Below are positions 1-64,000 of a stretch of 64,000 nt of DNA, piece after piece. The DNA is from a virus. Every line of letters begins with the position of its first letter. The first letter of the stretch is position 1. Under the pieces are notes generated by a model. That model did no database searches. It worked only from the letters and a program-made list of their open reading frames with translations, and was not told where the DNA came from. The stretch covers positions 1-64,000 of the IMG/VR virus record IMGVR_UViG_3300032309_001318. One strand, written 5' to 3'. The translations under genes were made by a program, and so were the position numbers.

Positions 1-102
1 CCAAACATTAGATTTCTCTGCTGAGATAATTTCCCCAGTTAAAGAATTAGAGCGATAAGTTTTGCCGATTAGCAAATCTTGTATTGTGTATAAGTTAGCC
101 AT
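1..102 (-). CDS. Small phage protein, N-terminal part (cut by window edge)
   Basis: A leftward reading frame starts with ATG at 102 and runs 34 codons off the left edge without a stop. It begins MANLYTIQDLLIGKTYRSNS. The upstream sequence on the coding strand carries the purine-rich element TAACGAAAGGAA, which recurs before two other leftward genes here and acts as a plausible ribosome binding region. I do not recognise the family; a short YTIQDLLIGKTYRS-type opening is seen in small actinophage proteins, but that is memory rather than a search. Function unknown. Confidence 0.55.
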   Translation of the reverse strand, partial: MANLYTIQDLLIGKTYRSNSLTGEIISAEKSNVW

Positions 103-201
103 TGTTAGCCACTTCCTTTCGTTATGCCGCAATTATAGCGGAAGCCACCGACAATTCTCTACCTACTAGCCAGTAATTCCATATTTTGAGACGCTCAAGT
201 C

Positions 202-219
202 ATGTGTTCTTAATCACAT
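202..219. promoter_or_regulatory. Interrupted palindrome, copy 1 (possible operator)
   Basis: ATGTG and CACAT flank an 8-base AT-rich spacer containing CTTAAT. A nearly identical copy lies 90 bases to the right. Two-fold symmetric paired sites of this size are typical of dimeric repressor operators. This is a sequence observation only; no matching repressor gene is seen. Confidence 0.4.
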
Positions 220-231
220 TTAGCCTGTGGA

Positions 232-259
232 CGACACGCCCGACACGCCACGACACGCC
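232..259. repeat. Short direct repeats of CGACACGCC
   Basis: Three copies of CGACACGCC stand almost head to tail. A fourth full copy is at 357-365, an inverted full copy (GGCGTGTCG) at 1597-1605, and a partial copy (CGACACGC) at 1343-1350. The motif is GC-rich in an AT-rich genome and falls only in gaps between leftward genes. Confidence 0.6.
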
Positions 260-292
260 CGAAAGTTATCCACAGATTTCAGGGCTTTTTTA

Positions 293-314
293 AAATGTGT
301 CTTAAATCACATTT
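293..314. promoter_or_regulatory. Interrupted palindrome, copy 2 (possible operator)
   Basis: AAATGTG and CACATTT flank the 8-base spacer TCTTAAAT. It shares the half-sites, spacing and the CTTAA centre with the copy at 202-219. As RNA it could also fold as a 7-bp hairpin, but there is no terminator-like T tract directly after either arm. Confidence 0.4.
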
Positions 315-370
315 TGCCCCCACAGCTTTTGTGGGCGCTTCCGCTTTTTGTCAAGCCGACACGCCGTTAT

Positions 371-502
371 TTATTTTATTTTTTTACCAAATTTATTTAG
401 TAAAATTTCTTCAACCATTTTTAATTGTAATTCGGTTAGGTGATCTAACTCAACCGAATTTTTAAATTGGTTAGCTAACTTTTCTGCGGGATTTTCCGTC
501 AT
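371..502 (-). CDS. Small hypothetical protein (43 aa)
   Basis: The frame begins at ATG 502, overlapping the stop of the gene before it as ATGA, and ends with TAA at 371. The product opens MTENPAEKLANQFKNSVELD and ends with a lysine-rich NKFGKKIK tail, with an amphipathic helical look through the middle. The start/stop overlap argues for translational coupling with the 64-residue protein upstream. I do not recognise a family. It is too short for most automatic calls, but the spacing and overlap support it. Confidence 0.6.
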   Translation of the reverse strand: MTENPAEKLANQFKNSVELDHLTELQLKMVEEILLNKFGKKIK

Positions 503-693
503 TCGTTTTCCATTTCTGCTAAATAATCTTCATGCTCGATTAGTCCAATAGAAAATGCGATAGGGTCGCAACATTCTAAGATTTCGCTAGCGGTAAAAGT
601 AGAATAACCGATTTTGTAAGTAGGATAAGTGTCATCTAGTAATTGGCAGAAACTCTCCTTTAATTCTATATCCTTTTCTAATTTAGATTTCAT
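499..693 (-). CDS. Small hypothetical protein (64 aa)
   Basis: The ATG at 693 is preceded on the coding strand by AGGAGAGATAA, a good ribosome binding site. The product is acidic (pI clearly low by inspection) and contains a two-cysteine ECCDP segment near residue 40. It overlaps the next gene by four bases (ATGA) and its own start overlaps the stop of the membrane peptide upstream. No domain recognised. It belongs to the leftward small-gene operon typical of phage early accessory regions. Confidence 0.7.
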   Translation of the reverse strand: MKSKLEKDIELKESFCQLLDDTYPTYKIGYSTFTASEILECCDPIAFSIGLIEHEDYLAEMENE

Positions 694-842
694 TTATCTC
701 TCCTAAGTAATACGATAGAATAAACAAAAGCAATAGAGCCAACTAGTAGCCATGTTGGGATATCAATACCGACACCATTAGGCCAAAGCCCGTTAATGTA
801 TAGAGAAAAGTATTCGCTATCTATAAATAATTCTAAGTTCAT
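690..842 (-). CDS. Small single-helix membrane protein (50 aa)
   Basis: The frame starts at ATG 842 after GGAGGAATACGAATA and ends at 690, overlapping the following gene as ATGA. Residues about 29-46 (IPTWLLVGSIAFVYSIVLL) form one hydrophobic membrane segment followed by RRDK, which predicts an N-out, C-in orientation by the positive-inside rule. The N-terminal half is acidic and aromatic. The role is unknown; small phage membrane peptides of this kind can be holin-like, antiholin-like or superinfection-exclusion factors, and nothing here decides. Confidence 0.65.
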   Translation of the reverse strand: MNLELFIDSEYFSLYINGLWPNGVGIDIPTWLLVGSIAFVYSIVLLRRDK

Positions 843-1015
843 TATTCGTATTCCTCCCAATCTAGTGTTAAGCCTTTTTCGATTACCTCGTCCATGCTAA
901 TCATGTCCTCATCAAATAGCGTTTCGCTATTGTGCTTGTCTAACGCCTCCGCCTCGTCTAGGTGGCGGTATGCGTCCGAGATATCTGCCTGTATGGTATC
1001 CCATTTAGTCATCAT
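842..1015 (-). CDS. Acidic small hypothetical protein (57 aa)
   Basis: The start is taken at ATG 1015 after GGAGGCTAAGTA; a second ATG follows immediately (MMTKWDTIQ). The stop overlaps the next gene's start as TAATG. The protein is strongly acidic, with many Asp and Glu and a WEEYE C-terminus, and looks helical. Acidic phage miniproteins are often DNA mimics or inhibitors of host enzymes, but that is only a general possibility. No domain recognised. Confidence 0.65.
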   Translation of the reverse strand: MMTKWDTIQADISDAYRHLDEAEALDKHNSETLFDEDMISMDEVIEKGLTLDWEEYE

Positions 1016-1176
1016 TACTTAGCCTCCTGCTCTATGGTGTGTATCATGTATTCAAACTTTAAGGTTTTATTTCCCTCGTTTAATTCATCAACTAGAGCGA
1101 TAATCTCTTTCATGCTCTTAGCGGTTAGTCTGCCCTTCATTAGAGAGCCTTGCCAAATTGTGTAAGTTAATTTCAT
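1015..1176 (-). CDS. Small hypothetical protein (53 aa)
   Basis: ATG at 1176 is preceded by GAGGCTAAC and overlaps the previous stop as TAATG. The product begins MKLTYTIWQGSLMKGRLTAK and ends TIEQEAK, with a beta-like opening and a helix around ITAKSMKEIIALVDELNEG. Start and stop both overlap neighbours, indicating a translationally coupled operon. Family not recognised. Confidence 0.65.
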   Translation of the reverse strand: MKLTYTIWQGSLMKGRLTAKSMKEIIALVDELNEGNKTLKFEYMIHTIEQEAK

Positions 1177-1274
1177 TAGTTAGCCTCGCTCTCATCTATG
1201 TCGAACATCTGAGCGAACATGTCGTTCGCTTGCTGTAAGGCTTTTAGTGCCTCGTTTACTTTATCTATATCCAT
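1176..1274 (-). CDS. Small acidic hypothetical protein (32 aa)
   Basis: The preferred start is ATG 1274, seven bases after GAAGGA. An in-frame ATG ten codons upstream (1304) would add MNNLTKEGQK, but that lies inside the shared CTAACGAAAGAAGGA leader motif, so I read it as untranslated. The product MDIDKVNEALKALQQANDMF and on is a single acidic amphipathic helix. It ends by overlapping the next gene as TAATG. Function unknown. Confidence 0.5.
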   Translation of the reverse strand: MDIDKVNEALKALQQANDMFAQMFDIDESEAN

Positions 1275-1351
1275 TTTCTGTCCTTCTTTCGTTAGGTTGT
1301 TCATTAAGGTAAGACTATCATTACTGACTGACATTATCAACACGACACGCT

Positions 1352-1456
1352 TTATTTAGCGGTGTGATTATGGACACACTCGGCTTCTGCCTCATGTCCA
1401 AACTCATCTACTAATTCCTCGTAGATATCATCTAGGTAATCTAGGTAATCGTTCAT
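1352..1456 (-). CDS. Small acidic hypothetical protein (34 aa)
   Basis: ATG 1456 is preceded on the coding strand by CCTAACGAAAGGAAATAAA, the clearest copy of the shared leader motif. The product begins MNDYLDYLDDIYEELVDEFG and ends with a Cys/His cluster, ECVHNHTAK, that could bind a metal. It is the first gene of the leftward run as far as I can see. No family recognised. Confidence 0.5.
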   Translation of the reverse strand: MNDYLDYLDDIYEELVDEFGHEAEAECVHNHTAK

Positions 1457-1483
1457 TTTATTTCCTTTCGTTAGGTTGAGCGG

Positions 1484-1527
1484 TTATTTGCTAGGCTCAC
1501 CCTTTCGGGATTATTTGCTAGGCTCAC
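1484..1527. repeat. 17-base direct repeat, two copies 27 bases apart
   Basis: TTATTTGCTAGGCTCAC occurs at 1484-1500 and again at 1511-1527, exactly. The spacing of 27 bases (about two and a half helical turns) and the location just upstream of the leftward genes suggest a protein-binding direct repeat. It could also be a leftover of local duplication. Confidence 0.6.
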
Positions 1528-1742
1528 GCTCTAATTCTTTATTTTGTTATACTATAATCCTAACATGGGGGACTGACATTTTAGGGGTTATGGCTCGGCG
1601 TGTCGCAAAAATTATGAAGATATTATGAAAAATCGTGTGATACTCCTCACATATGGTCGCTCTATCTAGACAAATCGGACATTTTAAATGTGTGTATCAT
1701 ACATAATAAAATATTATTAACATTTTGGTAAATATGAATATA

Positions 1743-1773
1743 TTGGTCAACTAGAATTACATAATGATATAAT
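1743..1773 (+). promoter_or_regulatory. Promoter with extended -10, close to start codon
   Basis: TGATATAAT lies at 1765-1773, six bases before the ATG at 1780, so a transcript from here would be nearly or fully leaderless. The -35 is poor: TTGGTC at 1743 would give a 19-base spacer. The preceding GTCAACTAGAAT recurs at 3817-3828. Confidence 0.55.
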
Positions 1774-1779
1774 TTATTA

Positions 1780-2325
1780 ATGGATAATAAAAAGCCCTTA
1801 GTTATAGTAACAAATATTAATACATTTGGCGCATTAAACTTGGAACATCCTTTTGATATTGAAAAAAAAATAAATCAAACGGTGATGGCTAAGTTTATGT
1901 ATAATAGGGGCGGGGATAACGATCCTTTTTACGTAAAAGCTTTAGTTGCTAGAGAAAATTTTTTTACGGTGGATTTTCCAGAAGCGGTTGGTCCAGTTCG
2001 TGACCTATGCGCTGGTGCTTCTATAATTTTTAAACGGGGTATTAAATTTAAGGTTTTAAATGGAAAATTTTGGGAATTTGCATTTTTGGTGGAGCCTTAT
2101 AAAAAATTTGGAAAAGGTAGCAAGGCCTATAAGGTCCTATATAAAGTAGAAGAGCATTTTGAAATAGATGTTATGGCAGACAGTGAAGAAGAGGCCATAG
2201 AAACTGCTAATAAACAAGAAATGTGTTATTGGAATCATCATGAGCCCAGCAAAGGTAAAAAAGTAAGACCTATAACTTCATTTGTTGTTTGGGACAATTT
2301 TAAGGTGACTGAAATTAATGAATAA
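1780..2325 (+). CDS. Hypothetical protein with C-terminal domain shared by a nearby paralog (181 aa)
   Basis: The gene starts at an ATG with no ribosome binding site, six bases after a TATAAT box. The C-terminal third (from about residue 115: YKVLYKVEEHFEIDVMADSE) aligns by eye with the C-terminus of the 193-residue protein at 2406: both have a Y-x(3)-hydrophobic strand, an EIxVxAxSExEA segment, a tryptophan, and a closing xxxWxxFxV/I strand. The N-terminal part (residues 1-110) is different and beta-rich by look. I do not recognise either domain. The pair brackets a one-helix membrane peptide, so the three probably work together. Confidence 0.7.
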   Translation: MDNKKPLVIVTNINTFGALNLEHPFDIEKKINQTVMAKFMYNRGGDNDPFYVKALVARENFFTVDFPEAVGPVRDLCAGASIIFKRGIKFKVLNGKFWEFAFLVEPYKKFGKGSKAYKVLYKVEEHFEIDVMADSEEEAIETANKQEMCYWNHHEPSKGKKVRPITSFVVWDNFKVTEINE

Positions 2326-2404
2326 GATGACATTAAAAAATTGGATAACACTACTAGGGATTATGGTAATTATTTTGGGAATTTGTTTTTACGTGGCAGG
2401 ATAA
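2318..2404 (+). CDS. One-helix membrane peptide (28 aa)
   Basis: ATG at 2318 lies inside the end of the previous gene, ten bases after AAGGTG. The product reads MNKMTLKNWITLLGIMVIIL, then GICFYVAG and stop: a positively charged N-terminus followed by one hydrophobic helix, so probably N-in. The stop at 2402-2404 is one base before the next ATG. Overlap on one side and a 1-base gap on the other support a real operon member. Function unknown. Confidence 0.5.
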   Translation: MNKMTLKNWITLLGIMVIILGICFYVAG

Positions 2405-2405
2405 A

Positions 2406-2987
2406 ATGACACAGATTAATAACATAATTTATGCAAGGGCTGAAAATTTAGTTATTACCACATCAGCCTTTAGCAAGCAGGAGATTGCTGATATTGATAA
2501 AGTTAAAGAAATGGTTCTGGGGTCTATAAAAACCAGACATCTAGAATTTAATTTTACTACTGATAAAGATACCTATTCCCAGGACATTCCAAACCATTTT
2601 GATGTTTTTGTCTGCACTAAAAGCTTTTATATGTATTTCCCTACCCTTTCCCTTCGATCAGAGATAAAACTAAACATAGGAGACTTTGTATTTTTCCCAT
2701 CCCAGCTTAAACACTCAATTGAGGTTGATAGCGACCATTATATATACTTTGAAGTTTACTATTGGCCAAAAGTTAAAAATGAAGAGGCAGATGGTCAACC
2801 CTACCAAATTATTGCTACACTAACTGATAAATATGAAATACAGGTTTTTGCAAATTCAGAAAAAGAGGCATATAACAAAGCGTACAATACCCCATTATCT
2901 GATTGGAAGCATTTGACTCCTGGTAAAGTGACAACGCCTAGAAAAATAATTAGATGGGCTAGTTGGGGAGATTTTGAGATTAAATAA
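2406..2987 (+). CDS. Hypothetical protein, paralog of the 1780 product by C-terminal domain (193 aa)
   Basis: The ATG follows directly on the membrane peptide's stop. The C-terminal 60 residues (YQIIATLTDKYEIQVFANSE onward) match the C-terminus of the protein at 1780 in pattern, including the W near the end and a GDFEIK close. The N-terminal two thirds contain alternating hydrophobic residues (FDVFVCTKSFYMYFPTLSLR) suggesting a beta-sandwich. No catalytic motif seen. It ends four bases before a tRNA gene. Confidence 0.7.
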   Translation: MTQINNIIYARAENLVITTSAFSKQEIADIDKVKEMVLGSIKTRHLEFNFTTDKDTYSQDIPNHFDVFVCTKSFYMYFPTLSLRSEIKLNIGDFVFFPSQLKHSIEVDSDHYIYFEVYYWPKVKNEEADGQPYQIIATLTDKYEIQVFANSEKEAYNKAYNTPLSDWKHLTPGKVTTPRKIIRWASWGDFEIK

Positions 2988-2991
2988 GTGT

Positions 2992-3063
2992 GGCTTCATC
3001 GTCTATCGGTTAGGACATTGCCCTTTCACGGCAAAAGGACGGGTTCGATTCCCGTTGGAGCTA
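2992..3063 (+). tRNA. tRNA-Glu (anticodon UUC)
   Basis: The 72-base cloverleaf is clear. The acceptor GGCTTCA pairs with TGGAGCT, with A as discriminator. The D arm holds GTC..GGTTA..GAC. The anticodon stem TTGCC/GGCAA encloses the loop CTTTCAC with anticodon TTC. The T arm is ACGGG, TTCGATT, CCCGT. No CCA is encoded. Phages often carry a few tRNAs to match their own codon use; an AT-rich genome favours GAA, which this tRNA reads. Confidence 0.95.
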
Positions 3064-3067
3064 CTAG

Positions 3068-3097
3068 TTGACAGAAAATTTTTCTTAGTGTTATAAT
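3068..3097 (+). promoter_or_regulatory. Strong sigma70-type promoter
   Basis: TTGACA (3068-3073) and TATAAT (3092-3097) are separated by 18 bases, with TG at -15/-14 position (TGTTATAAT), so both hexamers are consensus. It lies directly after the tRNA. The expected start of transcription is near 3104, giving an untranslated leader of about 190 bases before the next gene. Confidence 0.85.
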
Positions 3098-3103
3098 TCT
3101 CAG

Positions 3104-3295
3104 GCACAACAGTTTTCGGAGATCGCATCAAGGGTTTAAACTTGTGTAGCTACCATACCAAGGAAGCTGGCCTTAATAGGTTCAACCGATGAATCCGCAC
3201 CAAAAGTCGTAGGGTTTCGGGGATATGTATATAATTTCTATATGCATGCCTGTAGGGTTTTTTTAGCAAACCCCCAAGGTTAAAGGAAAAAGCAT
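3104..3295 (+). ncRNA. Long structured 5' leader RNA, class not recognised
   Basis: Between the consensus promoter and the gene at 3296 lie about 190 non-coding bases. Visible structures are ACCAAGG/CCTT..GGT (3157-3181), GGTT-C-AACC (3179-3187), and near the end GGGTTT/AAACCC (3255-3273) just before the AAAGGA ribosome binding site. The string GTAGGGTTT occurs twice (3209-3217, 3252-3260), so the last hairpin could have an alternative partner. This looks like a riboswitch or attenuator leader or a small RNA. I compared it from memory with c-di-AMP, c-di-GMP, cobalamin and glutamine motifs and found no convincing match. Confidence 0.5.
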
Positions 3296-3505
3296 ATGGG
3301 AAGAAGATTAAATTGGGAAAATTTAAAATCTAAAGATAAAGTTAATCATACAGAAGAAATTAGATATGATTGGCGTGAATTAAAAGCATTTAATGACACA
3401 ACATGTAATGCATGTCAAAGAAGAATTAAAAAGGATCAAAAAATGCTATGGAATTTTAATACTAAAACCAAAATGCACTTACCAGAAGAATGTAAACTTT
3501 GGTAA
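3296..3505 (+). CDS. Small zinc-binding-like protein (69 aa)
   Basis: ATG 3296 follows AAAGGAAAAAGCAT. The product is basic at the N-terminus and carries C-x2-C (CNAC, about residues 38-41) and later H-x4-C (HLPEEC), a spacing that can form a single zinc knuckle. It is the first gene behind a strong promoter and a long structured leader, so its expression is probably tightly set. The family is not recognised; DNA-binding or adaptor roles are possible. Confidence 0.7.
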   Translation: MGRRLNWENLKSKDKVNHTEEIRYDWRELKAFNDTTCNACQRRIKKDQKMLWNFNTKTKMHLPEECKLW

Positions 3506-3527
3506 ATATATAAGATATAATTAGGCT

Positions 3528-3809
3528 ATGAAGTCTGAAAAGACTAGCATAGCTAAACAAAAAGCTTATCTAGCCAAATATATTCAGGACCTAAAATCTA
3601 ATACTCCATGTATGGATTGTAAAGAAAGTTTTCCCTATTACGTAATGGATTTTGATCATGTGCGGGGACGGAAGCAAGCAAACGTATCAGAACTCATTGT
3701 GACCCTATCTAAAAAAAGAATAGATCTAGAAATAGCTAAATGTGAGATAGTATGTTCTAATTGTCATAGGGTCAGAACTCACCAGAGAAAAATTGATAAG
3801 TCTATATAA
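3528..3809 (+). CDS. HNH endonuclease (93 aa)
   Basis: The protein has the classic small free-standing HNH layout: CMDCKE (first C-x2-C), then MDFDHVRG carrying the HNH histidine, and then CSNCHRVRTHQRK with the second C-x2-C pair. The two cysteine pairs bind structural zinc and the DFDH/CHR residues form the metal-dependent nuclease centre. Such genes in phages are commonly homing endonucleases or packaging-associated nicking enzymes. It is not near a terminase here, and a structured RNA lies upstream, so homing is the more likely role. Length is normal for the group. Confidence 0.88.
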   Translation: MKSEKTSIAKQKAYLAKYIQDLKSNTPCMDCKESFPYYVMDFDHVRGRKQANVSELIVTLSKKRIDLEIAKCEIVCSNCHRVRTHQRKIDKSI

Positions 3810-4342
3810 TATCTTAGTCAACTAGAATAATAGGATATATTCCAGAAATTGATTTAAAGCCATTTTAGGGCCTTATGCATGTATGGGTATGGGTATATAG
3901 CTAAAACCTTCTTAGAAGCCCTATAGAGCAATTTAGAGGCATATCTCTTACATTGGCTATATGGGTAAAAATTATATGTTCTTCTCTACCGCCGCCGAGC
4001 ACTTCAATTTTCGCACTATATTTTTTGCAATTGCACTTATTTAAGTCGAAATAGTTTTCTTAATCTATATTTGAATATTTTATATTTTAAATACATTTTA
4101 TATTCAGGGTCTCCTGGCTGAAAATGTTCGCCAGCAAAATGATACCAAGCGCTTTCAGAAGAAGGACTATTGGTAAATTTAGAAAAGTATCTTGGGCTCA
4201 TGAATTAATTATACACCTATTTAAACAGAAAACCCAATCAGAGGCGGATCCGATTGGGTTCTGGCATCTAATGATGCAGTTGTATGAGGAGCATAAATGC
4301 TCAACTTATACTACACCATTATAAAATAACTTATTTTCAAAG
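3810..4342. other. Long intergenic region between convergent genes
   Basis: These 533 bases contain no gene I can support. They include GTCAACTAGAAT (3817-3828, as before the gene at 1780), a TATGGGTA-type short repeat near 3890, and a strong hairpin at 4231-4260 that fits a leftward terminator. A 66-codon rightward frame at 4124-4324 lacks a ribosome binding site and runs through that hairpin, so I do not call it. The AT content is very high around 4020-4110. Confidence 0.5.
4231..4260 (-). terminator. Rho-independent terminator for the leftward P450 operon
   Basis: AACCCAATC (4231-4239) and GATTGGGTT (4252-4260) form a perfect 9-bp stem with a 12-base loop. On the minus strand the stem is followed by TTCTGTTT, a usable T-rich tail. 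It is about 80 bases past the P450 stop codon, a reasonable place for the end of that operon. The large loop makes it less than ideal. Confidence 0.55.
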
Positions 4343-5773
4343 TCAATGATTTTTTATTTTAGCCCTTAATGGTTTTGCAACACGATAAGTCACCCTATCT
4401 ATACCTCTGGGGAATTTTCCATAAGTTTTTATTTTAAATGAGTTAGACATTGCCAAAAGAATTATTTTCATTTCAATCATTGCAAATTGGTCCCCAATGC
4501 ATTTTCTATTACCTTCACTAAACGGGAAATATGCACCTAAAGGCAAGTTTTTTTCAAAATCCCCATCCCACCTAGAAGGTATAAACTTTTCAGGGTTTGG
4601 GTATATCTCTGGTATTCTATGAGTAACATATGGGTTTACAATTACAAACGAACCTTTTGGAATAAAGTTTCCATCTACCTCAACATCCTCTTTTGCCATT
4701 CTAGGCAAATTCCAAATAGGAGGGCAAAGCCTTAATGTTTCTTTTAAAATACTAGAACAAACGGGGGCGCTAATAATTTTTTGTAGCACCTCTTCTTCGG
4801 ATAGACCAGAGTTAAAAATACTCTTAGATTCTTCAATTAATTTATTATATTCTTTTGGATGCTTGTTTAGATAAGCCAAAGCCCATACCAGAGTGTTTGA
4901 TGTAGATTCAAATCCAGCAAGGATTACAGTAAGCATTTCATCTAAAATTTGATGCTTAGACATTTTATTACCATCTTCATCTGTGCTGTTTATATATATA
5001 GATAGCAGGTCGTCCCCATCTAAATTGCTTTTGATTTTATCTTCATACATTTTTTCTACAAATTCATACATAAATACAGTTGAGTTTACAAAGTTTTTAA
5101 AGTAAGGGATATTCATATTTTCAAACCTTGTTAAGGATGGATTCTGTGTTCGATCCATAGCATTTACCGACACAGTTAGCTCGTCTTTTATTAATTCAGA
5201 GTTATGCTGAACATCAACTCCAAAGACGCACTTACTAACAATATCTAAAGCCAAAGAGTTTATCTCAGAACGAATTTCAATTTCTTTTTTGTTATTTTTT
5301 AATTCATCAATTTTACTTTTAGTTATGTTAAACATTATATTAGACATGCTTAATAATTTTTTATGATCAAAGCTAGACATTGTCATTCTTCTAAAAACAA
5401 AATGATCTGGATTCTCACTAACCAGCAATCCATTGCCAAGAAGTCTACGTGCCCTGCCCCACAAAGGACCTTTAATAAAAGATTTTTGCTTAGCAGCTAA
5501 AATTTCCCAAGCCCCTTGTGGAGAAAAAATATAAATTACTAAATATCTTCCCCTGTAGGTAGAATAAGATTTTCCATAACGCAACATATCCCTTACGTAT
5601 ACTTTTGCTGTATTTAAAAAAAATCCATAATATCTATTTAATGGGAAATATAGTTTTGGAATTTTATTTTCTAAATTTTTTGCCTTAACATCTCTTTTTG
5701 TAATAGGAGTATATCTAGGGTCGACCCATCTAGCGCTTAATCTAAAAAATGGGTATAAACTTTTTTTTAACAT
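4343..5773 (-). CDS. Cytochrome P450 monooxygenase (476 aa)
   Basis: All P450 landmarks are visible: the I-helix AGFEST (286-291), the K-helix E345-x2-R348 (KETLR), the PNPEKF segment of the PERF region (about 392-397), and the heme loop FSEGNRKCIG (418-427) with C425 as heme ligand. A C-helix arginine pair (HFVFRR, 124-129) is present in place of the usual WxxxR. The length is full. In the I-helix, the usual acid-Thr pair reads E289-S290-T291. P450s use two electrons and O2 to hydroxylate or otherwise oxidise lipids, terpenes or peptides. No ferredoxin or reductase partner is encoded nearby, so host electron carriers would be needed. It overlaps the sulfotransferase gene by 7 bases and is the last gene of a leftward operon. 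Its AT-rich codon use matches neighbours. Substrate unknown; the overall look is closer to the class E (CYP4/CYP102-like) P450s than to soluble camphor-type enzymes. Confidence 0.95.
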   Translation of the reverse strand: MLKKSLYPFFRLSARWVDPRYTPITKRDVKAKNLENKIPKLYFPLNRYYGFFLNTAKVYVRDMLRYGKSYSTYRGRYLVIYIFSPQGAWEILAAKQKSFIKGPLWGRARRLLGNGLLVSENPDHFVFRRMTMSSFDHKKLLSMSNIMFNITKSKIDELKNNKKEIEIRSEINSLALDIVSKCVFGVDVQHNSELIKDELTVSVNAMDRTQNPSLTRFENMNIPYFKNFVNSTVFMYEFVEKMYEDKIKSNLDGDDLLSIYINSTDEDGNKMSKHQILDEMLTVILAGFESTSNTLVWALAYLNKHPKEYNKLIEESKSIFNSGLSEEEVLQKIISAPVCSSILKETLRLCPPIWNLPRMAKEDVEVDGNFIPKGSFVIVNPYVTHRIPEIYPNPEKFIPSRWDGDFEKNLPLGAYFPFSEGNRKCIGDQFAMIEMKIILLAMSNSFKIKTYGKFPRGIDRVTYRVAKPLRAKIKNH

Positions 5774-6753
5774 TCCCAGACTCCTTTATTCTTCATTAAA
5801 AAATCATACATTTCAAAATCATAATTATTCAATTCAACAATTTGATCAATTTGACCTTTTGTTAATGTGCTTTTAATTTTTTGTAATTTAAGATTAGAAG
5901 TATTTTTTTTAATATTTCTAATGTGTCCAAAATATTTATTTTTTTGTAAAATTACTGAAAGGTTATTTAAAAACAATTCTCTGTATTCTACAGTACCAAT
6001 TATATCAAATTTATTTAAACTGTCTCTCCACAAACTTCCATCTTGACCATGAGCAATAAAATTAGAATTAGAAGACATGGCGGCCATCAATTGAAATCTG
6101 TCTATTGATCTATTTAAATATTTGTTGCTCCAGTAGGACGCTTTGTCCGTATTCAATGTTGAGGTTATAGACCTAGTTTGAAAATTAGTTATAAGATCTC
6201 TATTTATTGGATCTGACAAGAAGTTATCAAAATTTTTATTTGTTACATTATCCGTTTGTCTGTGCAACATAGAATCAAATACTTTACTTATAAACATAAA
6301 ATAACTAATTGCTCTATCTATAGGGTTTCTTAATATTGTTATGCCATGTATATTTTTATTATTTTTTTTAAATAGATCAAAGGGATACATTGCAAGGTGC
6401 CCAGAAATTAATTTAGAATTTAGCATATCAAATTCATTTAAATATCCAATATTATTTATAAATGACTGTTCTTCCTTAAAAACATTTTTTAATTCTTCTT
6501 GCAGAGAAATTCCAGAATTTTTAGCTATATGCAAAAAATAAAAAGATTCTTTATGCGAGAAATTATCTTTATTTATTTTTTTAATTACAGATCCATTTTT
6601 TAGCATCATGCCATGCTCTAGGTCTTTAAACTGGAGATTGCCAATTATATTTTCGTCAACAAATCCAGTAGTATACGCTTCATTATCTTTAACGGATAAA
6701 ATTTCAAAAATATGTTGAGGACCGTACTCTATGTTGTTTACAAAATTTGCCAA
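5767..6753 (-). CDS. PAPS-dependent sulfotransferase family protein (328 aa)
   Basis: The protein shows both cofactor loops of the sulfotransferase fold: FYFLHIAKNSGISL (71-84), matching the FLHIPKTGGTS 5'-phosphosulfate loop, and ITILRNPIDRAISYF (138-152) with R142 and S150, matching the RdPxxRxxSxY 3'-phosphate loop. SGHLAMYPF (117-125) supplies a histidine where many Sulfotransfer_2 (heparan-type) enzymes have theirs. In the first loop the usual Lys-Thr-Gly reads Lys79-Asn-Ser, a variation. The start is TTG 6753, after GAAGAG. These enzymes move sulfate from PAPS to a hydroxyl on a glycan, lipid or tyrosine. Being overlapped with a P450 suggests the P450 makes or exposes the hydroxyl. The N-terminal 65 residues look like a separate accessory part. 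Confidence 0.85.
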   Translation of the reverse strand: MANFVNNIEYGPQHIFEILSVKDNEAYTTGFVDENIIGNLQFKDLEHGMMLKNGSVIKKINKDNFSHKESFYFLHIAKNSGISLQEELKNVFKEEQSFINNIGYLNEFDMLNSKLISGHLAMYPFDLFKKNNKNIHGITILRNPIDRAISYFMFISKVFDSMLHRQTDNVTNKNFDNFLSDPINRDLITNFQTRSITSTLNTDKASYWSNKYLNRSIDRFQLMAAMSSNSNFIAHGQDGSLWRDSLNKFDIIGTVEYRELFLNNLSVILQKNKYFGHIRNIKKNTSNLKLQKIKSTLTKGQIDQIVELNNYDFEMYDFLMKNKGVWEC

Positions 6754-6757
6754 ATGA

Positions 6758-6955
6758 TTACTCTTCTGGGGTGTAAGAAGGTGTCGGACCTAATAAAAAT
6801 CCTTGCTCATGATATTCAACCATTTTAGATGTCTTCTCAGAGCCAGCAACTTCATTTGCTATAAGAGTTAATAAGTCATATATCCTGTGTAACATAATAT
6901 AATCAACCATAGGAAGATTATCTTCTAGATTTTGATTTACAGGAGCTTCAGACAT
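6758..6955 (-). CDS. Small hypothetical protein (65 aa)
   Basis: ATG 6955 overlaps the end of the upstream gene by 8 bases; the stop is 4 bases before the sulfotransferase start. The product has an acidic N-terminus (MSEAPVNQNLEDNLPMVDYI), a helix (LHRIYDLLTLIANEV) and a proline-rich acidic tail (LLGPTPSYTPEE). No domain recognised. Tight packing shows it is transcribed with the transglycosylase, sulfotransferase and P450. Confidence 0.7.
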   Translation of the reverse strand: MSEAPVNQNLEDNLPMVDYIMLHRIYDLLTLIANEVAGSEKTSKMVEYHEQGFLLGPTPSYTPEE

Positions 6956-7166
6956 TTTTTACCTCATTTACTAATAATACAATCTTATCATAGAAAGAGC
7001 TTCCTATAAAGTTTTTATAGTCGCAAGAAATGCAATATAGAAATATGTTGTCATTTAGATCTAAATTGCAAAAAAGAGAGCCCTGGTCCATTGGACATTC
7101 CAAAACTGGAACAAGGCCCTCTTCTGATAAAGCTATATACTGAGATACATATTGTATCTGTCGCAA
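6948..7166 (-). CDS. Small zinc-ribbon-like protein (72 aa)
   Basis: The start is TTG 7166, five bases after AAGGAG. Cysteines occur as ECPMDQGSLFC and then YCISC, giving C-x8-C plus C-x2-C, a pattern compatible with a zinc ribbon. The rest is hydrophobic and acidic. Small ribbon proteins of this kind are common in actinophages with no known role. It sits 9 bases downstream of the transglycosylase stop. Confidence 0.7.
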   Translation of the reverse strand: MRQIQYVSQYIALSEEGLVPVLECPMDQGSLFCNLDLNDNIFLYCISCDYKNFIGSSFYDKIVLLVNEVKNV

Positions 7167-7175
7167 AATTGCTCC

Positions 7176-7727
7176 TTAAGCTTTAGGGAATTGAGGAATC
7201 AACTCCTTGGCCTTCCCTATTGAGTTAGGCCACGATGACCAATCTTTTCCGCCCTTGGTCATATAGTACGTTATCTCTGCGTTTGTTACTGGATCAAATA
7301 ATTCCTTATTTGAAACTAAATCGAACTTTTCTTTTCTATCTATGCCAAGTTGCCCTAGCATATTTATTTGGAAAATTCCGTAAGATTGATCTCCAGTTGA
7401 TTTGTTGTCGTTTAGAGCAAGCGGTCTCCCGTTAGACTCTACTCTAGCAACAGCCCAAGCTGTTTTTAAAGCTACTCCTTCAAAGCCTACAGCCCATAAT
7501 AGATCTTTTAGATCATTAGGTGCAAGCATTTCAGAGTGCTCATAAGTGTCATTGCTGAACTTATTTAGTATTTCTCTTTTTAGTTGTATTTCGGTTTTTT
7601 CTTCTTTTGCTTCTAAAGCCTGAGTAGCAGTTGGTCCAGGCTGGACGGAAAATAGAAATAATGTTATTATTGCTATTGCGGCCCAGTTATGTACAACATC
7701 ACTAAGTCTTTGTTTTACTTTCTCCAT
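7176..7727 (-). CDS. Membrane-anchored lytic transglycosylase (SLT-like, 183 aa)
   Basis: I place the start at ATG 7727 (MEKVKQ), eight bases after AGGAGG; an ATG two codons upstream lies too close to that site. Residues about 14-30 are one hydrophobic segment (NWAAIAIITLFLFSVQPG), a signal anchor or signal peptide. The catalytic domain shows AWAVARVESNGRPLAL with E97 as the likely catalytic glutamate, then SYGIFQIN (115-122), the hallmark of goose-type/SLT transglycosylases. The enzyme cleaves the peptidoglycan glycan chain. An exported peptidoglycan hydrolase behind its own promoter is likely the endolysin or a lysis accessory; it could instead help DNA entry, but it is not in the tail cluster. 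Confidence 0.85.
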   Translation of the reverse strand: MEKVKQRLSDVVHNWAAIAIITLFLFSVQPGPTATQALEAKEEKTEIQLKREILNKFSNDTYEHSEMLAPNDLKDLLWAVGFEGVALKTAWAVARVESNGRPLALNDNKSTGDQSYGIFQINMLGQLGIDRKEKFDLVSNKELFDPVTNAEITYYMTKGGKDWSSWPNSIGKAKELIPQFPKA

Positions 7728-7760
7728 TGGCATTTCCTCCTTTAGAGATAACGAACTATA

Positions 7761-7790
7761 ATAATACCATTGTGCTTTAAAGAGTGTCAA
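7761..7790 (-). promoter_or_regulatory. Consensus promoter of the leftward five-gene operon
   Basis: On the minus strand TTGACA (7785-7790) and TATTAT (7761-7766) are separated by 18 bases. Transcription would begin near 7754, with AGGAGG following at about 7736-7741. This serves the transglycosylase, two small proteins, sulfotransferase and P450. Confidence 0.85.
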
Positions 7791-7812
7791 GCCAGTTGAC
7801 CAGAAAGAATGT

Positions 7813-8802
7813 ATGAATATATCGTTTTCCACAGTAATTGCTAACCTAAAAAGCAAAAATGGATATGGCTACGCAGGAGAAAATATAGTTAAATCACTAA
7901 ATAACCTGGGACACTTTGTTCCATTTCAAGACCCAAAGTCTAAAGTACAGTTTAATTTTTCACAACCATCGCATTTTAAATTACATAAAAATCAATATCA
8001 AATTAGTTATACTCCGTGGGAGTCTACAGTAATACCAGAAGACTGGAAAGAATACATGGATGCTTGCGATGAAATTTGGACTACCTCAGATTGGTGTGCA
8101 AATGTTTTTGAAGATAACGGATACAAGGTGGATAAAGTTTATCCACATGGAATTGATCCAATATGGAAACCTTATAAAAGGCAAGATGACGGAATAATAA
8201 AATTTTTACATGTCGGAGAGCCAGCACCACGAAAAGCTGGTCAAATGGTTGTGGAATCCTTTATAAGTTTATTTGGAAACAACCCCAAATACTCTTTAAC
8301 AATTAAAGCAGACCAAATTAATACAACAAGAGTTTATAATAACTTTATAGACAAAAACATAATTGGCACACCAGAAAAACTTTACTCAAATATTAATTTA
8401 ATAACAGAAGTTTTAACAAATGAAGAGCTAGTACAACTGTATAACTCACATGATGTTTTAATTTATCCAAGCTATGGAGAAGGTTTTGGCTTTATTCCAT
8501 TTCAAGCTTTAGCAACTGGCATGCCGACTATTTGTACTAGCGGATGGGCCCACTACGAAAAATATCTTGGTCCACTAAAATTAAAATCAAAAATTATAGA
8601 TTCACCATGGCCATTCCCACACAAAGGAAAAGTTTTTGAGCCAAACCGTCAACATCTACTTGAACTTATGAGAGATGTGTCTATTAATTTTAAAGCATAT
8701 TCAAATTATTATTTTGCTCAGTCAACTAAAATACATAAAGATTATAATTGGGATCAGTTGACTGAAAACGCTTTTAAAGATATTTTTAAAAAATTTTCCT
8801 AG
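7813..8802 (+). CDS. GT-B glycosyltransferase, family 4-like (329 aa)
   Basis: The start ATG 7813 faces the leftward operon promoter. The N-terminus GYGYAGENIVKSL resembles the glycine-rich acceptor-side loop of GT4 enzymes, and the C-terminal half has FLHVGEPAPRKAGQMVVESF (131-150), the usual strand plus KG..L-type helix, and YPSYGEGFGFIPFQALATGM (218-237), the nucleotide-sugar motif. The canonical E-x7-E reads E223 with Q231 in the second position, an unusual change. GT4 enzymes transfer sugars from nucleotide donors to glycans, lipids or proteins. Lying back to back with the sulfotransferase/P450 operon, it may act on the same product, or on phage DNA or virion. Confidence 0.85.
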   Translation: MNISFSTVIANLKSKNGYGYAGENIVKSLNNLGHFVPFQDPKSKVQFNFSQPSHFKLHKNQYQISYTPWESTVIPEDWKEYMDACDEIWTTSDWCANVFEDNGYKVDKVYPHGIDPIWKPYKRQDDGIIKFLHVGEPAPRKAGQMVVESFISLFGNNPKYSLTIKADQINTTRVYNNFIDKNIIGTPEKLYSNINLITEVLTNEELVQLYNSHDVLIYPSYGEGFGFIPFQALATGMPTICTSGWAHYEKYLGPLKLKSKIIDSPWPFPHKGKVFEPNRQHLLELMRDVSINFKAYSNYYFAQSTKIHKDYNWDQLTENAFKDIFKKFS

Positions 8803-8885
8803 GGCTAGACCCCTTAATAAAAGTTTGATACACTTAGACTTCATCAAAAATTTTAATTAATCCGCAGGCGGAAGAAGAGGTCTAT

Positions 8886-10820
8886 ATGTCAACATCTATT
8901 GAAAACCCGTACGAAAACTTTATTGCATTGTCTCGATATGCACGTTGGATGCCAGAAGAAAATCGTAGAGAAACTTGGAGCGAAACAGTAGATCGTTATT
9001 TTTCTTTTATGCTAAATCATTTATTTAAAGAGCATTCATATGAGCCTTCATCAAAACTAATAACAGAATTAAAACAAGCGGTGCTAGATAGAAACGTTAT
9101 GCCATCAATGAGATCCGTAATGACCGCTGGCCCAGCGCTAGAGAGAGATCATGTTGCGGGATACAATTGTTCATTTGTACCAGTAGATAATCCCCGTTCA
9201 TTTGACGAAACAATGTACATTTTAATGTGTGGAACTGGAGTTGGATTTTCTGTCGAATATAAATACGTAAATAAACTTCCAATAATTCCAGAATCTTTTG
9301 AAAAATCTACAACGGTAATTGTTGTTGAAGATTCTAAGTCTGGTTGGGCGAAAGCATTTCGTGAATTACTTGCACTTCTTTGGACTGGACAGATTCCATC
9401 AATTGATGTAAGCAAACTTCGTCCCGCAGGCGCAAGGCTTAAAACTATGGGTGGAAGATCTTCTGGCCCACAGCCTTTAGTTAATCTTTTTGATTTTACA
9501 ATTGCTAAATTTAAAAATGCAGCAGGTAGACAATTCAAGCCAATTGAAGCACACGACATTATGTGCAAAATAGGTGAAATTGTAGTGGTTGGCGGAGTAC
9601 GCAGATCTGCATTGATTTCTCTTTCTAATATTAATGATATTGAAATGGCACAAGCAAAAACTGGAAATTGGTGGGAGCACAATTCACAACGTGCACTTTC
9701 TAACAACTCAGTGGCGTATTCTAGAAAACCACAAATGGAACAATTTATAGCAGAATGGAAATCTTTATATGATTCAAAGTCTGGAGAACGAGGTATATAC
9801 AATGTGGCCGCAGCTCAAGCCCAAGCAGCCAAATATGGAAGAAGAGATCCAGATATACACTATGGAACTAACCCTTGCTCAGAGATTATTTTACGTCCTT
9901 ATCAGTTTTGTAACCTTTCAGAAGTCGTACTACGTGAAAACGATACAAAGAAAGATATCGAACGTAAAGTTGAGCTTGCTACTATTCTTGGGACATGGCA
10001 GTCAACGCTTACAGACTTTAAATATCTCCGCAAGATTTGGAAAGACAATACAGAAGAAGAACGCCTACTAGGAGTATCTCGTACTGGACAATTTGGACAT
10101 AAGTTTATGTCTGGAAAAGAAAATTTGGAATCTTTGGAAGAATTTTTAAATTTACTTAGAGAATCAGCAAGAGCAAAAAATAAAGATGAGGCTGGGAAAA
10201 TTGGGATTCCAGAGTCTGCCGCTATTACATGCGTAAAACCATCAGGAACAGTATCTCAATTGGTCGGGGTGTCTTCAGGAATGCATGCATGGCATTCTCC
10301 ATACTATATTCGAACAGTTCGTGGCTCCAAGGGAGATCCAATTTCTACTTTCTTAAAAGAAGTAGGTATTCCAGTAGAGGATGACGTAATGAAGCCAAAT
10401 GAAACTTACGTATTTTCATTTCCAGTAAAAGCACCAGAAGGTGCAATTGTTAGAAATGACCTAACCGCTATTGAACATTTAAATATTTGGTTAGTTTACC
10501 AACGTGCCTGGTGTGAGCACAAGCCATCAATTACCGTTTCAGTTAAAGAAGACGAATGGATGGAAGTAGGAGCTTGGGTATACAAGAATTTTGACGATGT
10601 TTCTGGAATCTCATTTTTACCGATGTCAGAGCACACATACAAGCAGGCTCCATATCAAGAGATATCTAAAGAAGAATATTTAGATCTTTTGGGCAAAATG
10701 CCTAAAGAAATTAGATGGGCTGATCTTTGTTTTTACGAGACGGAAGATGGAACATCTGGAAATCAAACCCTTGCATGCACATCTGACGGGAACTGTGAAA
10801 TTGTAGATATAACCGCATAA
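8886..10820 (+). CDS. nrdJ: Adenosylcobalamin-dependent ribonucleoside-triphosphate reductase (class II, monomeric; 644 aa)
   Basis: The protein matches the monomeric class II RTPR type from end to end: SRYARWMPEENRRETWSETV at the start, a redox cysteine at C95 (YNCSFVP), the substrate-site NPCSEIIL with C331 and the partner C342 (FCNLSEV) eleven residues on, a VKPSGTVSQL phosphate loop (about 452-461), and a C-terminal cysteine pair C631/C637 that re-reduces the active site. It reduces ribonucleoside triphosphates to deoxy forms for phage DNA synthesis using adenosylcobalamin to make a thiyl radical, so the host must supply B12. No intein or intron interrupts it. GGAAGAAGAGGTCTAT precedes ATG 8886. 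Closely similar enzymes are frequent in actinophages. Confidence 0.95.
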   Translation: MSTSIENPYENFIALSRYARWMPEENRRETWSETVDRYFSFMLNHLFKEHSYEPSSKLITELKQAVLDRNVMPSMRSVMTAGPALERDHVAGYNCSFVPVDNPRSFDETMYILMCGTGVGFSVEYKYVNKLPIIPESFEKSTTVIVVEDSKSGWAKAFRELLALLWTGQIPSIDVSKLRPAGARLKTMGGRSSGPQPLVNLFDFTIAKFKNAAGRQFKPIEAHDIMCKIGEIVVVGGVRRSALISLSNINDIEMAQAKTGNWWEHNSQRALSNNSVAYSRKPQMEQFIAEWKSLYDSKSGERGIYNVAAAQAQAAKYGRRDPDIHYGTNPCSEIILRPYQFCNLSEVVLRENDTKKDIERKVELATILGTWQSTLTDFKYLRKIWKDNTEEERLLGVSRTGQFGHKFMSGKENLESLEEFLNLLRESARAKNKDEAGKIGIPESAAITCVKPSGTVSQLVGVSSGMHAWHSPYYIRTVRGSKGDPISTFLKEVGIPVEDDVMKPNETYVFSFPVKAPEGAIVRNDLTAIEHLNIWLVYQRAWCEHKPSITVSVKEDEWMEVGAWVYKNFDDVSGISFLPMSEHTYKQAPYQEISKEEYLDLLGKMPKEIRWADLCFYETEDGTSGNQTLACTSDGNCEIVDITA

Positions 10821-10859
10821 TGGTAGAATATATAGTGGCGAAAGCCAAAAGGAGATAAT

Positions 10860-11054
10860 ATGAATACATATACAGAACAAATACTAGCAGCCCTAGGAAC
10901 TTACGGAAGAGCATTCCTAGCAGCAGCTACAGCTCTATACATGACTGGAAATACAAATCCAAAAGATTTAATTGCAGCAGGAGTTGCAGCAGTTGCCCCA
11001 GTTATTCTCAAGGCGTTAAGCCCAAGCAATACAGAGTTTGGCTTTAAAAAGTAA
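10860..11054 (+). CDS. Small membrane protein, holin-like (64 aa)
   Basis: ATG 10860 follows AAAAGGAGATAAT. The sequence has an alanine-rich hydrophobic helix (GRAFLAAATALYMTG, about 16-30), a charged turn NPKD and a second one (LIAAGVAAVAPVILKAL, about 38-54), with a short polar tail. This two-helix arrangement, with the NTNPKDLIAAG turn, is a known actinophage membrane-protein type often annotated as a putative holin. It is followed by a good terminator, so it ends its transcription unit with the reductase. Holin function is inferred from form only. Confidence 0.6.
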   Translation: MNTYTEQILAALGTYGRAFLAAATALYMTGNTNPKDLIAAGVAAVAPVILKALSPSNTEFGFKK

Positions 11055-11080
11055 AATAAAATAGTAGTCGATTAGGATAG

Positions 11081-11118
11081 CTCCTGTGCTAAAATAAGCA
11101 TAGGAGTTTTCCTATTTT
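11081..11118 (+). terminator. Rho-independent terminator
   Basis: CTCCTGTGCT (11081-11090) pairs with AGCATAGGAG (11097-11106), ten pairs with a single G-U, loop AAAATA, followed by TTTTCCTATTTT. It separates the reductase/holin unit from the tail-fibre locus. Confidence 0.85.
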
Positions 11119-11132
11119 AGGAGATTTTGAAA

Positions 11133-11483
11133 ATGGCAGTACAAAAGAATTTTGAAGTAGATCAAAATGCTACTTTTACCTTTGAGGTTCAATACACCTT
11201 AGAGGACGAAGTCACACCAATAAGTTTAGTAAATGCAACTGCAAAGATGCAAGTACGTGATACTAAAGGTGGATCCAAACTAGCATTTACACTAACATCA
11301 CCCTCTGGTGGTATAACAATTAATGGTGCAACTGGAACACTAACCATTAAAATGACACCTACCCAGACAAATAAACTCTTTTATCCAAAATCTTCTTATG
11401 ACGTTATGGTTGTCGATTCTAACGGGAATAAAATAAAACTCCTCGAAGGGTTTTTAACTCTCAGCAGATCGGTAACTATATAA
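11133..11483 (+). CDS. Virion/tail-fibre associated protein (117 aa)
   Basis: The start is set at ATG 11133 (MAVQKNFEV), nine bases after TAGGAG; an in-frame TTG two codons earlier is possible. The sequence is beta-rich: a polarised Ig-like run with ATAKMQVRDTKGGSKLAF, GGITINGATGTLTIKM and YDVMVVDSNGNKIKLLEGFL. This resembles the BppU-like N-terminal or fibre-adaptor domain of siphophage baseplates, where it attaches fibres. It starts the fibre locus and overlaps the next gene by one base (TAATG). Confidence 0.65.
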   Translation: MAVQKNFEVDQNATFTFEVQYTLEDEVTPISLVNATAKMQVRDTKGGSKLAFTLTSPSGGITINGATGTLTIKMTPTQTNKLFYPKSSYDVMVVDSNGNKIKLLEGFLTLSRSVTI

Positions 11484-11938
11484 TGTCAGCAGAAAAAGTA
11501 ATAGTAAAAGAAGTAAAAAATAAAGTAATTGTAAAATCACCAGGACCACAAGGCCCTGCTGGAAGAACTATATTAAATGGAATCTCTGCACCATCAAATA
11601 ACCTAGGCGTTATTGGAGATTTTTATTACAACACAGTTACAACAGATTTCTACGGACCAAAGATTACAGATTTAAGTTGGTCTGGAGCAACCGTTATTAA
11701 ATTTATTCAAGAAGGCTCAGAGTATTCATACTCATCTTCATGGGAAATTGCTCAAGTTGTTGGACCAACCAATGGTGTATATTCAGTAACAATATCACAC
11801 AACCTTGGGTTTTTCCCAAACGTAACAACAAAAGATAGCTCTGGGGAAACAGTTGAAACTGGACTAGACTATTTAGACACAAATAGAATAAGGCTGACAA
11901 TGGCTCAACCATTTTCAGGGACAGCATACCTGTCATAA
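11483..11938 (+). CDS. Fibre protein with short collagen-like segment (151 aa)
   Basis: ATG 11483 overlaps the previous stop. After a basic beta opening (KVIVKEVKNKVIVKSPG) comes GPQGPAG, two Gly-x-Y collagen-like triplets, then a domain with GDFYYNTVTTDFYGPK and a C-terminal part (VTISHNLGFFPNVTTKDSSG) like the C-terminal beta domains of phage fibres. The collagen-type proline position is notable given the prolyl-hydroxylase-like genes at 27530 and 28075. Function inferred as a receptor-binding or linker fibre. Confidence 0.65.
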   Translation: MSAEKVIVKEVKNKVIVKSPGPQGPAGRTILNGISAPSNNLGVIGDFYYNTVTTDFYGPKITDLSWSGATVIKFIQEGSEYSYSSSWEIAQVVGPTNGVYSVTISHNLGFFPNVTTKDSSGETVETGLDYLDTNRIRLTMAQPFSGTAYLS

Positions 11939-11950
11939 AGGAGAAACAAA

Positions 11951-13318
11951 ATGGCAAGAAAATTTTTAGTTAGCTTAGACCTTAACAAAAATGAATTACA
12001 AAATGCTCGAATTCAAAACCTTAGCACTGCGCCCTCAAGCCCAGTAGAAGGTCAAATATATTTTAACACAGTAGATAAAATTGTATACTTCTTTGACGGA
12101 ACAACCTGGATCCCAACATCTGGCTCCCTAGAAGTAATTCAAGATGCTATTGGTGCATATGTTTCTGGTGGCACTGGTTTAACAGCAACGTATACAGATT
12201 CAACAGGAACAACAGTAATTGATCTAGATAACACAGCAGTAACACCTGGATCATACGGATCTACAACAGCAATTCCTACATTTACAGTAGACGCACAAGG
12301 TCGTTTGACTGCAGCAGGAACAGTAAACGTAGCAACTAATCTTTCAATTGCTGGAGACACTGGAACAGACACAGTTGATTTATTAACTGACACATTAACT
12401 GTTTCAGGTGGAGAAGGAATTGATGTTGCAGTAACAAACAACACAATTACAGTATCAGCAGAAGACGCAACTTCATCTAATAAAGGTGTTGCAAGTTTTG
12501 ATGCCACAGACTTTACCGTAGCAGCAGGCGCAGTAACATTAAATGCTGAGCGTGTACAAGATATTGTTTCTTCACAAATTGTTGCTGGAGAAGGTATTGA
12601 TGTATCATACGATGATACAGCAGGAACCCTAACAGTAGATGCAGAAATTGCAACAACTACAAATCGTGGTGTTGCTTCATTTGCAGACGCAGACTTTACC
12701 GTAACAGATGGCGCAGTAAGTATTAAAAATGTTAATCTTGCAACACAAACAACTGGTAACTATATTGCAACAATTGCTGGAACAGCAAATGAAATTACAG
12801 TTTCTGGTTCAGGATCAGAAAATTCAGCAGTAACAATTGGGCTTCCAGATGACGTAACAATTACTGGCAATCTTCTTGTGGGTGGCAACTTAAATGTTAC
12901 AGGAACAGTTAACTCTGTAAATACAACCCAGGTAAACATTGTTGATAACAAGATTAATCTTAATACTGATTTTACTGGAGCACCAGTAGCAGACGCTGGA
13001 ATTCGTGTAGAGCGAGGCAGCGAAACAGATGTTGAAATTCTATGGAACGAGTCCTCAGATAAATGGACAGTTACAAATGATGGAACTAACTATCATGCAA
13101 TAACTAGAAAGTATGTCGAGACGTTAAACTCAGTAGCAACATCATACACGGTTACTCATAACTTGGGTTCAACTGATGTTTTAGTACAGGTTTCGCAAGC
13201 AGCTTCTCCATATGCTAAAGTTGAGACAGACGTAGAATTAACATCTGCATCTGCCGTAACTATTAAATTTGCAGTAGCACCTGCATCAGGAGAATACAAA
13301 GTAGTAGTAATAGGCTAA
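11951..13318 (+). CDS. Tail fibre protein (455 aa)
   Basis: AAAGGAGAAACAAA precedes ATG 11951. The N-terminal 50 residues (EGQIYFNTVDKIVYFFDGTTW) form a small repeat-domain shared with the 13326 product and, in pattern, with other fibres here. Residues about 60-330 are Thr/Ser/Val/Ala-rich beta repeats (GEGIDVAVTNNTITVSAEDA, then a second ..GEGIDVSYDDTAGTLTVDAE.. copy, about 75 residues apart), typical of trimeric beta-helical shafts. The end (HNLGSTDVLVQVSQAASPYA) is a beta domain related to the end of the 11483 product. Virion location is inferred. Confidence 0.8.
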   Translation: MARKFLVSLDLNKNELQNARIQNLSTAPSSPVEGQIYFNTVDKIVYFFDGTTWIPTSGSLEVIQDAIGAYVSGGTGLTATYTDSTGTTVIDLDNTAVTPGSYGSTTAIPTFTVDAQGRLTAAGTVNVATNLSIAGDTGTDTVDLLTDTLTVSGGEGIDVAVTNNTITVSAEDATSSNKGVASFDATDFTVAAGAVTLNAERVQDIVSSQIVAGEGIDVSYDDTAGTLTVDAEIATTTNRGVASFADADFTVTDGAVSIKNVNLATQTTGNYIATIAGTANEITVSGSGSENSAVTIGLPDDVTITGNLLVGGNLNVTGTVNSVNTTQVNIVDNKINLNTDFTGAPVADAGIRVERGSETDVEILWNESSDKWTVTNDGTNYHAITRKYVETLNSVATSYTVTHNLGSTDVLVQVSQAASPYAKVETDVELTSASAVTIKFAVAPASGEYKVVVIG

Positions 13319-13325
13319 ATAAAAA

Positions 13326-13790
13326 ATGAAACTTAAGTCTTTATTAAACCTCCTAACGCTGGCAGAAAATCCATCTACAGCTTTAGAAGGTGACGTATAC
13401 TTTAATATTTTAACAAAAAATATTAGAATATATAATGGAGATTTTTGGGTAGACATTACCCCACAAAGCGATGATCCAACCCCATTTTATATGCATACAC
13501 ACGCATACGATGGAGCAGTACACACAATAGATGTAGAAAATCCAATTACATTTAAAGATGTTAATACAACACAGAGCGTTTTAGAAAACATTCCAGTTGT
13601 TGTTGGATTTGATGGTGGTGGGCCAAACGATGAAGTAGATGAACCTAATTTTGAAAATTTATCTTTACTTCCAGGAGGCCTACCAGAGTCTATTTATTAT
13701 CCAGAATCTGATAACATTACAATTAACGGTGGAGATTCTTCCACTGAATATGCATCAATAATAAATGGAGGAAATTCAAATGGTAGTTAG
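13326..13790 (+). CDS. Short fibre-like protein (154 aa)
   Basis: The ATG is 7 bases after the previous stop. Residues 14-45 (PSTALEGDVYFNILTKNIRIYNGDFWVDI) repeat the small domain at the start of the 11951 protein. The centre has a histidine cluster MHTHAYDGAVHTI. The tail is acidic and ends GGNSNGS, overlapping the next gene by 11 bases. Probably a fibre or chaperone for the adjoining fibre; family not certain. Confidence 0.65.
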   Translation: MKLKSLLNLLTLAENPSTALEGDVYFNILTKNIRIYNGDFWVDITPQSDDPTPFYMHTHAYDGAVHTIDVENPITFKDVNTTQSVLENIPVVVGFDGGGPNDEVDEPNFENLSLLPGGLPESIYYPESDNITINGGDSSTEYASIINGGNSNGS

Positions 13791-15126
13791 AATTCAATTA
13801 AGAAGAGACATAGAGTCTGACTGGGTTAGAGATAATCCAATATTGCTTGATGGAGAAATTGCTATATCCTCAGATTTAAATAAATTTAAAATTGGAAACG
13901 GATCTAGGTGGGGCAGCACTTCATACTACAGCTCTCTTACCACTCAAGATTTAGAAAACACCTTGTCTTCATATGTGGAAGTTGGAGATGTTGGAAATGC
14001 AGGAGGCCCAGCAAAATTAGATATTGACGGAAACCTACTAATTCCAAAAGACAAAATTATTATAGAAGGCTCTACTGCAAACGATTATGAATTAACACTA
14101 CAATCACCAGACGTAGCCTCAGACATAACAGTAAATCTTCCCAGCGCATCAGGAACAATAGCTTTGTTATCACAAGTTCCTACTAACTATAATCAATTGG
14201 ATGGTCTACCAACTTTATTTGATGGATCTTATAATAATTTAACAAATAAACCAACTTTATTCGATGGTTCTTATAATGCCTTAACTGGAAAACCAACATT
14301 ATTTAATGGATCGTATAATGCTTTAACCGACAAGCCTTTTCTATTTAGTGGGTCATATGTAGATTTAACTGAAAAGCCTTCTTTGTTTAGCGGAGCATAT
14401 GATGATCTTTCTGGCAAACCAACCATTCCAAATTTAACTGGATATGCAACTGAAACATACGTTGGAACTGCAATTTCAAACCTAATAGATGCAGCACCAG
14501 GTGCTTTAAATACTTTAAATGAAATAGCCGCAGCAATTAATGACGACGCATCGTACGCAGCAACAATAACCACAGAATTAACAGCAAAAGCTCCATTAGC
14601 CTCACCAACATTTACTGGAACGGTTTCGGGTATTACTAAAGATATGGTAGGCTTAGGAAATGTTGATAATACAACAGACGCCCTTAAACCAATATCAACA
14701 GACACATTAAACGCTCTTAATCTTAAAGCTCCATTAGCCTCACCAACATTTACAGGCACCGTATCGGGGATTACAAAAACAATGGTGGGCCTAGGAAATG
14801 TAGACAACACTTCAGATATAGAAAAGTTTTTAATTGTAACAAATTCTCAATCTTCTTCATACACACTACAAGGCTCAGATGCAAACAAAATGATAGAGAT
14901 GACAGAAGTTAGCACTTTGACAATACCAAACGACTCTACCTATAATTTCCCTATTGGAACATATATTGAAGTATTACAAACTACATCAAATCAAGTTACT
15001 ATTGCTGGAGACGGATTTACTCCAAATGCAACACCAGGTTTAAAATTAAGATCTCAATGGTCAAGCGCAAGTTTAATTAAAAGAGCAGCAAATTCTTGGG
15101 TAGTTTTAGGAGACCTAAAGGCGTGA
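13780..15126 (+). CDS. Tail fibre protein with six-fold NLTxKPTLF-type repeats (448 aa)
   Basis: The start is ATG 13780 (MVVRIQLRRD), after GGAGGAAATTCAA. The N-terminus RRDIESDWVRDNPILLDGE..KFKIGNGSRWGSTSY is the widespread phage-fibre attachment domain. Residues about 130-225 contain six copies of a 13-residue unit of the form DGSYNALTGKPTLF. Then come two copies of KAPLASPTFTGTVSGITK followed by GLGNVDNT, 40 residues apart. The C-terminus (ATPGLKLRSQW..WVVLGDLKA) closely matches the end of the 18566 fibre. It overlaps the next gene as GTGA, the same order as in the second module, so the pair was duplicated. Confidence 0.85.
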   Translation: MVVRIQLRRDIESDWVRDNPILLDGEIAISSDLNKFKIGNGSRWGSTSYYSSLTTQDLENTLSSYVEVGDVGNAGGPAKLDIDGNLLIPKDKIIIEGSTANDYELTLQSPDVASDITVNLPSASGTIALLSQVPTNYNQLDGLPTLFDGSYNNLTNKPTLFDGSYNALTGKPTLFNGSYNALTDKPFLFSGSYVDLTEKPSLFSGAYDDLSGKPTIPNLTGYATETYVGTAISNLIDAAPGALNTLNEIAAAINDDASYAATITTELTAKAPLASPTFTGTVSGITKDMVGLGNVDNTTDALKPISTDTLNALNLKAPLASPTFTGTVSGITKTMVGLGNVDNTSDIEKFLIVTNSQSSSYTLQGSDANKMIEMTEVSTLTIPNDSTYNFPIGTYIEVLQTTSNQVTIAGDGFTPNATPGLKLRSQWSSASLIKRAANSWVVLGDLKA

Positions 15127-16079
15127 GACTCTTAAGATCTTCAAAAAATAAAAAAAGAGTATCTATTCCAAATATTGTTGGAATGGTTAGGTCAGAAGCC
15201 CTATCATTATTAAATAGTTTAGGATTATCTGTTATAGAAAATAACACAGGAACTTCAAATGAATCTTTGGGTGGAAAAATAATTGATCAGTCTATTGCAG
15301 AAAATTCAGTTGTTCCCGTAGGAACTCAAATAGAATACACATATGGATCTTTTAGCTTTACTCCATTTGGCTTTACACCATTTTCATTTACAGCACCACC
15401 AGACCCAGACCCAGATCCACCTCCGTATCAATTTGATACTCCAGCGGGGTTTGCTTTTACAGTACCTTATACTTTTAGCTGGGAACCTAATTGGTTTGAA
15501 GGTAAATCTGTAAGTGCAACAACTCTTATTAAATCAAAATATCCAACAGGCTTAATATTGGCATATAATTTAAAAGTGGGAGACGTACTATATTCTGCTT
15601 CAATTGAAGGAGTTGATACATCTAATGATCAAATTTTAAATTACATAAATAACTGGACAGCAGAAGACGTAGTAATTGATACAGAAATAGAAACTACCAT
15701 TGTTGCGATGGCAGCAAGAATTACAGATGGAGCTATTCTTATTAATGAAAACAAATATTCTAAAGCACACTGGATATTGATTAAAAATAATGAAGGAATA
15801 AAATTTAAAAATGTCACTGATGTTTTACTAACAGATTTAATATTTTCTCCAATGACACAAGACTGGAATCCCGTTACCCAGTGTATGCCAATAAACTCTA
15901 AAGAGCTAGTAATTTCTATAAACGTAGAGCCATATGATGTATTTTTTACAGATAACGCCTTAGTCCATGATTCCTACAACGCAGCACTAGACCCAAATGC
16001 AATCAATTCATCAGAAGAGGATTTTTCAGAAAAGCTCGTAGCAATGTATACAGAATGGCAAAATTTAATAAAAAAATAG
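15123..16079 (+). CDS. Tail protein with PASTA domain and Hint-like C-terminus (318 aa)
   Basis: I set the start at GTG 15123, overlapping the previous stop (GTGA), with TAGGAGACCTAAAG upstream. Residues about 13-74 read as one PASTA domain: VSIPNIVGMVRSEALSLLNSLG, then GGKIIDQSIAENSVVPVGTQI. PASTA domains bind peptidoglycan and are usual in serine/threonine kinases and penicillin-binding proteins. A FSFTPFGFTPFSF stretch and a proline/aspartate linker (PDPDPDPPP) follow. From about residue 130 the sequence (LILAYNLKVGDVLYSASIEG .. ETTIVAMAAR .. VEPYDVFFTDNALVHDSY) has the layout of a Hint (intein/hedgehog) fold, but lacks a starting Cys/Ser and has HD, not HN, at its end, so it is probably structural. 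It is paralogous to the 20756 product. Confidence 0.75.
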   Translation: MRLLRSSKNKKRVSIPNIVGMVRSEALSLLNSLGLSVIENNTGTSNESLGGKIIDQSIAENSVVPVGTQIEYTYGSFSFTPFGFTPFSFTAPPDPDPDPPPYQFDTPAGFAFTVPYTFSWEPNWFEGKSVSATTLIKSKYPTGLILAYNLKVGDVLYSASIEGVDTSNDQILNYINNWTAEDVVIDTEIETTIVAMAARITDGAILINENKYSKAHWILIKNNEGIKFKNVTDVLLTDLIFSPMTQDWNPVTQCMPINSKELVISINVEPYDVFFTDNALVHDSYNAALDPNAINSSEEDFSEKLVAMYTEWQNLIKK

Positions 16080-16084
16080 GTGTG

Positions 16085-16110
16085 TCCTATAATAATAAAT
16101 AGGATATAAT
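16085..16110 (+). promoter_or_regulatory. Probable promoter with overlapping inverted repeat
   Basis: TCCTAT (16085-16090) and ATAGGA (16099-16104) form an inverted repeat just before TATAAT (16105-16110). The gene at 16146 starts 35 bases on, with TTGGAGCAATAAAAC before it. The -35 is not consensus. Confidence 0.45.
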
Positions 16111-16145
16111 ATATCTACAAGTCATAATTTTGGAGCAATAAAACA

Positions 16146-16703
16146 ATGGCAACAAATTTTCCAAGTTCGATAGATTCATTAACAAATCCAAACTCAACGG
16201 ATGCGTTATCTAGTCCATCTCACTCGCAACAACATACTAATGCTAATGATGCGATAGAGGCATTACAAGCAAAAGTTGGAGTTAATGGCTCTCAAGATGT
16301 AAACTCTTTAGACTATAAGGTAGCAGATGTAATTGCTCAATTGCAAGACATTGAAAACTCAACCTCAGTAGCAGAAGTTCTTTTAGGCCTAGAAGGAAAC
16401 AATGACCTTACAATTGCGGGAATTGAAAACAAAACAAAAGTAGATGAGTTTTCAAAAACAGCATACAGAACAGTTTCATACAAACTTCAGATTTCAAAAG
16501 GAAGTGAATACACAACATCAGATATTTTATTACTAAACGATGGAACAAATTTAAACGTAGTAGAATCAAATATTATATCTAACACAAGCAGCAGTCTTGC
16601 TAATGTTACTTTTGAAGAAAATTCAGGTATAATAAGTTTAAACGTAGCACCAATAAGTGGATCTGTAACCGCTAGATATTACAGAACGTCTTTAAAGTCT
16701 TAA
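16146..16703 (+). CDS. Tail fibre/baseplate-type protein (185 aa)
   Basis: The N-terminus (FPSSIDSLTNPNSTDALSSP, then SHSQQHTNANDAIEALQAKVG) is a very common phage structural motif found at the start of fibre and appendage proteins in many tailed phages. After it come a helical part (VADVIAQLQDIENS) and a beta domain (YRTVSYKLQISKGSEYTTSD). It begins a second set of fibre genes with its own probable promoter. Assignment rests on the N-terminal pattern. Confidence 0.75.
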   Translation: MATNFPSSIDSLTNPNSTDALSSPSHSQQHTNANDAIEALQAKVGVNGSQDVNSLDYKVADVIAQLQDIENSTSVAEVLLGLEGNNDLTIAGIENKTKVDEFSKTAYRTVSYKLQISKGSEYTTSDILLLNDGTNLNVVESNIISNTSSSLANVTFEENSGIISLNVAPISGSVTARYYRTSLKS

Positions 16704-16719
16704 GACGGTAGGGGACAAA

Positions 16720-18099
16720 ATGGCAACGGTAGTAAAAAACTTTAGAATTAAACAAGGCCTTGTAGTTGAAGGATCAACAGGAACAATCAATGGCCAAAAC
16801 ATACTTACAGAAACAGGTGGAGATAGTTATATCCTCAATCTTGTTGGTGGCGCTACTCTTGTAAAATCAGTAGAAGCAACACAACTTGAAGTAAGCGGAG
16901 CTGGAAAATTATCTATAAAGTCTGGTGTATTTGACGCATCAGGTTCAGCAGCAGCAGCACAGTCTGCAGCAGAAGCAACAGCATCAGCAGATGCTACTAC
17001 AAAAGCTAACGCAGCACAGTCTGCAGCAATTACAGCAGCAGCAACAGACGCTACTACAAAAGTAGCAGCAGAGGCAGCTCTCAGAGTATCAGGCGATGCA
17101 GCCTCAGTATCAACTGCAGCAGCAGATGCTACTACAAAAGCTAACGCAGCTCAAGCAGCAGCTATCTCAGCAGCAGCAACAGATGCAACTACAAAGGCTA
17201 ACGCAGCTCAAGCAGCAGCGGAAGCAACTGCAGCAGCAGCTCTAACATCTGCAATATCAACAGAAGTTTCAAACCGTAATACAGCAATTTCAACCGCAGT
17301 AGATTCATTAGTCGATGGTGCACCAGCACTTCTTAATACATTAAATGAATTAGCAGCAGCAATTAATGATGATGCTAATTACACAACAACTATTACAACA
17401 GCTTTGGGAACAAAGGCACCTCTTGCTTCTCCAGATCTTACTGGAGTTCCAACAGCTCCTACAGCAGCAGCAGATACTAACACAACTCAGATTGCAACCA
17501 CAGCATTTGCTAAGGGCGAAGCAGATGCAGCCCAATCTGCAGCAGCAACAGATGCTACTACAAAAGCCAACGCAGCCCAAGCAGCAGCAGAAGCAACAGC
17601 ATCAGCAGATGCAACATCAAAGGCTAACGCAGCCCAAGCAGCAGCAGAAGCAACAGCATCAGCAGATGCAACATCAAAGGCTAACGCAGCCCAAGCAGCA
17701 GCAGAAGCCACAGCAGCAGCAGCTAATACAGCACAGCAAAACGGAACTACATCATTTACAGCAATTAATTACAACTCTGTTGCCAAGCAAGTTGCAGCAA
17801 CAACTGGAAATATTGTAACCGCTGCAGCAACAACTGCTATCTCATGGGCAGCAGCAGATTACCGAAGCGCTAAGCTTGTAGTTAAAGCAAAAAATGGTAG
17901 CCATACCCAAGTATCAGACCTAGTAGTTACACTTGATACTTCTAACAACGTAGCCGTTTCTGAATATGGAATTACATATTCAAACGGAACAGAGTTAGCT
18001 GCAATAACTGCAGATTATTCTGGCTCAGATGTAAGAATTCGAGTAACACCAGCAAACAATAACACTGAAGTTGTTGTAGTTGGAACATTAATTAAATAA
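16720..18099 (+). CDS. Alanine-rich coiled-coil tail fibre (459 aa)
   Basis: ATG 16720 follows GGTAGGGGACAAA. The start MATVVKNFRIKQGLVVEGST is shared with the 18168 product (MATTDKNFRVKNGLNVAGNA). Residues about 75-350 are dominated by AAQAAAEATASADATTKANA-type repeats, an alanine-rich trimeric coiled coil or shaft, interrupted by LNTLNELAAAINDDANY and KAPLASPDLTGVPTAP, both standard fibre motifs. The C-terminus is a beta domain. The gene contains an exact 57-bp tandem repeat (17575-17688), so its length can vary by recombination. Confidence 0.85.
   Translation: MATVVKNFRIKQGLVVEGSTGTINGQNILTETGGDSYILNLVGGATLVKSVEATQLEVSGAGKLSIKSGVFDASGSAAAAQSAAEATASADATTKANAAQSAAITAAATDATTKVAAEAALRVSGDAASVSTAAADATTKANAAQAAAISAAATDATTKANAAQAAAEATAAAALTSAISTEVSNRNTAISTAVDSLVDGAPALLNTLNELAAAINDDANYTTTITTALGTKAPLASPDLTGVPTAPTAAADTNTTQIATTAFAKGEADAAQSAAATDATTKANAAQAAAEATASADATSKANAAQAAAEATASADATSKANAAQAAAEATAAAANTAQQNGTTSFTAINYNSVAKQVAATTGNIVTAAATTAISWAAADYRSAKLVVKAKNGSHTQVSDLVVTLDTSNNVAVSEYGITYSNGTELAAITADYSGSDVRIRVTPANNNTEVVVVGTLIK
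17575..17688. repeat. 57-bp tandem repeat, two exact copies plus partial
   Basis: Units at 17575-17631 and 17632-17688 are identical, each starting GCCCAAGCAGCAGCAGAAGC and ending GCTAACGCA, with a partial third copy after. Each unit encodes 19 residues of the alanine-rich shaft and keeps the frame. Confidence 0.9.
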
Positions 18100-18114
18100 T
18101 TAAATAAAGGGCCA

Positions 18115-18135
18115 GGGGAGAGCCTGAATCTCCCC
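18115..18135 (+). terminator. Hairpin without T tract (weak terminator or processing signal)
   Basis: GGGGAGA (18115-18121) pairs with TCTCCCC (18129-18135), loop GCCTGAA. It is followed by an A-rich, not T-rich, stretch, so intrinsic termination is doubtful. It lies between two fibre genes and may stabilise mRNA. Confidence 0.4.
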
Positions 18136-18167
18136 ACAAAAAACAATTAGGGGATATGTGAACTTAA

Positions 18168-18524
18168 ATGGCAACAACAGATAAAAACTTTAGAGTAAAA
18201 AACGGGTTAAACGTAGCAGGAAACGCTACCTTTGACTCTAACGTTGTATTAGGCAATACACCCCTTAGATTTGACACAACAACAAATAAGCTACAGATTC
18301 AGTTAAATGGAACTTGGAGCCCAATTGCATTTGTGTCGGACATTCCAGATAGTCAAACAGAAATAGGCTTTATGGACATTGGACTAGCTATAGATTATAA
18401 TGGTCTTCCAATCTATACAGTTCAAGCAAACGGAGTAAATACAACAGCAACTAAATTCGCAGACGGTGGTGGCCCAGATACTTCATTATATGGGATAACA
18501 TTTGATTCTGGAGTTATAGTTTAA
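18168..18524 (+). CDS. Short fibre-related protein (118 aa)
   Basis: The product opens like the 16720 fibre (MATTDKNFRVKNGLNVAGNA) and continues with a GNTPLRFDTTTNKLQIQLNG beta domain of the type placed at fibre bases. The rest ends DTSLYGITFDSGVIV. No good ribosome binding site is evident; AGGGGATATGTGAACTTAA is upstream. Probably an adaptor or a short fibre sharing the attachment domain with its larger neighbour. Confidence 0.65.
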   Translation: MATTDKNFRVKNGLNVAGNATFDSNVVLGNTPLRFDTTTNKLQIQLNGTWSPIAFVSDIPDSQTEIGFMDIGLAIDYNGLPIYTVQANGVNTTATKFADGGGPDTSLYGITFDSGVIV

Positions 18525-18534
18525 CAAAAATAAA

Positions 18535-18543
18535 TGCTATAAT
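18535..18543 (+). promoter_or_regulatory. Extended -10 promoter element (TGCTATAAT)
   Basis: TGCTATAAT, 23 bases before ATG 18566, fits an extended -10 that needs little -35. TAAGGGGTAATAAAT supplies the ribosome binding site downstream. Confidence 0.55.
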
Positions 18544-18565
18544 TAGCAAATAAGGGGTAATAAAT

Positions 18566-20731
18566 ATGTCAACAGTAAGAATTCAAGTAAGACGAGGAAC
18601 AGCAGCAGAATGGACCTCAGCAAATCCTACACTAGCTGCAGGTGAAATGGGTGTTGAAACAGACACCAGAAAAATTAAAGTTGGAACTGGAAGCACAGCA
18701 TGGACTAGCCTTTCATACATTGCATCAGATGCACCAGGAATTACAGAAATTGCACAAGATGCAATTGACACAGCCCTTTCAATGGGATCAGGTCTTACAA
18801 AATCTTACAACGATGCCACAAATACAATTTCTCTTAATATTGACTCATCAGTTGTAGCACTTAAATCTTATGTTGACAGTCAAGTAACTGGACTAGAAAA
18901 CTCAACAGCCGCAGATTATGTATTACTAGCAGACGTTGGAAATGCAGGCGGACCAGCAAAGCTAGATGTTGATGGAAACTTATTAGTTCCTAAATCAAGC
19001 ATTATTTTAGAAGGCGCAACAGCAAATGATTTTGAAACAACTCTAACAATAGTAGATCCAACAGCAGATAGAACAATTACATTCCCAGACGCAACTACAA
19101 CAGTTGTAGGAACAGATACAACTCAAACTCTATCACATAAAACTCTTACAACCCCAACAATTAATGGAGGAGAAATTACTGCTACTGGTGGAACACCACG
19201 TATTCATGGTATTTATCTTCCAGATTCACACTTTATTACTTTTGAAGGTGCAACAAATAATGAGTTTGAAACAGTTTTAGCAGCTGGAGACCCAACGGCA
19301 GACCGAACAATTACTATGCCAGATGCTTCAGGAACTATAGCTCTTACAACAGATATTACAGCAGCAGTTAATAACTTAATAGATGCAGCACCAGGAGCAT
19401 TAGACACACTTAATGAACTAGCAGCAGCTATTGGAGATGACGCAAACTATGCTGCAGGAGTTACATCAGCATTAGGAACTCTTACAACAGGATTAGGAAA
19501 CCTTACCTCAGCAGGAGTATCACACGGATCATCTACAACAAACGTACACGGAATTGCAGATACAGCAGAACTTGCCACTGAATCTTATGTAGATCAAGCA
19601 GAGGCAGACGCAAATACTTATGCAGATTCAGCAATAGGAACCGCAATGACTAATCATAGTACTGACTCAACAAATGTTCATGGCATTGTTGACACAGCAG
19701 ATTTAATGTTAAAATCTGGTTCATCTATGACTGGAGCTTTAACTTTAAACGGTGCTCCTACATTTGATTTACAAGCATCTACTAAAAAATATGTAGATGA
19801 TACTATCAGCACCCACACAGCAGACACAACAAGCGTACACGGAATTGCAGATACTTCACTTCTTGCAACAAAAGAGTACGCAGACACAGCAGAATCAGAT
19901 GCAATTACAGCAGCAGGAACAGCAGCAGATACAAAGATCTCAACTGCAGTAGCAGCACTTACAAAGTCTTCAGTAGGCCTTGGAAATGTTGACAATACAG
20001 CAGATGCAAACAAACCAGTTTCAACTGCTACACAAACAGCCCTTGATGGAAAAGCTTCTCTTTCTGGAGCAACATTTACAGGCTCAGTTGAAATTGACCA
20101 AAACCTTGTAGTTGACGGAGATCTAACAGTTAATGGAACTAACTTTATAGCATCTGCAACATCCATTACAATCGAAGATAATATGCTTCAGCTTGCTCAT
20201 CAAAATCCAGCAAATACAGTTGACCTTGGTATAGTAGTTGGTTATAACGACGGTGCAGTAAAACACTCAGGTATTGTCAGAGATGCTTCTACTAACAAGT
20301 GGAAATTATTTAAAGGCGTAACAACAGAGCCTTCAACTACAGTTGACTTTACACAAGGATCTTTAGATGATCTTGAGTTAAATGAAGTTAAAGCAGCTGG
20401 TGTAGTGTTTTCAGACGGAACACAAACAAAAATTGGTGTCCCATCTATAACAACATTTGGAACAGAAAGAACCTCATCAGAGACACTTGCATCTGGAGAA
20501 CAGGACAAGTTTGTTCCATTAAATGGAGCAGTTCAAATAACTCTTCCTTCATCTGGATATTCAACTGGTCAGTCAATTGATTTCTACCAAGCATCAGGAA
20601 CTGGAGCGTCATTTGCTTCAACAAACAGTGTTGTTGGTACACCAGGATTAAAATTTAGAACAACAAATTCGGTTGTAACAGCAATGAAAACTCCAAGCGG
20701 TTGGTTAGTTTTCGGAGATCTTTTAGCTTAA
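18566..20731 (+). CDS. Large tail fibre protein (721 aa)
   Basis: The N-terminus (RIQVRRGTAAEWTSANPTLA..KIKVGTGSTAWTSLSY) is the same attachment domain as in the 13780 fibre. The shaft contains repeated NVHGIADTAELATESYVDQA-type units (three copies), ALDTLNELAAAIGDDANYAA, SVGLGNVDNTADANKPVST and TNGTNFIASATSITIEDNML (in T4-like short fibre and many actinophage fibres). The end (GTPGLKFRTTNSVVTAMKTP..WLVFGDLLA) matches that of the 13780 fibre. It is followed by the TPFGF/Hint-like protein, the second copy of a duplicated module. Confidence 0.85.
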   Translation: MSTVRIQVRRGTAAEWTSANPTLAAGEMGVETDTRKIKVGTGSTAWTSLSYIASDAPGITEIAQDAIDTALSMGSGLTKSYNDATNTISLNIDSSVVALKSYVDSQVTGLENSTAADYVLLADVGNAGGPAKLDVDGNLLVPKSSIILEGATANDFETTLTIVDPTADRTITFPDATTTVVGTDTTQTLSHKTLTTPTINGGEITATGGTPRIHGIYLPDSHFITFEGATNNEFETVLAAGDPTADRTITMPDASGTIALTTDITAAVNNLIDAAPGALDTLNELAAAIGDDANYAAGVTSALGTLTTGLGNLTSAGVSHGSSTTNVHGIADTAELATESYVDQAEADANTYADSAIGTAMTNHSTDSTNVHGIVDTADLMLKSGSSMTGALTLNGAPTFDLQASTKKYVDDTISTHTADTTSVHGIADTSLLATKEYADTAESDAITAAGTAADTKISTAVAALTKSSVGLGNVDNTADANKPVSTATQTALDGKASLSGATFTGSVEIDQNLVVDGDLTVNGTNFIASATSITIEDNMLQLAHQNPANTVDLGIVVGYNDGAVKHSGIVRDASTNKWKLFKGVTTEPSTTVDFTQGSLDDLELNEVKAAGVVFSDGTQTKIGVPSITTFGTERTSSETLASGEQDKFVPLNGAVQITLPSSGYSTGQSIDFYQASGTGASFASTNSVVGTPGLKFRTTNSVVTAMKTPSGWLVFGDLLA

Positions 20732-20755
20732 AGAAAATTATAGAGGAGATTATAT

Positions 20756-22045
20756 ATGTCAAAACAAGCAGGTAGAATGAGCCAATCGGCTAATGACTTT
20801 TTAGAGCCATTTAAGCCAATTATCGGAACAGCAACAGATATAGGAACAGATAGAGCATTTAATAATGGAGCCGCATCTGTACCATTTACAATGAGCGTAG
20901 ATTCACCACCAGCTACTTCATATACAGTTACCTCAAGTCCAGGAAGTTATACTGCTTCTGGATCTTCTTCTCCTATTACGGTACAAGGTTTACAATCTGG
21001 AACTAGTTATACATTTACAGTTATAGCTACAAACTCAGTTGGTAATTCTGTGCCGTCAGACGCAAGTAATTCAATAACAGCAACAACAGTTCCACAAACA
21101 CCAAGCGCTCCAAGTCTTTCAAATAATGGAGCAGAAACGAACTCTGTTTCTTGGTCAGCCCCAGGAAATAATGGTGGAAAAGAAATTACTGGATATGGAT
21201 TAATTGATCATGAAAATGATGTTACGTCATATAACTCTAGTACATTTAGCGCTAACCTATCAGAAAACGGAAATGAAACCCAGACTGTTAGAGTAAGGGC
21301 TCAAAATGCTAATGGATTCTCATCATACAGCTCTAGCTCAAACTCAGTTACTACAACACCATTTAGCTTTAGCCCATTTGGATTTACCCCATTTGGATTT
21401 ACACCGTTTGGATTCACACCATTTGGCTTTACACCATTTGGCTTTACACCATTTGGCTTTACTCCAAAATCGGTTGGAGCAGAAACAGTTATTAAATCAA
21501 AGGTGCCAGAAGGATTAATTCTTGCACACAACCTAAGCGTTGGCGACGTTTTATACTCTGCTAATATCGAGGGAATAGATGTTTCAAATACAGCAATAGT
21601 AGATTACATACAAAATTGGTCTGTTAGTAGCGCAAACATATCCCCAGCCGAAACTACCATTGTTGCAATGGCAGCAAGAATTGCTGACGAAGGAGCTATT
21701 GTTATTAATGGAAATAAATATTCTTTACAGCACTTTATTTTAGTAAAAAGAGATGGACAGATTCAATTCCAACCATCATCAAGCGTATTGGAAACAGATT
21801 TAATTTTTTCACCAAGCGAAAATAACTGGAAAGAAATCACAGACTATAAAGTAACTACACAAAAAGAGTTACTAATATCAATTGACGTAGAGCCATACGA
21901 CGTATTCTTTACAGACAATGCGCTAGTACACGATTCATATAGAGCAAAAACTGATCCAAACGCATTAACTTCTAGCGACGAGACATTTAGCGACAAGTTG
22001 GATGCAATGTATCAGCAATGGAGAGATTCTCAAGACCAAGCCTAG
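20756..22045 (+). CDS. Tail protein: FN3-like domains, TPFGF repeats, Hint-like C-terminus (429 aa)
   Basis: TAGAGGAGATTATAT precedes ATG 20756. Residues about 40-110 and 115-200 look like two fibronectin type III domains (LQSGTSYTFTVIATNSVGNS; NSVSWSAPGNNGGKEITGY). Then FGFTPFGFTP recurs six times, encoded by 15-bp DNA repeats. The last ~190 residues (GLILAHNLSVGDVLYSANIE, TTIVAMAARI, VINGNKYSLQHFILV, VEPYDVFFTDNALVHDSY) are clearly homologous to the C-terminus of the 15123 product and resemble a Hint fold without splicing residues. Likely a receptor-facing tail tip or fibre-end protein. Confidence 0.78.
   Translation: MSKQAGRMSQSANDFLEPFKPIIGTATDIGTDRAFNNGAASVPFTMSVDSPPATSYTVTSSPGSYTASGSSSPITVQGLQSGTSYTFTVIATNSVGNSVPSDASNSITATTVPQTPSAPSLSNNGAETNSVSWSAPGNNGGKEITGYGLIDHENDVTSYNSSTFSANLSENGNETQTVRVRAQNANGFSSYSSSSNSVTTTPFSFSPFGFTPFGFTPFGFTPFGFTPFGFTPFGFTPKSVGAETVIKSKVPEGLILAHNLSVGDVLYSANIEGIDVSNTAIVDYIQNWSVSSANISPAETTIVAMAARIADEGAIVINGNKYSLQHFILVKRDGQIQFQPSSSVLETDLIFSPSENNWKEITDYKVTTQKELLISIDVEPYDVFFTDNALVHDSYRAKTDPNALTSSDETFSDKLDAMYQQWRDSQDQA
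21374..21463 (+). repeat. Six 15-bp in-frame repeats encoding PFGFT
   Basis: Six units of the form CCATTTGGCTTTACA run without a gap; the last three are nearly identical, the first ones carry silent changes (GGATTT, CCGTTT). Silent divergence shows the peptide, not only the DNA, is selected. A shorter version occurs at about 15350-15390 in the paralog. Confidence 0.85.
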
Positions 22046-22060
22046 CAGTCAGGAATTAAT

Positions 22061-22708
22061 TTGTTTAAAAAAGTAAAGAAATTACGCTTAATGGGAATTT
22101 CTGGAGTTAGGTATTTTAAAGGTAAACCTGTACCTAAATTTAGAAGGTATCCACAATACATAAAAGGTACTTGGGCACAATATACAGTGCTTACCGATAA
22201 AGGGAATTCTCAAGCTATAGAATGTCTTTATAAAAATGATGATAATGAGTCTGGCACAATTGTTATGTCTTATTTTATTAACAACGATTATCCAGCATCT
22301 TGGGCTACAATAATTATAGACGGATATGATAAAGATCACTATACTGCAATAACAGATAGGTTTTATACTAGCCCAATACATCGAAAGAAAAAGTACATAG
22401 AATCATTAGCTTTAATTGGATATCCAATATGGTGTACATTTTTTAACATTTTACCAAGATTAGGCCCAGGCTATACACAAGGGACACAGGCCGTAGCATT
22501 AAGCGGATCCTCCCTCATAGCATCAGCAACTAAAAAAAGGTTTAATTTAAACAAAGATAAAATTGAAAAAATAGTTAAGGTTGGGATGACACCTGGGGAA
22601 CTTCCTGAAATAAATATGCCAGCAGAATTAGTCATATACAAAGATCCGATATTTCCAGCATTATTTCACTCTATGAGCATTTGGGAGCCAAATGATAAAA
22701 AATATTAA
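22061..22708 (+). CDS. Uncharacterised protein at head of enzyme cassette (215 aa)
   Basis: The likely start is TTG 22061, six bases after AGGA; an ATG eleven codons later is the alternative. The N-terminus is very basic (FKKVKKLRLMG..KPVPKFRRYP). The middle is beta-like with aromatic residues (SYFINNDYPASWATIIIDGY), and ESLALIGYPIWCTFFNILPRLG is hydrophobic enough to be buried or membrane-touching. A glycine/serine stretch follows. I do not recognise it. It runs into the next gene by 17 bases and so belongs to the enzyme cassette. Confidence 0.65.
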   Translation: MFKKVKKLRLMGISGVRYFKGKPVPKFRRYPQYIKGTWAQYTVLTDKGNSQAIECLYKNDDNESGTIVMSYFINNDYPASWATIIIDGYDKDHYTAITDRFYTSPIHRKKKYIESLALIGYPIWCTFFNILPRLGPGYTQGTQAVALSGSSLIASATKKRFNLNKDKIEKIVKVGMTPGELPEINMPAELVIYKDPIFPALFHSMSIWEPNDKKY

Positions 22709-23255
22709 TTCAATTAATAACAAAACTATGCTTTCCGAGTATAATAAAATGATCTCTCAGATGCACGAATATGTTTATAAATTTAATCCAGGAATTAAGC
22801 TAGGGTTTAAACCTAAAAAAGTTTCTTTAATTGATTATAAAACATTTAACTTTTTTGCAATGTATAACAAAAACATTCATATTCTATATAAAGAAATATC
22901 TGATTTAACAAAAGAATATTGCATTAAAAATGGAGTTAATTTTGAAAGAAATTATTTTTATTTACTTGGCAATATAGTTAAAAAAGAAACTATTACATTA
23001 GACACATATCTAAATTTTGCACCTAATTATAAAACTACATTTGTTGGATTTTATGTTATAGATTGCAATAAAGATCAAATTTTTATAAATGATGAAAAAA
23101 TTGATTTAATTCCTGGACAATTAATATTTTTAGATTCATCATCAAAGATATTGTTTAAAAAAATAAGTGATGGTTTGACAATACTATCATTTAATATCTC
23201 TCCGCTGGAGTATCTATACAGACAGTACTATCAGAAATGGATACCTTTAGCATGA
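22692..23255 (+). CDS. Degenerate 2OG-oxygenase-like paralog (187 aa)
   Basis: The end of the protein (SPLEYLYRQYYQKWIPLA) and the TFVGFYVIDC and ISDLTKEYCIKNGVNFERNYF segments line up with the 25424 and 26065 proteins (FHGYYCV, VKEACEYYEIDFEKQQY, xxWIPxx end). The metal-binding HDH and the later histidine of those proteins are absent here, so this copy is probably not an iron enzyme and may be a structural or pseudo-enzyme partner. It overlaps both neighbours. Confidence 0.6.
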   Translation: MIKNINSINNKTMLSEYNKMISQMHEYVYKFNPGIKLGFKPKKVSLIDYKTFNFFAMYNKNIHILYKEISDLTKEYCIKNGVNFERNYFYLLGNIVKKETITLDTYLNFAPNYKTTFVGFYVIDCNKDQIFINDEKIDLIPGQLIFLDSSSKILFKKISDGLTILSFNISPLEYLYRQYYQKWIPLA

Positions 23256-23971
23256 TTAAAATAGAATTTATTCCAAAATATAGGTTGTATAAAAAGGCAT
23301 TCCCAGAGCCAGTAAGTGTTGCATCTAGCATACCAGAATGGTGGAAGCATCAAGAAAGTTATTTAAATAATAATCAAGATATCCATAAAGGAACAATGAT
23401 GTTGACAATTAAAAAATGCCAATCCATTTTTGACTCAATGACATTTGGCTATTATTTAAAATGCCCAATGGATATATTTATAGATGCAACTGGAGATAAG
23501 ATAAAAGTAGAATTGACATCTGAAATAATGGGTCTGCACCAACAGTATATTCTTTCTCATCATTTAAAAGAGCAAATGTCCAAATACCCAATACCAGATT
23601 ATTTTCACGAAGAAATTATTAGAATTCACCCAATGTGGTTAGTTAAAACAGAAGAGGGGCACAGCGCATTATTTATTTCTCCAATGCATGCAGAAGATTC
23701 CCCAATTAAAGCAATCTCTGGGGTCATAGACACAGACGCATATGCATCAGATGGATACTTATCATTTTTTGTTAAAAAAGGATTTAAAGGAATAGTTAAA
23801 CAAGGAACTCCAATTATTCAGGTAATTCCATTTAAAAGAGAAGACTGGGAAAGCTCAATAAGTGACGACAGGCAATCAGACACCAAGCTAAAAGAAAAAA
23901 CTTTACAAGTTAGATCAGTATTTCAAAATGGGTACAGAATGAAATTTTGGAAAAAGAAAACATATAGATGA
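23252..23971 (+). CDS. Uncharacterised protein, DUF6065-like (239 aa)
   Basis: I place the start at ATG 23252 (MIKIEFIPKY), overlapping the previous stop as ATGA. Features shared with the 24674 product are an early IPEWWK (here) or LPEWYK, a KKCQSIFDSMTFGYY or KLCMPFFDALTSGYM segment, W..KTEEGHSALFISPMHAED against W..ETPKGYSLLITHPLNR, a SGVIDTDAYAS/SGIIDSDLWHT motif, GTPIIQVIPFKREDW/GTPLFQMIPIKREGW. From memory this matches a conserved family of unknown function (DUF6065-like) found in phages and bacteria. No catalytic role is known to me. Confidence 0.7.
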   Translation: MIKIEFIPKYRLYKKAFPEPVSVASSIPEWWKHQESYLNNNQDIHKGTMMLTIKKCQSIFDSMTFGYYLKCPMDIFIDATGDKIKVELTSEIMGLHQQYILSHHLKEQMSKYPIPDYFHEEIIRIHPMWLVKTEEGHSALFISPMHAEDSPIKAISGVIDTDAYASDGYLSFFVKKGFKGIVKQGTPIIQVIPFKREDWESSISDDRQSDTKLKEKTLQVRSVFQNGYRMKFWKKKTYR

Positions 23972-24696
23972 CCAGTAAGGCTGTTAATAGAGTGCCTTAT
24001 GAAGCAGAATCATGGTCTCTAATGTCAACAATGACTTTTGAGCAAATATGCAATACGTCTAATTTGTTCCCAAAGTGGAAAGAATGGCAATATGTTAAAT
24101 CTGATCCTGCCTATAAACAATCAATTCTAAAACCAGTAAACATGTATGCTCATCATTTTTCTAACCCACCAGAGATAATAAAGAATTCTAAAAATAGTTT
24201 AACAATTAGATATTATAGCTACGGGGATATATTAATTCAAATAGCTGATCCGTTGCTAGGGCATAGGGGGGTATTCAAATCAAATCCAATTAATAGCTTT
24301 TTTTATGCAACCGATAAATGCTGGCTGCGTCAATTTTATCCATCAGAAAATCAATACAATATCGTAGATCAGAATGCGATTTCTAAAAGAATTTTTAAAA
24401 TTTATATTCCTTGGTTTTTAGATATGGACGTAGATTATTCAATTAAATGTAATATAGAAAATCCTTCATTAAAAATAATAGAAAAAACGGATTTCTTTAC
24501 AAAAACAAATGAGAATGTTATAATAAAAGAAGCAAATTTTGTTGATTTTTATTTTACAAATTCTAAAAATCATATGGAAGACAATATTTGCGGATTAATA
24601 AAAAGAGGTACGTATTTATTTGATATAGAAATAAACACAGATAAAAAAACTATTAAAAAAATTATAAGGGAATATGAAAAAAGAATTAGTAATTAA
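23968..24696 (+). CDS. Diverged relative of the DUF6065-like proteins (242 aa)
   Basis: ATG 23968 overlaps the previous stop (ATGA). The protein is of the same length as its two neighbours and keeps the outline: FPKWKEWQYVKSD early, a central PLLGHRGVFKSNPINSFFYA, and a late GLIKRGTYLFDIEI where the neighbours have ..KQGTPIIQVIPF. Key motif residues differ, so the relationship is weaker. The tandem position between two clear family members supports local duplication and drift. Confidence 0.55.
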   Translation: MTSKAVNRVPYEAESWSLMSTMTFEQICNTSNLFPKWKEWQYVKSDPAYKQSILKPVNMYAHHFSNPPEIIKNSKNSLTIRYYSYGDILIQIADPLLGHRGVFKSNPINSFFYATDKCWLRQFYPSENQYNIVDQNAISKRIFKIYIPWFLDMDVDYSIKCNIENPSLKIIEKTDFFTKTNENVIIKEANFVDFYFTNSKNHMEDNICGLIKRGTYLFDIEINTDKKTIKKIIREYEKRISN

Positions 24697-25423
24697 ATTT
24701 ACGCCAGGATTTTCAATTAATCCTGATGACTTAAACAACGGACTAATTGTTGAGCCAGAAGAGTCTAAAAACCATCTTCCAGAATGGTATAAAAAACTTT
24801 CTAGATTTTATAAGTCTAACCATATCAGCAAGCTTCATCCAGTTAATGATAGAGGAACCGATGGAAGCGCTGCTTCGACAAAGCTATGTATGCCATTTTT
24901 TGACGCATTAACTTCTGGATATATGTACACACTAGACTACGATCTTCATGTTAACCAAGACAAAAACGGATTTCCAGTACTTTCCTGGGAAGGACAGAAC
25001 ATGATAGTAGACAAAAGATTAATGACAGACGTCCCAGTCCCAACACACCATCACCCATTACATTTTGGCTGGAAGGTAAACTGGTATTCGGAAACACCAA
25101 AAGGATATTCTTTATTAATAACCCATCCGTTAAATAGACATGATTTACCATTTACCACCCTTAGTGGAATAATAGACTCCGATTTATGGCACACACCAGT
25201 ATTTACATCCTTCTTCCTAAAAAGGAACTTTATTGGTATAATACCTAAAGGAACACCTCTATTTCAGATGATTCCAATTAAAAGAGAAGGTTGGGCTTTG
25301 GAGATAGACTATTCGGTCAAGGGGAAAGAAATGAATCAAATTAAAGATGAAAAAAGAAGGTCTTCAATTTATGCCTATTATAAAAATATAGTATGGCAAC
25401 GTAAACAGTATAAGGGAAAATAA
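24674..25423 (+). CDS. Uncharacterised protein, DUF6065-like (249 aa)
   Basis: ATG 24674 is inside the end of the previous gene by 23 bases. It is the best-conserved member of the local trio: LPEWYKKLSRF, STKLCMPFFDALTSGYMYTL, HPLHFGWKVNWYSETPKGYS, LITHPLNRHDLPFTTLSGII, and GTPLFQMIPIKREGW. The histidine/aspartate-rich centre (VPTHHHPLHF) could hold a metal. Position between oxygenase-like genes suggests a shared pathway. No function is assigned to this family that I know. Confidence 0.7.
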   Translation: MKKELVIKFTPGFSINPDDLNNGLIVEPEESKNHLPEWYKKLSRFYKSNHISKLHPVNDRGTDGSAASTKLCMPFFDALTSGYMYTLDYDLHVNQDKNGFPVLSWEGQNMIVDKRLMTDVPVPTHHHPLHFGWKVNWYSETPKGYSLLITHPLNRHDLPFTTLSGIIDSDLWHTPVFTSFFLKRNFIGIIPKGTPLFQMIPIKREGWALEIDYSVKGKEMNQIKDEKRRSSIYAYYKNIVWQRKQYKGK

Positions 25424-26071
25424 ATGATTAATAATATGCAAATGAATCAGCCAACAGGTAAAGAGCATAAATTTTTTGAAAGATATTTAGACAATGACCT
25501 AGGCCAATTAGCAGAGTTTTTACAGAACCAATATTCTAATATGGAAAACTTAAATCTCACTGGCATAACAAAGGTGACAGAGAGAGATCACTGGCTATCA
25601 TCAGACAGCGTCTCTACTATAAAATGGAGGGAATATAATGTTTTTCAATTTTATCATCCATCAATACATAAGCTATATAAAAACCTTGTAGAAATGGTTA
25701 AAGAAGCTTGTGAGTATTATGAAATTGATTTTGAAAAACAACAATACATGATTCAAGGCTGGTTTAATATTAATTATAACGACAAAGGAAAGCTAGACTG
25801 GCACGATCACGGTGGACCGTATGCTCCATATTTTCACGGATACTATTGCGTAAAAGCAGAGCCATCTACAACGTATTATAAAGTTTTTGGTAAAGAAGTT
25901 GATAATCACAATAAAGACAACAGGCTTATCATATCAGAAATGGGACATCCACATGCAATGGGATCTTGGGACTGGGAAGGCCCTAGAGTAACAATTGCAT
26001 ACGATATAGTTCCATTAAAAAGTTTAATAGCAAACAAGGCACATCCACAACATTGGATACCAATATGTTAA
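25424..26071 (+). CDS. 2OG-Fe(II) oxygenase-like protein, copy A (215 aa)
   Basis: ATG 25424 directly follows the previous stop. Conserved features shared with copy B: WHDHGG (H127-D128-H129), YFHGYYCVKAEPSTTYYKV (H138), GHPHAMGSW (H175/H177) and RVTIAYDIVP (R188). A histidine-acid pair, a distal histidine and a later arginine on a strand are what a double-stranded beta-helix 2-oxoglutarate oxygenase shows. The C-terminus is WIPIC. The substrate is unknown; in context a proline, lysine or sugar hydroxylation is possible. Confidence 0.65.
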   Translation: MINNMQMNQPTGKEHKFFERYLDNDLGQLAEFLQNQYSNMENLNLTGITKVTERDHWLSSDSVSTIKWREYNVFQFYHPSIHKLYKNLVEMVKEACEYYEIDFEKQQYMIQGWFNINYNDKGKLDWHDHGGPYAPYFHGYYCVKAEPSTTYYKVFGKEVDNHNKDNRLIISEMGHPHAMGSWDWEGPRVTIAYDIVPLKSLIANKAHPQHWIPIC

Positions 26072-26715
26072 ATAAACCACAAAAATTTTTTGAATCATAT
26101 TTAAATAATGATACGCAAGCACTATCAAAATATTTATATAAAATAAACGATGAAATTATTAAAGAAAATTCTTTAAATTTATCTAATGAGGTTTTAGATA
26201 AATATAAAAATTTACCAGGCGCAGCAACAAAAATTGGAATAAATCATTATAATATTTTTATGTTTCCAATCGATGAGATATATAACCTATATTGTGAATT
26301 AAAAAATCTTACAAAAAAAGCATGTGAATATTATGAAATAGATTTTAATTTTGAAAACTATGTAATACATGGCTGGTTTAATTTTGACTATAAGTCTACC
26401 GAGAATAAGGTCGATCCAGTAAAAAATCCAGAGCAACTTCATGATCATTTTGGAGGAACTGGCATACCACATTTTCACGGGTACTATTGTGTAAATGCCG
26501 AGCCATCCATAACATACTATAAGCTAGATAAAAATAATAATGATTTATTTGAAAATGTTAATAAAAATAATAGAGCAATTATTTCCGAAACTGGCTACCC
26601 CCATGCTAGAGGAGATTGGCAACAAGACCAAGCAAGAGTAACAATTGCATACGATATTGTTCCGTTTAGAGAGATTAGCAATAGTAAATCTATGAAATGG
26701 ATACCATTCAAATAA
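26065..26715 (+). CDS. 2OG-Fe(II) oxygenase-like protein, copy B (216 aa)
   Basis: The start is ATG 26065 (MLNKPQKFFE), overlapping the previous stop by 7 bases. The sequence follows copy A through its length: FFESYLNNDTQALSKYL, ACEYYEIDFNFENYVIHGWF, LHDHFGG (H126-D127-H128), HFHGYYCVNAEPSITYYKL, GYPHARGDW (H180), RVTIAYDIVP (R191), and end KWIPFK. Copies A and B are therefore a tandem duplication, both keeping all presumed metal and co-substrate residues. Confidence 0.65.
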   Translation: MLNKPQKFFESYLNNDTQALSKYLYKINDEIIKENSLNLSNEVLDKYKNLPGAATKIGINHYNIFMFPIDEIYNLYCELKNLTKKACEYYEIDFNFENYVIHGWFNFDYKSTENKVDPVKNPEQLHDHFGGTGIPHFHGYYCVNAEPSITYYKLDKNNNDLFENVNKNNRAIISETGYPHARGDWQQDQARVTIAYDIVPFREISNSKSMKWIPFK

Positions 26716-27530
26716 TGGAAAATATTGGTATATGCATTTACAGCTATCAAAATAAAAATTTATTTAAAACTGTATCTGAAATTATAGACAAATCTAGTCA
26801 AAAAAATATGTTATATTTTTACATTATTGATCAAAATAATGTAGACAGAACTAGATCCCTAGACCAACCAGATTTTTATGCATCAATTGTTTATAAATAT
26901 GTTACGTGGGACTCTATTAAAAGCCCAATTGAATATAAGCGGGATGCATTTAAGTCACTGAATAAAAAATATTATATGCAAATTGGAGACGATGTTTCAT
27001 TAGCTAAAGATTGGGACATCCATGCAGTTGAATTTTTAAAGAATAATAAAAACTCAATTTTATCTGGAAATTCTACGGTTACCTTAAAAAATAAAAATTG
27101 GTTCATGCTAGAGCCAGAAAGAGTACCATCTTCAAATTTTAATAAAATAAATTATATAGACAGAAATTTTATATTTGCATTGTCTGAAGATTTTGCAATA
27201 ATAAATCAACCAACTCACTTAAAATACTTTGGAGAAGAAGAAAGTATTTCAATAGATTTAATTAATAGTGGCGTAGATATTTATAATTTTCCAGACGAAT
27301 ACATATCAATTAATAAAAATTCAGTAGAGGATAAATATACCCCATTTTCTTTAACCCATAACTATAATCAATTTATTGAAAAATATTCAAATGAAATTCA
27401 AAAAAACTTTAATATAAATTTAATGCAGCTACCGTTTGAAGATAACGATGTTGCTTACGACACTGGCCAGTCTCAAATAGATAGAATGGGCGGATTAAGA
27501 TATCTTGACAGGATTAAGGAGATCAGGTAA
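26715..27530 (+). CDS. GT60-like glycosyltransferase (271 aa)
   Basis: The start is ATG 26715 (MENIGICIYSYQNKNLFKTV), overlapping the previous stop as TAATG. The N-terminal strand-loop-helix, the YFYIIDQNN segment, ITWDSIKSPIEYKRDAF-like region with an Arg, and KKYYMQIGDDVSLAKDWDIH (84-103) with a double-Asp in place of the DxD/DSH metal site, are in the order of GT-A enzymes of the Skp1 hydroxyproline GlcNAc-transferase type (GT60), whose hallmark is ..YxLQIDSHxRFxxxWD. That family adds GlcNAc to hydroxyproline in Dictyostelium. The next two genes are prolyl-4-hydroxylase-like, which strengthens the assignment. GT2 remains an alternative. Confidence 0.65.
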   Translation: MENIGICIYSYQNKNLFKTVSEIIDKSSQKNMLYFYIIDQNNVDRTRSLDQPDFYASIVYKYVTWDSIKSPIEYKRDAFKSLNKKYYMQIGDDVSLAKDWDIHAVEFLKNNKNSILSGNSTVTLKNKNWFMLEPERVPSSNFNKINYIDRNFIFALSEDFAIINQPTHLKYFGEEESISIDLINSGVDIYNFPDEYISINKNSVEDKYTPFSLTHNYNQFIEKYSNEIQKNFNINLMQLPFEDNDVAYDTGQSQIDRMGGLRYLDRIKEIR

Positions 27531-28072
27531 TGTTAATAAAAATAGTAGAAGATTTTATATCAGAACAAGATGCATTTTCTCTTATGGAAGAGATGCAATC
27601 GCCGTCAAAAATAAACCCGTATCCAGAATACTATAAAGATAGAAACGGCGGAACTGCTTTCCCATATAACAATAGGGTAATGGATATACTTAAAAAATAT
27701 TCAGTAAGAGCAAACCACATTCAGAAAGAATTTTTTAACTTAAAAGACAAAGTAATTGTTACTAAGGCTTTTGGCTCGTGGTGGCAGCCAGGACAAAGTG
27801 GAAGTCCTCACATAGACGCAATTGAAAAAGAACCATTCATAGAATATAGCACCGTAATTTATTTAAATGACGAGTACGAGGGCGGAGAGATATATTTTCC
27901 TAAACAAGCATTTTCTTTAAAGGCCAAAAAGTATTCTGCTATATTTTTCCCAGGAAATGATTATCAATATATTCATGGGGTTAAAGAAATTACTTCTGGC
28001 AGTAGGTATACAGCCCTCTATATGCAATCAACCAAGCAAGAGTTCGTAGACCCAGATTTTAGGGAGTGCTAA
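27530..28072 (+). CDS. Prolyl-4-hydroxylase-like 2OG-Fe(II) oxygenase (180 aa)
   Basis: The signature is clear: H94-x-D96 (SPHIDAIE), STVIYLNDEYEGGEIYFP (107-124), H149 (YQYIHGV) and R159 (SGSRYTALYMQ). These are the iron ligands and the 2-oxoglutarate-binding arginine of the P4H branch of the double-stranded beta-helix family; YLNDxYxGGxxxFP is its usual core. It hydroxylates a peptide proline (or related residue) using O2, Fe(II) and 2-oxoglutarate. ATG 27530 overlaps the previous stop (TAATG). The length is near minimal for the domain, with no targeting part. Confidence 0.88.
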   Translation: MLIKIVEDFISEQDAFSLMEEMQSPSKINPYPEYYKDRNGGTAFPYNNRVMDILKKYSVRANHIQKEFFNLKDKVIVTKAFGSWWQPGQSGSPHIDAIEKEPFIEYSTVIYLNDEYEGGEIYFPKQAFSLKAKKYSAIFFPGNDYQYIHGVKEITSGSRYTALYMQSTKQEFVDPDFREC

Positions 28073-28074
28073 TA

Positions 28075-28728
28075 ATGCAATATCAAGAGTTGGCTTTAGG
28101 CGTTGTGTATTATAAAAATATTATAAAAGATCCCAATGAACTAATTAATAAAATAGAGTCTTTAGAAGAAAAAAGAAGCCTACAAAAAGACTATAGGTCA
28201 CAATCAGTAAAGCCTTGGCAAGCATGGGACTATGATCACGGCAATAAAGAAAAAACAATATTCTGTTGGCAAAAATTTTTACCAAAGCCAAATGATATAG
28301 ATGTTAATGATTATTTTTATAAAGAACAACACGAAATATCTTCTGAGTTATTTAATGGTTTAGAAGATGGATTAAAACATTATTTTTCATTATATCCATA
28401 TGCTGAAAAAAATATTAAATCTAGAGAAAAAACAATGCACCTATTAAAATATAAAGAAAGCGGATTCCTACCAGCCCACTCAGACCATGGTATAAGCAGT
28501 AGAGTTTTATCGGCACTTCTTTATTTAAATGACGATTATGAAGGTGGCAACATAAGATTCCCGCATTGTAATATTGACATGAAGCCAGAAGCTGGAAGCC
28601 TATTGTTTTTCCCATCAAATTTTGTTTACGTTCACGAAGTTGATGCGGTAACAAGCGGAACAAGATATTCATTGCCAAACTGGTATCATAATAGAAAAAA
28701 CGCATACTACTCAGACGGGACAGAATAA
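28075..28728 (+). CDS. Second prolyl-4-hydroxylase-like oxygenase (217 aa)
   Basis: I prefer ATG 28075 (MQYQELALGV), eight bases after AGGGAG; a GTG three codons upstream is possible. Motifs are H135-x-D137 (PAHSDHG), ALLYLNDDYEGGNIRFP (147-163), H187 (YVHEVD) and R197 (SGTRYSLPNWY). It differs from the preceding protein outside the core, and has a longer N-terminal region (about 115 residues) that may bind the substrate. Two complete P4H-type enzymes in tandem suggest two positions or two substrates. Confidence 0.88.
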   Translation: MQYQELALGVVYYKNIIKDPNELINKIESLEEKRSLQKDYRSQSVKPWQAWDYDHGNKEKTIFCWQKFLPKPNDIDVNDYFYKEQHEISSELFNGLEDGLKHYFSLYPYAEKNIKSREKTMHLLKYKESGFLPAHSDHGISSRVLSALLYLNDDYEGGNIRFPHCNIDMKPEAGSLLFFPSNFVYVHEVDAVTSGTRYSLPNWYHNRKNAYYSDGTE

Positions 28729-29417
28729 TGATTATAGTAACTGGATCGAGCAGGGGAATTGGGAATGTAATAGCAAATAGGCTTTCTAAAAATGGATATG
28801 ATGTCATTGGCATATCAAGAGGTATGCCTCAAAACGATGTATCCTTTAAAACTTATCAAGCAGACGTAAGCCAAAAAAATACCTTAACTCCAATATTTGA
28901 AGATTTAAAAGAAAAAAATATTACAGTACAAGCTTTAATAAATTGTGCTGGAATACTAGAAACCCCATTTGTAGACTGGCTAACAATAGAACAGAGCGAA
29001 ATGGAATCAATATTTTCTACAAACGTAATAGGAACAATGAATTCTTGTCAAGTGTTTTTACCATTAATGGACAAAAAACAACATACACCAATAATAAATA
29101 TGGCAAGCCTATCAGCGCATTCAGTAACCGATTTTGCAATATATGGGGCAAGCAAGCATGCAGTATATGGATTTACAAAATCTTTAGCAAAAAAATTACA
29201 AAATACATCTATCAGACCAAACTGCATATCACCAGGCCCAATAAAATCAACAATGACAGAGGGCATACCAGACATGGCTTTTAAGCTATTTGCTGGCCCA
29301 CAAATTATTAACCGAACAGTGTTCACATCTGACGACATATGCAATATTGTAGAGCTTTTGCTTGACCCAAAATCAAGTAGTTTAACTGGACAAGCATTCC
29401 ACATTGGTGGATACTAA
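28728..29417 (+). CDS. Short-chain dehydrogenase/reductase (229 aa)
   Basis: The Rossmann SDR pattern is complete: TGSSRGIG (5-12), NCAG (72-75), a catalytic Ser in NMASLSA (124-130), Y139-x3-K143 (YGASK), and SPGPIKSTM after the active site. It would oxidise a hydroxyl or reduce a carbonyl with NAD(P)H, FabG-like in form. It ends the enzyme cassette, overlapping the previous stop by one base. In context it may prepare a sugar nucleotide or finish a modified side chain; phage SDRs are uncommon enough to note. Confidence 0.92.
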   Translation: MIIVTGSSRGIGNVIANRLSKNGYDVIGISRGMPQNDVSFKTYQADVSQKNTLTPIFEDLKEKNITVQALINCAGILETPFVDWLTIEQSEMESIFSTNVIGTMNSCQVFLPLMDKKQHTPIINMASLSAHSVTDFAIYGASKHAVYGFTKSLAKKLQNTSIRPNCISPGPIKSTMTEGIPDMAFKLFAGPQIINRTVFTSDDICNIVELLLDPKSSSLTGQAFHIGGY

Positions 29418-29436
29418 ACTACATTGATGGTATAAT
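29408..29436 (+). promoter_or_regulatory. Promoter: TGGATA - 17 - TATAAT, leaderless
   Basis: TGGATA (29408-29413), a 17-base spacer ending GATGG, and TATAAT (29431-29436). ATG 29443 is six bases after the -10 and no ribosome binding site is present, so the mRNA would begin at or next to its start codon. Confidence 0.65.
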
Positions 29437-29442
29437 TTTTAA

Positions 29443-31182
29443 ATGTCATACTCTTATAAAATACTAAAAGACCATCCAATTGGATTCTGGCAACTAGATG
29501 ACTCTACGGCTACAGCAATAGACATTTCTGGATGCGGTAATAATGGAGTTTATACAGGAAGCCTTCCAAGCCAAACTAAAATAATGCCAATGGTTTCTGG
29601 AGGCCAGTACTCAGCAAAAATTACTTCCTTATCAAAAATAGAGTTTGCAATTATTAATGATTATTACGCACAAGCAGCAGGGGGAGGATTTGGAACGCTA
29701 GACACAGCTGATAATGAATTTACGCTAGAGTGTTGGATTTTACCAAAAATATCTTCTACAAACCTTACTCCAATTTTTATAGATTCTTCTAATGATCTTG
29801 GAATTGCTTGGCAAAACAACAATATTATATTTGTTATTGGCACCGAAACTTTAGAGTACACAGTTCCAGAAACTAATAAGTCTATTTATGTTGTATGCAA
29901 ATATTCAGTAAATTCAGCATCAATATATTTAGACGGGAACTTGGCTATTAGCAAAACAATAACTGGCGTTCCCTTTGAAAATACACAGGTCTTATTAAAG
30001 TCTGGGCCTACACAAAATAGCGCAGACGAGTTTTTAATAGATAATCCAGCAGTGTATAGATACTCTTTATCAGAAAAACAAATTAAAGATCATTACCTAA
30101 GTAATCAAAATACTTTACCAATACAGATTGCGTATCCAGATAATGGAGAAATTTTTAATATTTATGACAATGGAATGAGAACATCATTTACTTATAATTA
30201 TCCAAAAGATAAATCTTGGCAATATTTTTTAACAGAGGATCTTACGCTAGGTAGGTCAGAAGAATATATTCAATTATCTAAGACAGATTTATTAGAAACA
30301 AAAGAAGTTATTTTAAAAGATATTATATCTATGCCTTCTGGTATATCAATGGATTCTTCAAAAATTCAATGGGACGGTAGCTCTGGAATTTCTGTTTATA
30401 CAAGTCTAGACGGAGTGTCTTATGAACAATGCGAAAACGGATATTCAATACCTCAGTACAAGTATTCAGATTTTAACCAACAAAGATTTTTTCATTTAAA
30501 AATAGTAGTTTCTTCAACAGACTCCTCTAGATATATTCCAAAACTTTATTCATTATCAGTAAATTTTTACTCTGAGCAAATAGCTTATTCTAAAAATGGA
30601 GCGTCTTATGTTTATAAAATAGATAACCTAGATTATAGCCTTGGCAAAGAGGCTTATCCAATATTATCAATGAATAAATTAAATGGAGTATTAGTCCCAA
30701 ATAATTCAGGGTTTAAGGTAGATATTCCATATGATACAAATAGCATTGAGTTTTTCTATACCCCAAGCAGTATATTAAAAAGTTTATTAATATCATCTAC
30801 TGGTACGGAATTTAGCTGGGCGGATAGCGGGTCTATATCAAAAACTAATATATCTAAAATATACGTAAATGGTGAAGATAAAACAGCACAATCAAATATA
30901 TCCAATGTATTAAATTCAGGATATTTAAATCATATTGTAATTGTTTTTCAAGCACCCATCTCTGGAGATCTGGTCTTTAATTATAAAAGCACTGGGTCTA
31001 AGAAGGGCTCATATCAGCATATAACCCTATATAGGGATGCTTTAGATCAAAATAAGGCAATAACTCATTACAATTTATATACTGGAAGATCGGTATATAC
31101 CTCTACCGCATCTGCCATGTCGGTGACAGAAAGATCTCCTGAAATATATAATAATGACTGGATTGTTATTCAAAATTCATAA
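29443..31182 (+). CDS. LamG-like (concanavalin A fold) tail/fibre protein (579 aa)
   Basis: The start follows a leaderless promoter. Residues about 10-225 form a LamG domain: HPIGFWQLDDSTATAIDISG, FTLECWILPKISSTN, IYLDGNLAISKTITGVPFEN, and ..DEFLIDNPAVYRYSLSEKQI, the standard opening, core and closing strands. The rest is beta-rich with a second jelly-roll-like part (IQWDGSSGISVYTSLDGVSY..RFFHLKIVVSST). LamG domains bind carbohydrates; such phage proteins are usually adhesins. It lies between the enzyme cassette and the head genes. Confidence 0.8.
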   Translation: MSYSYKILKDHPIGFWQLDDSTATAIDISGCGNNGVYTGSLPSQTKIMPMVSGGQYSAKITSLSKIEFAIINDYYAQAAGGGFGTLDTADNEFTLECWILPKISSTNLTPIFIDSSNDLGIAWQNNNIIFVIGTETLEYTVPETNKSIYVVCKYSVNSASIYLDGNLAISKTITGVPFENTQVLLKSGPTQNSADEFLIDNPAVYRYSLSEKQIKDHYLSNQNTLPIQIAYPDNGEIFNIYDNGMRTSFTYNYPKDKSWQYFLTEDLTLGRSEEYIQLSKTDLLETKEVILKDIISMPSGISMDSSKIQWDGSSGISVYTSLDGVSYEQCENGYSIPQYKYSDFNQQRFFHLKIVVSSTDSSRYIPKLYSLSVNFYSEQIAYSKNGASYVYKIDNLDYSLGKEAYPILSMNKLNGVLVPNNSGFKVDIPYDTNSIEFFYTPSSILKSLLISSTGTEFSWADSGSISKTNISKIYVNGEDKTAQSNISNVLNSGYLNHIVIVFQAPISGDLVFNYKSTGSKKGSYQHITLYRDALDQNKAITHYNLYTGRSVYTSTASAMSVTERSPEIYNNDWIVIQNS

Positions 31183-31185
31183 AGT

Positions 31186-31236
31186 TGTCCACCATAGCGA
31201 CAAAATGTGGACATTAATTAGAAAGAATGGTAAAAT
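31186..31236 (+). promoter_or_regulatory. Late promoter with inverted repeat over the -35, leaderless
   Basis: TGTCCAC (31186-31192) and GTGGACA (31207-31213) are perfect inverted arms 14 bases apart. The right arm contains the -35 TGGACA (31208-31213), followed by 17 bases and TAAAAT (31231-31236). The ATG at 31246 is nine bases on with no ribosome binding site. A repressor on the inverted repeat would block this promoter, which drives the head gene cluster. Confidence 0.65.
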
Positions 31237-31245
31237 TAACATCTA

Positions 31246-31581
31246 ATGGACATTAAAAGAATTAATCAAAAAGTAGTAGAGGAAACTACACTAGGAATTT
31301 ATGTGTGGGAAATGCCAGACGGAAGATGGATTGGCGATGACGATGGAAACTTTTTATCAATAACAGCTAAAAAAGGTAACCGATCAAAGATGGATTTGTT
31401 GGCGAGAGAAGTAAGATCATATGGAATACACGAAGGACAGCCTAAATTTTTATCAGGTAGACGTAAAGTTGACGACGAAGAGTTTCAGCATCAAAAACAA
31501 AGACTAGAATGGGGACTAACACCAGATCCTCTTGACATAGGTGTTTACAAGGATTCATTAAAAAGCGGAGGCAAACAATAA
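31246..31581 (+). CDS. Conserved-type phage protein before portal (111 aa)
   Basis: The product has a beta-like N-terminus (GIYVWEMPDGRWIGDDDGNF, a calcium-like DDD loop) and a charged helical C-terminus with RRKVDDEEFQHQKQRLEWGL. It is first in the head operon. Its position just before the portal is where a terminase small subunit or a packaging accessory may lie, but no HTH or other terminase feature is visible, so I leave it unassigned. Similar small proteins precede portals in some actinophages (from memory). Confidence 0.75.
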   Translation: MDIKRINQKVVEETTLGIYVWEMPDGRWIGDDDGNFLSITAKKGNRSKMDLLAREVRSYGIHEGQPKFLSGRRKVDDEEFQHQKQRLEWGLTPDPLDIGVYKDSLKSGGKQ

Positions 31582-33165
31582 ATGGAGTTCATGAACGAAG
31601 ACCCTAGCGTCTCAGAAACTATTGACATATCAAACTCTGCAGACTGGATAAAGTTTAATAATAAAGAAGTTGTATTAAGTGATGATCCATTTAGCATTGA
31701 AGGCGAAGAGTTAAAGAAAGTTAATGGACTAAGCCCAACATTTCGTAGAAAAATATCTAGAGAGTTTCAAAAGCGTTTTATAGGACAAGAAGGAACTGGA
31801 ACACAACAGAATCTACTACAACAAGCAGTTACTGGATACGCAATGTTTGACCTTGTCCAACCAGTCTATAATCTTGAATATCTTTCAAAAATTTATGAGA
31901 TATCCCCATACAACTACTCAGCAATTAATGCAAAGGTTGCTAACATTGTTGGCCTTGGATACTCTTTTGTAGAAACAAAAAAAGCTAACGATGCTTTAGA
32001 TAATATTACTGATAAAAAACAATTAGAACGTGCTCGACGTAAATTAAATAAACTTCGTCAAGATTTAGATTATTGGCTAGAGGAAACAAATGAAGAAGAA
32101 ACATTTACAGAAACATTAGTAAAAGCTTATACAGATTTAGAGGCTACTGGCAATGGATACATTGAAATTGGAAGAACCGTGTCTGGGAATATTGGGTACA
32201 TCGGACATATACCATCCAAGACAATGCGGGTACGTAGACTTCGTGACGGATTTATACAACTTCTTTATGGCAAGGCAGTATACTTTAGAAACTTTGCAGA
32301 TCAAGAAACTCCTAACCCAATTTCTGGAGCAGAAGATCGTCCAAATGAAGTTATTCATTTAAAGAAATATACGCCAATGAACAATTACTACGGAATCCCA
32401 GATATAATTGCTGCACAAACTGCAATGGCAGGAAATGAATTTTCTGGAAAATATAACTTAGATTATTTTGAAAATAAAGCGGTTCCAAGGTATATAATTA
32501 CAGTAAAGGGTGCAAAGCTTTCACCAGAATCCGAACGTAAACTACTAGAATTTTTCCAAGTTGGGCTAAAGGGTAAAAACCATAGATCACTCTATGTACC
32601 ACTTCCAGCGGATACATCTGACTCTAAAGTTGAATTTAAAATGGAACCTATTGAGGCAAACCCACAGGAGTCTTCATTTAATGTATACAGAAAAGCAAAT
32701 AGAGATGAAATCCTTTTAGCACACAGAGTCCCAGTAAATAAAATTGGAGTTCCAGAAGGAGTCAGCCTAGCTTCAGCAAGAGATGCAGATAAAATGTTTA
32801 AAGAACAAGTTTGTAGGCCAGCTCAAGATATTTTAGAAAAGAAAATAAATAGAATTATTTCTGAAAAAACAGATGCATTAATGCTTAAATTTAATGAATT
32901 GACTTTAACAGACGAAGATACACAATCTAAAATTGATGAAAGATATTTAAGAATGCAGGTGATTACCCCCAATGAAGTTAGAATTAGAAAGGGTATGATA
33001 CCGATGGACGGTGGAGATGAGGTTGTTGATTTGCAGGCACAAGCAGCCGAAATCAAGGCTCAGGCATTAAATACCAGAAATAGAACTCAGGAAAGATCGG
33101 CCAATTCACCAGATAGTTCTGGGGAAGCCAGAAATCCAAAAGGTGAGGGTAGAGTCACAGCTTAA
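31582..33165 (+). CDS. Portal protein (527 aa)
   Basis: GGAGGCAAACAATAA precedes ATG 31582. The sequence has features of the PBSX/HK97-type portal: an YSAINAKVANIVGLGYSF wing segment, a helical pair (KKQLERARRKLNKLRQDLDY), ATGNGYIEIGR, VRRLRDGFIQLLYG, EVIHLKKYTPMNNYYGIPDI (the HL..Y...yYGiP motif), AQTAMAGNEFSGKYNLDYFENKAVPRYII, and a C-terminal helix region with ILLAHRVPVNKIGV. The portal is a 12-fold ring through which DNA is packaged and the tail attached. The C-terminal 60 residues are polar and disordered. Confidence 0.9.
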   Translation: MEFMNEDPSVSETIDISNSADWIKFNNKEVVLSDDPFSIEGEELKKVNGLSPTFRRKISREFQKRFIGQEGTGTQQNLLQQAVTGYAMFDLVQPVYNLEYLSKIYEISPYNYSAINAKVANIVGLGYSFVETKKANDALDNITDKKQLERARRKLNKLRQDLDYWLEETNEEETFTETLVKAYTDLEATGNGYIEIGRTVSGNIGYIGHIPSKTMRVRRLRDGFIQLLYGKAVYFRNFADQETPNPISGAEDRPNEVIHLKKYTPMNNYYGIPDIIAAQTAMAGNEFSGKYNLDYFENKAVPRYIITVKGAKLSPESERKLLEFFQVGLKGKNHRSLYVPLPADTSDSKVEFKMEPIEANPQESSFNVYRKANRDEILLAHRVPVNKIGVPEGVSLASARDADKMFKEQVCRPAQDILEKKINRIISEKTDALMLKFNELTLTDEDTQSKIDERYLRMQVITPNEVRIRKGMIPMDGGDEVVDLQAQAAEIKAQALNTRNRTQERSANSPDSSGEARNPKGEGRVTA

Positions 33166-33170
33166 TTATT

Positions 33171-33194
33171 AGGCAACCATTATTTGCCTTTTTA
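33171..33194 (+). terminator. Short rho-independent terminator
   Basis: AGGCAA (33171-33176) pairs with TTGCCT (33184-33189), loop CCATTAT, then TTTTTAAA. A 6-bp stem is weak, so it probably gives partial termination between portal and protease/scaffold genes. Confidence 0.5.
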
Positions 33195-33219
33195 AATATA
33201 CAAAGATAAAATTGAGCAT

Positions 33220-34530
33220 ATGAATATTGAAAAATCTTATTGGTCCAGCAATGGCGATAATATCAGCCTATCAGTTCCATTCACAAAAGTAAACCGTGAA
33301 AAGAGAACTGTATCTGGTTTTGCCACACTAGACAACCTAGATCAAACAAATGACGTTGTAACCGCAGAAGCAAGTCTAAAAGCATTTGAAGGTTTCCGTG
33401 GAAACATTAGAGAAATGCACGGGTCAAACGCAGTTGGTAAAATGGTTTCATTTAAGCCAGAAACATACTTTGACGCAAAAAGCGGAGAATTTTATAACGG
33501 AGTTTATGTAGATGCATACATTTCTAAAGGTGCACAAGATACATGGGAAAAGGTTTTAGACGGTACTCTTTCAGGATTTTCAATTGGTGGAAAAATTATT
33601 GAGTCTGATAACGAGGTTAATAAATCTACAGGTCAATCAGTTCGTTTTATTAAAAACTATTCTTTACTAGAGCTATCAGTCGTAGATTCTCCAGCAAATG
33701 AACTATGTAACATTATCTCAATTTCCAAAATGAATGGTCAATTAATTTTTAAAGGAATTGCAACAGAAGTTTCAACAGAAAATATTTTTTATTGTGAAGA
33801 AAGCGATTCTGTTTTTATGTCAAAAGAAAAAGAATTTAATTCTCCAATAACTGGTAAGCCAGCAAGTTTAATTGGCTGGGTAGAAAGTAACGATGTAAAC
33901 AAAGCTAAAGAAATAGAAAAGATTCTTGCTTCATTTAAGAAGTCAAGATTAACGTTGCCTGAAACACAAACAATAGCAAAACAGGCAAACGCACAAGGAG
34001 GTAATGAAGTGTCAGAAAACACAGAAACAGTAGCAGTTGAAGAAACTGCTCTAGTAGAAGTTTCAGCACCTGCACAAGATGCAGTAGTTGAAAAAGCTGT
34101 TACAGAAGACGTAGTAGCAGATACTTCTGCCGAAACCGTTGAAAAAGCAGCAGACGTCTCAGAGGTCGTTGTTGATGAACCTGATTTTGCAAAAATGTTA
34201 GGTGATTTAAAAGGCTTTTTCTCAGATACTCTAAGCAAAGCTTCAGAAGCTAATGCTGCACAGGTAACAACTATTAAAGAAACAGTTGAAGCTTTCAGCA
34301 AGAGCGTTGAGACTCAAATCTCAGAGTTGGCAGATAAACACACAGAACTCAGCAAAACAGTTGAGAACATCAAGAGCACGATTGATAATGTAGAAAAGCG
34401 TGTCGACGCAGTAGAATCAGAGACTGCAATTAAGAAGTCCTCAGACCTTGGCGGGTCTCAGGAAGTAGTAATACAAAAATCAAAATGGAACGGTTCTTTC
34501 CTCGGTTCCGTAAACGAACTATTTAAATAA
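33220..34530 (+). CDS. Prohead protease fused to scaffold-like C-terminus (436 aa)
   Basis: Residues about 15-170 resemble the XkdF/HK97 prohead serine protease: RTVSGFATLDNLDQTNDVVT, H67 in MHGSNAVGKM, S121 in GTLSGFSIGG, and LLELSVVDSPANELC, i.e. the His and Ser of the catalytic set with the usual following strand. From about residue 265 the protein becomes acidic and Ala/Val-rich and then coiled coil (TTIKETVEAFSKSVETQISE and on), ending in a basic GSFLGSVNELFK. This is the arrangement of a protease with a built-in scaffold domain that is cleaved off during head maturation. It lies directly before the capsid gene. The ribosome binding site is weak. Confidence 0.85.
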   Translation: MNIEKSYWSSNGDNISLSVPFTKVNREKRTVSGFATLDNLDQTNDVVTAEASLKAFEGFRGNIREMHGSNAVGKMVSFKPETYFDAKSGEFYNGVYVDAYISKGAQDTWEKVLDGTLSGFSIGGKIIESDNEVNKSTGQSVRFIKNYSLLELSVVDSPANELCNIISISKMNGQLIFKGIATEVSTENIFYCEESDSVFMSKEKEFNSPITGKPASLIGWVESNDVNKAKEIEKILASFKKSRLTLPETQTIAKQANAQGGNEVSENTETVAVEETALVEVSAPAQDAVVEKAVTEDVVADTSAETVEKAADVSEVVVDEPDFAKMLGDLKGFFSDTLSKASEANAAQVTTIKETVEAFSKSVETQISELADKHTELSKTVENIKSTIDNVEKRVDAVESETAIKKSSDLGGSQEVVIQKSKWNGSFLGSVNELFK

Positions 34531-34548
34531 AGGGTAGGTGAAATAAAT

Positions 34549-35601
34549 ATGAGCAATGAATTATTAGAAAAGGCAATTGCAACTGGCACAACAGCTACAG
34601 GAACATTTGCTTCAACAACTGGAGGAGAGGGAATTCACACAGGGTCAGAAAATGGCAATGGTGGACTACTTAATCCAGAACAATCAGCTCGATTTCTAGA
34701 CTACATGTTCGATGCAACCGTAATTGGTAAAGTCGCACGTACCGTTAGAATGAAATCTGATACAACTGAAATTGATCGCATGGGAGTAGGCGAAAAGCTT
34801 ATGAAACTTGCGACTGAAGGAGATGACGCAAACAGTGGTAACTCTGCTGTGACATTCTCAAAAATTTCTTTGACAACAAAGAAGTTACGTCTAGATTGGG
34901 AACTTTCAACTGAGTCTCTAGAAGACAATATTGAAGGTGCAGATCTAGAAGATCATATTGCACGTCTGATGGCAACACAGGCTGGTAACGATATTGAAGA
35001 TTTGGTTCTTAACGGAAACACATCTCTATCATCTGATCAACTTTACAAAGCATTTGACGGAACAGTTAAGCTTGCAAAAGCAAACGGTCACGTAGTAGAT
35101 GCTGGTGGAGCCGCAATTACTCGTGCTGTATTTAACAGCGCATTAAAGGCACTTCCACGTAAGTACAAGCAACGTCGTACAGACCTTCGCTTCCTTTCAG
35201 GTTCAAACCTGATTCAGGATTACTTATACGCAACTTCACAAAATATCCAAAACGTTAACCCACAAGATATTGCTTCTGGCATTATCCGTGGTGAGGTAGC
35301 ACCTGTATCTGGCCCAGCTGGATACGTAGCTCCATACGCATTTGGTATTCCAATTGTTGAAGTTCCATTACTAAGCGAGACACAAACTGGCTCATACTCA
35401 GGAGCAACAGGATCACACGGTGACGTCCACTTGACATTCCCAAATAACGTAGTTATTGGTATCAAGCGTGATGTAACTGTATACAGATTCTTCTGGCCAA
35501 AGAAGGACTCAATCGAGTACACAATGTATACTCGTGTTGGTGTTCAAATTGAGCAAGCAGATGCTTGGGTAGTAGTAAAGAACGTTAAGATTGCTTCCTA
35601 A
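34549..35601 (+). CDS. Major capsid protein (350 aa)
   Basis: AGGGTAGGTGAAATAAAT precedes ATG 34549. The order (portal, protease/scaffold, this gene, then connectors) fixes the role. The sequence has an N-terminal arm with QSARFLDYMFDATVIGKVARTVRMKS (E-loop region), KKLRLDWELSTESLEDNIEGADLEDHI (spine helix start), LNGNTSL, KYKQRRTDLRFLSGSNLIQDYL, and a C-terminal NNVVIGIKRDVTVYRFFWPKKDSIEYTMYTRVGVQI that is typical of HK97-fold capsids. It is followed by a strong terminator, which fits the need for high expression. Confidence 0.9.
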   Translation: MSNELLEKAIATGTTATGTFASTTGGEGIHTGSENGNGGLLNPEQSARFLDYMFDATVIGKVARTVRMKSDTTEIDRMGVGEKLMKLATEGDDANSGNSAVTFSKISLTTKKLRLDWELSTESLEDNIEGADLEDHIARLMATQAGNDIEDLVLNGNTSLSSDQLYKAFDGTVKLAKANGHVVDAGGAAITRAVFNSALKALPRKYKQRRTDLRFLSGSNLIQDYLYATSQNIQNVNPQDIASGIIRGEVAPVSGPAGYVAPYAFGIPIVEVPLLSETQTGSYSGATGSHGDVHLTFPNNVVIGIKRDVTVYRFFWPKKDSIEYTMYTRVGVQIEQADAWVVVKNVKIAS

Positions 35602-35621
35602 TTAGGAATTAATCCAAATAG

Positions 35622-35658
35622 AGGCCCCCAATTAATTTTGGGGGCTTCTCATTTTAAT
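35622..35658 (+). terminator. Strong rho-independent terminator after capsid gene
   Basis: GCCCCCAA (35624-35631) pairs with TTGGGGGC (35638-35645), loop TTAATT, followed by TTCTCATTTTAATTT. Confidence 0.85.
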
Positions 35659-35665
35659 TTAGTAA

Positions 35666-35674
35666 TGCTATAAT
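35666..35674 (+). promoter_or_regulatory. Extended -10 promoter element (TGCTATAAT)
   Basis: TGCTATAAT follows the capsid terminator directly and precedes the connector genes; AAGGAGAATAT is the downstream ribosome binding site for 35701. No clear -35. Confidence 0.6.
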
Positions 35675-35700
35675 TAAATAACCTAGACTAAGGAGAATAT

Positions 35701-36096
35701 ATGTCATTTGAGACATTAAAATTAGCTGAACTTAAAAAGGTTGCCGAAGACTTCGGAGTAGACTTAGAAAACTTAAAAAGCAAAACAGACATAATTGCGG
35801 GACTATCAGAAGAAGGTGTAACTTGGGCGGTATACTCAAAAACACTTAAAGATATAGATGATGCAAAAGAAGAGATTGAAGTTTTACCAAGATTTGATGT
35901 AAAGAAAAAACAAAATAAAGACGAAGTTCTTGTAAGAATGGATAGATCTAACCATAGGTACGATACAATGGGATACACGTTTACAAAAGATCATCCTTTT
36001 GCAGCAATGTCAGAAGAGGCAGCTCAAGAAATTTTTGATAAGGAGGAGGGTTTTAGATTAGCCACACCAAAGGAAGCACAAGACTTCTACAACTAA
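35701..36096 (+). CDS. Head protein/head-tail joining accessory (131 aa)
   Basis: AAGGAGAATAT is directly upstream. The N-terminal 40 residues (LKLAELKKVAEDFGVDLENLKSKTDIIAGLSEEGV) form a helix-extended-loop-helix (SAP/HeH-like) motif often found at the start of small head proteins downstream of capsids. The second half ends with YTFTKDHPFAAMSEEAAQEI, a peptide that looks like a short binding motif. It could be a minor capsid, decoration or Rho-N-like protein. Confidence 0.7.
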   Translation: MSFETLKLAELKKVAEDFGVDLENLKSKTDIIAGLSEEGVTWAVYSKTLKDIDDAKEEIEVLPRFDVKKKQNKDEVLVRMDRSNHRYDTMGYTFTKDHPFAAMSEEAAQEIFDKEEGFRLATPKEAQDFYN

Positions 36097-36110
36097 TTTA
36101 AACCTTTAAT

Positions 36111-37097
36111 ATGGCAGAAGTATACATAAATACTAATTCACCAACATCAACTAAAATACTTTTTGGTGGTGAAATTATAAATTCAGACAATGATTACGTT
36201 ATGGCTACAGTTTATGATATTACAGAAGATCCTGCCGTCACACCATTGGTAAATCCAGAAATGCCAGTTCTTTCTATTCAAGCAACAAAAATAGAAACCG
36301 ATAATGGTTCATACAAAATAAACATCCCATATCACTTAACTAATAGAATAAAGAAATTTAAGGTTAATTGGGGATACCAAATAAATAGTCAATCTCAAAG
36401 CCATGCAACCTATGTCGATGTGGTACAGCCGTATTGCAACCTAGCAGAAGCTATTGAAGATCTGGGTTTTGGAACTGATTCATCTGACCCAAACTATAAA
36501 ACGTATCACGAACTAGTAATGGCAGAAAAGTATGCACGTAAAGTAATAGAAAACTATACTGGCCAAAAGTTTTGTCTATACGATGATGTCCAAGTTGCAT
36601 ATGGTTCGGGATCAGATATACTTCCGCTACCATTTAAATTAAACACATTGCATGAATTATATTCAAATGATATTTTATTAGTAGACACTCTTAATGAAAT
36701 AAATAATTGGAATTATTCAACTCAAATAACAGAATCTGGTTTTGGAATAAGAATTAATCGAGCAGACATGCTGGACAATACAGTGTACACAGCAAATGGA
36801 ATGGTTCCACCATCAATCAATGATCATGGCTCTGGAATTTTTATTAAAGACTACAGGTATCGTGTGCAAGGAAGATATGGATGGGACACCGTACCAGACG
36901 ATATTGAAATAGCATGTATAGAGTTAATGAAAGATTATTTTTCTAAAGACTCTATTTGGAGAGCAAAATACGTAAACAATGTTCAGTCATTTGATTGGAA
37001 GTTTGAGTACAATGCAGAGGCATATCGTGGAACAGGAAATGTATACGTAGACCAAATGCTTCTTCCATATGTATTAACTCAATTAATGGTAATCTGA
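36111..37097 (+). CDS. Head-tail connector (adaptor) protein (328 aa)
   Basis: The first 110 residues are a beta domain (TKILFGGEIINSDNDYVMAT). The rest carries the adaptor pattern of HK97 gp6/SPP1 gp15-type proteins: YHELVMAEKYARKVIENYTGQKFCLYDDV, GSGSDILPLPFKLNTLHELY, and later RYGWDTVPDDIEIACIELMKDYFSKDS. It forms a ring under the portal. The N-terminal beta extension is unusual for this group. No strong ribosome binding site; the gene is 14 bases downstream of its neighbour. Confidence 0.8.
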   Translation: MAEVYINTNSPTSTKILFGGEIINSDNDYVMATVYDITEDPAVTPLVNPEMPVLSIQATKIETDNGSYKINIPYHLTNRIKKFKVNWGYQINSQSQSHATYVDVVQPYCNLAEAIEDLGFGTDSSDPNYKTYHELVMAEKYARKVIENYTGQKFCLYDDVQVAYGSGSDILPLPFKLNTLHELYSNDILLVDTLNEINNWNYSTQITESGFGIRINRADMLDNTVYTANGMVPPSINDHGSGIFIKDYRYRVQGRYGWDTVPDDIEIACIELMKDYFSKDSIWRAKYVNNVQSFDWKFEYNAEAYRGTGNVYVDQMLLPYVLTQLMVI

Positions 37098-37525
37098 TGT
37101 TTAGAGTAGTAGATGCTTCGTTTTCTATGCTTATGGATGTCTACAAGCAGTCTGACTCTCAAGACGTATCTACTGGGGCAATCAAAAAAGAGTGGAACTA
37201 TATAAAAACAGTTTCTTGTTATGCAAAAGGCGTTATCAGTAACACAGCCACAGCACGAAGTGGTGATAGGCAAGTTCTTGGAACTAAATACGAAAACGTT
37301 CAAGTTATAGAAGTTAGAACAAACTCAAAGCTATCCATTAGAGAAAAAATCACAAATATTAGAACAGGCAATGGGGAGAATATTTGGACAGAATTAGATT
37401 ATCCAAATGATACCCCAACCGTATTTGAAGTAGTAGGAGTAACCCCAATGACAGATCCATTTGGAGATGTGCTTGCATGGAGTGCCGTACTAAAAAGATC
37501 GGAGAATCAGCAAATTGGAATCTAA
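37097..37525 (+). CDS. Head closure (stopper) protein (142 aa)
   Basis: ATG 37097 overlaps the adaptor stop (TGATG). The sequence is mostly beta (YIKTVSCYAKGVISNTATAR, KYENVQVIEVRTNSKLSIRE, TVFEVVGVTPMTDPFGDVLAW), matching the small beta-barrel stopper between adaptor and tail. Assignment rests on position and size. Confidence 0.75.
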   Translation: MFRVVDASFSMLMDVYKQSDSQDVSTGAIKKEWNYIKTVSCYAKGVISNTATARSGDRQVLGTKYENVQVIEVRTNSKLSIREKITNIRTGNGENIWTELDYPNDTPTVFEVVGVTPMTDPFGDVLAWSAVLKRSENQQIGI

Positions 37526-37529
37526 CGTA

Positions 37530-38303
37530 ATGTTATTACAGGCTGCCTCTGGACTAGAGCGGTTAATGCAGGGTCAACCCAAAGACTCCTTAATTAAAGA
37601 CAGTAATGTAGCGCAAATATCAGCAGCCCTATATTATGAAGCTAATGTTATAGCTAAATTTAGTAACAGCAAAAGATTTAAAAATGCATTTAAGAAAATA
37701 ATCTTTACTCAGATAAATAAAGATTTTGGAGAACATATAGATGCTCAAGCTAGATCAAAGCCAAAATCATTACACCATGTTTATGAGTGGCAAAGGACTG
37801 GAAATAAAAGCGCTAGATTGTTTAAATTAAAAACAATTGATGGCGATGGTATTTCATTTAAGGTAAATTATGAGTTACAGCCATCTAAATCATTTGTCCC
37901 ATCTCCAGAAAATAATAGAAAGCATGTTTTTGTTAATAAAGCGTCCGTGATGGAAGCAGGCATGCCCCTAATAATTGCTCCACGCCATTCTGAGAGGCTA
38001 GTATTTGAATCTAATGGTAGAACAGTCTTTATGCCAATAGGGGCCTCAGTGACCGTTAAAAGGCCAGGAGGACCTAGTGTTAAAAATCAATTTACATTAT
38101 ATTATTCAAGATTCTTTAGTGGTAATTTAGTAAATAACGCTATTAGAAAATCTGGATTTCAACAGATATTTAATTCAGAAATTTCCAAGGCATTAAGAAT
38201 ACCTGCTCCAATTAAAAGAGTTCAATATTCATTCTCTCCAAACTCAATTAGATCTATGGCGGACTCAGCAGTAGAACAATCATTTGGGGGTGCAATAATA
38301 TGA
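37530..38303 (+). CDS. Tail completion/neck protein, gp10-like (257 aa)
   Basis: Starting at ATG 37530 seems best; a TTG at 37515 is equally spaced from a GGAGA and would overlap the previous stop. The fold clues are an alpha-helical N-terminus and TRTGNKSARLFKLKT-type turn, FVPSPENNRKHVFVNKASVMEAGMPLII, and RPGGPSVKNQFTLYYSRFFS. It occupies the slot of HK97 gp10/tail completion proteins, but is longer than most. It overlaps the next gene by 4 bases (ATGA). Confidence 0.7.
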   Translation: MLLQAASGLERLMQGQPKDSLIKDSNVAQISAALYYEANVIAKFSNSKRFKNAFKKIIFTQINKDFGEHIDAQARSKPKSLHHVYEWQRTGNKSARLFKLKTIDGDGISFKVNYELQPSKSFVPSPENNRKHVFVNKASVMEAGMPLIIAPRHSERLVFESNGRTVFMPIGASVTVKRPGGPSVKNQFTLYYSRFFSGNLVNNAIRKSGFQQIFNSEISKALRIPAPIKRVQYSFSPNSIRSMADSAVEQSFGGAII

Positions 38304-38812
38304 CGGCCAATTATAAATTAGACGCCATGTTTGAAATTAGAAAGTATTTATGGGAAAACCTATGCTCGTATAATGTCTTTGATCCAGAAGAGTATTATAG
38401 CGATTCTCTTGGAGACGTCATAATCCCTATTATTCCAGTTCAACAGTCCCCAGAAATGAATCAATTTTTAAGCGGGAAAAAGCATATTGTATATGACAAG
38501 GTTGGATTATCATATGAAGAAAATTGGCTAATATGTTGTGAGCAAATACTATTTACTGTTTATTCTACAGATGTCTCTGAAATATCAGAAATTCGAAATC
38601 TAATGACAGACCTATTTAGACGTATGGACGACTCTGCTGGAGACATAAATAAATCAGATAACATAAATGATAAATTTAAATTTCATAGTATATTTATAGC
38701 AGATATATCCCCAACGGCACCTTCTCAAGAGCTCCAAGGGTTCCTTTCAGCAGATATAACATTAGAGGTTAAATACTCTAGAATAACAGACCAGGCAGGA
38801 AGATTTCTATAG
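38300..38812 (+). CDS. Tail terminator protein (170 aa)
   Basis: The small alpha/beta protein (LDAMFEIRKYLWENL.., WLICCEQILFTVYSTDVSEISEIRNLMTDLFRRMDDS, FLSADITLEVKYSRI) matches the tail terminator pattern: strand, long helix, strand. It lies just before the tail tube gene. It stops tube growth and joins the head. Assigned from position and shape. Confidence 0.75.
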   Translation: MTANYKLDAMFEIRKYLWENLCSYNVFDPEEYYSDSLGDVIIPIIPVQQSPEMNQFLSGKKHIVYDKVGLSYEENWLICCEQILFTVYSTDVSEISEIRNLMTDLFRRMDDSAGDINKSDNINDKFKFHSIFIADISPTAPSQELQGFLSADITLEVKYSRITDQAGRFL

Positions 38813-38813
38813 G

Positions 38814-38842
38814 TTGCTTTTAGTCAACTTGTTCCGTATAAT
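38814..38842 (+). promoter_or_regulatory. Promoter: TTGCTT - 17 - TATAAT
   Basis: TTGCTT (38814-38819) and TATAAT (38837-38842) are 17 bases apart, upstream of the tail tube gene with a 70-base leader and AGGAGGT at the gene. The high-expression tube gene thus has its own promoter and terminator. Confidence 0.7.
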
Positions 38843-38919
38843 TGGATACGAGGAAAGAAGCCTAGCCAGCTTGAGTTTAAGATTTAAATATATATATATT
38901 GAAATACAGGAGGTAGTAA

Positions 38920-39582
38920 ATGTCATTTAACAATGCCAAAAATATTCTTGTAGGTGCATCACCACTTTTCATTTCTGAGAAGGACTCAACACAGTCAGGT
39001 TATGTAGTACAAGAACCAGGATCAGTAGCAGCAGCTGCTTTTGCAGCTGGAGTTTCATACACAACAACATTAAACGCTTTAAATGGTTCAAAGTATCGTA
39101 ACGTTGGTTTTACCAACAACGGTCTTCAAATCACTTATAATCCAACATACGATTCAGTAACAGTAGATCAGCTACTTGATACAGCTAAGCTGTTCAAGTC
39201 TGCGATGGAGGTTATGATTGCAACAGAAATGGCCGAAGGAACACTAGAAAACGTTCTAGTAGTTTTCGGACAGGCTGGAGCACCAGCAACATCAGGCACA
39301 GGAAATACAAAGACAGACACAATCGGTCTTGAAGCAGGAGCTCTTGGTATTGCACCAACAGAGCGTCAGCTAATTGCCGTAGGTCAAGCACCTACAGCAG
39401 ATGCCGCATCAGCTGAGCGTATTTACTATGGACGTCGTGTTTTGTCAGTACAACAGTCACAATTTTCTTTGGCTCGTACCCAAGCAACAACATTCCCAGT
39501 AACATTCCGTCTTCTTCCAGATTCAGCATACGCTGGTCAAGAATACGGTAAGATTATTGACCGTACATTAACAGTAGCTTAA
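38920..39582 (+). CDS. Major tail (tube) protein (220 aa)
   Basis: ACAGGAGGTAGTAA precedes ATG 38920. Position between terminator protein and chaperones, own promoter, own terminator, and beta/helix pattern (YRNVGFTNNGLQITYNPTYDSVTVDQLLDTAKLFKSAMEV.. and QATTFPVTFRLLPDSAYAGQ) identify the tube subunit. The Ala/Gly/Thr-rich middle is a long loop. Codon use looks optimised (more C-ending codons) as in the capsid gene, matching abundant expression. Confidence 0.88.
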   Translation: MSFNNAKNILVGASPLFISEKDSTQSGYVVQEPGSVAAAAFAAGVSYTTTLNALNGSKYRNVGFTNNGLQITYNPTYDSVTVDQLLDTAKLFKSAMEVMIATEMAEGTLENVLVVFGQAGAPATSGTGNTKTDTIGLEAGALGIAPTERQLIAVGQAPTADAASAERIYYGRRVLSVQQSQFSLARTQATTFPVTFRLLPDSAYAGQEYGKIIDRTLTVA

Positions 39583-39603
39583 TTTAATTTAATTAAATTA
39601 TAG

Positions 39604-39635
39604 AGACCCCCATTGATTTGGGGGTCTTTCTATTT
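39604..39635 (+). terminator. Strong rho-independent terminator after tube gene
   Basis: AGACCCCCA (39604-39612) pairs with TGGGGGTCT (39619-39627), loop TTGATT, then TTCTATTT. Confidence 0.88.
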
Positions 39636-39653
39636 GTAGTGATAATGCCTATA

Positions 39654-39662
39654 TGTTATAAT
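39654..39662 (+). promoter_or_regulatory. Extended -10 promoter element (TGTTATAAT)
   Basis: TGTTATAAT follows the terminator and precedes the tail chaperone gene by 26 bases, with CCTAGGAGGATAAA in between. Confidence 0.6.
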
Positions 39663-39688
39663 AATTTAGACAATCCTAGGAGGATAAA

Positions 39689-40021
39689 TTGGCTACAACC
39701 GTATACAATGTAGAAGAAATTGAACTGCAAAATGGTTCAAAGATTAAATTAAAGCCACTGAGCATTAAGGCGCTACGCCTGTTTATGGCAGAGATTCAAA
39801 AAACACAATCGGCAGAAAATGAAGACGAAACATTAACAATTCTAATTAACGCATGTGGAATTGCAATACAGTCACAGTTACCAGATTTGGTAGCAAATAA
39901 AGATTTACTAGAAGAAGCTTTGGACATGCCAACAATCAATCGCATTCTTGACGTTTGCGGAGGGATCAAGCTTGACGACCCAAACCTTCTAGCGGCAGCG
40001 GTTCTGGCTGGTCAGAACTAG
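39689..40021 (+). CDS. Tail assembly chaperone, short product (110 aa)
   Basis: The start is TTG 39689 after the near-perfect AGGAGGATAAA. The protein (LQNGSKIKLKPLSIKALRLF, ETLTILINACGIAIQSQLPD, LDMPTINRILDVCGGIKLDD) is the G-type chaperone that coats the tape measure during tail assembly. Close to its 3' end is a frameshift site leading into the next frame, as in lambda G/GT. It ends VLAGQN. Confidence 0.85.
   Translation: MATTVYNVEEIELQNGSKIKLKPLSIKALRLFMAEIQKTQSAENEDETLTILINACGIAIQSQLPDLVANKDLLEEALDMPTINRILDVCGGIKLDDPNLLAAAVLAGQN
39979..39985 (+). promoter_or_regulatory. Programmed -1 ribosomal frameshift site (C CCA AAC)
   Basis: In the reading frame of the upstream chaperone the bases read GAC CCA AAC, i.e. 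a perfect X XXY YYZ heptamer. It lies inside the only window (39976-40018) where both frames are open. Slipping back one base continues into 40347. GC-rich sequence just downstream (AGCGGCAGCGG) could stimulate slipping. Confidence 0.85.
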
Positions 40022-40347
40022 ATTTAGCCGCTTTGCTAGGAGAAGTTTTTCTTTTAGGTAATTGGAAAAATTACGAAGAACTAGAAGAAAGTCTTTCAAT
40101 GCCAGAGTTAATACAAACATTTAAGTCTATGCAAAAGACTGAAGAAGAAAAAAGAAAATTCTTGGCTTCTTTACAAGGTGTAAACTTAAACGAAGAAGAA
40201 AAAACAGAAGGTCCAACCTTCGAAGATATACAAAGAAGGGCTTTGGGAATAGATGCATCAGGAGATGATGTAGTTTCCTTACAAGGCCCACTTGCAGCAC
40301 AGCAAGGATTTGGTATTGGGGTAGGGTTAGGATACTCTAAGGGGTAG
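39985..40347 (+). CDS. Tail assembly chaperone, frameshift extension (T domain)
   Basis: This is the -1 frame part of a fused product of about 219 residues: 99 from the upstream frame, then PSSGSGSGWSELDLAALLGE and about 100 more. The extension is rich in charged helices (NWKNYEELEESLSMPELIQT, KTEEEKRKFLASLQGV) and ends GVGLGYSKG. The GW.ELDL link after a glycine/serine run is the usual join of actinophage GT proteins. An independent start at TTG 40033 has no convincing ribosome binding site, so frameshifting is the better explanation. Confidence 0.8.
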   Translation, partial: PSSGSGSGWSELDLAALLGEVFLLGNWKNYEELEESLSMPELIQTFKSMQKTEEEKRKFLASLQGVNLNEEEKTEGPTFEDIQRRALGIDASGDDVVSLQGPLAAQQGFGIGVGLGYSKG

Positions 40348-40357
40348 AATATAGTTA

Positions 40358-43300
40358 ATGGCTGAAGAACAAATAGTAACGAACATAGTTGCTAAATCTG
40401 ATTTTTCAAATCTTATTACAGATCTTAATAAGGTATCTTCAGCCTTAACAGGTTTACAAGACAAACTACAAGCAACCAATAAAACATTAGCAGCGCAAGT
40501 TGCTGTAATGAATAGATCCTTTGCAGAAACAATGCGAAGCACAGGTCAATTCTCAACACACTTTGTTAGCCTAAGTTCAGACGTAGAAAAATTTGGCTCT
40601 CAATTAGATAAAGGCCAGATGAAGCTTGGTAAGTTTTTTCAAACTTATTCACAACACATAAAATCAAACGGTGGATTAATAAGAGATTTAGCAAAACAGC
40701 AAGTACAACTACAAAATTCAGTTCTTCAACCACTGGGCAGAAATGCCGAAGGTATGATGCAATACAATGTTCATATACCAAGAGGCTTAGATGTAGTTAA
40801 AAACAAAACAGCAATAGCCAAGCAAGAATTAATGATTATGAATAAAGTTATTCAAGAAGGTGCTGGGCAATTAATTAACTGGGGTAAAAATACACAGTGG
40901 GCTGGACGTCAATTAACAGTAGGATTAACAGTACCACTTCTAGCATTTGGAAAAGCCTCTGCAGATGCATTTAAAAACGCTGATCAACAACTTGTAAGAT
41001 TAACAAAAGTTTATGGCGGAATTGCAGCAGTTTCATCACAAGAACTTGGCAAAGTAAGGCAAGACGTAATTCAAACCGCAAATGAAATAGCTAAAGCTTA
41101 CGGTAGTTCGTTTACAGATACCATTGCTCTTGCTGCAGACATTGCAGCTACTGGAAAACAGGGAAATGAACTACTTGGTTCAATTAAAGAAACTACTCGC
41201 TTAGCAGTTCTTGGCGAAGTAGATAGACAAGATGCAATGAAAGCAACACTTGCAATTCAAACAGCATTTAAACAAAATACAGAAGAGTTGTCTGAATCAA
41301 TTAACTTTCTTAACGCAGTAGAAAACCAAACTTCAACTACTCTAAACGATTTAGTAGAAGCAATTCCTAAAGCGGGTCCAATTGTTAAAGGTCTTGGTGG
41401 AGACGTAAAAGATCTTGCTCTTTATTTAACTGCAATGAGAGAAGGCGGAATTAATGCTTCAGAAGGAGCAAACGCATTAAAATCTGGTTTAGCTTCTTTA
41501 ATTAATCCAACTAAAGTAGCAAAAGGAATGTTTGAGGGTTTTGGAATATCTTTAACAGATATAGTTCAAAGAAATGCAGGAGACACAACAGCAACTATAT
41601 TAGAGCTACAGTCAGCATTAGAGACATTGAATCCATTACAAAAGCAACAAGCTTTAGAGCAACTGTTTGGAAAATTCCAATTTGCTCGCATGAATGCATT
41701 ATTTGAAAATCTTGGAAAGCAAGGAAGTCAAACTTTACAGGTATTAGATTTAATGAAAGCAAGCTCTCAAGAGCTAGGAAGTTTAGCTGATCGAGAATTA
41801 TTGGCTGTAACAGAATCTGCATCTGGTAAATATCGTAGAGCAATAGAAGGATTAAAAGCAGACCTAGCTGGGGTCGGAGAACAATTCCTAAAAATTAATA
41901 CTTCTTTAATAAAATTTGTTAACGGAATATTGGATTTTGCACAATCTTTACCAAACCCAATTAAACAAGCATTAGGATTTATTGGAATGATTACTGCTGC
42001 ATCTGGTCCATTAATTATGTTAACTGGTGTGCTTGCAAACTTCTTTGGATATATTATTAAAGGAGCTTCACACTTTAGGTCTTTCTTCAAAGGTGGAGAA
42101 GGCTGGAAACTGTTAACTCCAGAAATACTTGCAGCACAAAAAGCTGGTAATTTAGTTGAACAAACATTTTATAGCGATGCAAAAGCCGCTGCTGTATTAA
42201 AACAAGCAATATCATCTTTGTCTGCAGAGTTCGCAACATTAGAACAAAGAGCAATGTCTGCAGCAGTTTCCGTAAACCCAGCAGTTTCAACTGTTGGCGG
42301 AACAACAATAATGGCAGGAAGTGTAAACTCATCACATCCACTTGTTGGAAAACCAGGAACTAGAGCAGCAGCACACCATAATCCAAGATCTGGAATGTCT
42401 CAGTCACAAAGAGACTCACAAACTATTCACTCAGTTACACCAGCACCAATTCCTGTAAATCAAAAAATAGGAGCGGTGCCACAAATATTTATGGGAGACA
42501 ATTTCCCACAATATGAAGGACTAACAACTTCTAAAGGAGTTTCAACTGGAATTGTTGCAGGAGAAGCAGCAAAGTGGCATGCAATGATGGGTTCTTTGTC
42601 TATGATGACAAAACAAGAAGTTGCTGCGCTTAAAAAAGAAATTGCTAGAACTGGAACATTCAGCGCAGAAATAAACAGTACATTTGGTCAACTCCTACCA
42701 GCGATGACAAAACTAACATCGAATGCAGCAACAGAGTCAGCAGCAATTGTTAGACAGCTTCAGTCTGGTAAAATAACAGTAGATGCGGCTCGTACAAAAA
42801 TTATTGCAGTTAATGCTGAACTAGAAAGATTGATGGCTCAAACAACATCACAAGTAGCAGCAGGATTAGGAAGAACTGCAAACTTAACGCAGGTTCCTTT
42901 AATTAATCAGCCTATTGTAAGTAATACTGGAAAATCAAATATTAAAGAAATATTTAGACCAAATAGAAAAGCATCTGGAATTCTTGATAAAATTGCTAAA
43001 ACATTAGGAGTAAGAACCTGGGGTGGCGGATACTCAACAGAAACAACTATTCCAAAAAGATTTAATACAGGCAATATTGTTCCAGGAACAGGCAATACTG
43101 ATACAGTTCCAGCAATGCTTACCCCAGGAGAGTTTGTTGTTAACAAAAAGTCAACACAAGAAAATCTTTCTTTGTTACATGCAATAAATGGTGGTGGAAT
43201 TTCTAATAATGGACAATATAATAAAGGCGGCAAAGTAACTGACAGGATTACTCAGGCACTTCTAAGCCTATTTGGCAAAGCATCGGAATCCCCAACTTCC

Positions 43301-46300
43301 CCACAAAGAGCACACATGGCTCCAGACGAAAAATCTTTATTGATGTGGTCTACAAGAAGAGTAAATCAAAATACTAGAAGCAATACAAAAACAGATTCAT
43401 TGTTTATGACTGGTAACCAAATTGCAGATGACTTTGACTTCTTAATGTCTCAGGGTTTGCACCCTATGGACTTAATTCAAGAATCTGGCATGAAGCTAGG
43501 TTATTCAATAAGTGGATCAGATAAAGATAGAATTTATAAAGATTTTATTTCTAAATTAAGAAACAATCATGGAGGTCAATTATTCGGGGGAAAAAATAAC
43601 ATTCCTTTAGAAGTAGTTGCAGATTCAATACTAAGGCCGCATCTAGAACAGTTTACAAGTTCAAAATCTACCATGCCAAATTATTACGAAGACGTTACGG
43701 ACCTTCAAACAGTTAGAGGATCTACTGCATCTCATCCAAATCGAAGCACAGGATTTATTTCTAGGTCGGGAAGAGCAATTCCTAGAGGAATAAAAAGTAT
43801 TTTATCTACAGCAACTGGAGGAAGCAAAAGATCAAGAATTAATTTTTCATTAAAAAATCTATCTCCAATGTCTAGAAGGCTTCCAATGTTTAGAAACTTA
43901 GGTGGTTCAGTTCCAGGATACAACTTAGGTGGAGTTGTTGGAAACGTATTAAAGGGAACAGCATTTAAAAATGTAGGTGCTAAATTTGGAAAGATTGGCG
44001 ATACCTGGGGTGCTACATCTATGTCACTTGGAATGGGTAAAAAATTATTTGGTAGTTCTGGCTTAACTCCTAAAGCACAAAATTTAATGTATGGAAAACT
44101 TATAGAAAATCTTGAAAAAGAAAGACCATATGGATATGTAAAAGATGCTAGAGGAAGTCTTCAAAGGGCTCTGGAGCCAGATATTGTAGACACACTTCTC
44201 AAATCATCTGCATCAGATGTACTTAGCTCAGGTGGTAAAAGTTTAAGTAAAATTGATAGAGAAATATTAAAGACTAAATTTGCAAATTGGGATTCAAAAT
44301 CATGGACACCATCAACATCTAAAGTAAGAAAACAAATGTTTGGTATGAATAAGGGTGGAATGGTTGGCGGAAGAATTCCAGGAGTCCAGTATTATAATCA
44401 GGGTGGAGGACCAGTATCAGCGTTCACTTCTGGATTAAAAAATCCATATGGCAAAAGTTTAGTTTCTGGCGGAATGAATATTCCACAAATGGGTATGGGC
44501 GCTCAAATGGGAATTGGTATGGGCGGAATGATGGTAGGAAGCATGGTTGGTGGACCTGCTGGTACGGGAATAATGCTAGCGTCTAACATGCTGCCATTAA
44601 TCTCTGGGTTAAAAGGTCTTGGAGGAGTTTTGCCAACTGTTACAAAGCTTGCAGGAGTTCTTGGAAAACTAACAATTCCTGGTGCAGTAATTGGCGGAGC
44701 ATTTATGCTAGGAAAAGCTTTACTGGCTCTTAAGAAAAATTATGAAGATGTAGGTAAAGCAAACAGGTTAGCATTTGGTGGCACTCAGGAATCATTTGCA
44801 TCTGTTGGAATTACTAAATTTAAAACGTTATCAGATAGAATAAAAGAAGTTAATGAGCAAATAGAATTAAATAAAGTTAAAGCCCAATCATCATATGAAC
44901 AGTATACAAAAAATGGACCAACTGGAATCACATTAAGTATAGCCGAATTAAATAAGGCTGTAGAAGAAGCTAAAAAGAATCAAACTGAATACATAGAAGC
45001 ATTTAATAAAATTGATAGTAGCCAGGTAAATAAATATGCTTCTGATCTTAAAGCACAATTTGTTGCTATGGGCCTATCAGCATCAGAAGCGTCTAATAAA
45101 ATATATGCAATGATTAAAGCTTCTGAAAAAGCTGGCCAGTCATTCTCCGCAGTAACAAGCAATGATTTTAGAAGCATAATAGATCAAAGTTCTGCACTAG
45201 CTAAATTATTTGAAAACCTTAGCAAAGCATCGACAGTAAATAACTTTAACCCAGAAGAGTTTGCTACTGGACTAGAAACTTTAATTAATTCGGTAATGGC
45301 ATATCAAGAAGGTTTAATTGGAACAAAAGACGCAGTAAATCCTGAAAAAATAATTAGCGCAGCAGATTCACTTAGAATAACAATGGAAAAAATTGGTAAA
45401 ATAAATAAATCTAATGCCACATTAAATTCAGATCAAGTAAATAAATTAAAAGAGCAGAATGTAATATATGCATCTATTTTAGGAAAAGCAGAGTCTTTAG
45501 CAAGCGTAACAGCGAAAGTATTGCTGTATAACTCAGAACTTGGATCTGTAATAAATCTTTCAAGAATGTCTGGCCAAGAAGCTATAGACCTTACAAGCAA
45601 CCTTTCAGTATTACAAAATGGATTAAATCAAATAACAGAAGATACAAATAAGGGAAATAAAAATCCATTATCATTCTTGGCAGGCGCTATTGCTAGAGCA
45701 ACTACAGCAACAAAAGATTATGCAACATCAATTAAAACTGCTCAAAAACAAGATGCAGATTATTATAGAAATAAAATAAAGGCAATAGATTTAGAAATAA
45801 AGAAAATCAATGAAGCGGCAAATGCTAGGAAAAAGGCTTTACAAGATCAGCAAGATGCTGAGTCATTTGCAACTGAAATTAAAAAGAAGCAAATAGAATA
45901 TCAAGATGCTTTAGCTGCTGGAGACATGTCAAGAGCTGCACAAGCACAGGCAGACATACAGCAATTAACTAAAGAAAAGCAAATTAGATCTGCCATTGCA
46001 GCAATTGATGAAAAAGCAGCAGCAGACATAAAAATAAAAGAAGCACAAAAACAAAAACTGCAAGATGCTGAAGATAAGTTTAATAAGGGAATACAAACAT
46101 CAATGGCTAAATCTGCAGAAACAACTGCAAATTTAACTAAACTAAAAAGCATTAGAGATGAAATCGAAAGACTATCAATCCTAGGGAGAACGCCAGGTGC
46201 CGATAAAGAAGGAATTAAAAAACAAATTGCAGATATTTTAATTGGGTTAAAGACTGGCACAAAAGATGAAAGAAGCATGTACTCCGAATACGAGAAGCAA

Positions 46301-47056
46301 TACGGAGGAGGGGACAGACCTTATAATCAACGAAATCCATTAAGTATGGCTGGAAACCTGCTATCAGCAATGAATTCATCAATTAATTCAAAGGGAGCCT
46401 CAGACTCAACATTCCAATCTGCTGTTACTAAATTTGACGCTGCTGTAAATAAGTTTGCTAATAATGAGCCAATTCAAAAATTTAGAATGGCAAAAGAAGG
46501 AGAATATAATAAAAAGTTTGGGGCATATGATACTGCATATATGACATTTGAAGGCCCTACAGGAGATAAGCAAACTAAATTAATTAGTTCAAAACAATAC
46601 CAGCAAACGTTTGATAGTATGATTAAAAATAAATATGTATTCTTAGGATACTCTCAAACAAATAGCACAGGCGCAGCTCAGGGTGCAACTGATCGTGGGG
46701 ATAAAGGATTTCAAGTTAAAAAAGCATACGGAGGATTTGTTTCTGGTCCAGGTACATCAACGTCAGACTCTATTCCAGCAATGCTTTCAAACGGAGAGTA
46801 TGTAATAAATGCTGATTCAGTTAAAAAGTATGGAGTCCAAACATTTGAAGCATTTAATAATAAAAAATATGCAATGGGCGGATACGTACAAAGAACTCCT
46901 TATGCCGAAGGCGGGTTAGCAAAGTCATCTAACTCTTTATATAATATTAATGTTACACTTAACGGATCAGATCTTGATGCAAATGATGTAGCAAGAGCAA
47001 TTCATAGAGAAATGAAAATGCGTGAGATAGCCTCTGGAAGGAGTAGAACATTATGA
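40358..47056 (+). CDS. Tail tape measure protein (2232 aa)
   Basis: This is the longest gene and follows the chaperones. The N-terminal third carries the PhageMin_Tail pattern (AFKNADQQLVRLTKVYGGIA, AATGKQGNELLGSIKETTRL, LYLTAMREGGINASEGANAL, KQQALEQLFGKFQFARMNAL). Hydrophobic segments near residues 530-565, 1370-1420 and 1435-1455 are the membrane-active parts. The motif NTDTVPAMLTPGEFVVNK (about 912) and its relative STSDSIPAMLSNGEYVINAD (about 2132) are the usual tape-measure PAMLxPGE repeats. A long coiled coil lies at about 1810-1930. Length predicts a tail near 330 nm. TAGAAT at 40345-40350 is seven bases before the ATG, which lacks a ribosome binding site. Confidence 0.95.
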   Translation: MAEEQIVTNIVAKSDFSNLITDLNKVSSALTGLQDKLQATNKTLAAQVAVMNRSFAETMRSTGQFSTHFVSLSSDVEKFGSQLDKGQMKLGKFFQTYSQHIKSNGGLIRDLAKQQVQLQNSVLQPLGRNAEGMMQYNVHIPRGLDVVKNKTAIAKQELMIMNKVIQEGAGQLINWGKNTQWAGRQLTVGLTVPLLAFGKASADAFKNADQQLVRLTKVYGGIAAVSSQELGKVRQDVIQTANEIAKAYGSSFTDTIALAADIAATGKQGNELLGSIKETTRLAVLGEVDRQDAMKATLAIQTAFKQNTEELSESINFLNAVENQTSTTLNDLVEAIPKAGPIVKGLGGDVKDLALYLTAMREGGINASEGANALKSGLASLINPTKVAKGMFEGFGISLTDIVQRNAGDTTATILELQSALETLNPLQKQQALEQLFGKFQFARMNALFENLGKQGSQTLQVLDLMKASSQELGSLADRELLAVTESASGKYRRAIEGLKADLAGVGEQFLKINTSLIKFVNGILDFAQSLPNPIKQALGFIGMITAASGPLIMLTGVLANFFGYIIKGASHFRSFFKGGEGWKLLTPEILAAQKAGNLVEQTFYSDAKAAAVLKQAISSLSAEFATLEQRAMSAAVSVNPAVSTVGGTTIMAGSVNSSHPLVGKPGTRAAAHHNPRSGMSQSQRDSQTIHSVTPAPIPVNQKIGAVPQIFMGDNFPQYEGLTTSKGVSTGIVAGEAAKWHAMMGSLSMMTKQEVAALKKEIARTGTFSAEINSTFGQLLPAMTKLTSNAATESAAIVRQLQSGKITVDAARTKIIAVNAELERLMAQTTSQVAAGLGRTANLTQVPLINQPIVSNTGKSNIKEIFRPNRKASGILDKIAKTLGVRTWGGGYSTETTIPKRFNTGNIVPGTGNTDTVPAMLTPGEFVVNKKSTQENLSLLHAINGGGISNNGQYNKGGKVTDRITQALLSLFGKASESPTSPQRAHMAPDEKSLLMWSTRRVNQNTRSNTKTDSLFMTGNQIADDFDFLMSQGLHPMDLIQESGMKLGYSISGSDKDRIYKDFISKLRNNHGGQLFGGKNNIPLEVVADSILRPHLEQFTSSKSTMPNYYEDVTDLQTVRGSTASHPNRSTGFISRSGRAIPRGIKSILSTATGGSKRSRINFSLKNLSPMSRRLPMFRNLGGSVPGYNLGGVVGNVLKGTAFKNVGAKFGKIGDTWGATSMSLGMGKKLFGSSGLTPKAQNLMYGKLIENLEKERPYGYVKDARGSLQRALEPDIVDTLLKSSASDVLSSGGKSLSKIDREILKTKFANWDSKSWTPSTSKVRKQMFGMNKGGMVGGRIPGVQYYNQGGGPVSAFTSGLKNPYGKSLVSGGMNIPQMGMGAQMGIGMGGMMVGSMVGGPAGTGIMLASNMLPLISGLKGLGGVLPTVTKLAGVLGKLTIPGAVIGGAFMLGKALLALKKNYEDVGKANRLAFGGTQESFASVGITKFKTLSDRIKEVNEQIELNKVKAQSSYEQYTKNGPTGITLSIAELNKAVEEAKKNQTEYIEAFNKIDSSQVNKYASDLKAQFVAMGLSASEASNKIYAMIKASEKAGQSFSAVTSNDFRSIIDQSSALAKLFENLSKASTVNNFNPEEFATGLETLINSVMAYQEGLIGTKDAVNPEKIISAADSLRITMEKIGKINKSNATLNSDQVNKLKEQNVIYASILGKAESLASVTAKVLLYNSELGSVINLSRMSGQEAIDLTSNLSVLQNGLNQITEDTNKGNKNPLSFLAGAIARATTATKDYATSIKTAQKQDADYYRNKIKAIDLEIKKINEAANARKKALQDQQDAESFATEIKKKQIEYQDALAAGDMSRAAQAQADIQQLTKEKQIRSAIAAIDEKAAADIKIKEAQKQKLQDAEDKFNKGIQTSMAKSAETTANLTKLKSIRDEIERLSILGRTPGADKEGIKKQIADILIGLKTGTKDERSMYSEYEKQYGGGDRPYNQRNPLSMAGNLLSAMNSSINSKGASDSTFQSAVTKFDAAVNKFANNEPIQKFRMAKEGEYNKKFGAYDTAYMTFEGPTGDKQTKLISSKQYQQTFDSMIKNKYVFLGYSQTNSTGAAQGATDRGDKGFQVKKAYGGFVSGPGTSTSDSIPAMLSNGEYVINADSVKKYGVQTFEAFNNKKYAMGGYVQRTPYAEGGLAKSSNSLYNINVTLNGSDLDANDVARAIHREMKMREIASGRSRTL

Positions 47057-47526
47057 CAACAGTAACAATGCCTAGAGGATCTATACTTCAAATTCAAGGG
47101 TATGACGCATCTGCAAATGGCGGAGATGGTTCATTAAAATACAATAAAGTTTCAGAACACAATAGATCTCAATTTGATATTTCAACTGATCGCATTGAAA
47201 AGCAACAAAGAATGTCTAATGGAACACTTAGAAAGTTTTTTATAGCAGACAAAAAAACATTTACCTTGTCATGGGACATGCTTCCATCATATAGAACATT
47301 AACAGTTGATGGTGCATGGGGAGCAGAAGATTTAAGAACATTTTACAGTAGTGCCCAAGGGCAGTCATCATTTAATATTAGAGTAAATTTAGCAAAAAAT
47401 GGAACTAATCAGGAGGCAGCAAATTATGAAGAGTACACAGTTGTGTTTAGCGACTGTAACTTTACAGTATTAAAACGAGGCTTACAGCCATTTTGGAATG
47501 TATCAATAACACTGGTAGAGGTCTAA
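47053..47526 (+). CDS. Distal tail-type protein (157 aa)
   Basis: ATG 47053 overlaps the tape measure stop (ATGA). The sequence has the start of a distal tail protein-like beta domain (RKFFIADKKTFTLSWDMLPS, TVDGAWGAEDLRTFYSSAQG, EEYTVVFSDCNFTVLKRGLQ). Position directly after the tape measure supports a tail-tip ring role. Confidence 0.75.
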   Translation: MTTVTMPRGSILQIQGYDASANGGDGSLKYNKVSEHNRSQFDISTDRIEKQQRMSNGTLRKFFIADKKTFTLSWDMLPSYRTLTVDGAWGAEDLRTFYSSAQGQSSFNIRVNLAKNGTNQEAANYEEYTVVFSDCNFTVLKRGLQPFWNVSITLVEV

Positions 47527-47527
47527 A

Positions 47528-49561
47528 ATGATAACAGCTTCAACTAATTTAAAGAATACACTTTATAATAACACTAACATTCAAATAGACTCAGGATGCT
47601 ATATTGAATATAACATGAATAATATGCTTGACAATATTTCTGCAACAAACAATATCTCTGATTCGTCATACACAGGTCAAATTACCAATGCAATAGGGCA
47701 AGCATCTTGGCCCTCAAGCCGACCAAATCCTTATAAAAAATTATTCCCCGTAGACTCATTAATAAAACCCTTTAGGCCTTTAAGCTCAGGAATTAAATAT
47801 TTTATTATGGCAGATGCTGATACATACACAAATTCATTTTCATCATACAGATCAGTAAAGTACCCAGAGACACAACCAAGAATATATTATCCTGGAGTTG
47901 AAACATTTTACAAGTATTGGGTAACACCTATAAACACGGGCGCAAATGTAACAGTTAATTATGCAACATCTGGTACACGGTATGCCCTTACAAATAAAAT
48001 AGTATTAAGATTTGAAAAAAACCATACACTGCCATCAACTTATACTGTAACAATAACAAAATCAGATAACACTCAAACAATAATTGCAAATGCTTTGTCG
48101 ACTCCATCTAGCGGAAATGTGGAGTTATATTATAATGGAACTTCTTGGTCTGCCACACAACCAACAGAGCCAATGTCTTTTGGATCTCCAATTTCAATTA
48201 AATCAATTACAGTTACAACACCAAGTGCTGGTGTTGGTAAAATTATAGGATTGATAGAGGTATCAGCAAGATGGATTAAAGACATATCATCGGATGTTGT
48301 ATCTTTTCAAATTAATAAAGAGTCTTCTTCATCATCCGAAGACATCTTGCCAGTAGGAAAAGTAACGGCAAATAGTTTAAACTTAAGTTTGGCTAAGTAC
48401 AATCAGTCAGCACCTCAATATATTTCATACAATAGGACCTCAACATTGGATAGTTCATTAACCTATATTTACAAAAATGCAATTTTAAATCCGTATTTTA
48501 AAATATATCATTCAAACGGAGCAATAACAGAAGGCTCCAAAAAATACGATAAAGTTTCTCAAGGATACTACTATACAGACAGTTGGGAGATAGATACTTA
48601 CGGAGAATCATCAATAACAGCATTAGATAATACAAAGTATTTAATGGAGACGGTAGCCCCAGACATACTGTGTGAATACTATCCCGCAACTGCAGTTATA
48701 AGAAGGCTGCTAGATTCCGTAGGATTTACAAATTACTCATTTAACCTAACATCAGATACCGATTCGTCTATTCCATTTATTAATTATTTTTGGACAGATG
48801 GCTCTAAGACTGTATGGGAAAATATTCAAGAGCTATGTAGAGACATACAAATGAATGCCGTTATGGACGAAAACAATATTTTACAGTTTTATAGCAGAAA
48901 TTATATGTATTCAAGAACAGAAAAAACTTGGAATTTCTATTATGAAAAAGATGGGGACTCTCTTCCAAATATAATTGATTTTGATCAAAAAGAAATAGCC
49001 TCTGCCAACCAAGTTAAAGTTTTATGGTCTACTCCAATATCATCTAGTTATTTAGGTGCGTCTGGCCCACTGTGGCAGTCACCGACTTCATATTTAATTG
49101 CTGGTGGATTGAAAGAAACTTTAACGTCAACTAGTACTAAAATAATATTAGATTTAGGAACTTTAGATAAATATAGCAAATTCCAATCTGGATTTAATTT
49201 TAACGGATACTTTATGATAGACTCAGAAATAATAGAGTTTGATGCAATAGGTTATCAATATATTCCAAAAGAACTAAGCCCTTCTACAATTTATGACGCA
49301 TTAACAGAAACAAACGTTTCAAATAATGGATCGAACTTTATAAATATTTGGATAGAAAACTCAGCAGATGTAAATAAATATAGAAACTTTTCAAAAGTAG
49401 GAACTGCAGACATAAACTCAGAAATTTACTTTAAACCAAACGGAGCATATAGAGTTAAAGCAAGAGGTGCTCTGGGAACTACAGCAGCGGCACATAATGC
49501 TAGCGGTGTGCCCTCAACAGAATATTTTTGGACTGGAACTTTGGTGACTCAAAATGCGTGA
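47528..49561 (+). CDS. Minor tail/tail-tip hub protein (677 aa)
   Basis: It begins one base after the distal tail gene. The first 240 residues are a jelly-roll-like beta domain (WVTPINTGANVTVNYATSGT..VVSFQINKES), followed by a hub-like centre: AVIRRLLDSVGFTNYSFNLT, WENIQELCRDIQMNAVMDEN, NILQFYSRNY, and ..NIIDFDQKEIASANQVKVLW. These are typical of Dit/Tal or gp27-like hub proteins that seat the tail tip. The end has a beta sandwich. Overlaps the next gene by 8 bases. Confidence 0.75.
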   Translation: MITASTNLKNTLYNNTNIQIDSGCYIEYNMNNMLDNISATNNISDSSYTGQITNAIGQASWPSSRPNPYKKLFPVDSLIKPFRPLSSGIKYFIMADADTYTNSFSSYRSVKYPETQPRIYYPGVETFYKYWVTPINTGANVTVNYATSGTRYALTNKIVLRFEKNHTLPSTYTVTITKSDNTQTIIANALSTPSSGNVELYYNGTSWSATQPTEPMSFGSPISIKSITVTTPSAGVGKIIGLIEVSARWIKDISSDVVSFQINKESSSSSEDILPVGKVTANSLNLSLAKYNQSAPQYISYNRTSTLDSSLTYIYKNAILNPYFKIYHSNGAITEGSKKYDKVSQGYYYTDSWEIDTYGESSITALDNTKYLMETVAPDILCEYYPATAVIRRLLDSVGFTNYSFNLTSDTDSSIPFINYFWTDGSKTVWENIQELCRDIQMNAVMDENNILQFYSRNYMYSRTEKTWNFYYEKDGDSLPNIIDFDQKEIASANQVKVLWSTPISSSYLGASGPLWQSPTSYLIAGGLKETLTSTSTKIILDLGTLDKYSKFQSGFNFNGYFMIDSEIIEFDAIGYQYIPKELSPSTIYDALTETNVSNNGSNFINIWIENSADVNKYRNFSKVGTADINSEIYFKPNGAYRVKARGALGTTAAAHNASGVPSTEYFWTGTLVTQNA

Positions 49562-51263
49562 TATATATCCAATTGGAGGATCCTACACTGGGCTAGCATT
49601 TGTTAAAAATTTAGTAATAAAACCACTCTCATACACCTCAGTAGAAATAAATATAGACACGTACGAATGGTCTGTTAACCCAACATCGTACAGTATTTAT
49701 ATACAAAAAAAGATATACTCTGGCGGGGTGTGGGTAAACGACCCAGCATCTGCAGAAGTTTCATTAAGCAAAACTGCCGATCCTTTTGTTATTGATAATT
49801 TAATCATGGGAGCAACCTATGATTTTCAAGTAGTGCCATATCTAAATTCAAACATGGGCTACGGAATACAGCAAAAAGATTACACAATGCCAACTGATGG
49901 AATTTCCATACAAACGCTTTCATCTACTCCAAAAGATTTTAAAGTGGCAAAATCATACATGGCTTTATCTGTTACAGAGCAAGACTACTTGGCAAAAAGA
50001 TACGCTATTGCTTCTAGAGAATTTCCAGCTATCGTTGTTCCAACAACAAAAACAGTTTCTCAGGTAAATGGAAATGAATACAATGTGGGATACTTTTCTT
50101 ATGGCACTAGTTTAATTTTAGATAATACTGTTGAAAATCCAAATCAGATGGGGGGTCTGGGATTTTTTGTAAATAGCTTGGGGCAAACTGGATACTATAT
50201 TTTAATAGAATCCACATCGTCAGCAGCAGCAGCAGATAAAAAATCAGTAAGAATTGTTAAGTTTGTAGGAAATAAAGTAAAGCCATTAAAAGAAATTGGA
50301 ACAAGAACAGAGTCTACAGTAGAAGGAATCTATGGCGGAAGAATATATAATATTGATGTAAAAGTAAAAATAGAAAACAGAGTCGTAAATATTGATGCTT
50401 ATATAAATGGCTATAAAGTTAGCTATCAAGACTCAACCGTTAAAACAGCAAATAAGGTTGCCCTACTAGAAACATCTATTCTTGCACCAACTAATAAAGT
50501 TGCAGTTATATGTGGCCGTGGCGAAGTTGCATTTGATTATGTTTACGGAAATGAATTAAAAGATTATCAGTACGTAGATGCAAGCTTTGATGTAAATCTA
50601 TATCAAGGTCAATTTGGAAATGATTTAATTAATACTTCATTTGGAGACCTCTCATATGTCGGAAACTATTCTCAAGATGAGATAGCGATTGGAAACAAAA
50701 AGCTAACCGCTCTAGACGAGTTTGGAACAGTTGTAAGAGAAATTTTAAAAGTAGATGTTAAATATGATACAAGGCCATCGTATCCAATTAAATGGAGCAC
50801 TGGTATAAATCAATATGCAAGTATTATTGGTCAAAAAATATCTAACTTTGGAGCACAAGCATATATATTAAACAATACATCTACTAGCATACCAGTATCA
50901 AATGGACTTGAAGCAAGCCTTTATATATATGGAAATACTTTAGGAAGTTCTGGGGAGCTAGAATATAAAACAGACGGGCTAAATGATTACGCAACTGCAG
51001 AGCCAGTTATATTTCAATCTTCATGGCTTCAAAACGAAGCGGACGTAAAAGCCCTTGCCTTATGGATTAAAAGTAATGTTATTAACAAAGGTAAACTAGT
51101 AGATATGTCAATATTTGGAAACCCACTTATTTCGGTAGGAGACATAGTTGGAATTAACTACTCTTATCATGGATTATCTGGAGAAGGAAATTTTATAGTA
51201 ACTAATGTAAAGCATTCATATTCTCAAGGACTGGAGACTCAAATAACCTGTCGAACCTTATAG
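49554..51263 (+). CDS. Minor tail protein with FN3- and hub-like parts (569 aa)
   Basis: ATG 49554 overlaps the previous stop by 8 bases (ATGCGTGA). Residues about 15-110 look like an FN3 domain (SVEINIDTYEWSVNPTSYSI..IMGATYDFQVVPYL). The middle (FFVNSLGQTGYYILIESTSS..NIDVKVKIENRVVNIDAYIN) is LamG-like. The C-terminus (MSIFGNPLISVGDIVGINYS..FIVTNVKHSYSQGLETQITC) is the beta-barrel end of tail hub proteins (P.i.vGDxv...L.G...V..V.HxY..GLxTxixCR). Likely part of the tail tip. Confidence 0.75.
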   Translation: MRDIYPIGGSYTGLAFVKNLVIKPLSYTSVEINIDTYEWSVNPTSYSIYIQKKIYSGGVWVNDPASAEVSLSKTADPFVIDNLIMGATYDFQVVPYLNSNMGYGIQQKDYTMPTDGISIQTLSSTPKDFKVAKSYMALSVTEQDYLAKRYAIASREFPAIVVPTTKTVSQVNGNEYNVGYFSYGTSLILDNTVENPNQMGGLGFFVNSLGQTGYYILIESTSSAAAADKKSVRIVKFVGNKVKPLKEIGTRTESTVEGIYGGRIYNIDVKVKIENRVVNIDAYINGYKVSYQDSTVKTANKVALLETSILAPTNKVAVICGRGEVAFDYVYGNELKDYQYVDASFDVNLYQGQFGNDLINTSFGDLSYVGNYSQDEIAIGNKKLTALDEFGTVVREILKVDVKYDTRPSYPIKWSTGINQYASIIGQKISNFGAQAYILNNTSTSIPVSNGLEASLYIYGNTLGSSGELEYKTDGLNDYATAEPVIFQSSWLQNEADVKALALWIKSNVINKGKLVDMSIFGNPLISVGDIVGINYSYHGLSGEGNFIVTNVKHSYSQGLETQITCRTL

Positions 51264-51272
51264 GCGAAATGG

Positions 51273-51278
51273 TATAAT
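51273..51278 (+). promoter_or_regulatory. Promoter -10 (ATGGTATAAT), leaderless
   Basis: TATAAT at 51273-51278 preceded by ATGG; ATG 51284 is five bases downstream and no ribosome binding site exists. It matches the promoters at 29431 and 31231. Confidence 0.5.
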
Positions 51279-51283
51279 AAAAT

Positions 51284-52084
51284 ATGGCTAAAAATATTAG
51301 AACAGACATTAAGGATATCACTAGAGGATCAGTAATAGCCCTTCCAGTAGACCACCCAGACGCTATACATCTGCATCCAAATGACTATATTGCAGTTAAA
51401 GGTGGATCAATAGACTATTCTAAATATTTAAATTCTAATCCTTACGCATACATATCTACACCAGACACATTAGAAAATCAAGATATTTTAGCGGGAGATC
51501 CAATAACAATAGATGAAATGTTAGACATTCCATCATTAAGCGATATAGAGAGCGTTGTTTATGAACCATATTATGACACTGTTTCTAAATTACAAAAAGT
51601 TAGAGCATTAATTAAAATTAGAAACTCCAGTAAAAATCCAACTAATATTGCAGGTGTAGACGCAAGAATATTTAACCCTAGCACAATAGTGCCAGTTGTT
51701 TCAAATACAAGCACTACAAAGTCTGTAGAATTTATTACTCCGTCTCCAGGTGTCCCAAATGTTGTATTCAAAAGAGACTCAACCGCAATTGCATGGGGTT
51801 GGGACAATGTTTCTGGACTTGGATCATATTCTTCTGTATCATATCAATGGATAATTAGCTCATCAAGCGGAGCCTCAGCAGCAACATTAGATAGCGGAAC
51901 ATTAACATACTCAACATCTACAAGTAAGCAAATAGGAATTGGTGGAAGCATGAAGCAGTATAGAGTAAGTTCTAGAGATGGAAATACTAGTGCTACATCT
52001 TCACCAAGATGGCTAAGAGTAAGGACAGTTGTAGTGGGAACAAATGGTACTACATATAGTTCTAGTTACTCTACACCAATTTAA
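51284..52084 (+). CDS. Tail protein with C-terminal domain shared with the 55097 adhesin (266 aa)
   Basis: The N-terminal 120 residues (SVIALPVDHPDAIHLHPNDY..) are a distinct domain with ILAGDPITIDEMLDIPSLSD. From about 175 on, the sequence (AWGWDNVSGLGSYSSVSYQW .. YRVSSRDGNTSATSSPRWLR.. GTNGTTYSSSYS) parallels the last 110 residues of the 55097 protein (NWGWNNAFWSG.., YRIGTTDGDTPTTTAGRW, GTNGQTYSSGFS). The shared end suggests both are displayed by the same kind of beta module. Leaderless start. Confidence 0.7.
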   Translation: MAKNIRTDIKDITRGSVIALPVDHPDAIHLHPNDYIAVKGGSIDYSKYLNSNPYAYISTPDTLENQDILAGDPITIDEMLDIPSLSDIESVVYEPYYDTVSKLQKVRALIKIRNSSKNPTNIAGVDARIFNPSTIVPVVSNTSTTKSVEFITPSPGVPNVVFKRDSTAIAWGWDNVSGLGSYSSVSYQWIISSSSGASAATLDSGTLTYSTSTSKQIGIGGSMKQYRVSSRDGNTSATSSPRWLRVRTVVVGTNGTTYSSSYSTPI

Positions 52085-52094
52085 TAGGAGAATA

Positions 52095-53165
52095 ATGATA
52101 ACAAAATTTGGAAAAAGATTTTTAACCGATCAAATGGCTGGCAACGTATCTGGTTTAAATAAGGACATTGCCATAGGAATTGACTACACCGCAGATACTG
52201 AAAATGATACTAGACTTGGGTTCGAGTTCTACAGAGTTCCAGTTTCATTTGGAACTACAGATATACAAACATTAGACGGAATCACATCTTACTCAGTAAT
52301 TTTTAAAGCAACAATTCCACAAGATGTTGAAGGTCACATTAACGAGATAGGTCTTTATCCATCAACAAGGTCTTCAATAAATAACTTTGACAGTAAATTT
52401 ATAACAGATTTTGCAACCTACACAGACTGGACAGACACAGACGGATTTAAATCAGACTATTTAACTGGAAGCCAAAGAATTGGAAACACTATACTACTTA
52501 TGCAGTCAGCTGCAACTTCTGCAAACGAATATATTCAAAACACAGTTAATTTAGATTTATCTGGATATAGCGCTAATGATACTTTAAGATTGGCATATTA
52601 CAAACAAGATGAAAATTTAGCATCTATAAAAATTAGATTCTATAGCTCAGACACAGAATATTTTGAAAAAGTAATTACACCAGCATCTGGGACTGGAAAC
52701 AAATTAACTGCAGACATCCCAATGTCAGAAATTTTTAATGGGGCAACAGCCGTAGCACCAGATAAGTCATCTATTATAAAAATAGGAATAATTATAACCC
52801 CATCTGCAGGACAGACAACTTACGTTGGATTTGATGGATTAAGAATAAATGATGAAGACACATTTGATCCAAACTTTGGATTAATTGGAAGATCTGTTGT
52901 ATCTACAACAACTACAGTGTCTGGAGTATCTGGGCAAAGTACTATAACGGTAGGTTCTGTTAATAATTTATTTATAGGACAACCCGTATCTGGAACTGGA
53001 ATAGCGACAGGTGCTTTAATTAGCAGCATATCAGATACAACAATTACCCTTTCATTAAGCAATACAGGAACAGTTTCTGGAAATGGAACTTTTTATGGAA
53101 TTAAAAAACTTGCTGGAAGATCTTTAGATCTTGAGTATAAATTAGATTTGGACTGGAATATCTAG
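52095..53165 (+). CDS. Minor tail protein (356 aa)
   Basis: The start is ATG 52095 (MITKFGKRFL), four bases after TAGGAG, ten bases past the previous stop. The first 95 residues (NKDIAIGIDYTADTENDTRL..DVEGHINEIGLYP) are of the tail-collar/gp37 N-terminal type: a self-assembling beta domain common in tail-tip accessory proteins. A jelly roll follows (YIQNTVNLDLSGYSANDTLR..FYSSDTEYFEK), then a Thr/Ser/Gly repeat (TITVGSVNNLFIGQPVSGTG) like a short shaft. Located between tip proteins. Confidence 0.7.
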   Translation: MITKFGKRFLTDQMAGNVSGLNKDIAIGIDYTADTENDTRLGFEFYRVPVSFGTTDIQTLDGITSYSVIFKATIPQDVEGHINEIGLYPSTRSSINNFDSKFITDFATYTDWTDTDGFKSDYLTGSQRIGNTILLMQSAATSANEYIQNTVNLDLSGYSANDTLRLAYYKQDENLASIKIRFYSSDTEYFEKVITPASGTGNKLTADIPMSEIFNGATAVAPDKSSIIKIGIIITPSAGQTTYVGFDGLRINDEDTFDPNFGLIGRSVVSTTTTVSGVSGQSTITVGSVNNLFIGQPVSGTGIATGALISSISDTTITLSLSNTGTVSGNGTFYGIKKLAGRSLDLEYKLDLDWNI

Positions 53166-53166
53166 G

Positions 53167-55092
53167 ATGGCAGCGTATCAAGATTTGTTAAAAGATAACT
53201 CCGTTGCAGTTGAAAACGGAAATTATTTTATTGTAACAGTAACAGACCTTGATTTAAATGAAAACTATCCAATTCAATTTAGATGGAAATACCAAGATGG
53301 CACATTTGGATTATGGTCAGCATCTAAACTATTAACAACCATAGGAGAAACTTTACCAGGAAGTCCAAATTTATCTTTAACAGATGTTGTTGGCGATGAT
53401 GGATTTATTAAAATTACTTGGAACGGTAATGATAAATCTGGTAAGCCAATAACAAATATAGATAGAGTAGATATTTTTATTGATGGATCTCCATTTGATG
53501 CAACAAAAGCTGCAGCAAGCTTTAAGGTAGCTGGAACACAAACAATAGCAGCACCAGCAGGAGATTATTTAGTAGCTCTATACGCTATTTCAAGCTATGG
53601 AAGTAAATCAGCGGTCAGCGATGCAAGACTTGTAACTGTTTATAAATCTGGACAATCTGCTATAAACCCAGAAGACCCTTCTGCACCAGAAGTAACAGCA
53701 GGACTAGCATCAGTAATTGTTGAGTGGGATGGAAAGAAAAATGACGGAGAAGGCGGAGTTGAAAATTTTACTCCAGGGTCTTTTGCGGGAGCAAAAGTAT
53801 TTATTGGTACCACTGCAGATTTTGTCACAAGTGATAACAATTGGGTACATACATTAAACTTTGCAAACGGATCTAATAAGGTTTCAATAGGAGTAGGCAC
53901 AGTTATTAATAAATCTACTGGCGCTACATTACAATATGGAGTTCCTTATTATGTAAAAATAGACACAATTAATTCTAATAATTTAGCCAACGGACAACCA
54001 GTATCAGCAAGCGGAAACCCAATAACAGTAGATATGCTTCCTGCAAGCGAAATTAAAACAGGATTCCTAGACGCAGATGCTTATATTAAAGCTGGCGCAA
54101 GTGGTGGAGCAAGAGTTGAAATAGGTGGATCTACTACACCATTAGTTATTTATGGAACAGATGGAACAACAGAATTATTAAAATTTACTGGAGGGTCTAC
54201 AGGAACATTAGCTATTAATGGATCTGGAACATTTACTGGAAATCTTTCTATTGGCACAGGCGATACAGTTTTCAAAGCAGAGCCAGCAACTGGAATATGG
54301 CTAGGAGACGCAGACTATGCAGACGCAGATTTTAGAGTTGCAACAAATGGTGTTATAAGAGCAAAAGCAGGAACTGTTGGAGGATGGAACTTAGCAGAAT
54401 CGTATTTACAAAACTCAACAGGTACACTTAAAATAAATAGCGGAGATAGTCCATCTATTTATCTGGGGCCAGCTTCTGGCGCACATATAAGACTGTCACC
54501 AGATTCAATAACACATTATAATGGCGGATCACCAAGTAATAAGTTTACATTAACAACATCAAACGGAAATATATATTTATCTGGAAATATTACAGCAGGA
54601 TCTAATATTACTGGATCTACAATTACTGGAAGTACCATAACTGGATCAGATATTAGCTCTACTGGTATCGGGGCCTATAACGGTACACTAACAATAAGTG
54701 GAGGATACATAACTCATGGCAGCGGAGTTTGGATTAACTCTCCTGAATTTTCAGTAGGTACATTTGCTGGTAACGTTGGATATTTTAGTACAAAAACAGA
54801 TGGAAGCTCTTATTTAGGAAATAGTAATTCATCTAGTTTAGCTTTTAGAATAGATATTTCCCAATCTGGAACTTTTGCAAGGGGATACCATTTAAATAAT
54901 CTTGGAGCCGCAGAGTTCCATCAGCCAGATCCAAACGGGTACAGTCCATCAAGAACAGTTGTTGTTGGAGACGGTGATGGTTGGCTACACACAGGAAGAG
55001 CATTTTACTATGGATCACAAGGAACTTCTTCAACAATTAATAGTGTAACTGGCTCCGCCCGAATAGGCGACATATTTTTTAGTACGAGTTGA
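53167..55092 (+). CDS. Tail tip/central fibre protein with FN3 and beta-shaft domains (641 aa)
   Basis: It begins one base after its neighbour. Residues about 25-170 and 170-290 are FN3 domains (YPIQFRWKYQDGTFGLWSAS; VIVEWDGKKNDGEG..VPYYVKIDTINSNN). The second half is a fibre shaft with GSTTPLVIYGTDGTTELLKF and a NITAGSNITGSTITGSTITG repeat, ending in a GYHLNNLGAAEFHQPDPNGY..VVVGDGDGWLHTGRAFYYGS head domain. FN3 plus shaft is the pattern of central receptor-binding proteins. Confidence 0.75.
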   Translation: MAAYQDLLKDNSVAVENGNYFIVTVTDLDLNENYPIQFRWKYQDGTFGLWSASKLLTTIGETLPGSPNLSLTDVVGDDGFIKITWNGNDKSGKPITNIDRVDIFIDGSPFDATKAAASFKVAGTQTIAAPAGDYLVALYAISSYGSKSAVSDARLVTVYKSGQSAINPEDPSAPEVTAGLASVIVEWDGKKNDGEGGVENFTPGSFAGAKVFIGTTADFVTSDNNWVHTLNFANGSNKVSIGVGTVINKSTGATLQYGVPYYVKIDTINSNNLANGQPVSASGNPITVDMLPASEIKTGFLDADAYIKAGASGGARVEIGGSTTPLVIYGTDGTTELLKFTGGSTGTLAINGSGTFTGNLSIGTGDTVFKAEPATGIWLGDADYADADFRVATNGVIRAKAGTVGGWNLAESYLQNSTGTLKINSGDSPSIYLGPASGAHIRLSPDSITHYNGGSPSNKFTLTTSNGNIYLSGNITAGSNITGSTITGSTITGSDISSTGIGAYNGTLTISGGYITHGSGVWINSPEFSVGTFAGNVGYFSTKTDGSSYLGNSNSSSLAFRIDISQSGTFARGYHLNNLGAAEFHQPDPNGYSPSRTVVVGDGDGWLHTGRAFYYGSQGTSSTINSVTGSARIGDIFFSTS

Positions 55093-55096
55093 TAAT

Positions 55097-57532
55097 ATGA
55101 CAGTATGGACAAAAACTGGAAACTCTACTTGGACAAAAATAAACTCTATATTTAATAAAACAGGTGCAACTACTTGGACAGAACTTTTAGGGGTATGGGT
55201 AAAAACGGCAGCAAGTACATGGACAAGAGTATTTACAAGATTGTCAGTTCCAGCCAATACAGTGGCACCAGCAATTACTGGCAGTCAATATTTATACGGC
55301 ACATTAAGTGGAACACTTGGAACATGGACAGCACCAAATGGAACTAACTCTTATGCTAGACTATGGCAAAGTGCTGCAAACAGCAACGGAACTCCAGGAT
55401 CATATTCAAGTACGGGTGGAACATCTAGTACATTTACAACTACTTTAAATGAAAATGGCAGATGGGTTAGATTAAGAGTAACTGCAACAAATTTAAGTGG
55501 AGACTCTGTTGCATTTTCAAATGAAGTTTTAATTACAAAATACGCCCCAGTAGCCTTAACAATTCCAGTAATTAGCGGATCTCCATCAGTTAATTCAACT
55601 TTAACAGCATTAACAACGGTTGGTACATATTGGAAAAATACTACAACAAATTCAGGGGACACAGCACCAGATAGTTTTTCTTATAGATGGCATCAAGGAG
55701 ATACTGGAAATAACATAGGAACAGATTCCTCTACATATATTGTTCAACCCTCCGATATTGATCACACAATAAGAGTAGAAGTAACAGCTACAAATACTGG
55801 TGGATCTGCATCTTCAACAAGCAGTGCAACATCAACAGTCGGTCAGGCGGTAGGAATATCAAATATTGCATTTAAAGATTCAAATGATAATAATGGATTT
55901 AACAATAGAGGTAACTTAGTTACTGCAACATCAACAAAATTAAGTTGGAAAGTTTCTGGTATAAATTCTTTAACAACATTTAGAGTAAGATATAGAGTAT
56001 TTAATAATCAAACCTCAGCGTACTGGAACCCATACACAGTGACAGCAGCAGCTGCATCTGCGGCATGGGATGAATACGTATCTGACTATTACAATACTGG
56101 GGGCATCAGCAATGTAACGATATCAGGTAGTGATGCTTATTTGTATGATGTATTTCAAATTAATGAAACATTTAATGGGTCAACATATGGTGGTGGAATT
56201 TCAAGGTGGACATGGGAGTATGAAATAAGTGCAGTGATAGCTGGAGTTAGATATTATTGGGTACCAGGCGACACTGTTAGTACATCACAAACTAATGATT
56301 ATTATAATATTGATCCTACGTCTTTGGGCACTATTACTGCTACACCAACTTCTGGTGGCCCAGGAACATCTGTAACGTTTTCAGGAACAATTCAGAGTTA
56401 TCCCTCAGCATTAAATTCCTATCCATATGCGTATAGAGTTGTTTATGGAGATGGAAATAGTAGTGGTTGGATCAACCAATCATATGGAACTGCTAATCCA
56501 ACTTACAGCTTATCAAATATCTACAATTCAACTGGATCTTATACCGCTTATGTAGAAACAATACCAAATTATTCATTCAATACAGCATCAGTATCAATTC
56601 AAAATGTCTTAACAGCACCATCTATTTATAATGTAACTGCTGGTGATTCTAGTGGACAACCAGTGTCAGTTTACTTTACTGGAGGGTCTGGTCCTTTTTA
56701 TCAAATGTACTGGACTACTGGATCTGCGCCAACAAGCGCAGTAACACCAGATGGTTCAGGATCATCTAATCCAGTAATTGATCCTTCTGGACCTACTGTT
56801 GCAAGCTCTCCTAGCGTTATTTGGTATGCATATATTAGGTCTGTCTCATCAGTTGGAGAAACAAGTGTTGGTCCTTCAGCACTAGCAAGCGCTTGGAGCG
56901 TTGGATATCAGTTTACTGTTACTCAAGCCCCAATTATTCCTACCATATCTGGATTAAACGCAACTTCAATAGGTACTACTAGCGCAACAATTTCTTGGTC
57001 TTCTACAAATCAATCTTCATATAGTATAAGCGGAGGCCCAACATTTTTAACTGGTACTACCTCTAAGTCAGTAGTTTTAGGTGGTTTATCCCCAAGTACT
57101 TTTTATAATATTACAGTAACGGTAACATCTTCTAGCGGTAACACAGCTGAGGCTAGCGTTGGATTTAATACAGCATCTTCATTCGTTACTCCCTCTATAT
57201 CATTAAGTACTAACCCACCAGCATTTGCTAGATCAGGATCAACATTTAACTGGGGATGGAACAACGCTTTTTGGAGTGGAAGTACTTCTGGAAACCCTAG
57301 CTACCCATGGAGAATTCGTTCTGGAAGCTCTAGTGGAACCATTATTGCCAGCGGAACTAGATCATACACAACAGGAACTAGAAGCGTTGGAGGCACCCAA
57401 TATAATTACAGAATAGGAACAACAGATGGAGATACTCCAACAACTACTGCTGGTAGGTGGGGAAGCTATCAAGCAACAATATTAGGAACTAATGGTCAGA
57501 CATATTCTTCAGGATTCTCGGCTAGCGTATAA
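55097..57532 (+). CDS. Multi-domain adhesin with Ig/PKD/FN3-like domains (811 aa)
   Basis: Starts 4 bases after the previous gene. The N-terminal 50 residues hold four spaced W-T-K/E/R units (MTVWTKTGNSTWTKINSIFN..), a short repeat seen at the tip end of some actinophage adhesins. Then come Ig-like parts (..YLYGTLSGTLGTWTAPNGTN; GDTAPDSFSYRWHQGDTGNN), a PKD-like domain (TPTSGGPGTSVTFSGTI..YRVVYGDGNSSG) and an FN3 (NATSIGTTSATISWSSTNQS..LGGLSPSTFYNITVTVTSSS). The C-terminal 110 residues match the 51284 protein. It is the last large tail gene, a good candidate for surface adhesion. Confidence 0.75.
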   Translation: MTVWTKTGNSTWTKINSIFNKTGATTWTELLGVWVKTAASTWTRVFTRLSVPANTVAPAITGSQYLYGTLSGTLGTWTAPNGTNSYARLWQSAANSNGTPGSYSSTGGTSSTFTTTLNENGRWVRLRVTATNLSGDSVAFSNEVLITKYAPVALTIPVISGSPSVNSTLTALTTVGTYWKNTTTNSGDTAPDSFSYRWHQGDTGNNIGTDSSTYIVQPSDIDHTIRVEVTATNTGGSASSTSSATSTVGQAVGISNIAFKDSNDNNGFNNRGNLVTATSTKLSWKVSGINSLTTFRVRYRVFNNQTSAYWNPYTVTAAAASAAWDEYVSDYYNTGGISNVTISGSDAYLYDVFQINETFNGSTYGGGISRWTWEYEISAVIAGVRYYWVPGDTVSTSQTNDYYNIDPTSLGTITATPTSGGPGTSVTFSGTIQSYPSALNSYPYAYRVVYGDGNSSGWINQSYGTANPTYSLSNIYNSTGSYTAYVETIPNYSFNTASVSIQNVLTAPSIYNVTAGDSSGQPVSVYFTGGSGPFYQMYWTTGSAPTSAVTPDGSGSSNPVIDPSGPTVASSPSVIWYAYIRSVSSVGETSVGPSALASAWSVGYQFTVTQAPIIPTISGLNATSIGTTSATISWSSTNQSSYSISGGPTFLTGTTSKSVVLGGLSPSTFYNITVTVTSSSGNTAEASVGFNTASSFVTPSISLSTNPPAFARSGSTFNWGWNNAFWSGSTSGNPSYPWRIRSGSSSGTIIASGTRSYTTGTRSVGGTQYNYRIGTTDGDTPTTTAGRWGSYQATILGTNGQTYSSGFSASV

Positions 57533-57558
57533 AATGACCTTTACAGGTTATTTAAAAA

Positions 57559-57567
57559 TGATATAAT
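57559..57567 (+). promoter_or_regulatory. Extended -10 promoter element (TGATATAAT)
   Basis: TGATATAAT lies between the adhesin gene and ATG 57594, with AAGAAAGGTAAATTA between. It would start a new transcript for the small genes. Confidence 0.6.
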
Positions 57568-57593
57568 AGAACAAATATAAGAAAGGTAAATTA

Positions 57594-57815
57594 ATGACAA
57601 GCCCTGATTTAAATAATGAACAAAAAATAGCAATAATTAATGCCCATATTATGGAATTAAAAGCCGAACAATACAGTCACGAAATTAGAAAAGTAGAACT
57701 AGAAACAATATCAAGCACGGATAATGAAATTTATTCAAATATTGTTAGAATAATTGGAGACTATAATTTACAAATTTCTACTCTAGAGTCTTTAAAATCT
57801 AACTTGCCAGCATGA
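57594..57815 (+). CDS. Small coiled-coil protein, paralog 1 (73 aa)
   Basis: The product (LNNEQKIAIINAHIMELKAE..) has the same outline as the 57847 protein: L-x-x-E-x-K-A/x-I-I-x-x-H-I-x-x-L near the start, then heptads. It looks like two antiparallel helices. AAAGGTAAATTA precedes the ATG. Small coiled coils here could be late structural or lysis accessory factors; role unknown. Confidence 0.7.
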   Translation: MTSPDLNNEQKIAIINAHIMELKAEQYSHEIRKVELETISSTDNEIYSNIVRIIGDYNLQISTLESLKSNLPA

Positions 57816-57822
57816 ATTTAAA

Positions 57823-57831
57823 TGCTATAAT
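57823..57831 (+). promoter_or_regulatory. Extended -10 promoter element (TGCTATAAT)
   Basis: TGCTATAAT is 16 bases before ATG 57847, with AAAAGGAGGAAAA between; a second short-range promoter only 260 bases after the one at 57559. Confidence 0.55.
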
Positions 57832-57846
57832 ACAAAAGGAGGAAAA

Positions 57847-58074
57847 ATGACTATTAACTTAACAAAAGAAGAAAAAGCTCAGATTATATCTTCGCATATC
57901 AAAAATTTAAATTATACAAAATATAATTTAGAAATTGATATTGTTCAGGAAAATGCTAAGGCCACCCCATCAGCAAGTGCATTAACTAATTTTAATACAC
58001 AAATAGATGAGGTTGACGATCAAATAGCAGCACTTCAAACACAACTAACAGCAGTTAATGCTTTAACGGAATAG
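57847..58074 (+). CDS. Small coiled-coil protein, paralog 2 (75 aa)
   Basis: AAAGGAGGAAAA is directly upstream. The N-terminus (LTKEEKAQIISSHIKNLNYT) repeats the pattern of paralog 1; the C-terminus (QIDEVDDQIAALQTQLTAVN) is a clear leucine/isoleucine heptad. The tandem pair, each behind its own promoter element, suggests duplication. Function unknown. Confidence 0.7.
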   Translation: MTINLTKEEKAQIISSHIKNLNYTKYNLEIDIVQENAKATPSASALTNFNTQIDEVDDQIAALQTQLTAVNALTE

Positions 58075-58081
58075 AGATAAA

Positions 58082-58261
58082 TTGGAAAAAGCAGAACTAG
58101 TAATAACAGCACTACAACAGCGTATAGGGGAAATTGTATCTAATTATGAAACTCAGATTGCAGTACTACGTGCAGAAATTACTCAACTTATTGATGAAAA
58201 GCAGGAACGTGAAAAGTCTATTCAAGAATACTCAGACTCTCTTAATAACATCACCGACTAA
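58082..58261 (+). CDS. Small coiled-coil protein with TTG start (59 aa)
   Basis: The frame starts at TTG 58082, eight bases after the previous stop and behind GAGATAAA. It reads (M)EKAELVITALQQRIGEIVSN, then ETQIAVLRAEITQLIDEKQE and RE.. to SLNNITD. It is a single long amphipathic coiled coil throughout, with an excellent heptad. The next frame opens inside its 3' half. Similar short coils precede late structural or lysis genes in many phages. Confidence 0.65.
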   Translation: MEKAELVITALQQRIGEIVSNYETQIAVLRAEITQLIDEKQEREKSIQEYSDSLNNITD

Positions 58262-58607
58262 TTTCCCTTCAGGAATTGCGGTTAAAACCGATAAGGCAAC
58301 TTATTGGATTAAAGACGGAAAGAGATATAAATTGATTTCGGACAGGGCTTCAAAGTCTTGGTCATTTGCTACAGCAAATGCAACAGAAGAGGCATTATCG
58401 TTAATCAAGATTGCAGGAAAACTTGGGTTTAGAGACGGCTCTTTGATAAAGAATATAGCAGATGGTAAAATATATTTAATATCACAAAATAAAAAGAGAC
58501 ATATTGTAGACCCAGATTCATTTACTAAATACGGCCTAGATAGATCAAAGGTTATAGAGGTAAGCGAGTCGGAATCAAATGCTCATGATTTAGGAGAAAA
58601 TTTATAA
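58194..58607 (+). CDS. Virion-type repeat protein, start uncertain (137 aa or less)
   Basis: The conserved part begins at SPTNFPSGIAVKTDKATYWI (about 58254). Two repeats of YWIKDGKRYKLISDRAS/KIYLISQNKKRHIVDPDSF type are visible; each is a beta-meander of a kind found in actinobacterial cell-wall and phage proteins. The residues before it look like a shadow of the coiled-coil gene. ATG 58194 has no ribosome binding site and GTG 58209 is only three bases past AGG. It may be made by re-initiation or by frameshifting from the 58082 gene. Confidence 0.6.
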   Translation: MKSRNVKSLFKNTQTLLITSPTNFPSGIAVKTDKATYWIKDGKRYKLISDRASKSWSFATANATEEALSLIKIAGKLGFRDGSLIKNIADGKIYLISQNKKRHIVDPDSFTKYGLDRSKVIEVSESESNAHDLGENL

Positions 58608-59041
58608 TGGCAGAAACATGGAAGTCCGTAGTATTCAATGAGGGTGCCCCACTAGATCCTAATGATTTAAATCAATTACAAACTAATTTAACAAACGTAT
58701 TTAACACATCTAAGTCTTTATTAAATGCAACTAAAGATGCCTCTGGCACAAATAGAGTTGCAATTATTGACTCAAATGTAGAAACAATTCCATTAAGTGG
58801 AAAAGCAAACATAGCCTCTTCAGCATATCCAGTAACATTTAGTTCTTCATTTAATTCTGGAACCGAAATATCATTTACGGCCTCTGTAGGAGACGTACCC
58901 TTATCGGGAGCTGGAGTCATATCTGTTGCAGCCGTTGTAACACCTGGAACTCTAAGCGGCAAGATATATGTTACAACTAGTTTAGCAAAGGCTGGTTCAG
59001 TTAAAGTGAACTGGATTGCAGCCCAATTAAAAGACATTTAA
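58607..59041 (+). CDS. Small structural-type protein (144 aa)
   Basis: ATG 58607 overlaps the previous stop (TAATG). The start (ETWKSVVFNEGAPLDPNDLN) and QLQTNLTNVFNTSKSLLNA form an opening seen in some fibre-base proteins; the rest is a beta domain (SSFNSGTEISFTASVGDVPL, GKIYVTTSLAKAGSVKVNWI). It ends the late segment. Probably a virion accessory; family not recognised with certainty. Confidence 0.65.
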   Translation: MAETWKSVVFNEGAPLDPNDLNQLQTNLTNVFNTSKSLLNATKDASGTNRVAIIDSNVETIPLSGKANIASSAYPVTFSSSFNSGTEISFTASVGDVPLSGAGVISVAAVVTPGTLSGKIYVTTSLAKAGSVKVNWIAAQLKDI

Positions 59042-59044
59042 TAC

Positions 59045-59072
59045 TTGACGATATTTAACAATATGCTACAAT
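59045..59072 (+). promoter_or_regulatory. Promoter TTGACG - 16 - TACAAT just before a terminator
   Basis: TTGACG (59045-59050), 16 bases, TACAAT (59067-59072). Transcription would begin near 59079, only 8 bases before a strong terminator hairpin at 59087. Confidence 0.6.
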
Positions 59073-59086
59073 TCCATGTGGTATGC

Positions 59087-59113
59087 AAAGTCACGAAACC
59101 GTGACTTTTTTAA
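59087..59113 (+). terminator. Strong rho-independent terminator/attenuator
   Basis: AAAGTCACG (59087-59095) pairs with CGTGACTTT (59100-59108), loop AAAC, then TTTTAATTT. It ends the late/tail transcription unit, and also catches any transcript from the promoter at 59045. Confidence 0.9.
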
Positions 59114-59128
59114 TTTAAGGAACAAAGA

Positions 59129-59944
59129 ATGTCAAATGATTTAAAATGGATGCTTTCATCAGATCAGCAATTTCCGTACCAAGATGATAAAATGATTGAT
59201 CTTTGGTTTAAAGTAATGAAATGGTTTAAGCCAGACGTTGTAGATTATCTTGGCGATACAGATGATCAGGCATGCTACAGTAAATATACTGATGGTAAAC
59301 CAACAGAATTTTTAAAGGCATACAAGAACGATGATGTAACTAATGACCTAGAGTTAATGTTAAAAGATATGAAAATTGAAGCAAGCGGTGCTAGAGAATT
59401 TTATGCTAAGACAAGGAAAATGCTTCCGAAGGCTCAACTGTTTTCTGCTCTAGGAAATCACGATATAAGAATATTTGATTACCTAGATAAAAAGATTCCA
59501 GAGTATGCAAAGCACGTAACCCCAGAAGCTTTATGGAGTTTAGATTCTTTAGGATACGATTATATATATTATGATAGTTTGCCTAAGAAACGATTTGGAG
59601 ATATCCATGTTCACCACGGACTTTCAATATCAGCAACTGGAGCAGTAAGAAAAGATATGGAAGATATGCAGGTTTCATTAATTAGAGGACATTCTCATAG
59701 AATTGCTTCTCATATGGTAACCTATGAACTTAGAAATAACGGAAAAGGCGAAACTCTTAGAGGATATGAGATTGGTCACATGTGTGACGAAAAAGGTCCA
59801 GGAATGAAGTATACTCAACATCATGATTGGCAAAAGGGATTTGCTATAGCACATATTGAAAATGGAAAGTATCCACACGTACAAATGATACATGTATCCC
59901 CAAATTATACATGCGTAGTTGATGGAAAGACGTTTGCTTTATAA
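59129..59944 (+). CDS. Calcineurin-like metallophosphoesterase (271 aa)
   Basis: TTAAGGAACAAAGA precedes ATG 59129. Metal motifs run in order: SDQQ (11-14, the DxH site with Gln in place of His), GDTDDQ (42-47), GNHD (109-112), HVHHG (160-164) and GHSH (187-190). This is a full set for a two-metal phosphoesterase; only the first motif has the uncommon Q. Such enzymes in actinophages are usually early genes next to replication and may be nucleases or phosphatases of nucleotides or DNA ends. Its terminator-isolated position marks the beginning of the replication segment. Confidence 0.88.
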   Translation: MSNDLKWMLSSDQQFPYQDDKMIDLWFKVMKWFKPDVVDYLGDTDDQACYSKYTDGKPTEFLKAYKNDDVTNDLELMLKDMKIEASGAREFYAKTRKMLPKAQLFSALGNHDIRIFDYLDKKIPEYAKHVTPEALWSLDSLGYDYIYYDSLPKKRFGDIHVHHGLSISATGAVRKDMEDMQVSLIRGHSHRIASHMVTYELRNNGKGETLRGYEIGHMCDEKGPGMKYTQHHDWQKGFAIAHIENGKYPHVQMIHVSPNYTCVVDGKTFAL

Positions 59945-60129
59945 TGTGGTGTCAAAAATGTAAAGGAAGAGTTTTTGTAGATAGAGTGTTTTCTCAAAAA
60001 CTTCACATAGAACTTTTTTGCATTCTTTGTGGAAAAAGATGGATGATTAACAAAGAGACGAATAGGTTTGGTAAATGGTTAGAAAAAAAAGATCAGGCGT
60101 ACGCAAAAAATTCCTCTATTTCTTCTTAA
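59944..60129 (+). CDS. Zinc-ribbon protein (61 aa)
   Basis: ATG 59944 overlaps the previous stop (TAATG). Two C-x2-C pairs (WCQKCKG and FCILCGKRW) 20 residues apart form a zinc ribbon; RWMINKETNRFGKWLEKK follows. A one-domain ribbon of this size may bind DNA or RNA polymerase. It overlaps the next gene by 55 bases. Confidence 0.8.
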   Translation: MWCQKCKGRVFVDRVFSQKLHIELFCILCGKRWMINKETNRFGKWLEKKDQAYAKNSSISS

Positions 60130-60554
60130 ACGATAAATTACATAAAGTAATTAGATTGTCTAGGGCGAAAGACGAACTAGTAGCATGGTCATACCTAGAT
60201 AAAAAAAGAGTCCTGTATTCATTTTCAGATGTACAAAAGAATATGGAAACAGCATATACAATGAAACAAGCTGGACAAATATTGGGCAGGCACAAAGTTA
60301 CAATTGAAGAGTATATACTTCAAGGTAAAATAAGCAGACCTCAGAAGGTATACCCAATAAGTAATCCAAATAGCAGATGGTATAAATTTATGTTTAGTGA
60401 ATCTAGTATACTTAAAATACACGAGTATATACTCGAAGCTGGATATTCTAAAAATTTACCCTCAAAGGCAGAATTGCAGGCCCTTCTCAAACACAACATG
60501 ATATTGTATACTAAGACCGCTGACGGATTCGTACCAGTATGGAAGGCGGAGTAA
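60075..60554 (+). CDS. Helix-turn-helix DNA-binding protein (159 aa)
   Basis: ATG 60075 lies within the previous gene, with AGGTTTGGTAA before it. Residues about 58-90 (METAYTMKQAGQILGRHKVT, then IEEYILQGKISRPQKVYP) match the MerR/excisionase-type winged HTH. The N-terminus is very basic; the C-terminus (SSILKIHEYILEAGYSKNLP) is helical and may dimerise. It could be a transcription factor for the replication operon or an origin-binding protein. Confidence 0.75.
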   Translation: MVRKKRSGVRKKFLYFFLNDKLHKVIRLSRAKDELVAWSYLDKKRVLYSFSDVQKNMETAYTMKQAGQILGRHKVTIEEYILQGKISRPQKVYPISNPNSRWYKFMFSESSILKIHEYILEAGYSKNLPSKAELQALLKHNMILYTKTADGFVPVWKAE

Positions 60555-60664
60555 TGTCTAATAGAGTTGTTGTATGCGATATATGCAATAAAGAAATAGA
60601 CTTACGCTGGGCAATATTTGCAAGTGATACTTTAAGACGACATATTAAGGCGGAGCATAAGTAA
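60554..60664 (+). CDS. Mini zinc-finger protein (36 aa)
   Basis: ATG 60554 overlaps the previous stop (TAATG), and its own stop overlaps the next ATG the same way. The product opens MSNRVVVCDICNKEIDLRWA and ends LRRHIKAEHK, so C-x2-C and H-x4-H are in the order of a C2H2 finger. Double overlap with neighbours supports it as a real, translationally coupled gene despite its size. Confidence 0.7.
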   Translation: MSNRVVVCDICNKEIDLRWAIFASDTLRRHIKAEHK

Positions 60665-60870
60665 TGTCAGAAACAAAAGTAAAGGTGGATCTTTCATTTA
60701 CTAGAAATCTTGGTAATTATGAAAGCATTAAAATTAGTATTGGTGTAGAGGACGATGTTCGCTCTGGGGAAAATGTCGACTCAGCCACAGAAAGAGTGTA
60801 TAAGTTTGTTGAAGAAAAATTAATTAAAAAAACTCAAGAAATAGAAGAAGAGCTAAACAGTGGAAAATAA
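60664..60870 (+). CDS. Small conserved-type phage protein (68 aa)
   Basis: The product (KVKVDLSFTRNLGNYESIKI, DDVRSGENVDSATERVYKFV, EEKLIKKTQEIEEEL) is an alpha/beta mini-domain. Small proteins with the TRNLGNYES.KI.vGve pattern occur beside replication genes in several actinophages (from memory). It could bind single-stranded DNA or the helicase. Overlaps the next gene by 11 bases. Confidence 0.75.
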   Translation: MSETKVKVDLSFTRNLGNYESIKISIGVEDDVRSGENVDSATERVYKFVEEKLIKKTQEIEEELNSGK

Positions 60871-61204
60871 TTTAGAAATTTTACAGGTTGATAAAAACAA
60901 GCAGCCATATGTTATGCTTTGGAAGTACGAAAAGTTGTATGAAGAAAAATATGGCAAAAAGCCGATGTTAAATAAATATAGAGATAAGTCAGCTATGAAA
61001 GATGTAATTGAAAGTGTTGGGTTTGAAAGGGGCATGGATCTTTTAGAATATTATTTTAAAACACCAAAGTATGGACACCCACTTATATTTTTTTTATATA
61101 ATTTTGATAGAATGGACCGTGCAGAAAAAGAATTAATTAAGGATAAAAAGAATCGTAAACTTTTAAGAGAAGCAACTAAGAAGATGGTAGAGGGCGAAGA
61201 GTGA
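60860..61204 (+). CDS. Possible helicase loader/replication accessory (114 aa)
   Basis: The start is GTG 60860, seven bases after GAAGAAGAG, inside the preceding gene. The protein is basic and helical: LWKYEKLYEEKYGKKPMLNK, AMKDVIESVGFERGMDLLEY, FDRMDRAEKELIKDKKNRKL. It overlaps the helicase start as GTGA. Position immediately before a DnaB-type helicase is where a loader is usual, but no AAA+ or DnaC-like motif is seen, so this is a guess from context. Confidence 0.7.
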   Translation: MENNLEILQVDKNKQPYVMLWKYEKLYEEKYGKKPMLNKYRDKSAMKDVIESVGFERGMDLLEYYFKTPKYGHPLIFFLYNFDRMDRAEKELIKDKKNRKLLREATKKMVEGEE

Positions 61205-62439
61205 ATACAGAAGCAACAGTAATATCGGCGGTTTGCAAAAACAAAGACATAAGCACTTTGCTTGCAGATAACGTTGATGATTTATTTACTTCGCATAGAG
61301 ATGTATGGGATGGCCTAAAGTCATACTATTATAAGTTTAAATCAGTTCCAGAAATTGGAGTATTACAAGAAAAATTTAAAGACTTCGACCCAGACATAAA
61401 TGTTAAAGCCGAAACTGGATACTATTTAGATAAATTAAAAAATGAATATCTTTCTTCTAGGTTAAAGTCAATTATGTTGCAGGGCGGAGCAGCGCTTAAA
61501 GAAGATGCTGCATCTAGAGTCTTATCTGATATGCAAAGTAAACTTGCTGGGCTATCTAGATTTACAAACAACGTAAGAGATTTAGACGTAACAGACCTAG
61601 AGTCAGCAGAGCGACACTTTATGTCTGTGAAAGATAGATCATTAGCAATGGGTGGAAGCCCAGGAATTAAAACTGGATTTCAAGCAATAGACACAGCATA
61701 TCCAACTGGAATGGCACCAGGACATTTAATTGTTGCAATTGGTTGGCCAGGAAAAGGTAAAACGTGGTTTACATCGTATCTTGCATGCAAAGCTTGGGAG
61801 CAAGGATTTAAGCCAATGATTATTTCTCTCGAGATGTCTCCAGAAAATATGCGTGATCGCATTTATACAATGTTAGGATCTGGCTTATTTAAAGCTAGCG
61901 ATTTATCTAAGGGAGATATTAATATAGATGACTTCAAATCATGGGGTCAGAAAAAGTTTGAAGGGAAAAATAGTTTTGTATTAGTTTCAAATGAGGGAGC
62001 TGGCGATGTTACACCTGCTACAATCCAGGGAAAGATTGATCAGCACAAGCCAGATTTGGTTATCTTAGACTATCACCAACTATTTAATGATAACAAAAGA
62101 AGCAATTCTGAAGTGGAAAGAAATAGAAACGTGTCTCGTGAATTTAAGTTATTGGCTGTAACAAATAACATACCTGTCATTGATATCACAGCAGCAACCG
62201 CAGACGATATATCAGATCAAGATAATCCACCAATGATGTCTCAAGTTGCTTGGTCAAAGGCAATCGAATACGATGCAGATATGGCACTTGCCGTACACAG
62301 ACACCCAGGCACAAATTTAATTGAAATTGTTTCTAGAAAAAATAGACATGGAACTGAGTTTGCCTTTCATTTAGATTGGGATATTAACAGAGGTATTATC
62401 AAAGAATTGTACGATTATGTACCAGCACAAACAAATTAA
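61201..62439 (+). CDS. DnaB-type replicative helicase (412 aa)
   Basis: The start is GTG 61201, overlapping the previous stop. The N-terminal 130 residues are the helical DnaB-N-like part (ISAVCKNKDISTLLADNVDD). Then KTGFQAIDTAYPTGMAPGHL leads into Walker A GWPGKGKT (181-188), SLEMSPENMRDRI (H1a-like), DLVILDYHQLF (Walker B, about 285-295) and VSREFKLLAVTNNIPVIDIT (sensor). It unwinds DNA 5' to 3' at the fork with the primase encoded two genes on. Length is on the short side for DnaB, usual for phages. Confidence 0.92.
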   Translation: MNTEATVISAVCKNKDISTLLADNVDDLFTSHRDVWDGLKSYYYKFKSVPEIGVLQEKFKDFDPDINVKAETGYYLDKLKNEYLSSRLKSIMLQGGAALKEDAASRVLSDMQSKLAGLSRFTNNVRDLDVTDLESAERHFMSVKDRSLAMGGSPGIKTGFQAIDTAYPTGMAPGHLIVAIGWPGKGKTWFTSYLACKAWEQGFKPMIISLEMSPENMRDRIYTMLGSGLFKASDLSKGDINIDDFKSWGQKKFEGKNSFVLVSNEGAGDVTPATIQGKIDQHKPDLVILDYHQLFNDNKRSNSEVERNRNVSREFKLLAVTNNIPVIDITAATADDISDQDNPPMMSQVAWSKAIEYDADMALAVHRHPGTNLIEIVSRKNRHGTEFAFHLDWDINRGIIKELYDYVPAQTN

Positions 62440-62710
62440 AAGATTTAATATAGATGTAGAGTTTAAAGACGACTCAGATATAATTAGGCTCAAACATCAA
62501 TATGAAAGTATGCTAACTCATAAAATGAGAGACAAGGGATATTCAAGGGTACTTGACATAGACACCTCATTTTCGGTAGAATTTACTGGTACAACATGGA
62601 GATTCTTAATGACTCTTTATGGTATATATACAGGAAGGCGGAAAGCATGGCAATCAGAGGGAATAACACAGGGCAAGTTAGTTCCACGCAATATGCACCC
62701 AGCCATATAA
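62417..62710 (+). CDS. Hypothetical protein between helicase and primase (97 aa)
   Basis: ATG 62417 lies 23 bases inside the helicase end and the gene's end overlaps the primase start by 64 bases. The sequence (KRFNIDVEFKDDSDIIRLKH, RVLDIDTSFSVEFTGTTWRF, GIYTGRRKAWQSEGI) is a small alpha/beta protein of a type found in actinophage replication clusters. Start and stop overlaps favour a real gene. Function unknown. Confidence 0.75.
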   Translation: MYQHKQIKRFNIDVEFKDDSDIIRLKHQYESMLTHKMRDKGYSRVLDIDTSFSVEFTGTTWRFLMTLYGIYTGRRKAWQSEGITQGKLVPRNMHPAI

Positions 62711-63645
62711 AATCTGTTATAAAGGAAATTGGTTTAAGGATAATTAGCGAGTCAAATAATAATTTGGTTATATATTGCCCATTTCATAATAATACCCATA
62801 GCCCTAGTTTTTATATTAGCGAAGAAAATGGAGCATGGCTTTGTTTTAATCCGTCATGTGGAGAAACTGGAAACATAATTCAATTAGTTAAACGCATTGC
62901 AGGTAAAAATGATTTTGAAGCTATTAGATTAATTACATCAAAAGAGTCACAGGCACTAGATAATTTTGACGAAGCCCTAAGTCAGATGTTTGAAGATAAA
63001 CCAGATTTTGTAGAGTTTGATCAAAAAAAACTTGACGACTTATCTTTAGAATTAACTTTAAATAAACCCGCTAGAGATTATTTTGAGTCTCGTGGAATCA
63101 ATGAACAATCTATGAATTATTTTAAATTAGGATATTCTGAGGCACAAGGCATGGTTATTGTCCCAGTTCATAGTCCAGACGGTACTCCAGTAGGACTAGT
63201 AGGCAGATCAATATCTGAAAAGAAATTTAAAAATAGCACAAACCTTCCTAAGAATAAAACTCTATTTAATATACATAGGGCAAAAAGAATTGGTGATCAA
63301 GTTATTATTGTTGAATCTAGTTTTGATGCAATAAGAATACATCAATCTGGATTCCCAAATGTTATTGCCACATTGGGCGGACATATATCTACAGATAATT
63401 TAAAGTTATTAAATAGATATTTTAATAAAGTAGTAATAATGACAGACGCAGATCAGGCTGGCAGAGAATTAGGAATGTCAATTTCTAGTAAATTAAAAAA
63501 TAAAGACATCTTGTGGGCTTCGCATTCTTATGGTAAGATATACCCTCATGATGCAAAAGATGCAGGAGACATGACTGAGGATGAAATTAAGCTTTGTATT
63601 AACAACGCTGTTTCTGATATAGAATACAAATCCTGGAGCTTGTGA
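62647..63645 (+). CDS. DNA primase, DnaG-type (332 aa)
   Basis: The start is set at ATG 62647 (MAIRGNNTGQ), six bases after AAGGCGG; an in-frame ATG at 62596 has no ribosome binding site. A CHC2 zinc finger (C44-x2-H47, C66-x4-C71; CPFHNNTHSPSFYI and CFNPSCGETGNI) is followed by a Toprim domain: VIIVESSFDAI (about 219-229, catalytic Glu), ATLGG, and VVIMTDADQAGRE (about 261-273, DxD). It makes RNA primers for the fork with the DnaB-type helicase. No separate C-terminal helicase-binding domain is visible; the tail is short. Confidence 0.92.
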   Translation: MAIRGNNTGQVSSTQYAPSHIKSVIKEIGLRIISESNNNLVIYCPFHNNTHSPSFYISEENGAWLCFNPSCGETGNIIQLVKRIAGKNDFEAIRLITSKESQALDNFDEALSQMFEDKPDFVEFDQKKLDDLSLELTLNKPARDYFESRGINEQSMNYFKLGYSEAQGMVIVPVHSPDGTPVGLVGRSISEKKFKNSTNLPKNKTLFNIHRAKRIGDQVIIVESSFDAIRIHQSGFPNVIATLGGHISTDNLKLLNRYFNKVVIMTDADQAGRELGMSISSKLKNKDILWASHSYGKIYPHDAKDAGDMTEDEIKLCINNAVSDIEYKSWSL

Positions 63646-63651
63646 TATAAT
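63643..63651 (+). promoter_or_regulatory. Extended -10 promoter element (TGATATAAT) with downstream hairpin
   Basis: TGATATAAT overlaps the primase stop. A small inverted repeat GATGG/CCATC (63661-63677) follows before AAGAGGAAATAAA and ATG 63701, so the single-strand binding protein gene may have its own promoter and leader structure. Confidence 0.5.
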
Positions 63652-63700
63652 ACAGTTACAGATGGATTTATACCATCAACTATAGAAAAGAGGAAATAAA

Positions 63701-64000
63701 ATGGGTCTAGTAAAAGGACTAAAAGATTTAAATAAGGTAATGGATAAACCGCAATCATCTGGCGGAGATAGCTCAAGAGCACGTTGGGTTAAATTGGATG
63801 ACGCAGAAAGTGTTAAAATTAGATTTCTTCAGGAATTAGATCCTGACTCTCCCCACTATAATGAAAAAAATAGTTTGGGATTTATTGCAGTAGAACACAC
63901 GAACCCAAAAGACTATAAGCGTAAAGCTTTATGTACAATTGACGATCAAGGAAAATGTTGGGGATGTGAACAACATCGTAAAGATTACAAAGCAGGATGG
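63701..64000 (+). CDS. Probable single-stranded DNA-binding protein (gp32-like), N-terminal part
   Basis: ATG 63701 follows AAGAGGAAATAAA and the frame runs 100 codons to the right edge. The start (MGLVKGLKDLNKVM..SSRARWVKLDD) and AESVKIRFLQELDPDS, together with the cysteine pattern ALCTIDDQGKCWGCEQHRK (C-x7-C-x2-C-x2-H), match the zinc-containing OB-fold gp32-type family used by tailed phages. Position behind helicase and primase fits. The C-terminal acidic tail that would confirm it is beyond the window. Confidence 0.7.
   Translation, partial: MGLVKGLKDLNKVMDKPQSSGGDSSRARWVKLDDAESVKIRFLQELDPDSPHYNEKNSLGFIAVEHTNPKDYKRKALCTIDDQGKCWGCEQHRKDYKAGW

Follow-up and report, generated by a model that had tools for sequence, protein, structure and literature searches.

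The stretch of DNA analysed here, a 64-kb window that lies in an 84.5-kb virus record, carries a tRNA-Glu(TTC) gene at positions 2992–3064 (recognized by ARAGORN and by Rfam RF00005; this and the following features are on the forward strand unless stated otherwise), which is the immediate upstream neighbour of a sigma-70 consensus promoter and a structured RNA. The promoter, TTGACA-18-TATAAT at 3068–3097, matches all 12 consensus letters in its −35 (3068–3073) and −10 (3092–3097) hexamers, has an 18 nt spacer and shows a TG preceding the −10. About 190 non-coding nucleotides separate it from the ATG at 3296 of an ORF (3296–3505) for a 69-residue CxxC..H..C, putatively zinc-binding protein, followed by the ORF of a 93-residue HNH endonuclease (3528–3809; PHROG 3106/2255, E 1e-22). 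The leader holds a two-module structured RNA at 3099–3291, and a Shine–Dalgarno-like AAGGAA (3283–3288) can be read directly 3′ of its second module. This arrangement bears out a preliminary description of the locus, which had noted a promoter just after a tRNA and a long non-coding leader ahead of a small zinc protein and an HNH gene. The same description had called the promoter the best in the window; its consensus is indeed perfect, but a second perfect match (TTGACA-16..19-TATAAT) is located at position 14917, two perfect TTGACA/TATAAT matches within the window comparing with 0.15 expected from mononucleotide shuffles. No terminator-like site was detected within 2950–4350. On the reverse strand, at 4343–6753, the phage genome carries a cytochrome P450 gene (Pfam E 1e-67) together with a sulfotransferase-like gene.

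Judged by the portal protein, the closest isolated relatives are Streptomyces phages of the Stanwilliamsviridae (about 56% identity), and the gene order (tRNA, HNH, transglycosylase, glycosyltransferase, ribonucleotide reductase, LamG protein, portal, protease) matches that of phage Coruscant. Portal identity and Coruscant-like gene order together point to an actinobacterial host, and the viruses that carry the RNA are probably viruses of actinobacteria; we infer a freshwater origin for them. Two stretches of phage Coruscant contained no member of the RNA family, and 50,697 phage records yielded no match to the RNA or to the zinc protein.

The segment 3099–3291 is a member of a new family of structured RNAs of uncultured phages. 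Homologous RNAs were first met in loci encoding relatives of the window HNH and were then collected by a search with DNA patterns, which led to more than 100 IMG/VR loci with ∼70 distinct sequences of one subtype (type 2) and 10 of the subtype to which the window RNA belongs (type 1). A covariance model, R1, was built from a seed of 24 type-2 sequences with the window left out; it matched the window RNA over the full length of the model (positions 1–217 of 217) with 73.6 bits (E 2.9e-13) and recovered 96 members in total. R1 was also run, as a negative control, on 80 genome contigs with a common 16-base motif; the only good score was that of L238 (30.5 bits). This contig carries a real distant type-1 member, with helix P1 (see below) changed in a compensatory manner on both sides and with a homologous small-protein gene downstream, while the other loose motif matches in genome contigs were dismissed as chance.

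Rfam 15 gave no plausible match over the RNA, either for the window at gathering score or for positions 3040–3320 at E ≤ 10; no match over the RNA was obtained with 11 relatives at E ≤ 1, and at gathering score L005, L009, L010, L020 and L238 yielded tRNAs only. Likewise, no published description of the RNA was found in the literature searched, a library with few subscription papers. The suggestion of a new structured phage RNA of unknown class, for which the preliminary description had proposed an Rfam scan and a covariance analysis with related phages as checks, is thus strongly supported, as the RNA is conserved in relatives, displays compensatory changes and matches no Rfam family. Little is known of the structured RNAs that abundant uncultured phages carry; the present family is frequent in IMG/VR contigs and its fold well supported. 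In one locus (L177:4640–4990), the type-2 RNA and its promoter are present as a partial tandem duplication.

Helices P1, P3, P4 and P5 are all supported by covariation. In the window, P1 (3104–3147) pairs GCACAA (3104–3109) and GTTT (3112–3115) with AAACTTGTGT (3138–3147), P3 (3186–3220) pairs CCGATGAATCC (3186–3196) with GGGTTTCGG (3212–3220), and P4 is an AU-rich hairpin at 3223–3250. P5, formed in most type-2 members between a strand designated X and module 2, covaries as exemplified by GCAUAGG:CCUAUGC in L327 and AUUGC:GCAAU in L193. The clearest test of the predicted fold is P1, in which types 1 and 2 pair the same columns through different pairs, with double changes UA/CG, UA/AU, GC/CG, GC/AU and CG/GU and with 99.9% of the cells paired. 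In alignment A3, which comprises 80 distinct sequences, 93.8% of the cells pair as compared with at most 58% when the pairing is slid, and both sides have changed in 35 of the 45 pairs; A3 is somewhat favourable because it was fitted to the covariance model, but the MAFFT alignment A2 agrees with it (94.1% of cells paired; both-side changes in 18 pairs, and in no more than eight when slid). A2 leaves out L075, which had contributed a wrong segment to alignment A1.

Folded as a single sequence, the window RNA was not better than its shuffles (z −0.55 and −0.62), whereas several type-2 members were (z −2 to −4); as single-sequence folding is uninformative here, the structure in the window is evident only by comparison with relatives. 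The preliminary description had proposed that a repeated GTAGGGTTT could form mutually exclusive pairings with AAACCC next to the ribosome-binding site. Two copies of this repeat do exist (3209–3217 and 3252–3260), but the first forms the 3′ strand of P3 and in relatives covaries with AATCC, not with AAACCC (AAUCC:GGGUU, AAUCC:GGAUU, AAUCA:UGAUU and AAUCG:CGGUU), which contradicts the proposed switch for this copy. What is conserved as a repeat is instead AGGGTTT (3131–3137 and 3254–3260). A G-quadruplex formed from the G-runs was rejected as a general feature, four runs being present in type 2 and three in the window type.

Every type-1 RNA with enough downstream sequence, that of L095 included, is placed 3–35 nt before a gene for a ∼70-residue CxxC..H..C protein, which is the conserved partner gene of this type. 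In the subtype of the window the RNA is thus positioned as a cis leader, whereas most family members have no ORF just downstream. With a profile of the zinc protein run on 33,994 reading frames, every match fell just 3′ of the RNA in an RNA-bearing locus, including six type-2 loci with the gene roughly 45–75 nt from the RNA; near most type-2 members the protein is absent. Conversely, among loci retrieved by the protein alone the RNA was found just upstream in 14 of the 15 with upstream sequence, and the linkage persists in the distant contig L238. The one exception, L341, exhibits at 2680–3000 a 260 nt leader with a TTGACA/TATCAT promoter and TAGGGTTT near the start codon of the zinc-protein homologue; R1 did not match this leader, which is possibly a further RNA type. 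The tight linkage of type 1 to a small, probably zinc-binding protein provides an RNA–protein pair that is directly testable. The protein belongs to no Pfam family, and neither it nor its neighbours gave a PADLOC match. Its predicted fold is of modest confidence (pLDDT 72), and the fold matches, led by C1 domains and the nick-binding zinc fingers of PARP-1, were all non-significant (best E 0.075); likeness to the PARP-1 DNA-binding zinc fingers would be weak support for a role as partner of the RNA.

The same does not apply to the HNH gene, to which the preliminary description had thought the RNA might be linked. Most of the 261 HNH relatives in IMG/VR lack the RNA, which was present in only 16 of 80 HNH-homologue loci; in some others this position is occupied by another RNA. 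The HNH gene is accordingly a facultative neighbour and was rejected as the main linked gene, the link that holds being that to the small zinc protein. A role as the RNA of an RNA-guided HNH protein (OMEGA/IscB/IsrB) was rejected as well, since the 93-residue HNH matches ordinary phage HNH families and most HNH loci are devoid of the RNA.

The close relatives of the window (L002–L010, L012, L020 and L045) carry, in place of the RNA and zinc gene and behind the same kind of promoter, a second, hitherto undescribed kind of RNA of ∼130 nt (GGTTTGTGGGGGCTTACACT...CCAGATATC; type 3), located for instance at L005:3045–3200 and L020:4730–4900 and found also in L347, L378 and other loci. A pattern scan yielded 25 distinct type-3 sequences. 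R1 does not detect this RNA, so that the homology of type 3 to the family is a matter of layout and a shared CYARR motif only. Each of 228 stretches, which overlap in origin and are mostly shorter than 15 kb, contained exactly one of the three types; the flanking genes are largely common to all three, and promoter-like hexamers were present at the same place in 221 of the 228 copies when a loose pattern was used. Like most type-2 members, type-3 RNAs have no adjacent dedicated ORF.

Each RNA contains two modules with the same letters. In the window, the recognition letters of module 1 (3131–3163) are AGGGTTT (3131–3137), TAGC (3147–3150) and CCAAGG (3158–3163), and module 2 (3254–3279) repeats them at 3254–3260, 3264–3267 and 3274–3279; GGGTTT of module 2 can in addition pair with AAACCC at 3268–3273. 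Type-1 RNAs thus read AGGGUUU...UAGC...CCAAGG twice and type-2 RNAs GGGKUU...UGC...GGAAGU twice, the type-2 pattern occurring exactly twice in 114 of the 128 loci that carry it, with none expected from shuffles. Two loci gave three pattern matches; otherwise no module copies beyond two per RNA were found in the loci examined. Where the letters vary in type 2, the modules agree on GGGG or GGGU, on UGC, UUC or UGU, and on GGAAGU, GGAAAU or GGAAAA, and the two similar segments of type 3 agree on CCAGAU, CUAAGU, CUAGAU or CCAGGU.

On a type-2 tree built with the module columns left out, the module-1 changes inferred at these three sites numbered 5, 6 and 3, and all 14 shared their branch with a module-2 change, even though at the UGC site the letters differ between modules in one of three changes. 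Type 3 behaved in the same way (5/5), its inner lengths also shifting together (11/10, 10/9 and 9/8, with one exception). These lockstep tests are crude, being based on parsimony on a short RNA and on label shuffles. Letters outside the tested sites differ in places, as in L075 (GGGGUC/GGGGUU), and the last motif is not quite identical in the two modules of type-1 L031, L183 and L238, where one letter differs. When every pair of columns was scanned for co-changes, the identity pairs between modules 1 and 2 ranked on a level with the best base pair of P3 and were matched by no third column. Ordinary covariation tests seek complementary letters and miss such 'identity covariation', in which two segments far apart in the RNA have identical letters and alter them jointly, branch by branch. 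As no third position co-changes equally, the modules probably share a partner outside the RNA by which both are read; identity covariation thus points to an external partner and supplies concrete, testable letters.

Our preferred reading, which we put forward tentatively and at less than even odds, is that of a two-site RNA whose modules are candidate binding sites of a single outside partner, in the window subtype most likely the small CxxC..H..C protein whose gene follows immediately. Since module 2 borders on the ribosome-binding site, protein bound there would compete with the ribosome and limit translation. The zinc protein would in this manner set its own level, and the two-site RNA itself might serve as RNA partner or sponge of the protein, while the lone RNA of most type-2 phages would act in trans. 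Against this reading, the zinc protein is absent near most type-2 members, and the lockstep could reflect recognition by an RNA or a ligand instead; moreover, module 2 is paired with the internal strand X (P5) in many type-2 members, so that competition for X accounts for part of the coupling there. More tentatively still, the family may represent a class of phage RNAs built on a pair of matching docking sites obliged to co-evolve with a single outside partner, the three types being interchangeable cassettes at one genomic site and the CxxC..H..C protein a dedicated RNA-binding partner in some lineages; if so, the internal lockstep would preserve, in readable form, how the specificity of the partner has changed.

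Among the alternatives, a trans-acting small RNA or sponge, with the modules as duplicate seeds or as decoys for a host RNA or RNA-binding protein and the zinc gene as a passenger, is possible though somewhat doubtful. It would account for the strong promoter of its own, the tRNA genes nearby in many loci, the lack of an adjacent dedicated ORF in most type-2 members and in type 3, and a lockstep without an internal partner, but the consistent linkage of type 1 to the zinc gene speaks against it, and the only complement of the window module 2 within the 64-kb window is module 2 itself. We consider a tandem-aptamer riboswitch, with one small ligand bound by both modules and with the ribosome-binding site of the zinc gene under the control of module 2, unlikely: in most type-2 members no gene follows that could be controlled, no metabolic role is known for the sole linked gene family, and no alternative pairing of the kind previously proposed was supported, even if the cis position of type 1, the two matched modules and a lockstep interpretable as a change in specificity would suit it. 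Less likely again is an intramolecular switch in which modules 1 and 2 compete for strand X to give two alternative folds. P5 does covary, and X can pair with module 1 too. However, the lockstep persists in type 3 and in a clade without a matching X (L057, L084, L101 and L153), and, as noted above, no third column co-changes. A DNA-level element, such as a direct-repeat protein site or a recombination site, would fit the direct repeats and the replacement of types 1, 2 and 3 by one another at one locus, but is very improbable in view of compensatory changes over most of the 45 base pairs, which are a signature of RNA, and of the promoter placed precisely upstream.

With respect to known systems, tandem-aptamer riboswitches of the glycine type likewise have two similar modules in one transcript near the ribosome-binding site, as in type 1, whereas the present RNA has no known ligand and most of its members are not placed before a gene. 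Type III toxin–antitoxin RNAs (ToxI-like) consist of a repeated motif, upstream of a small gene, whose repeats evolve together, a trait shared by the present RNA; here, however, the modules are separated by helices instead of forming strict tandem repeats, and no toxin nuclease gene of that kind is present. This assignment was rejected, the small protein being without Pfam or PADLOC match and the next gene that of an HNH endonuclease. GOLLD RNAs occur in phages near tRNAs, and we know of no description of two-module lockstep for them. The GOLLD RNA (giant, ornate, lake- and Lactobacillales-derived) is structured and non-coding (PMC12286853). It resembles the present RNA in these respects, in its occurrence in lake metagenomes and in that its function is not known, but is far larger, and the present RNA has no Rfam match. 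The manA RNA (RF01745) is likewise structured, phage-borne and about 190 nt long (PMC2864571) and in these respects similar to ours, although RF01745 had no match in the window RNA at E ≤ 10. A manA-like RNA was found in L093 (399–580, reverse strand; 43.8 bits, which is below the gathering score, E 7e-10), ∼170 nt upstream of a type-2 RNA. It is distinct from the RNA described here and carries a promoter-like site of its own as well as an intrinsic terminator, which suggests that manA can be a free-standing RNA. Finally, the palindromes CTAGTTGACTAG and CTAGTCAACTAG recur in intergenic regions, for example after the RNA in L080 and L058, and are possibly a phage operator overlapping −35 elements.
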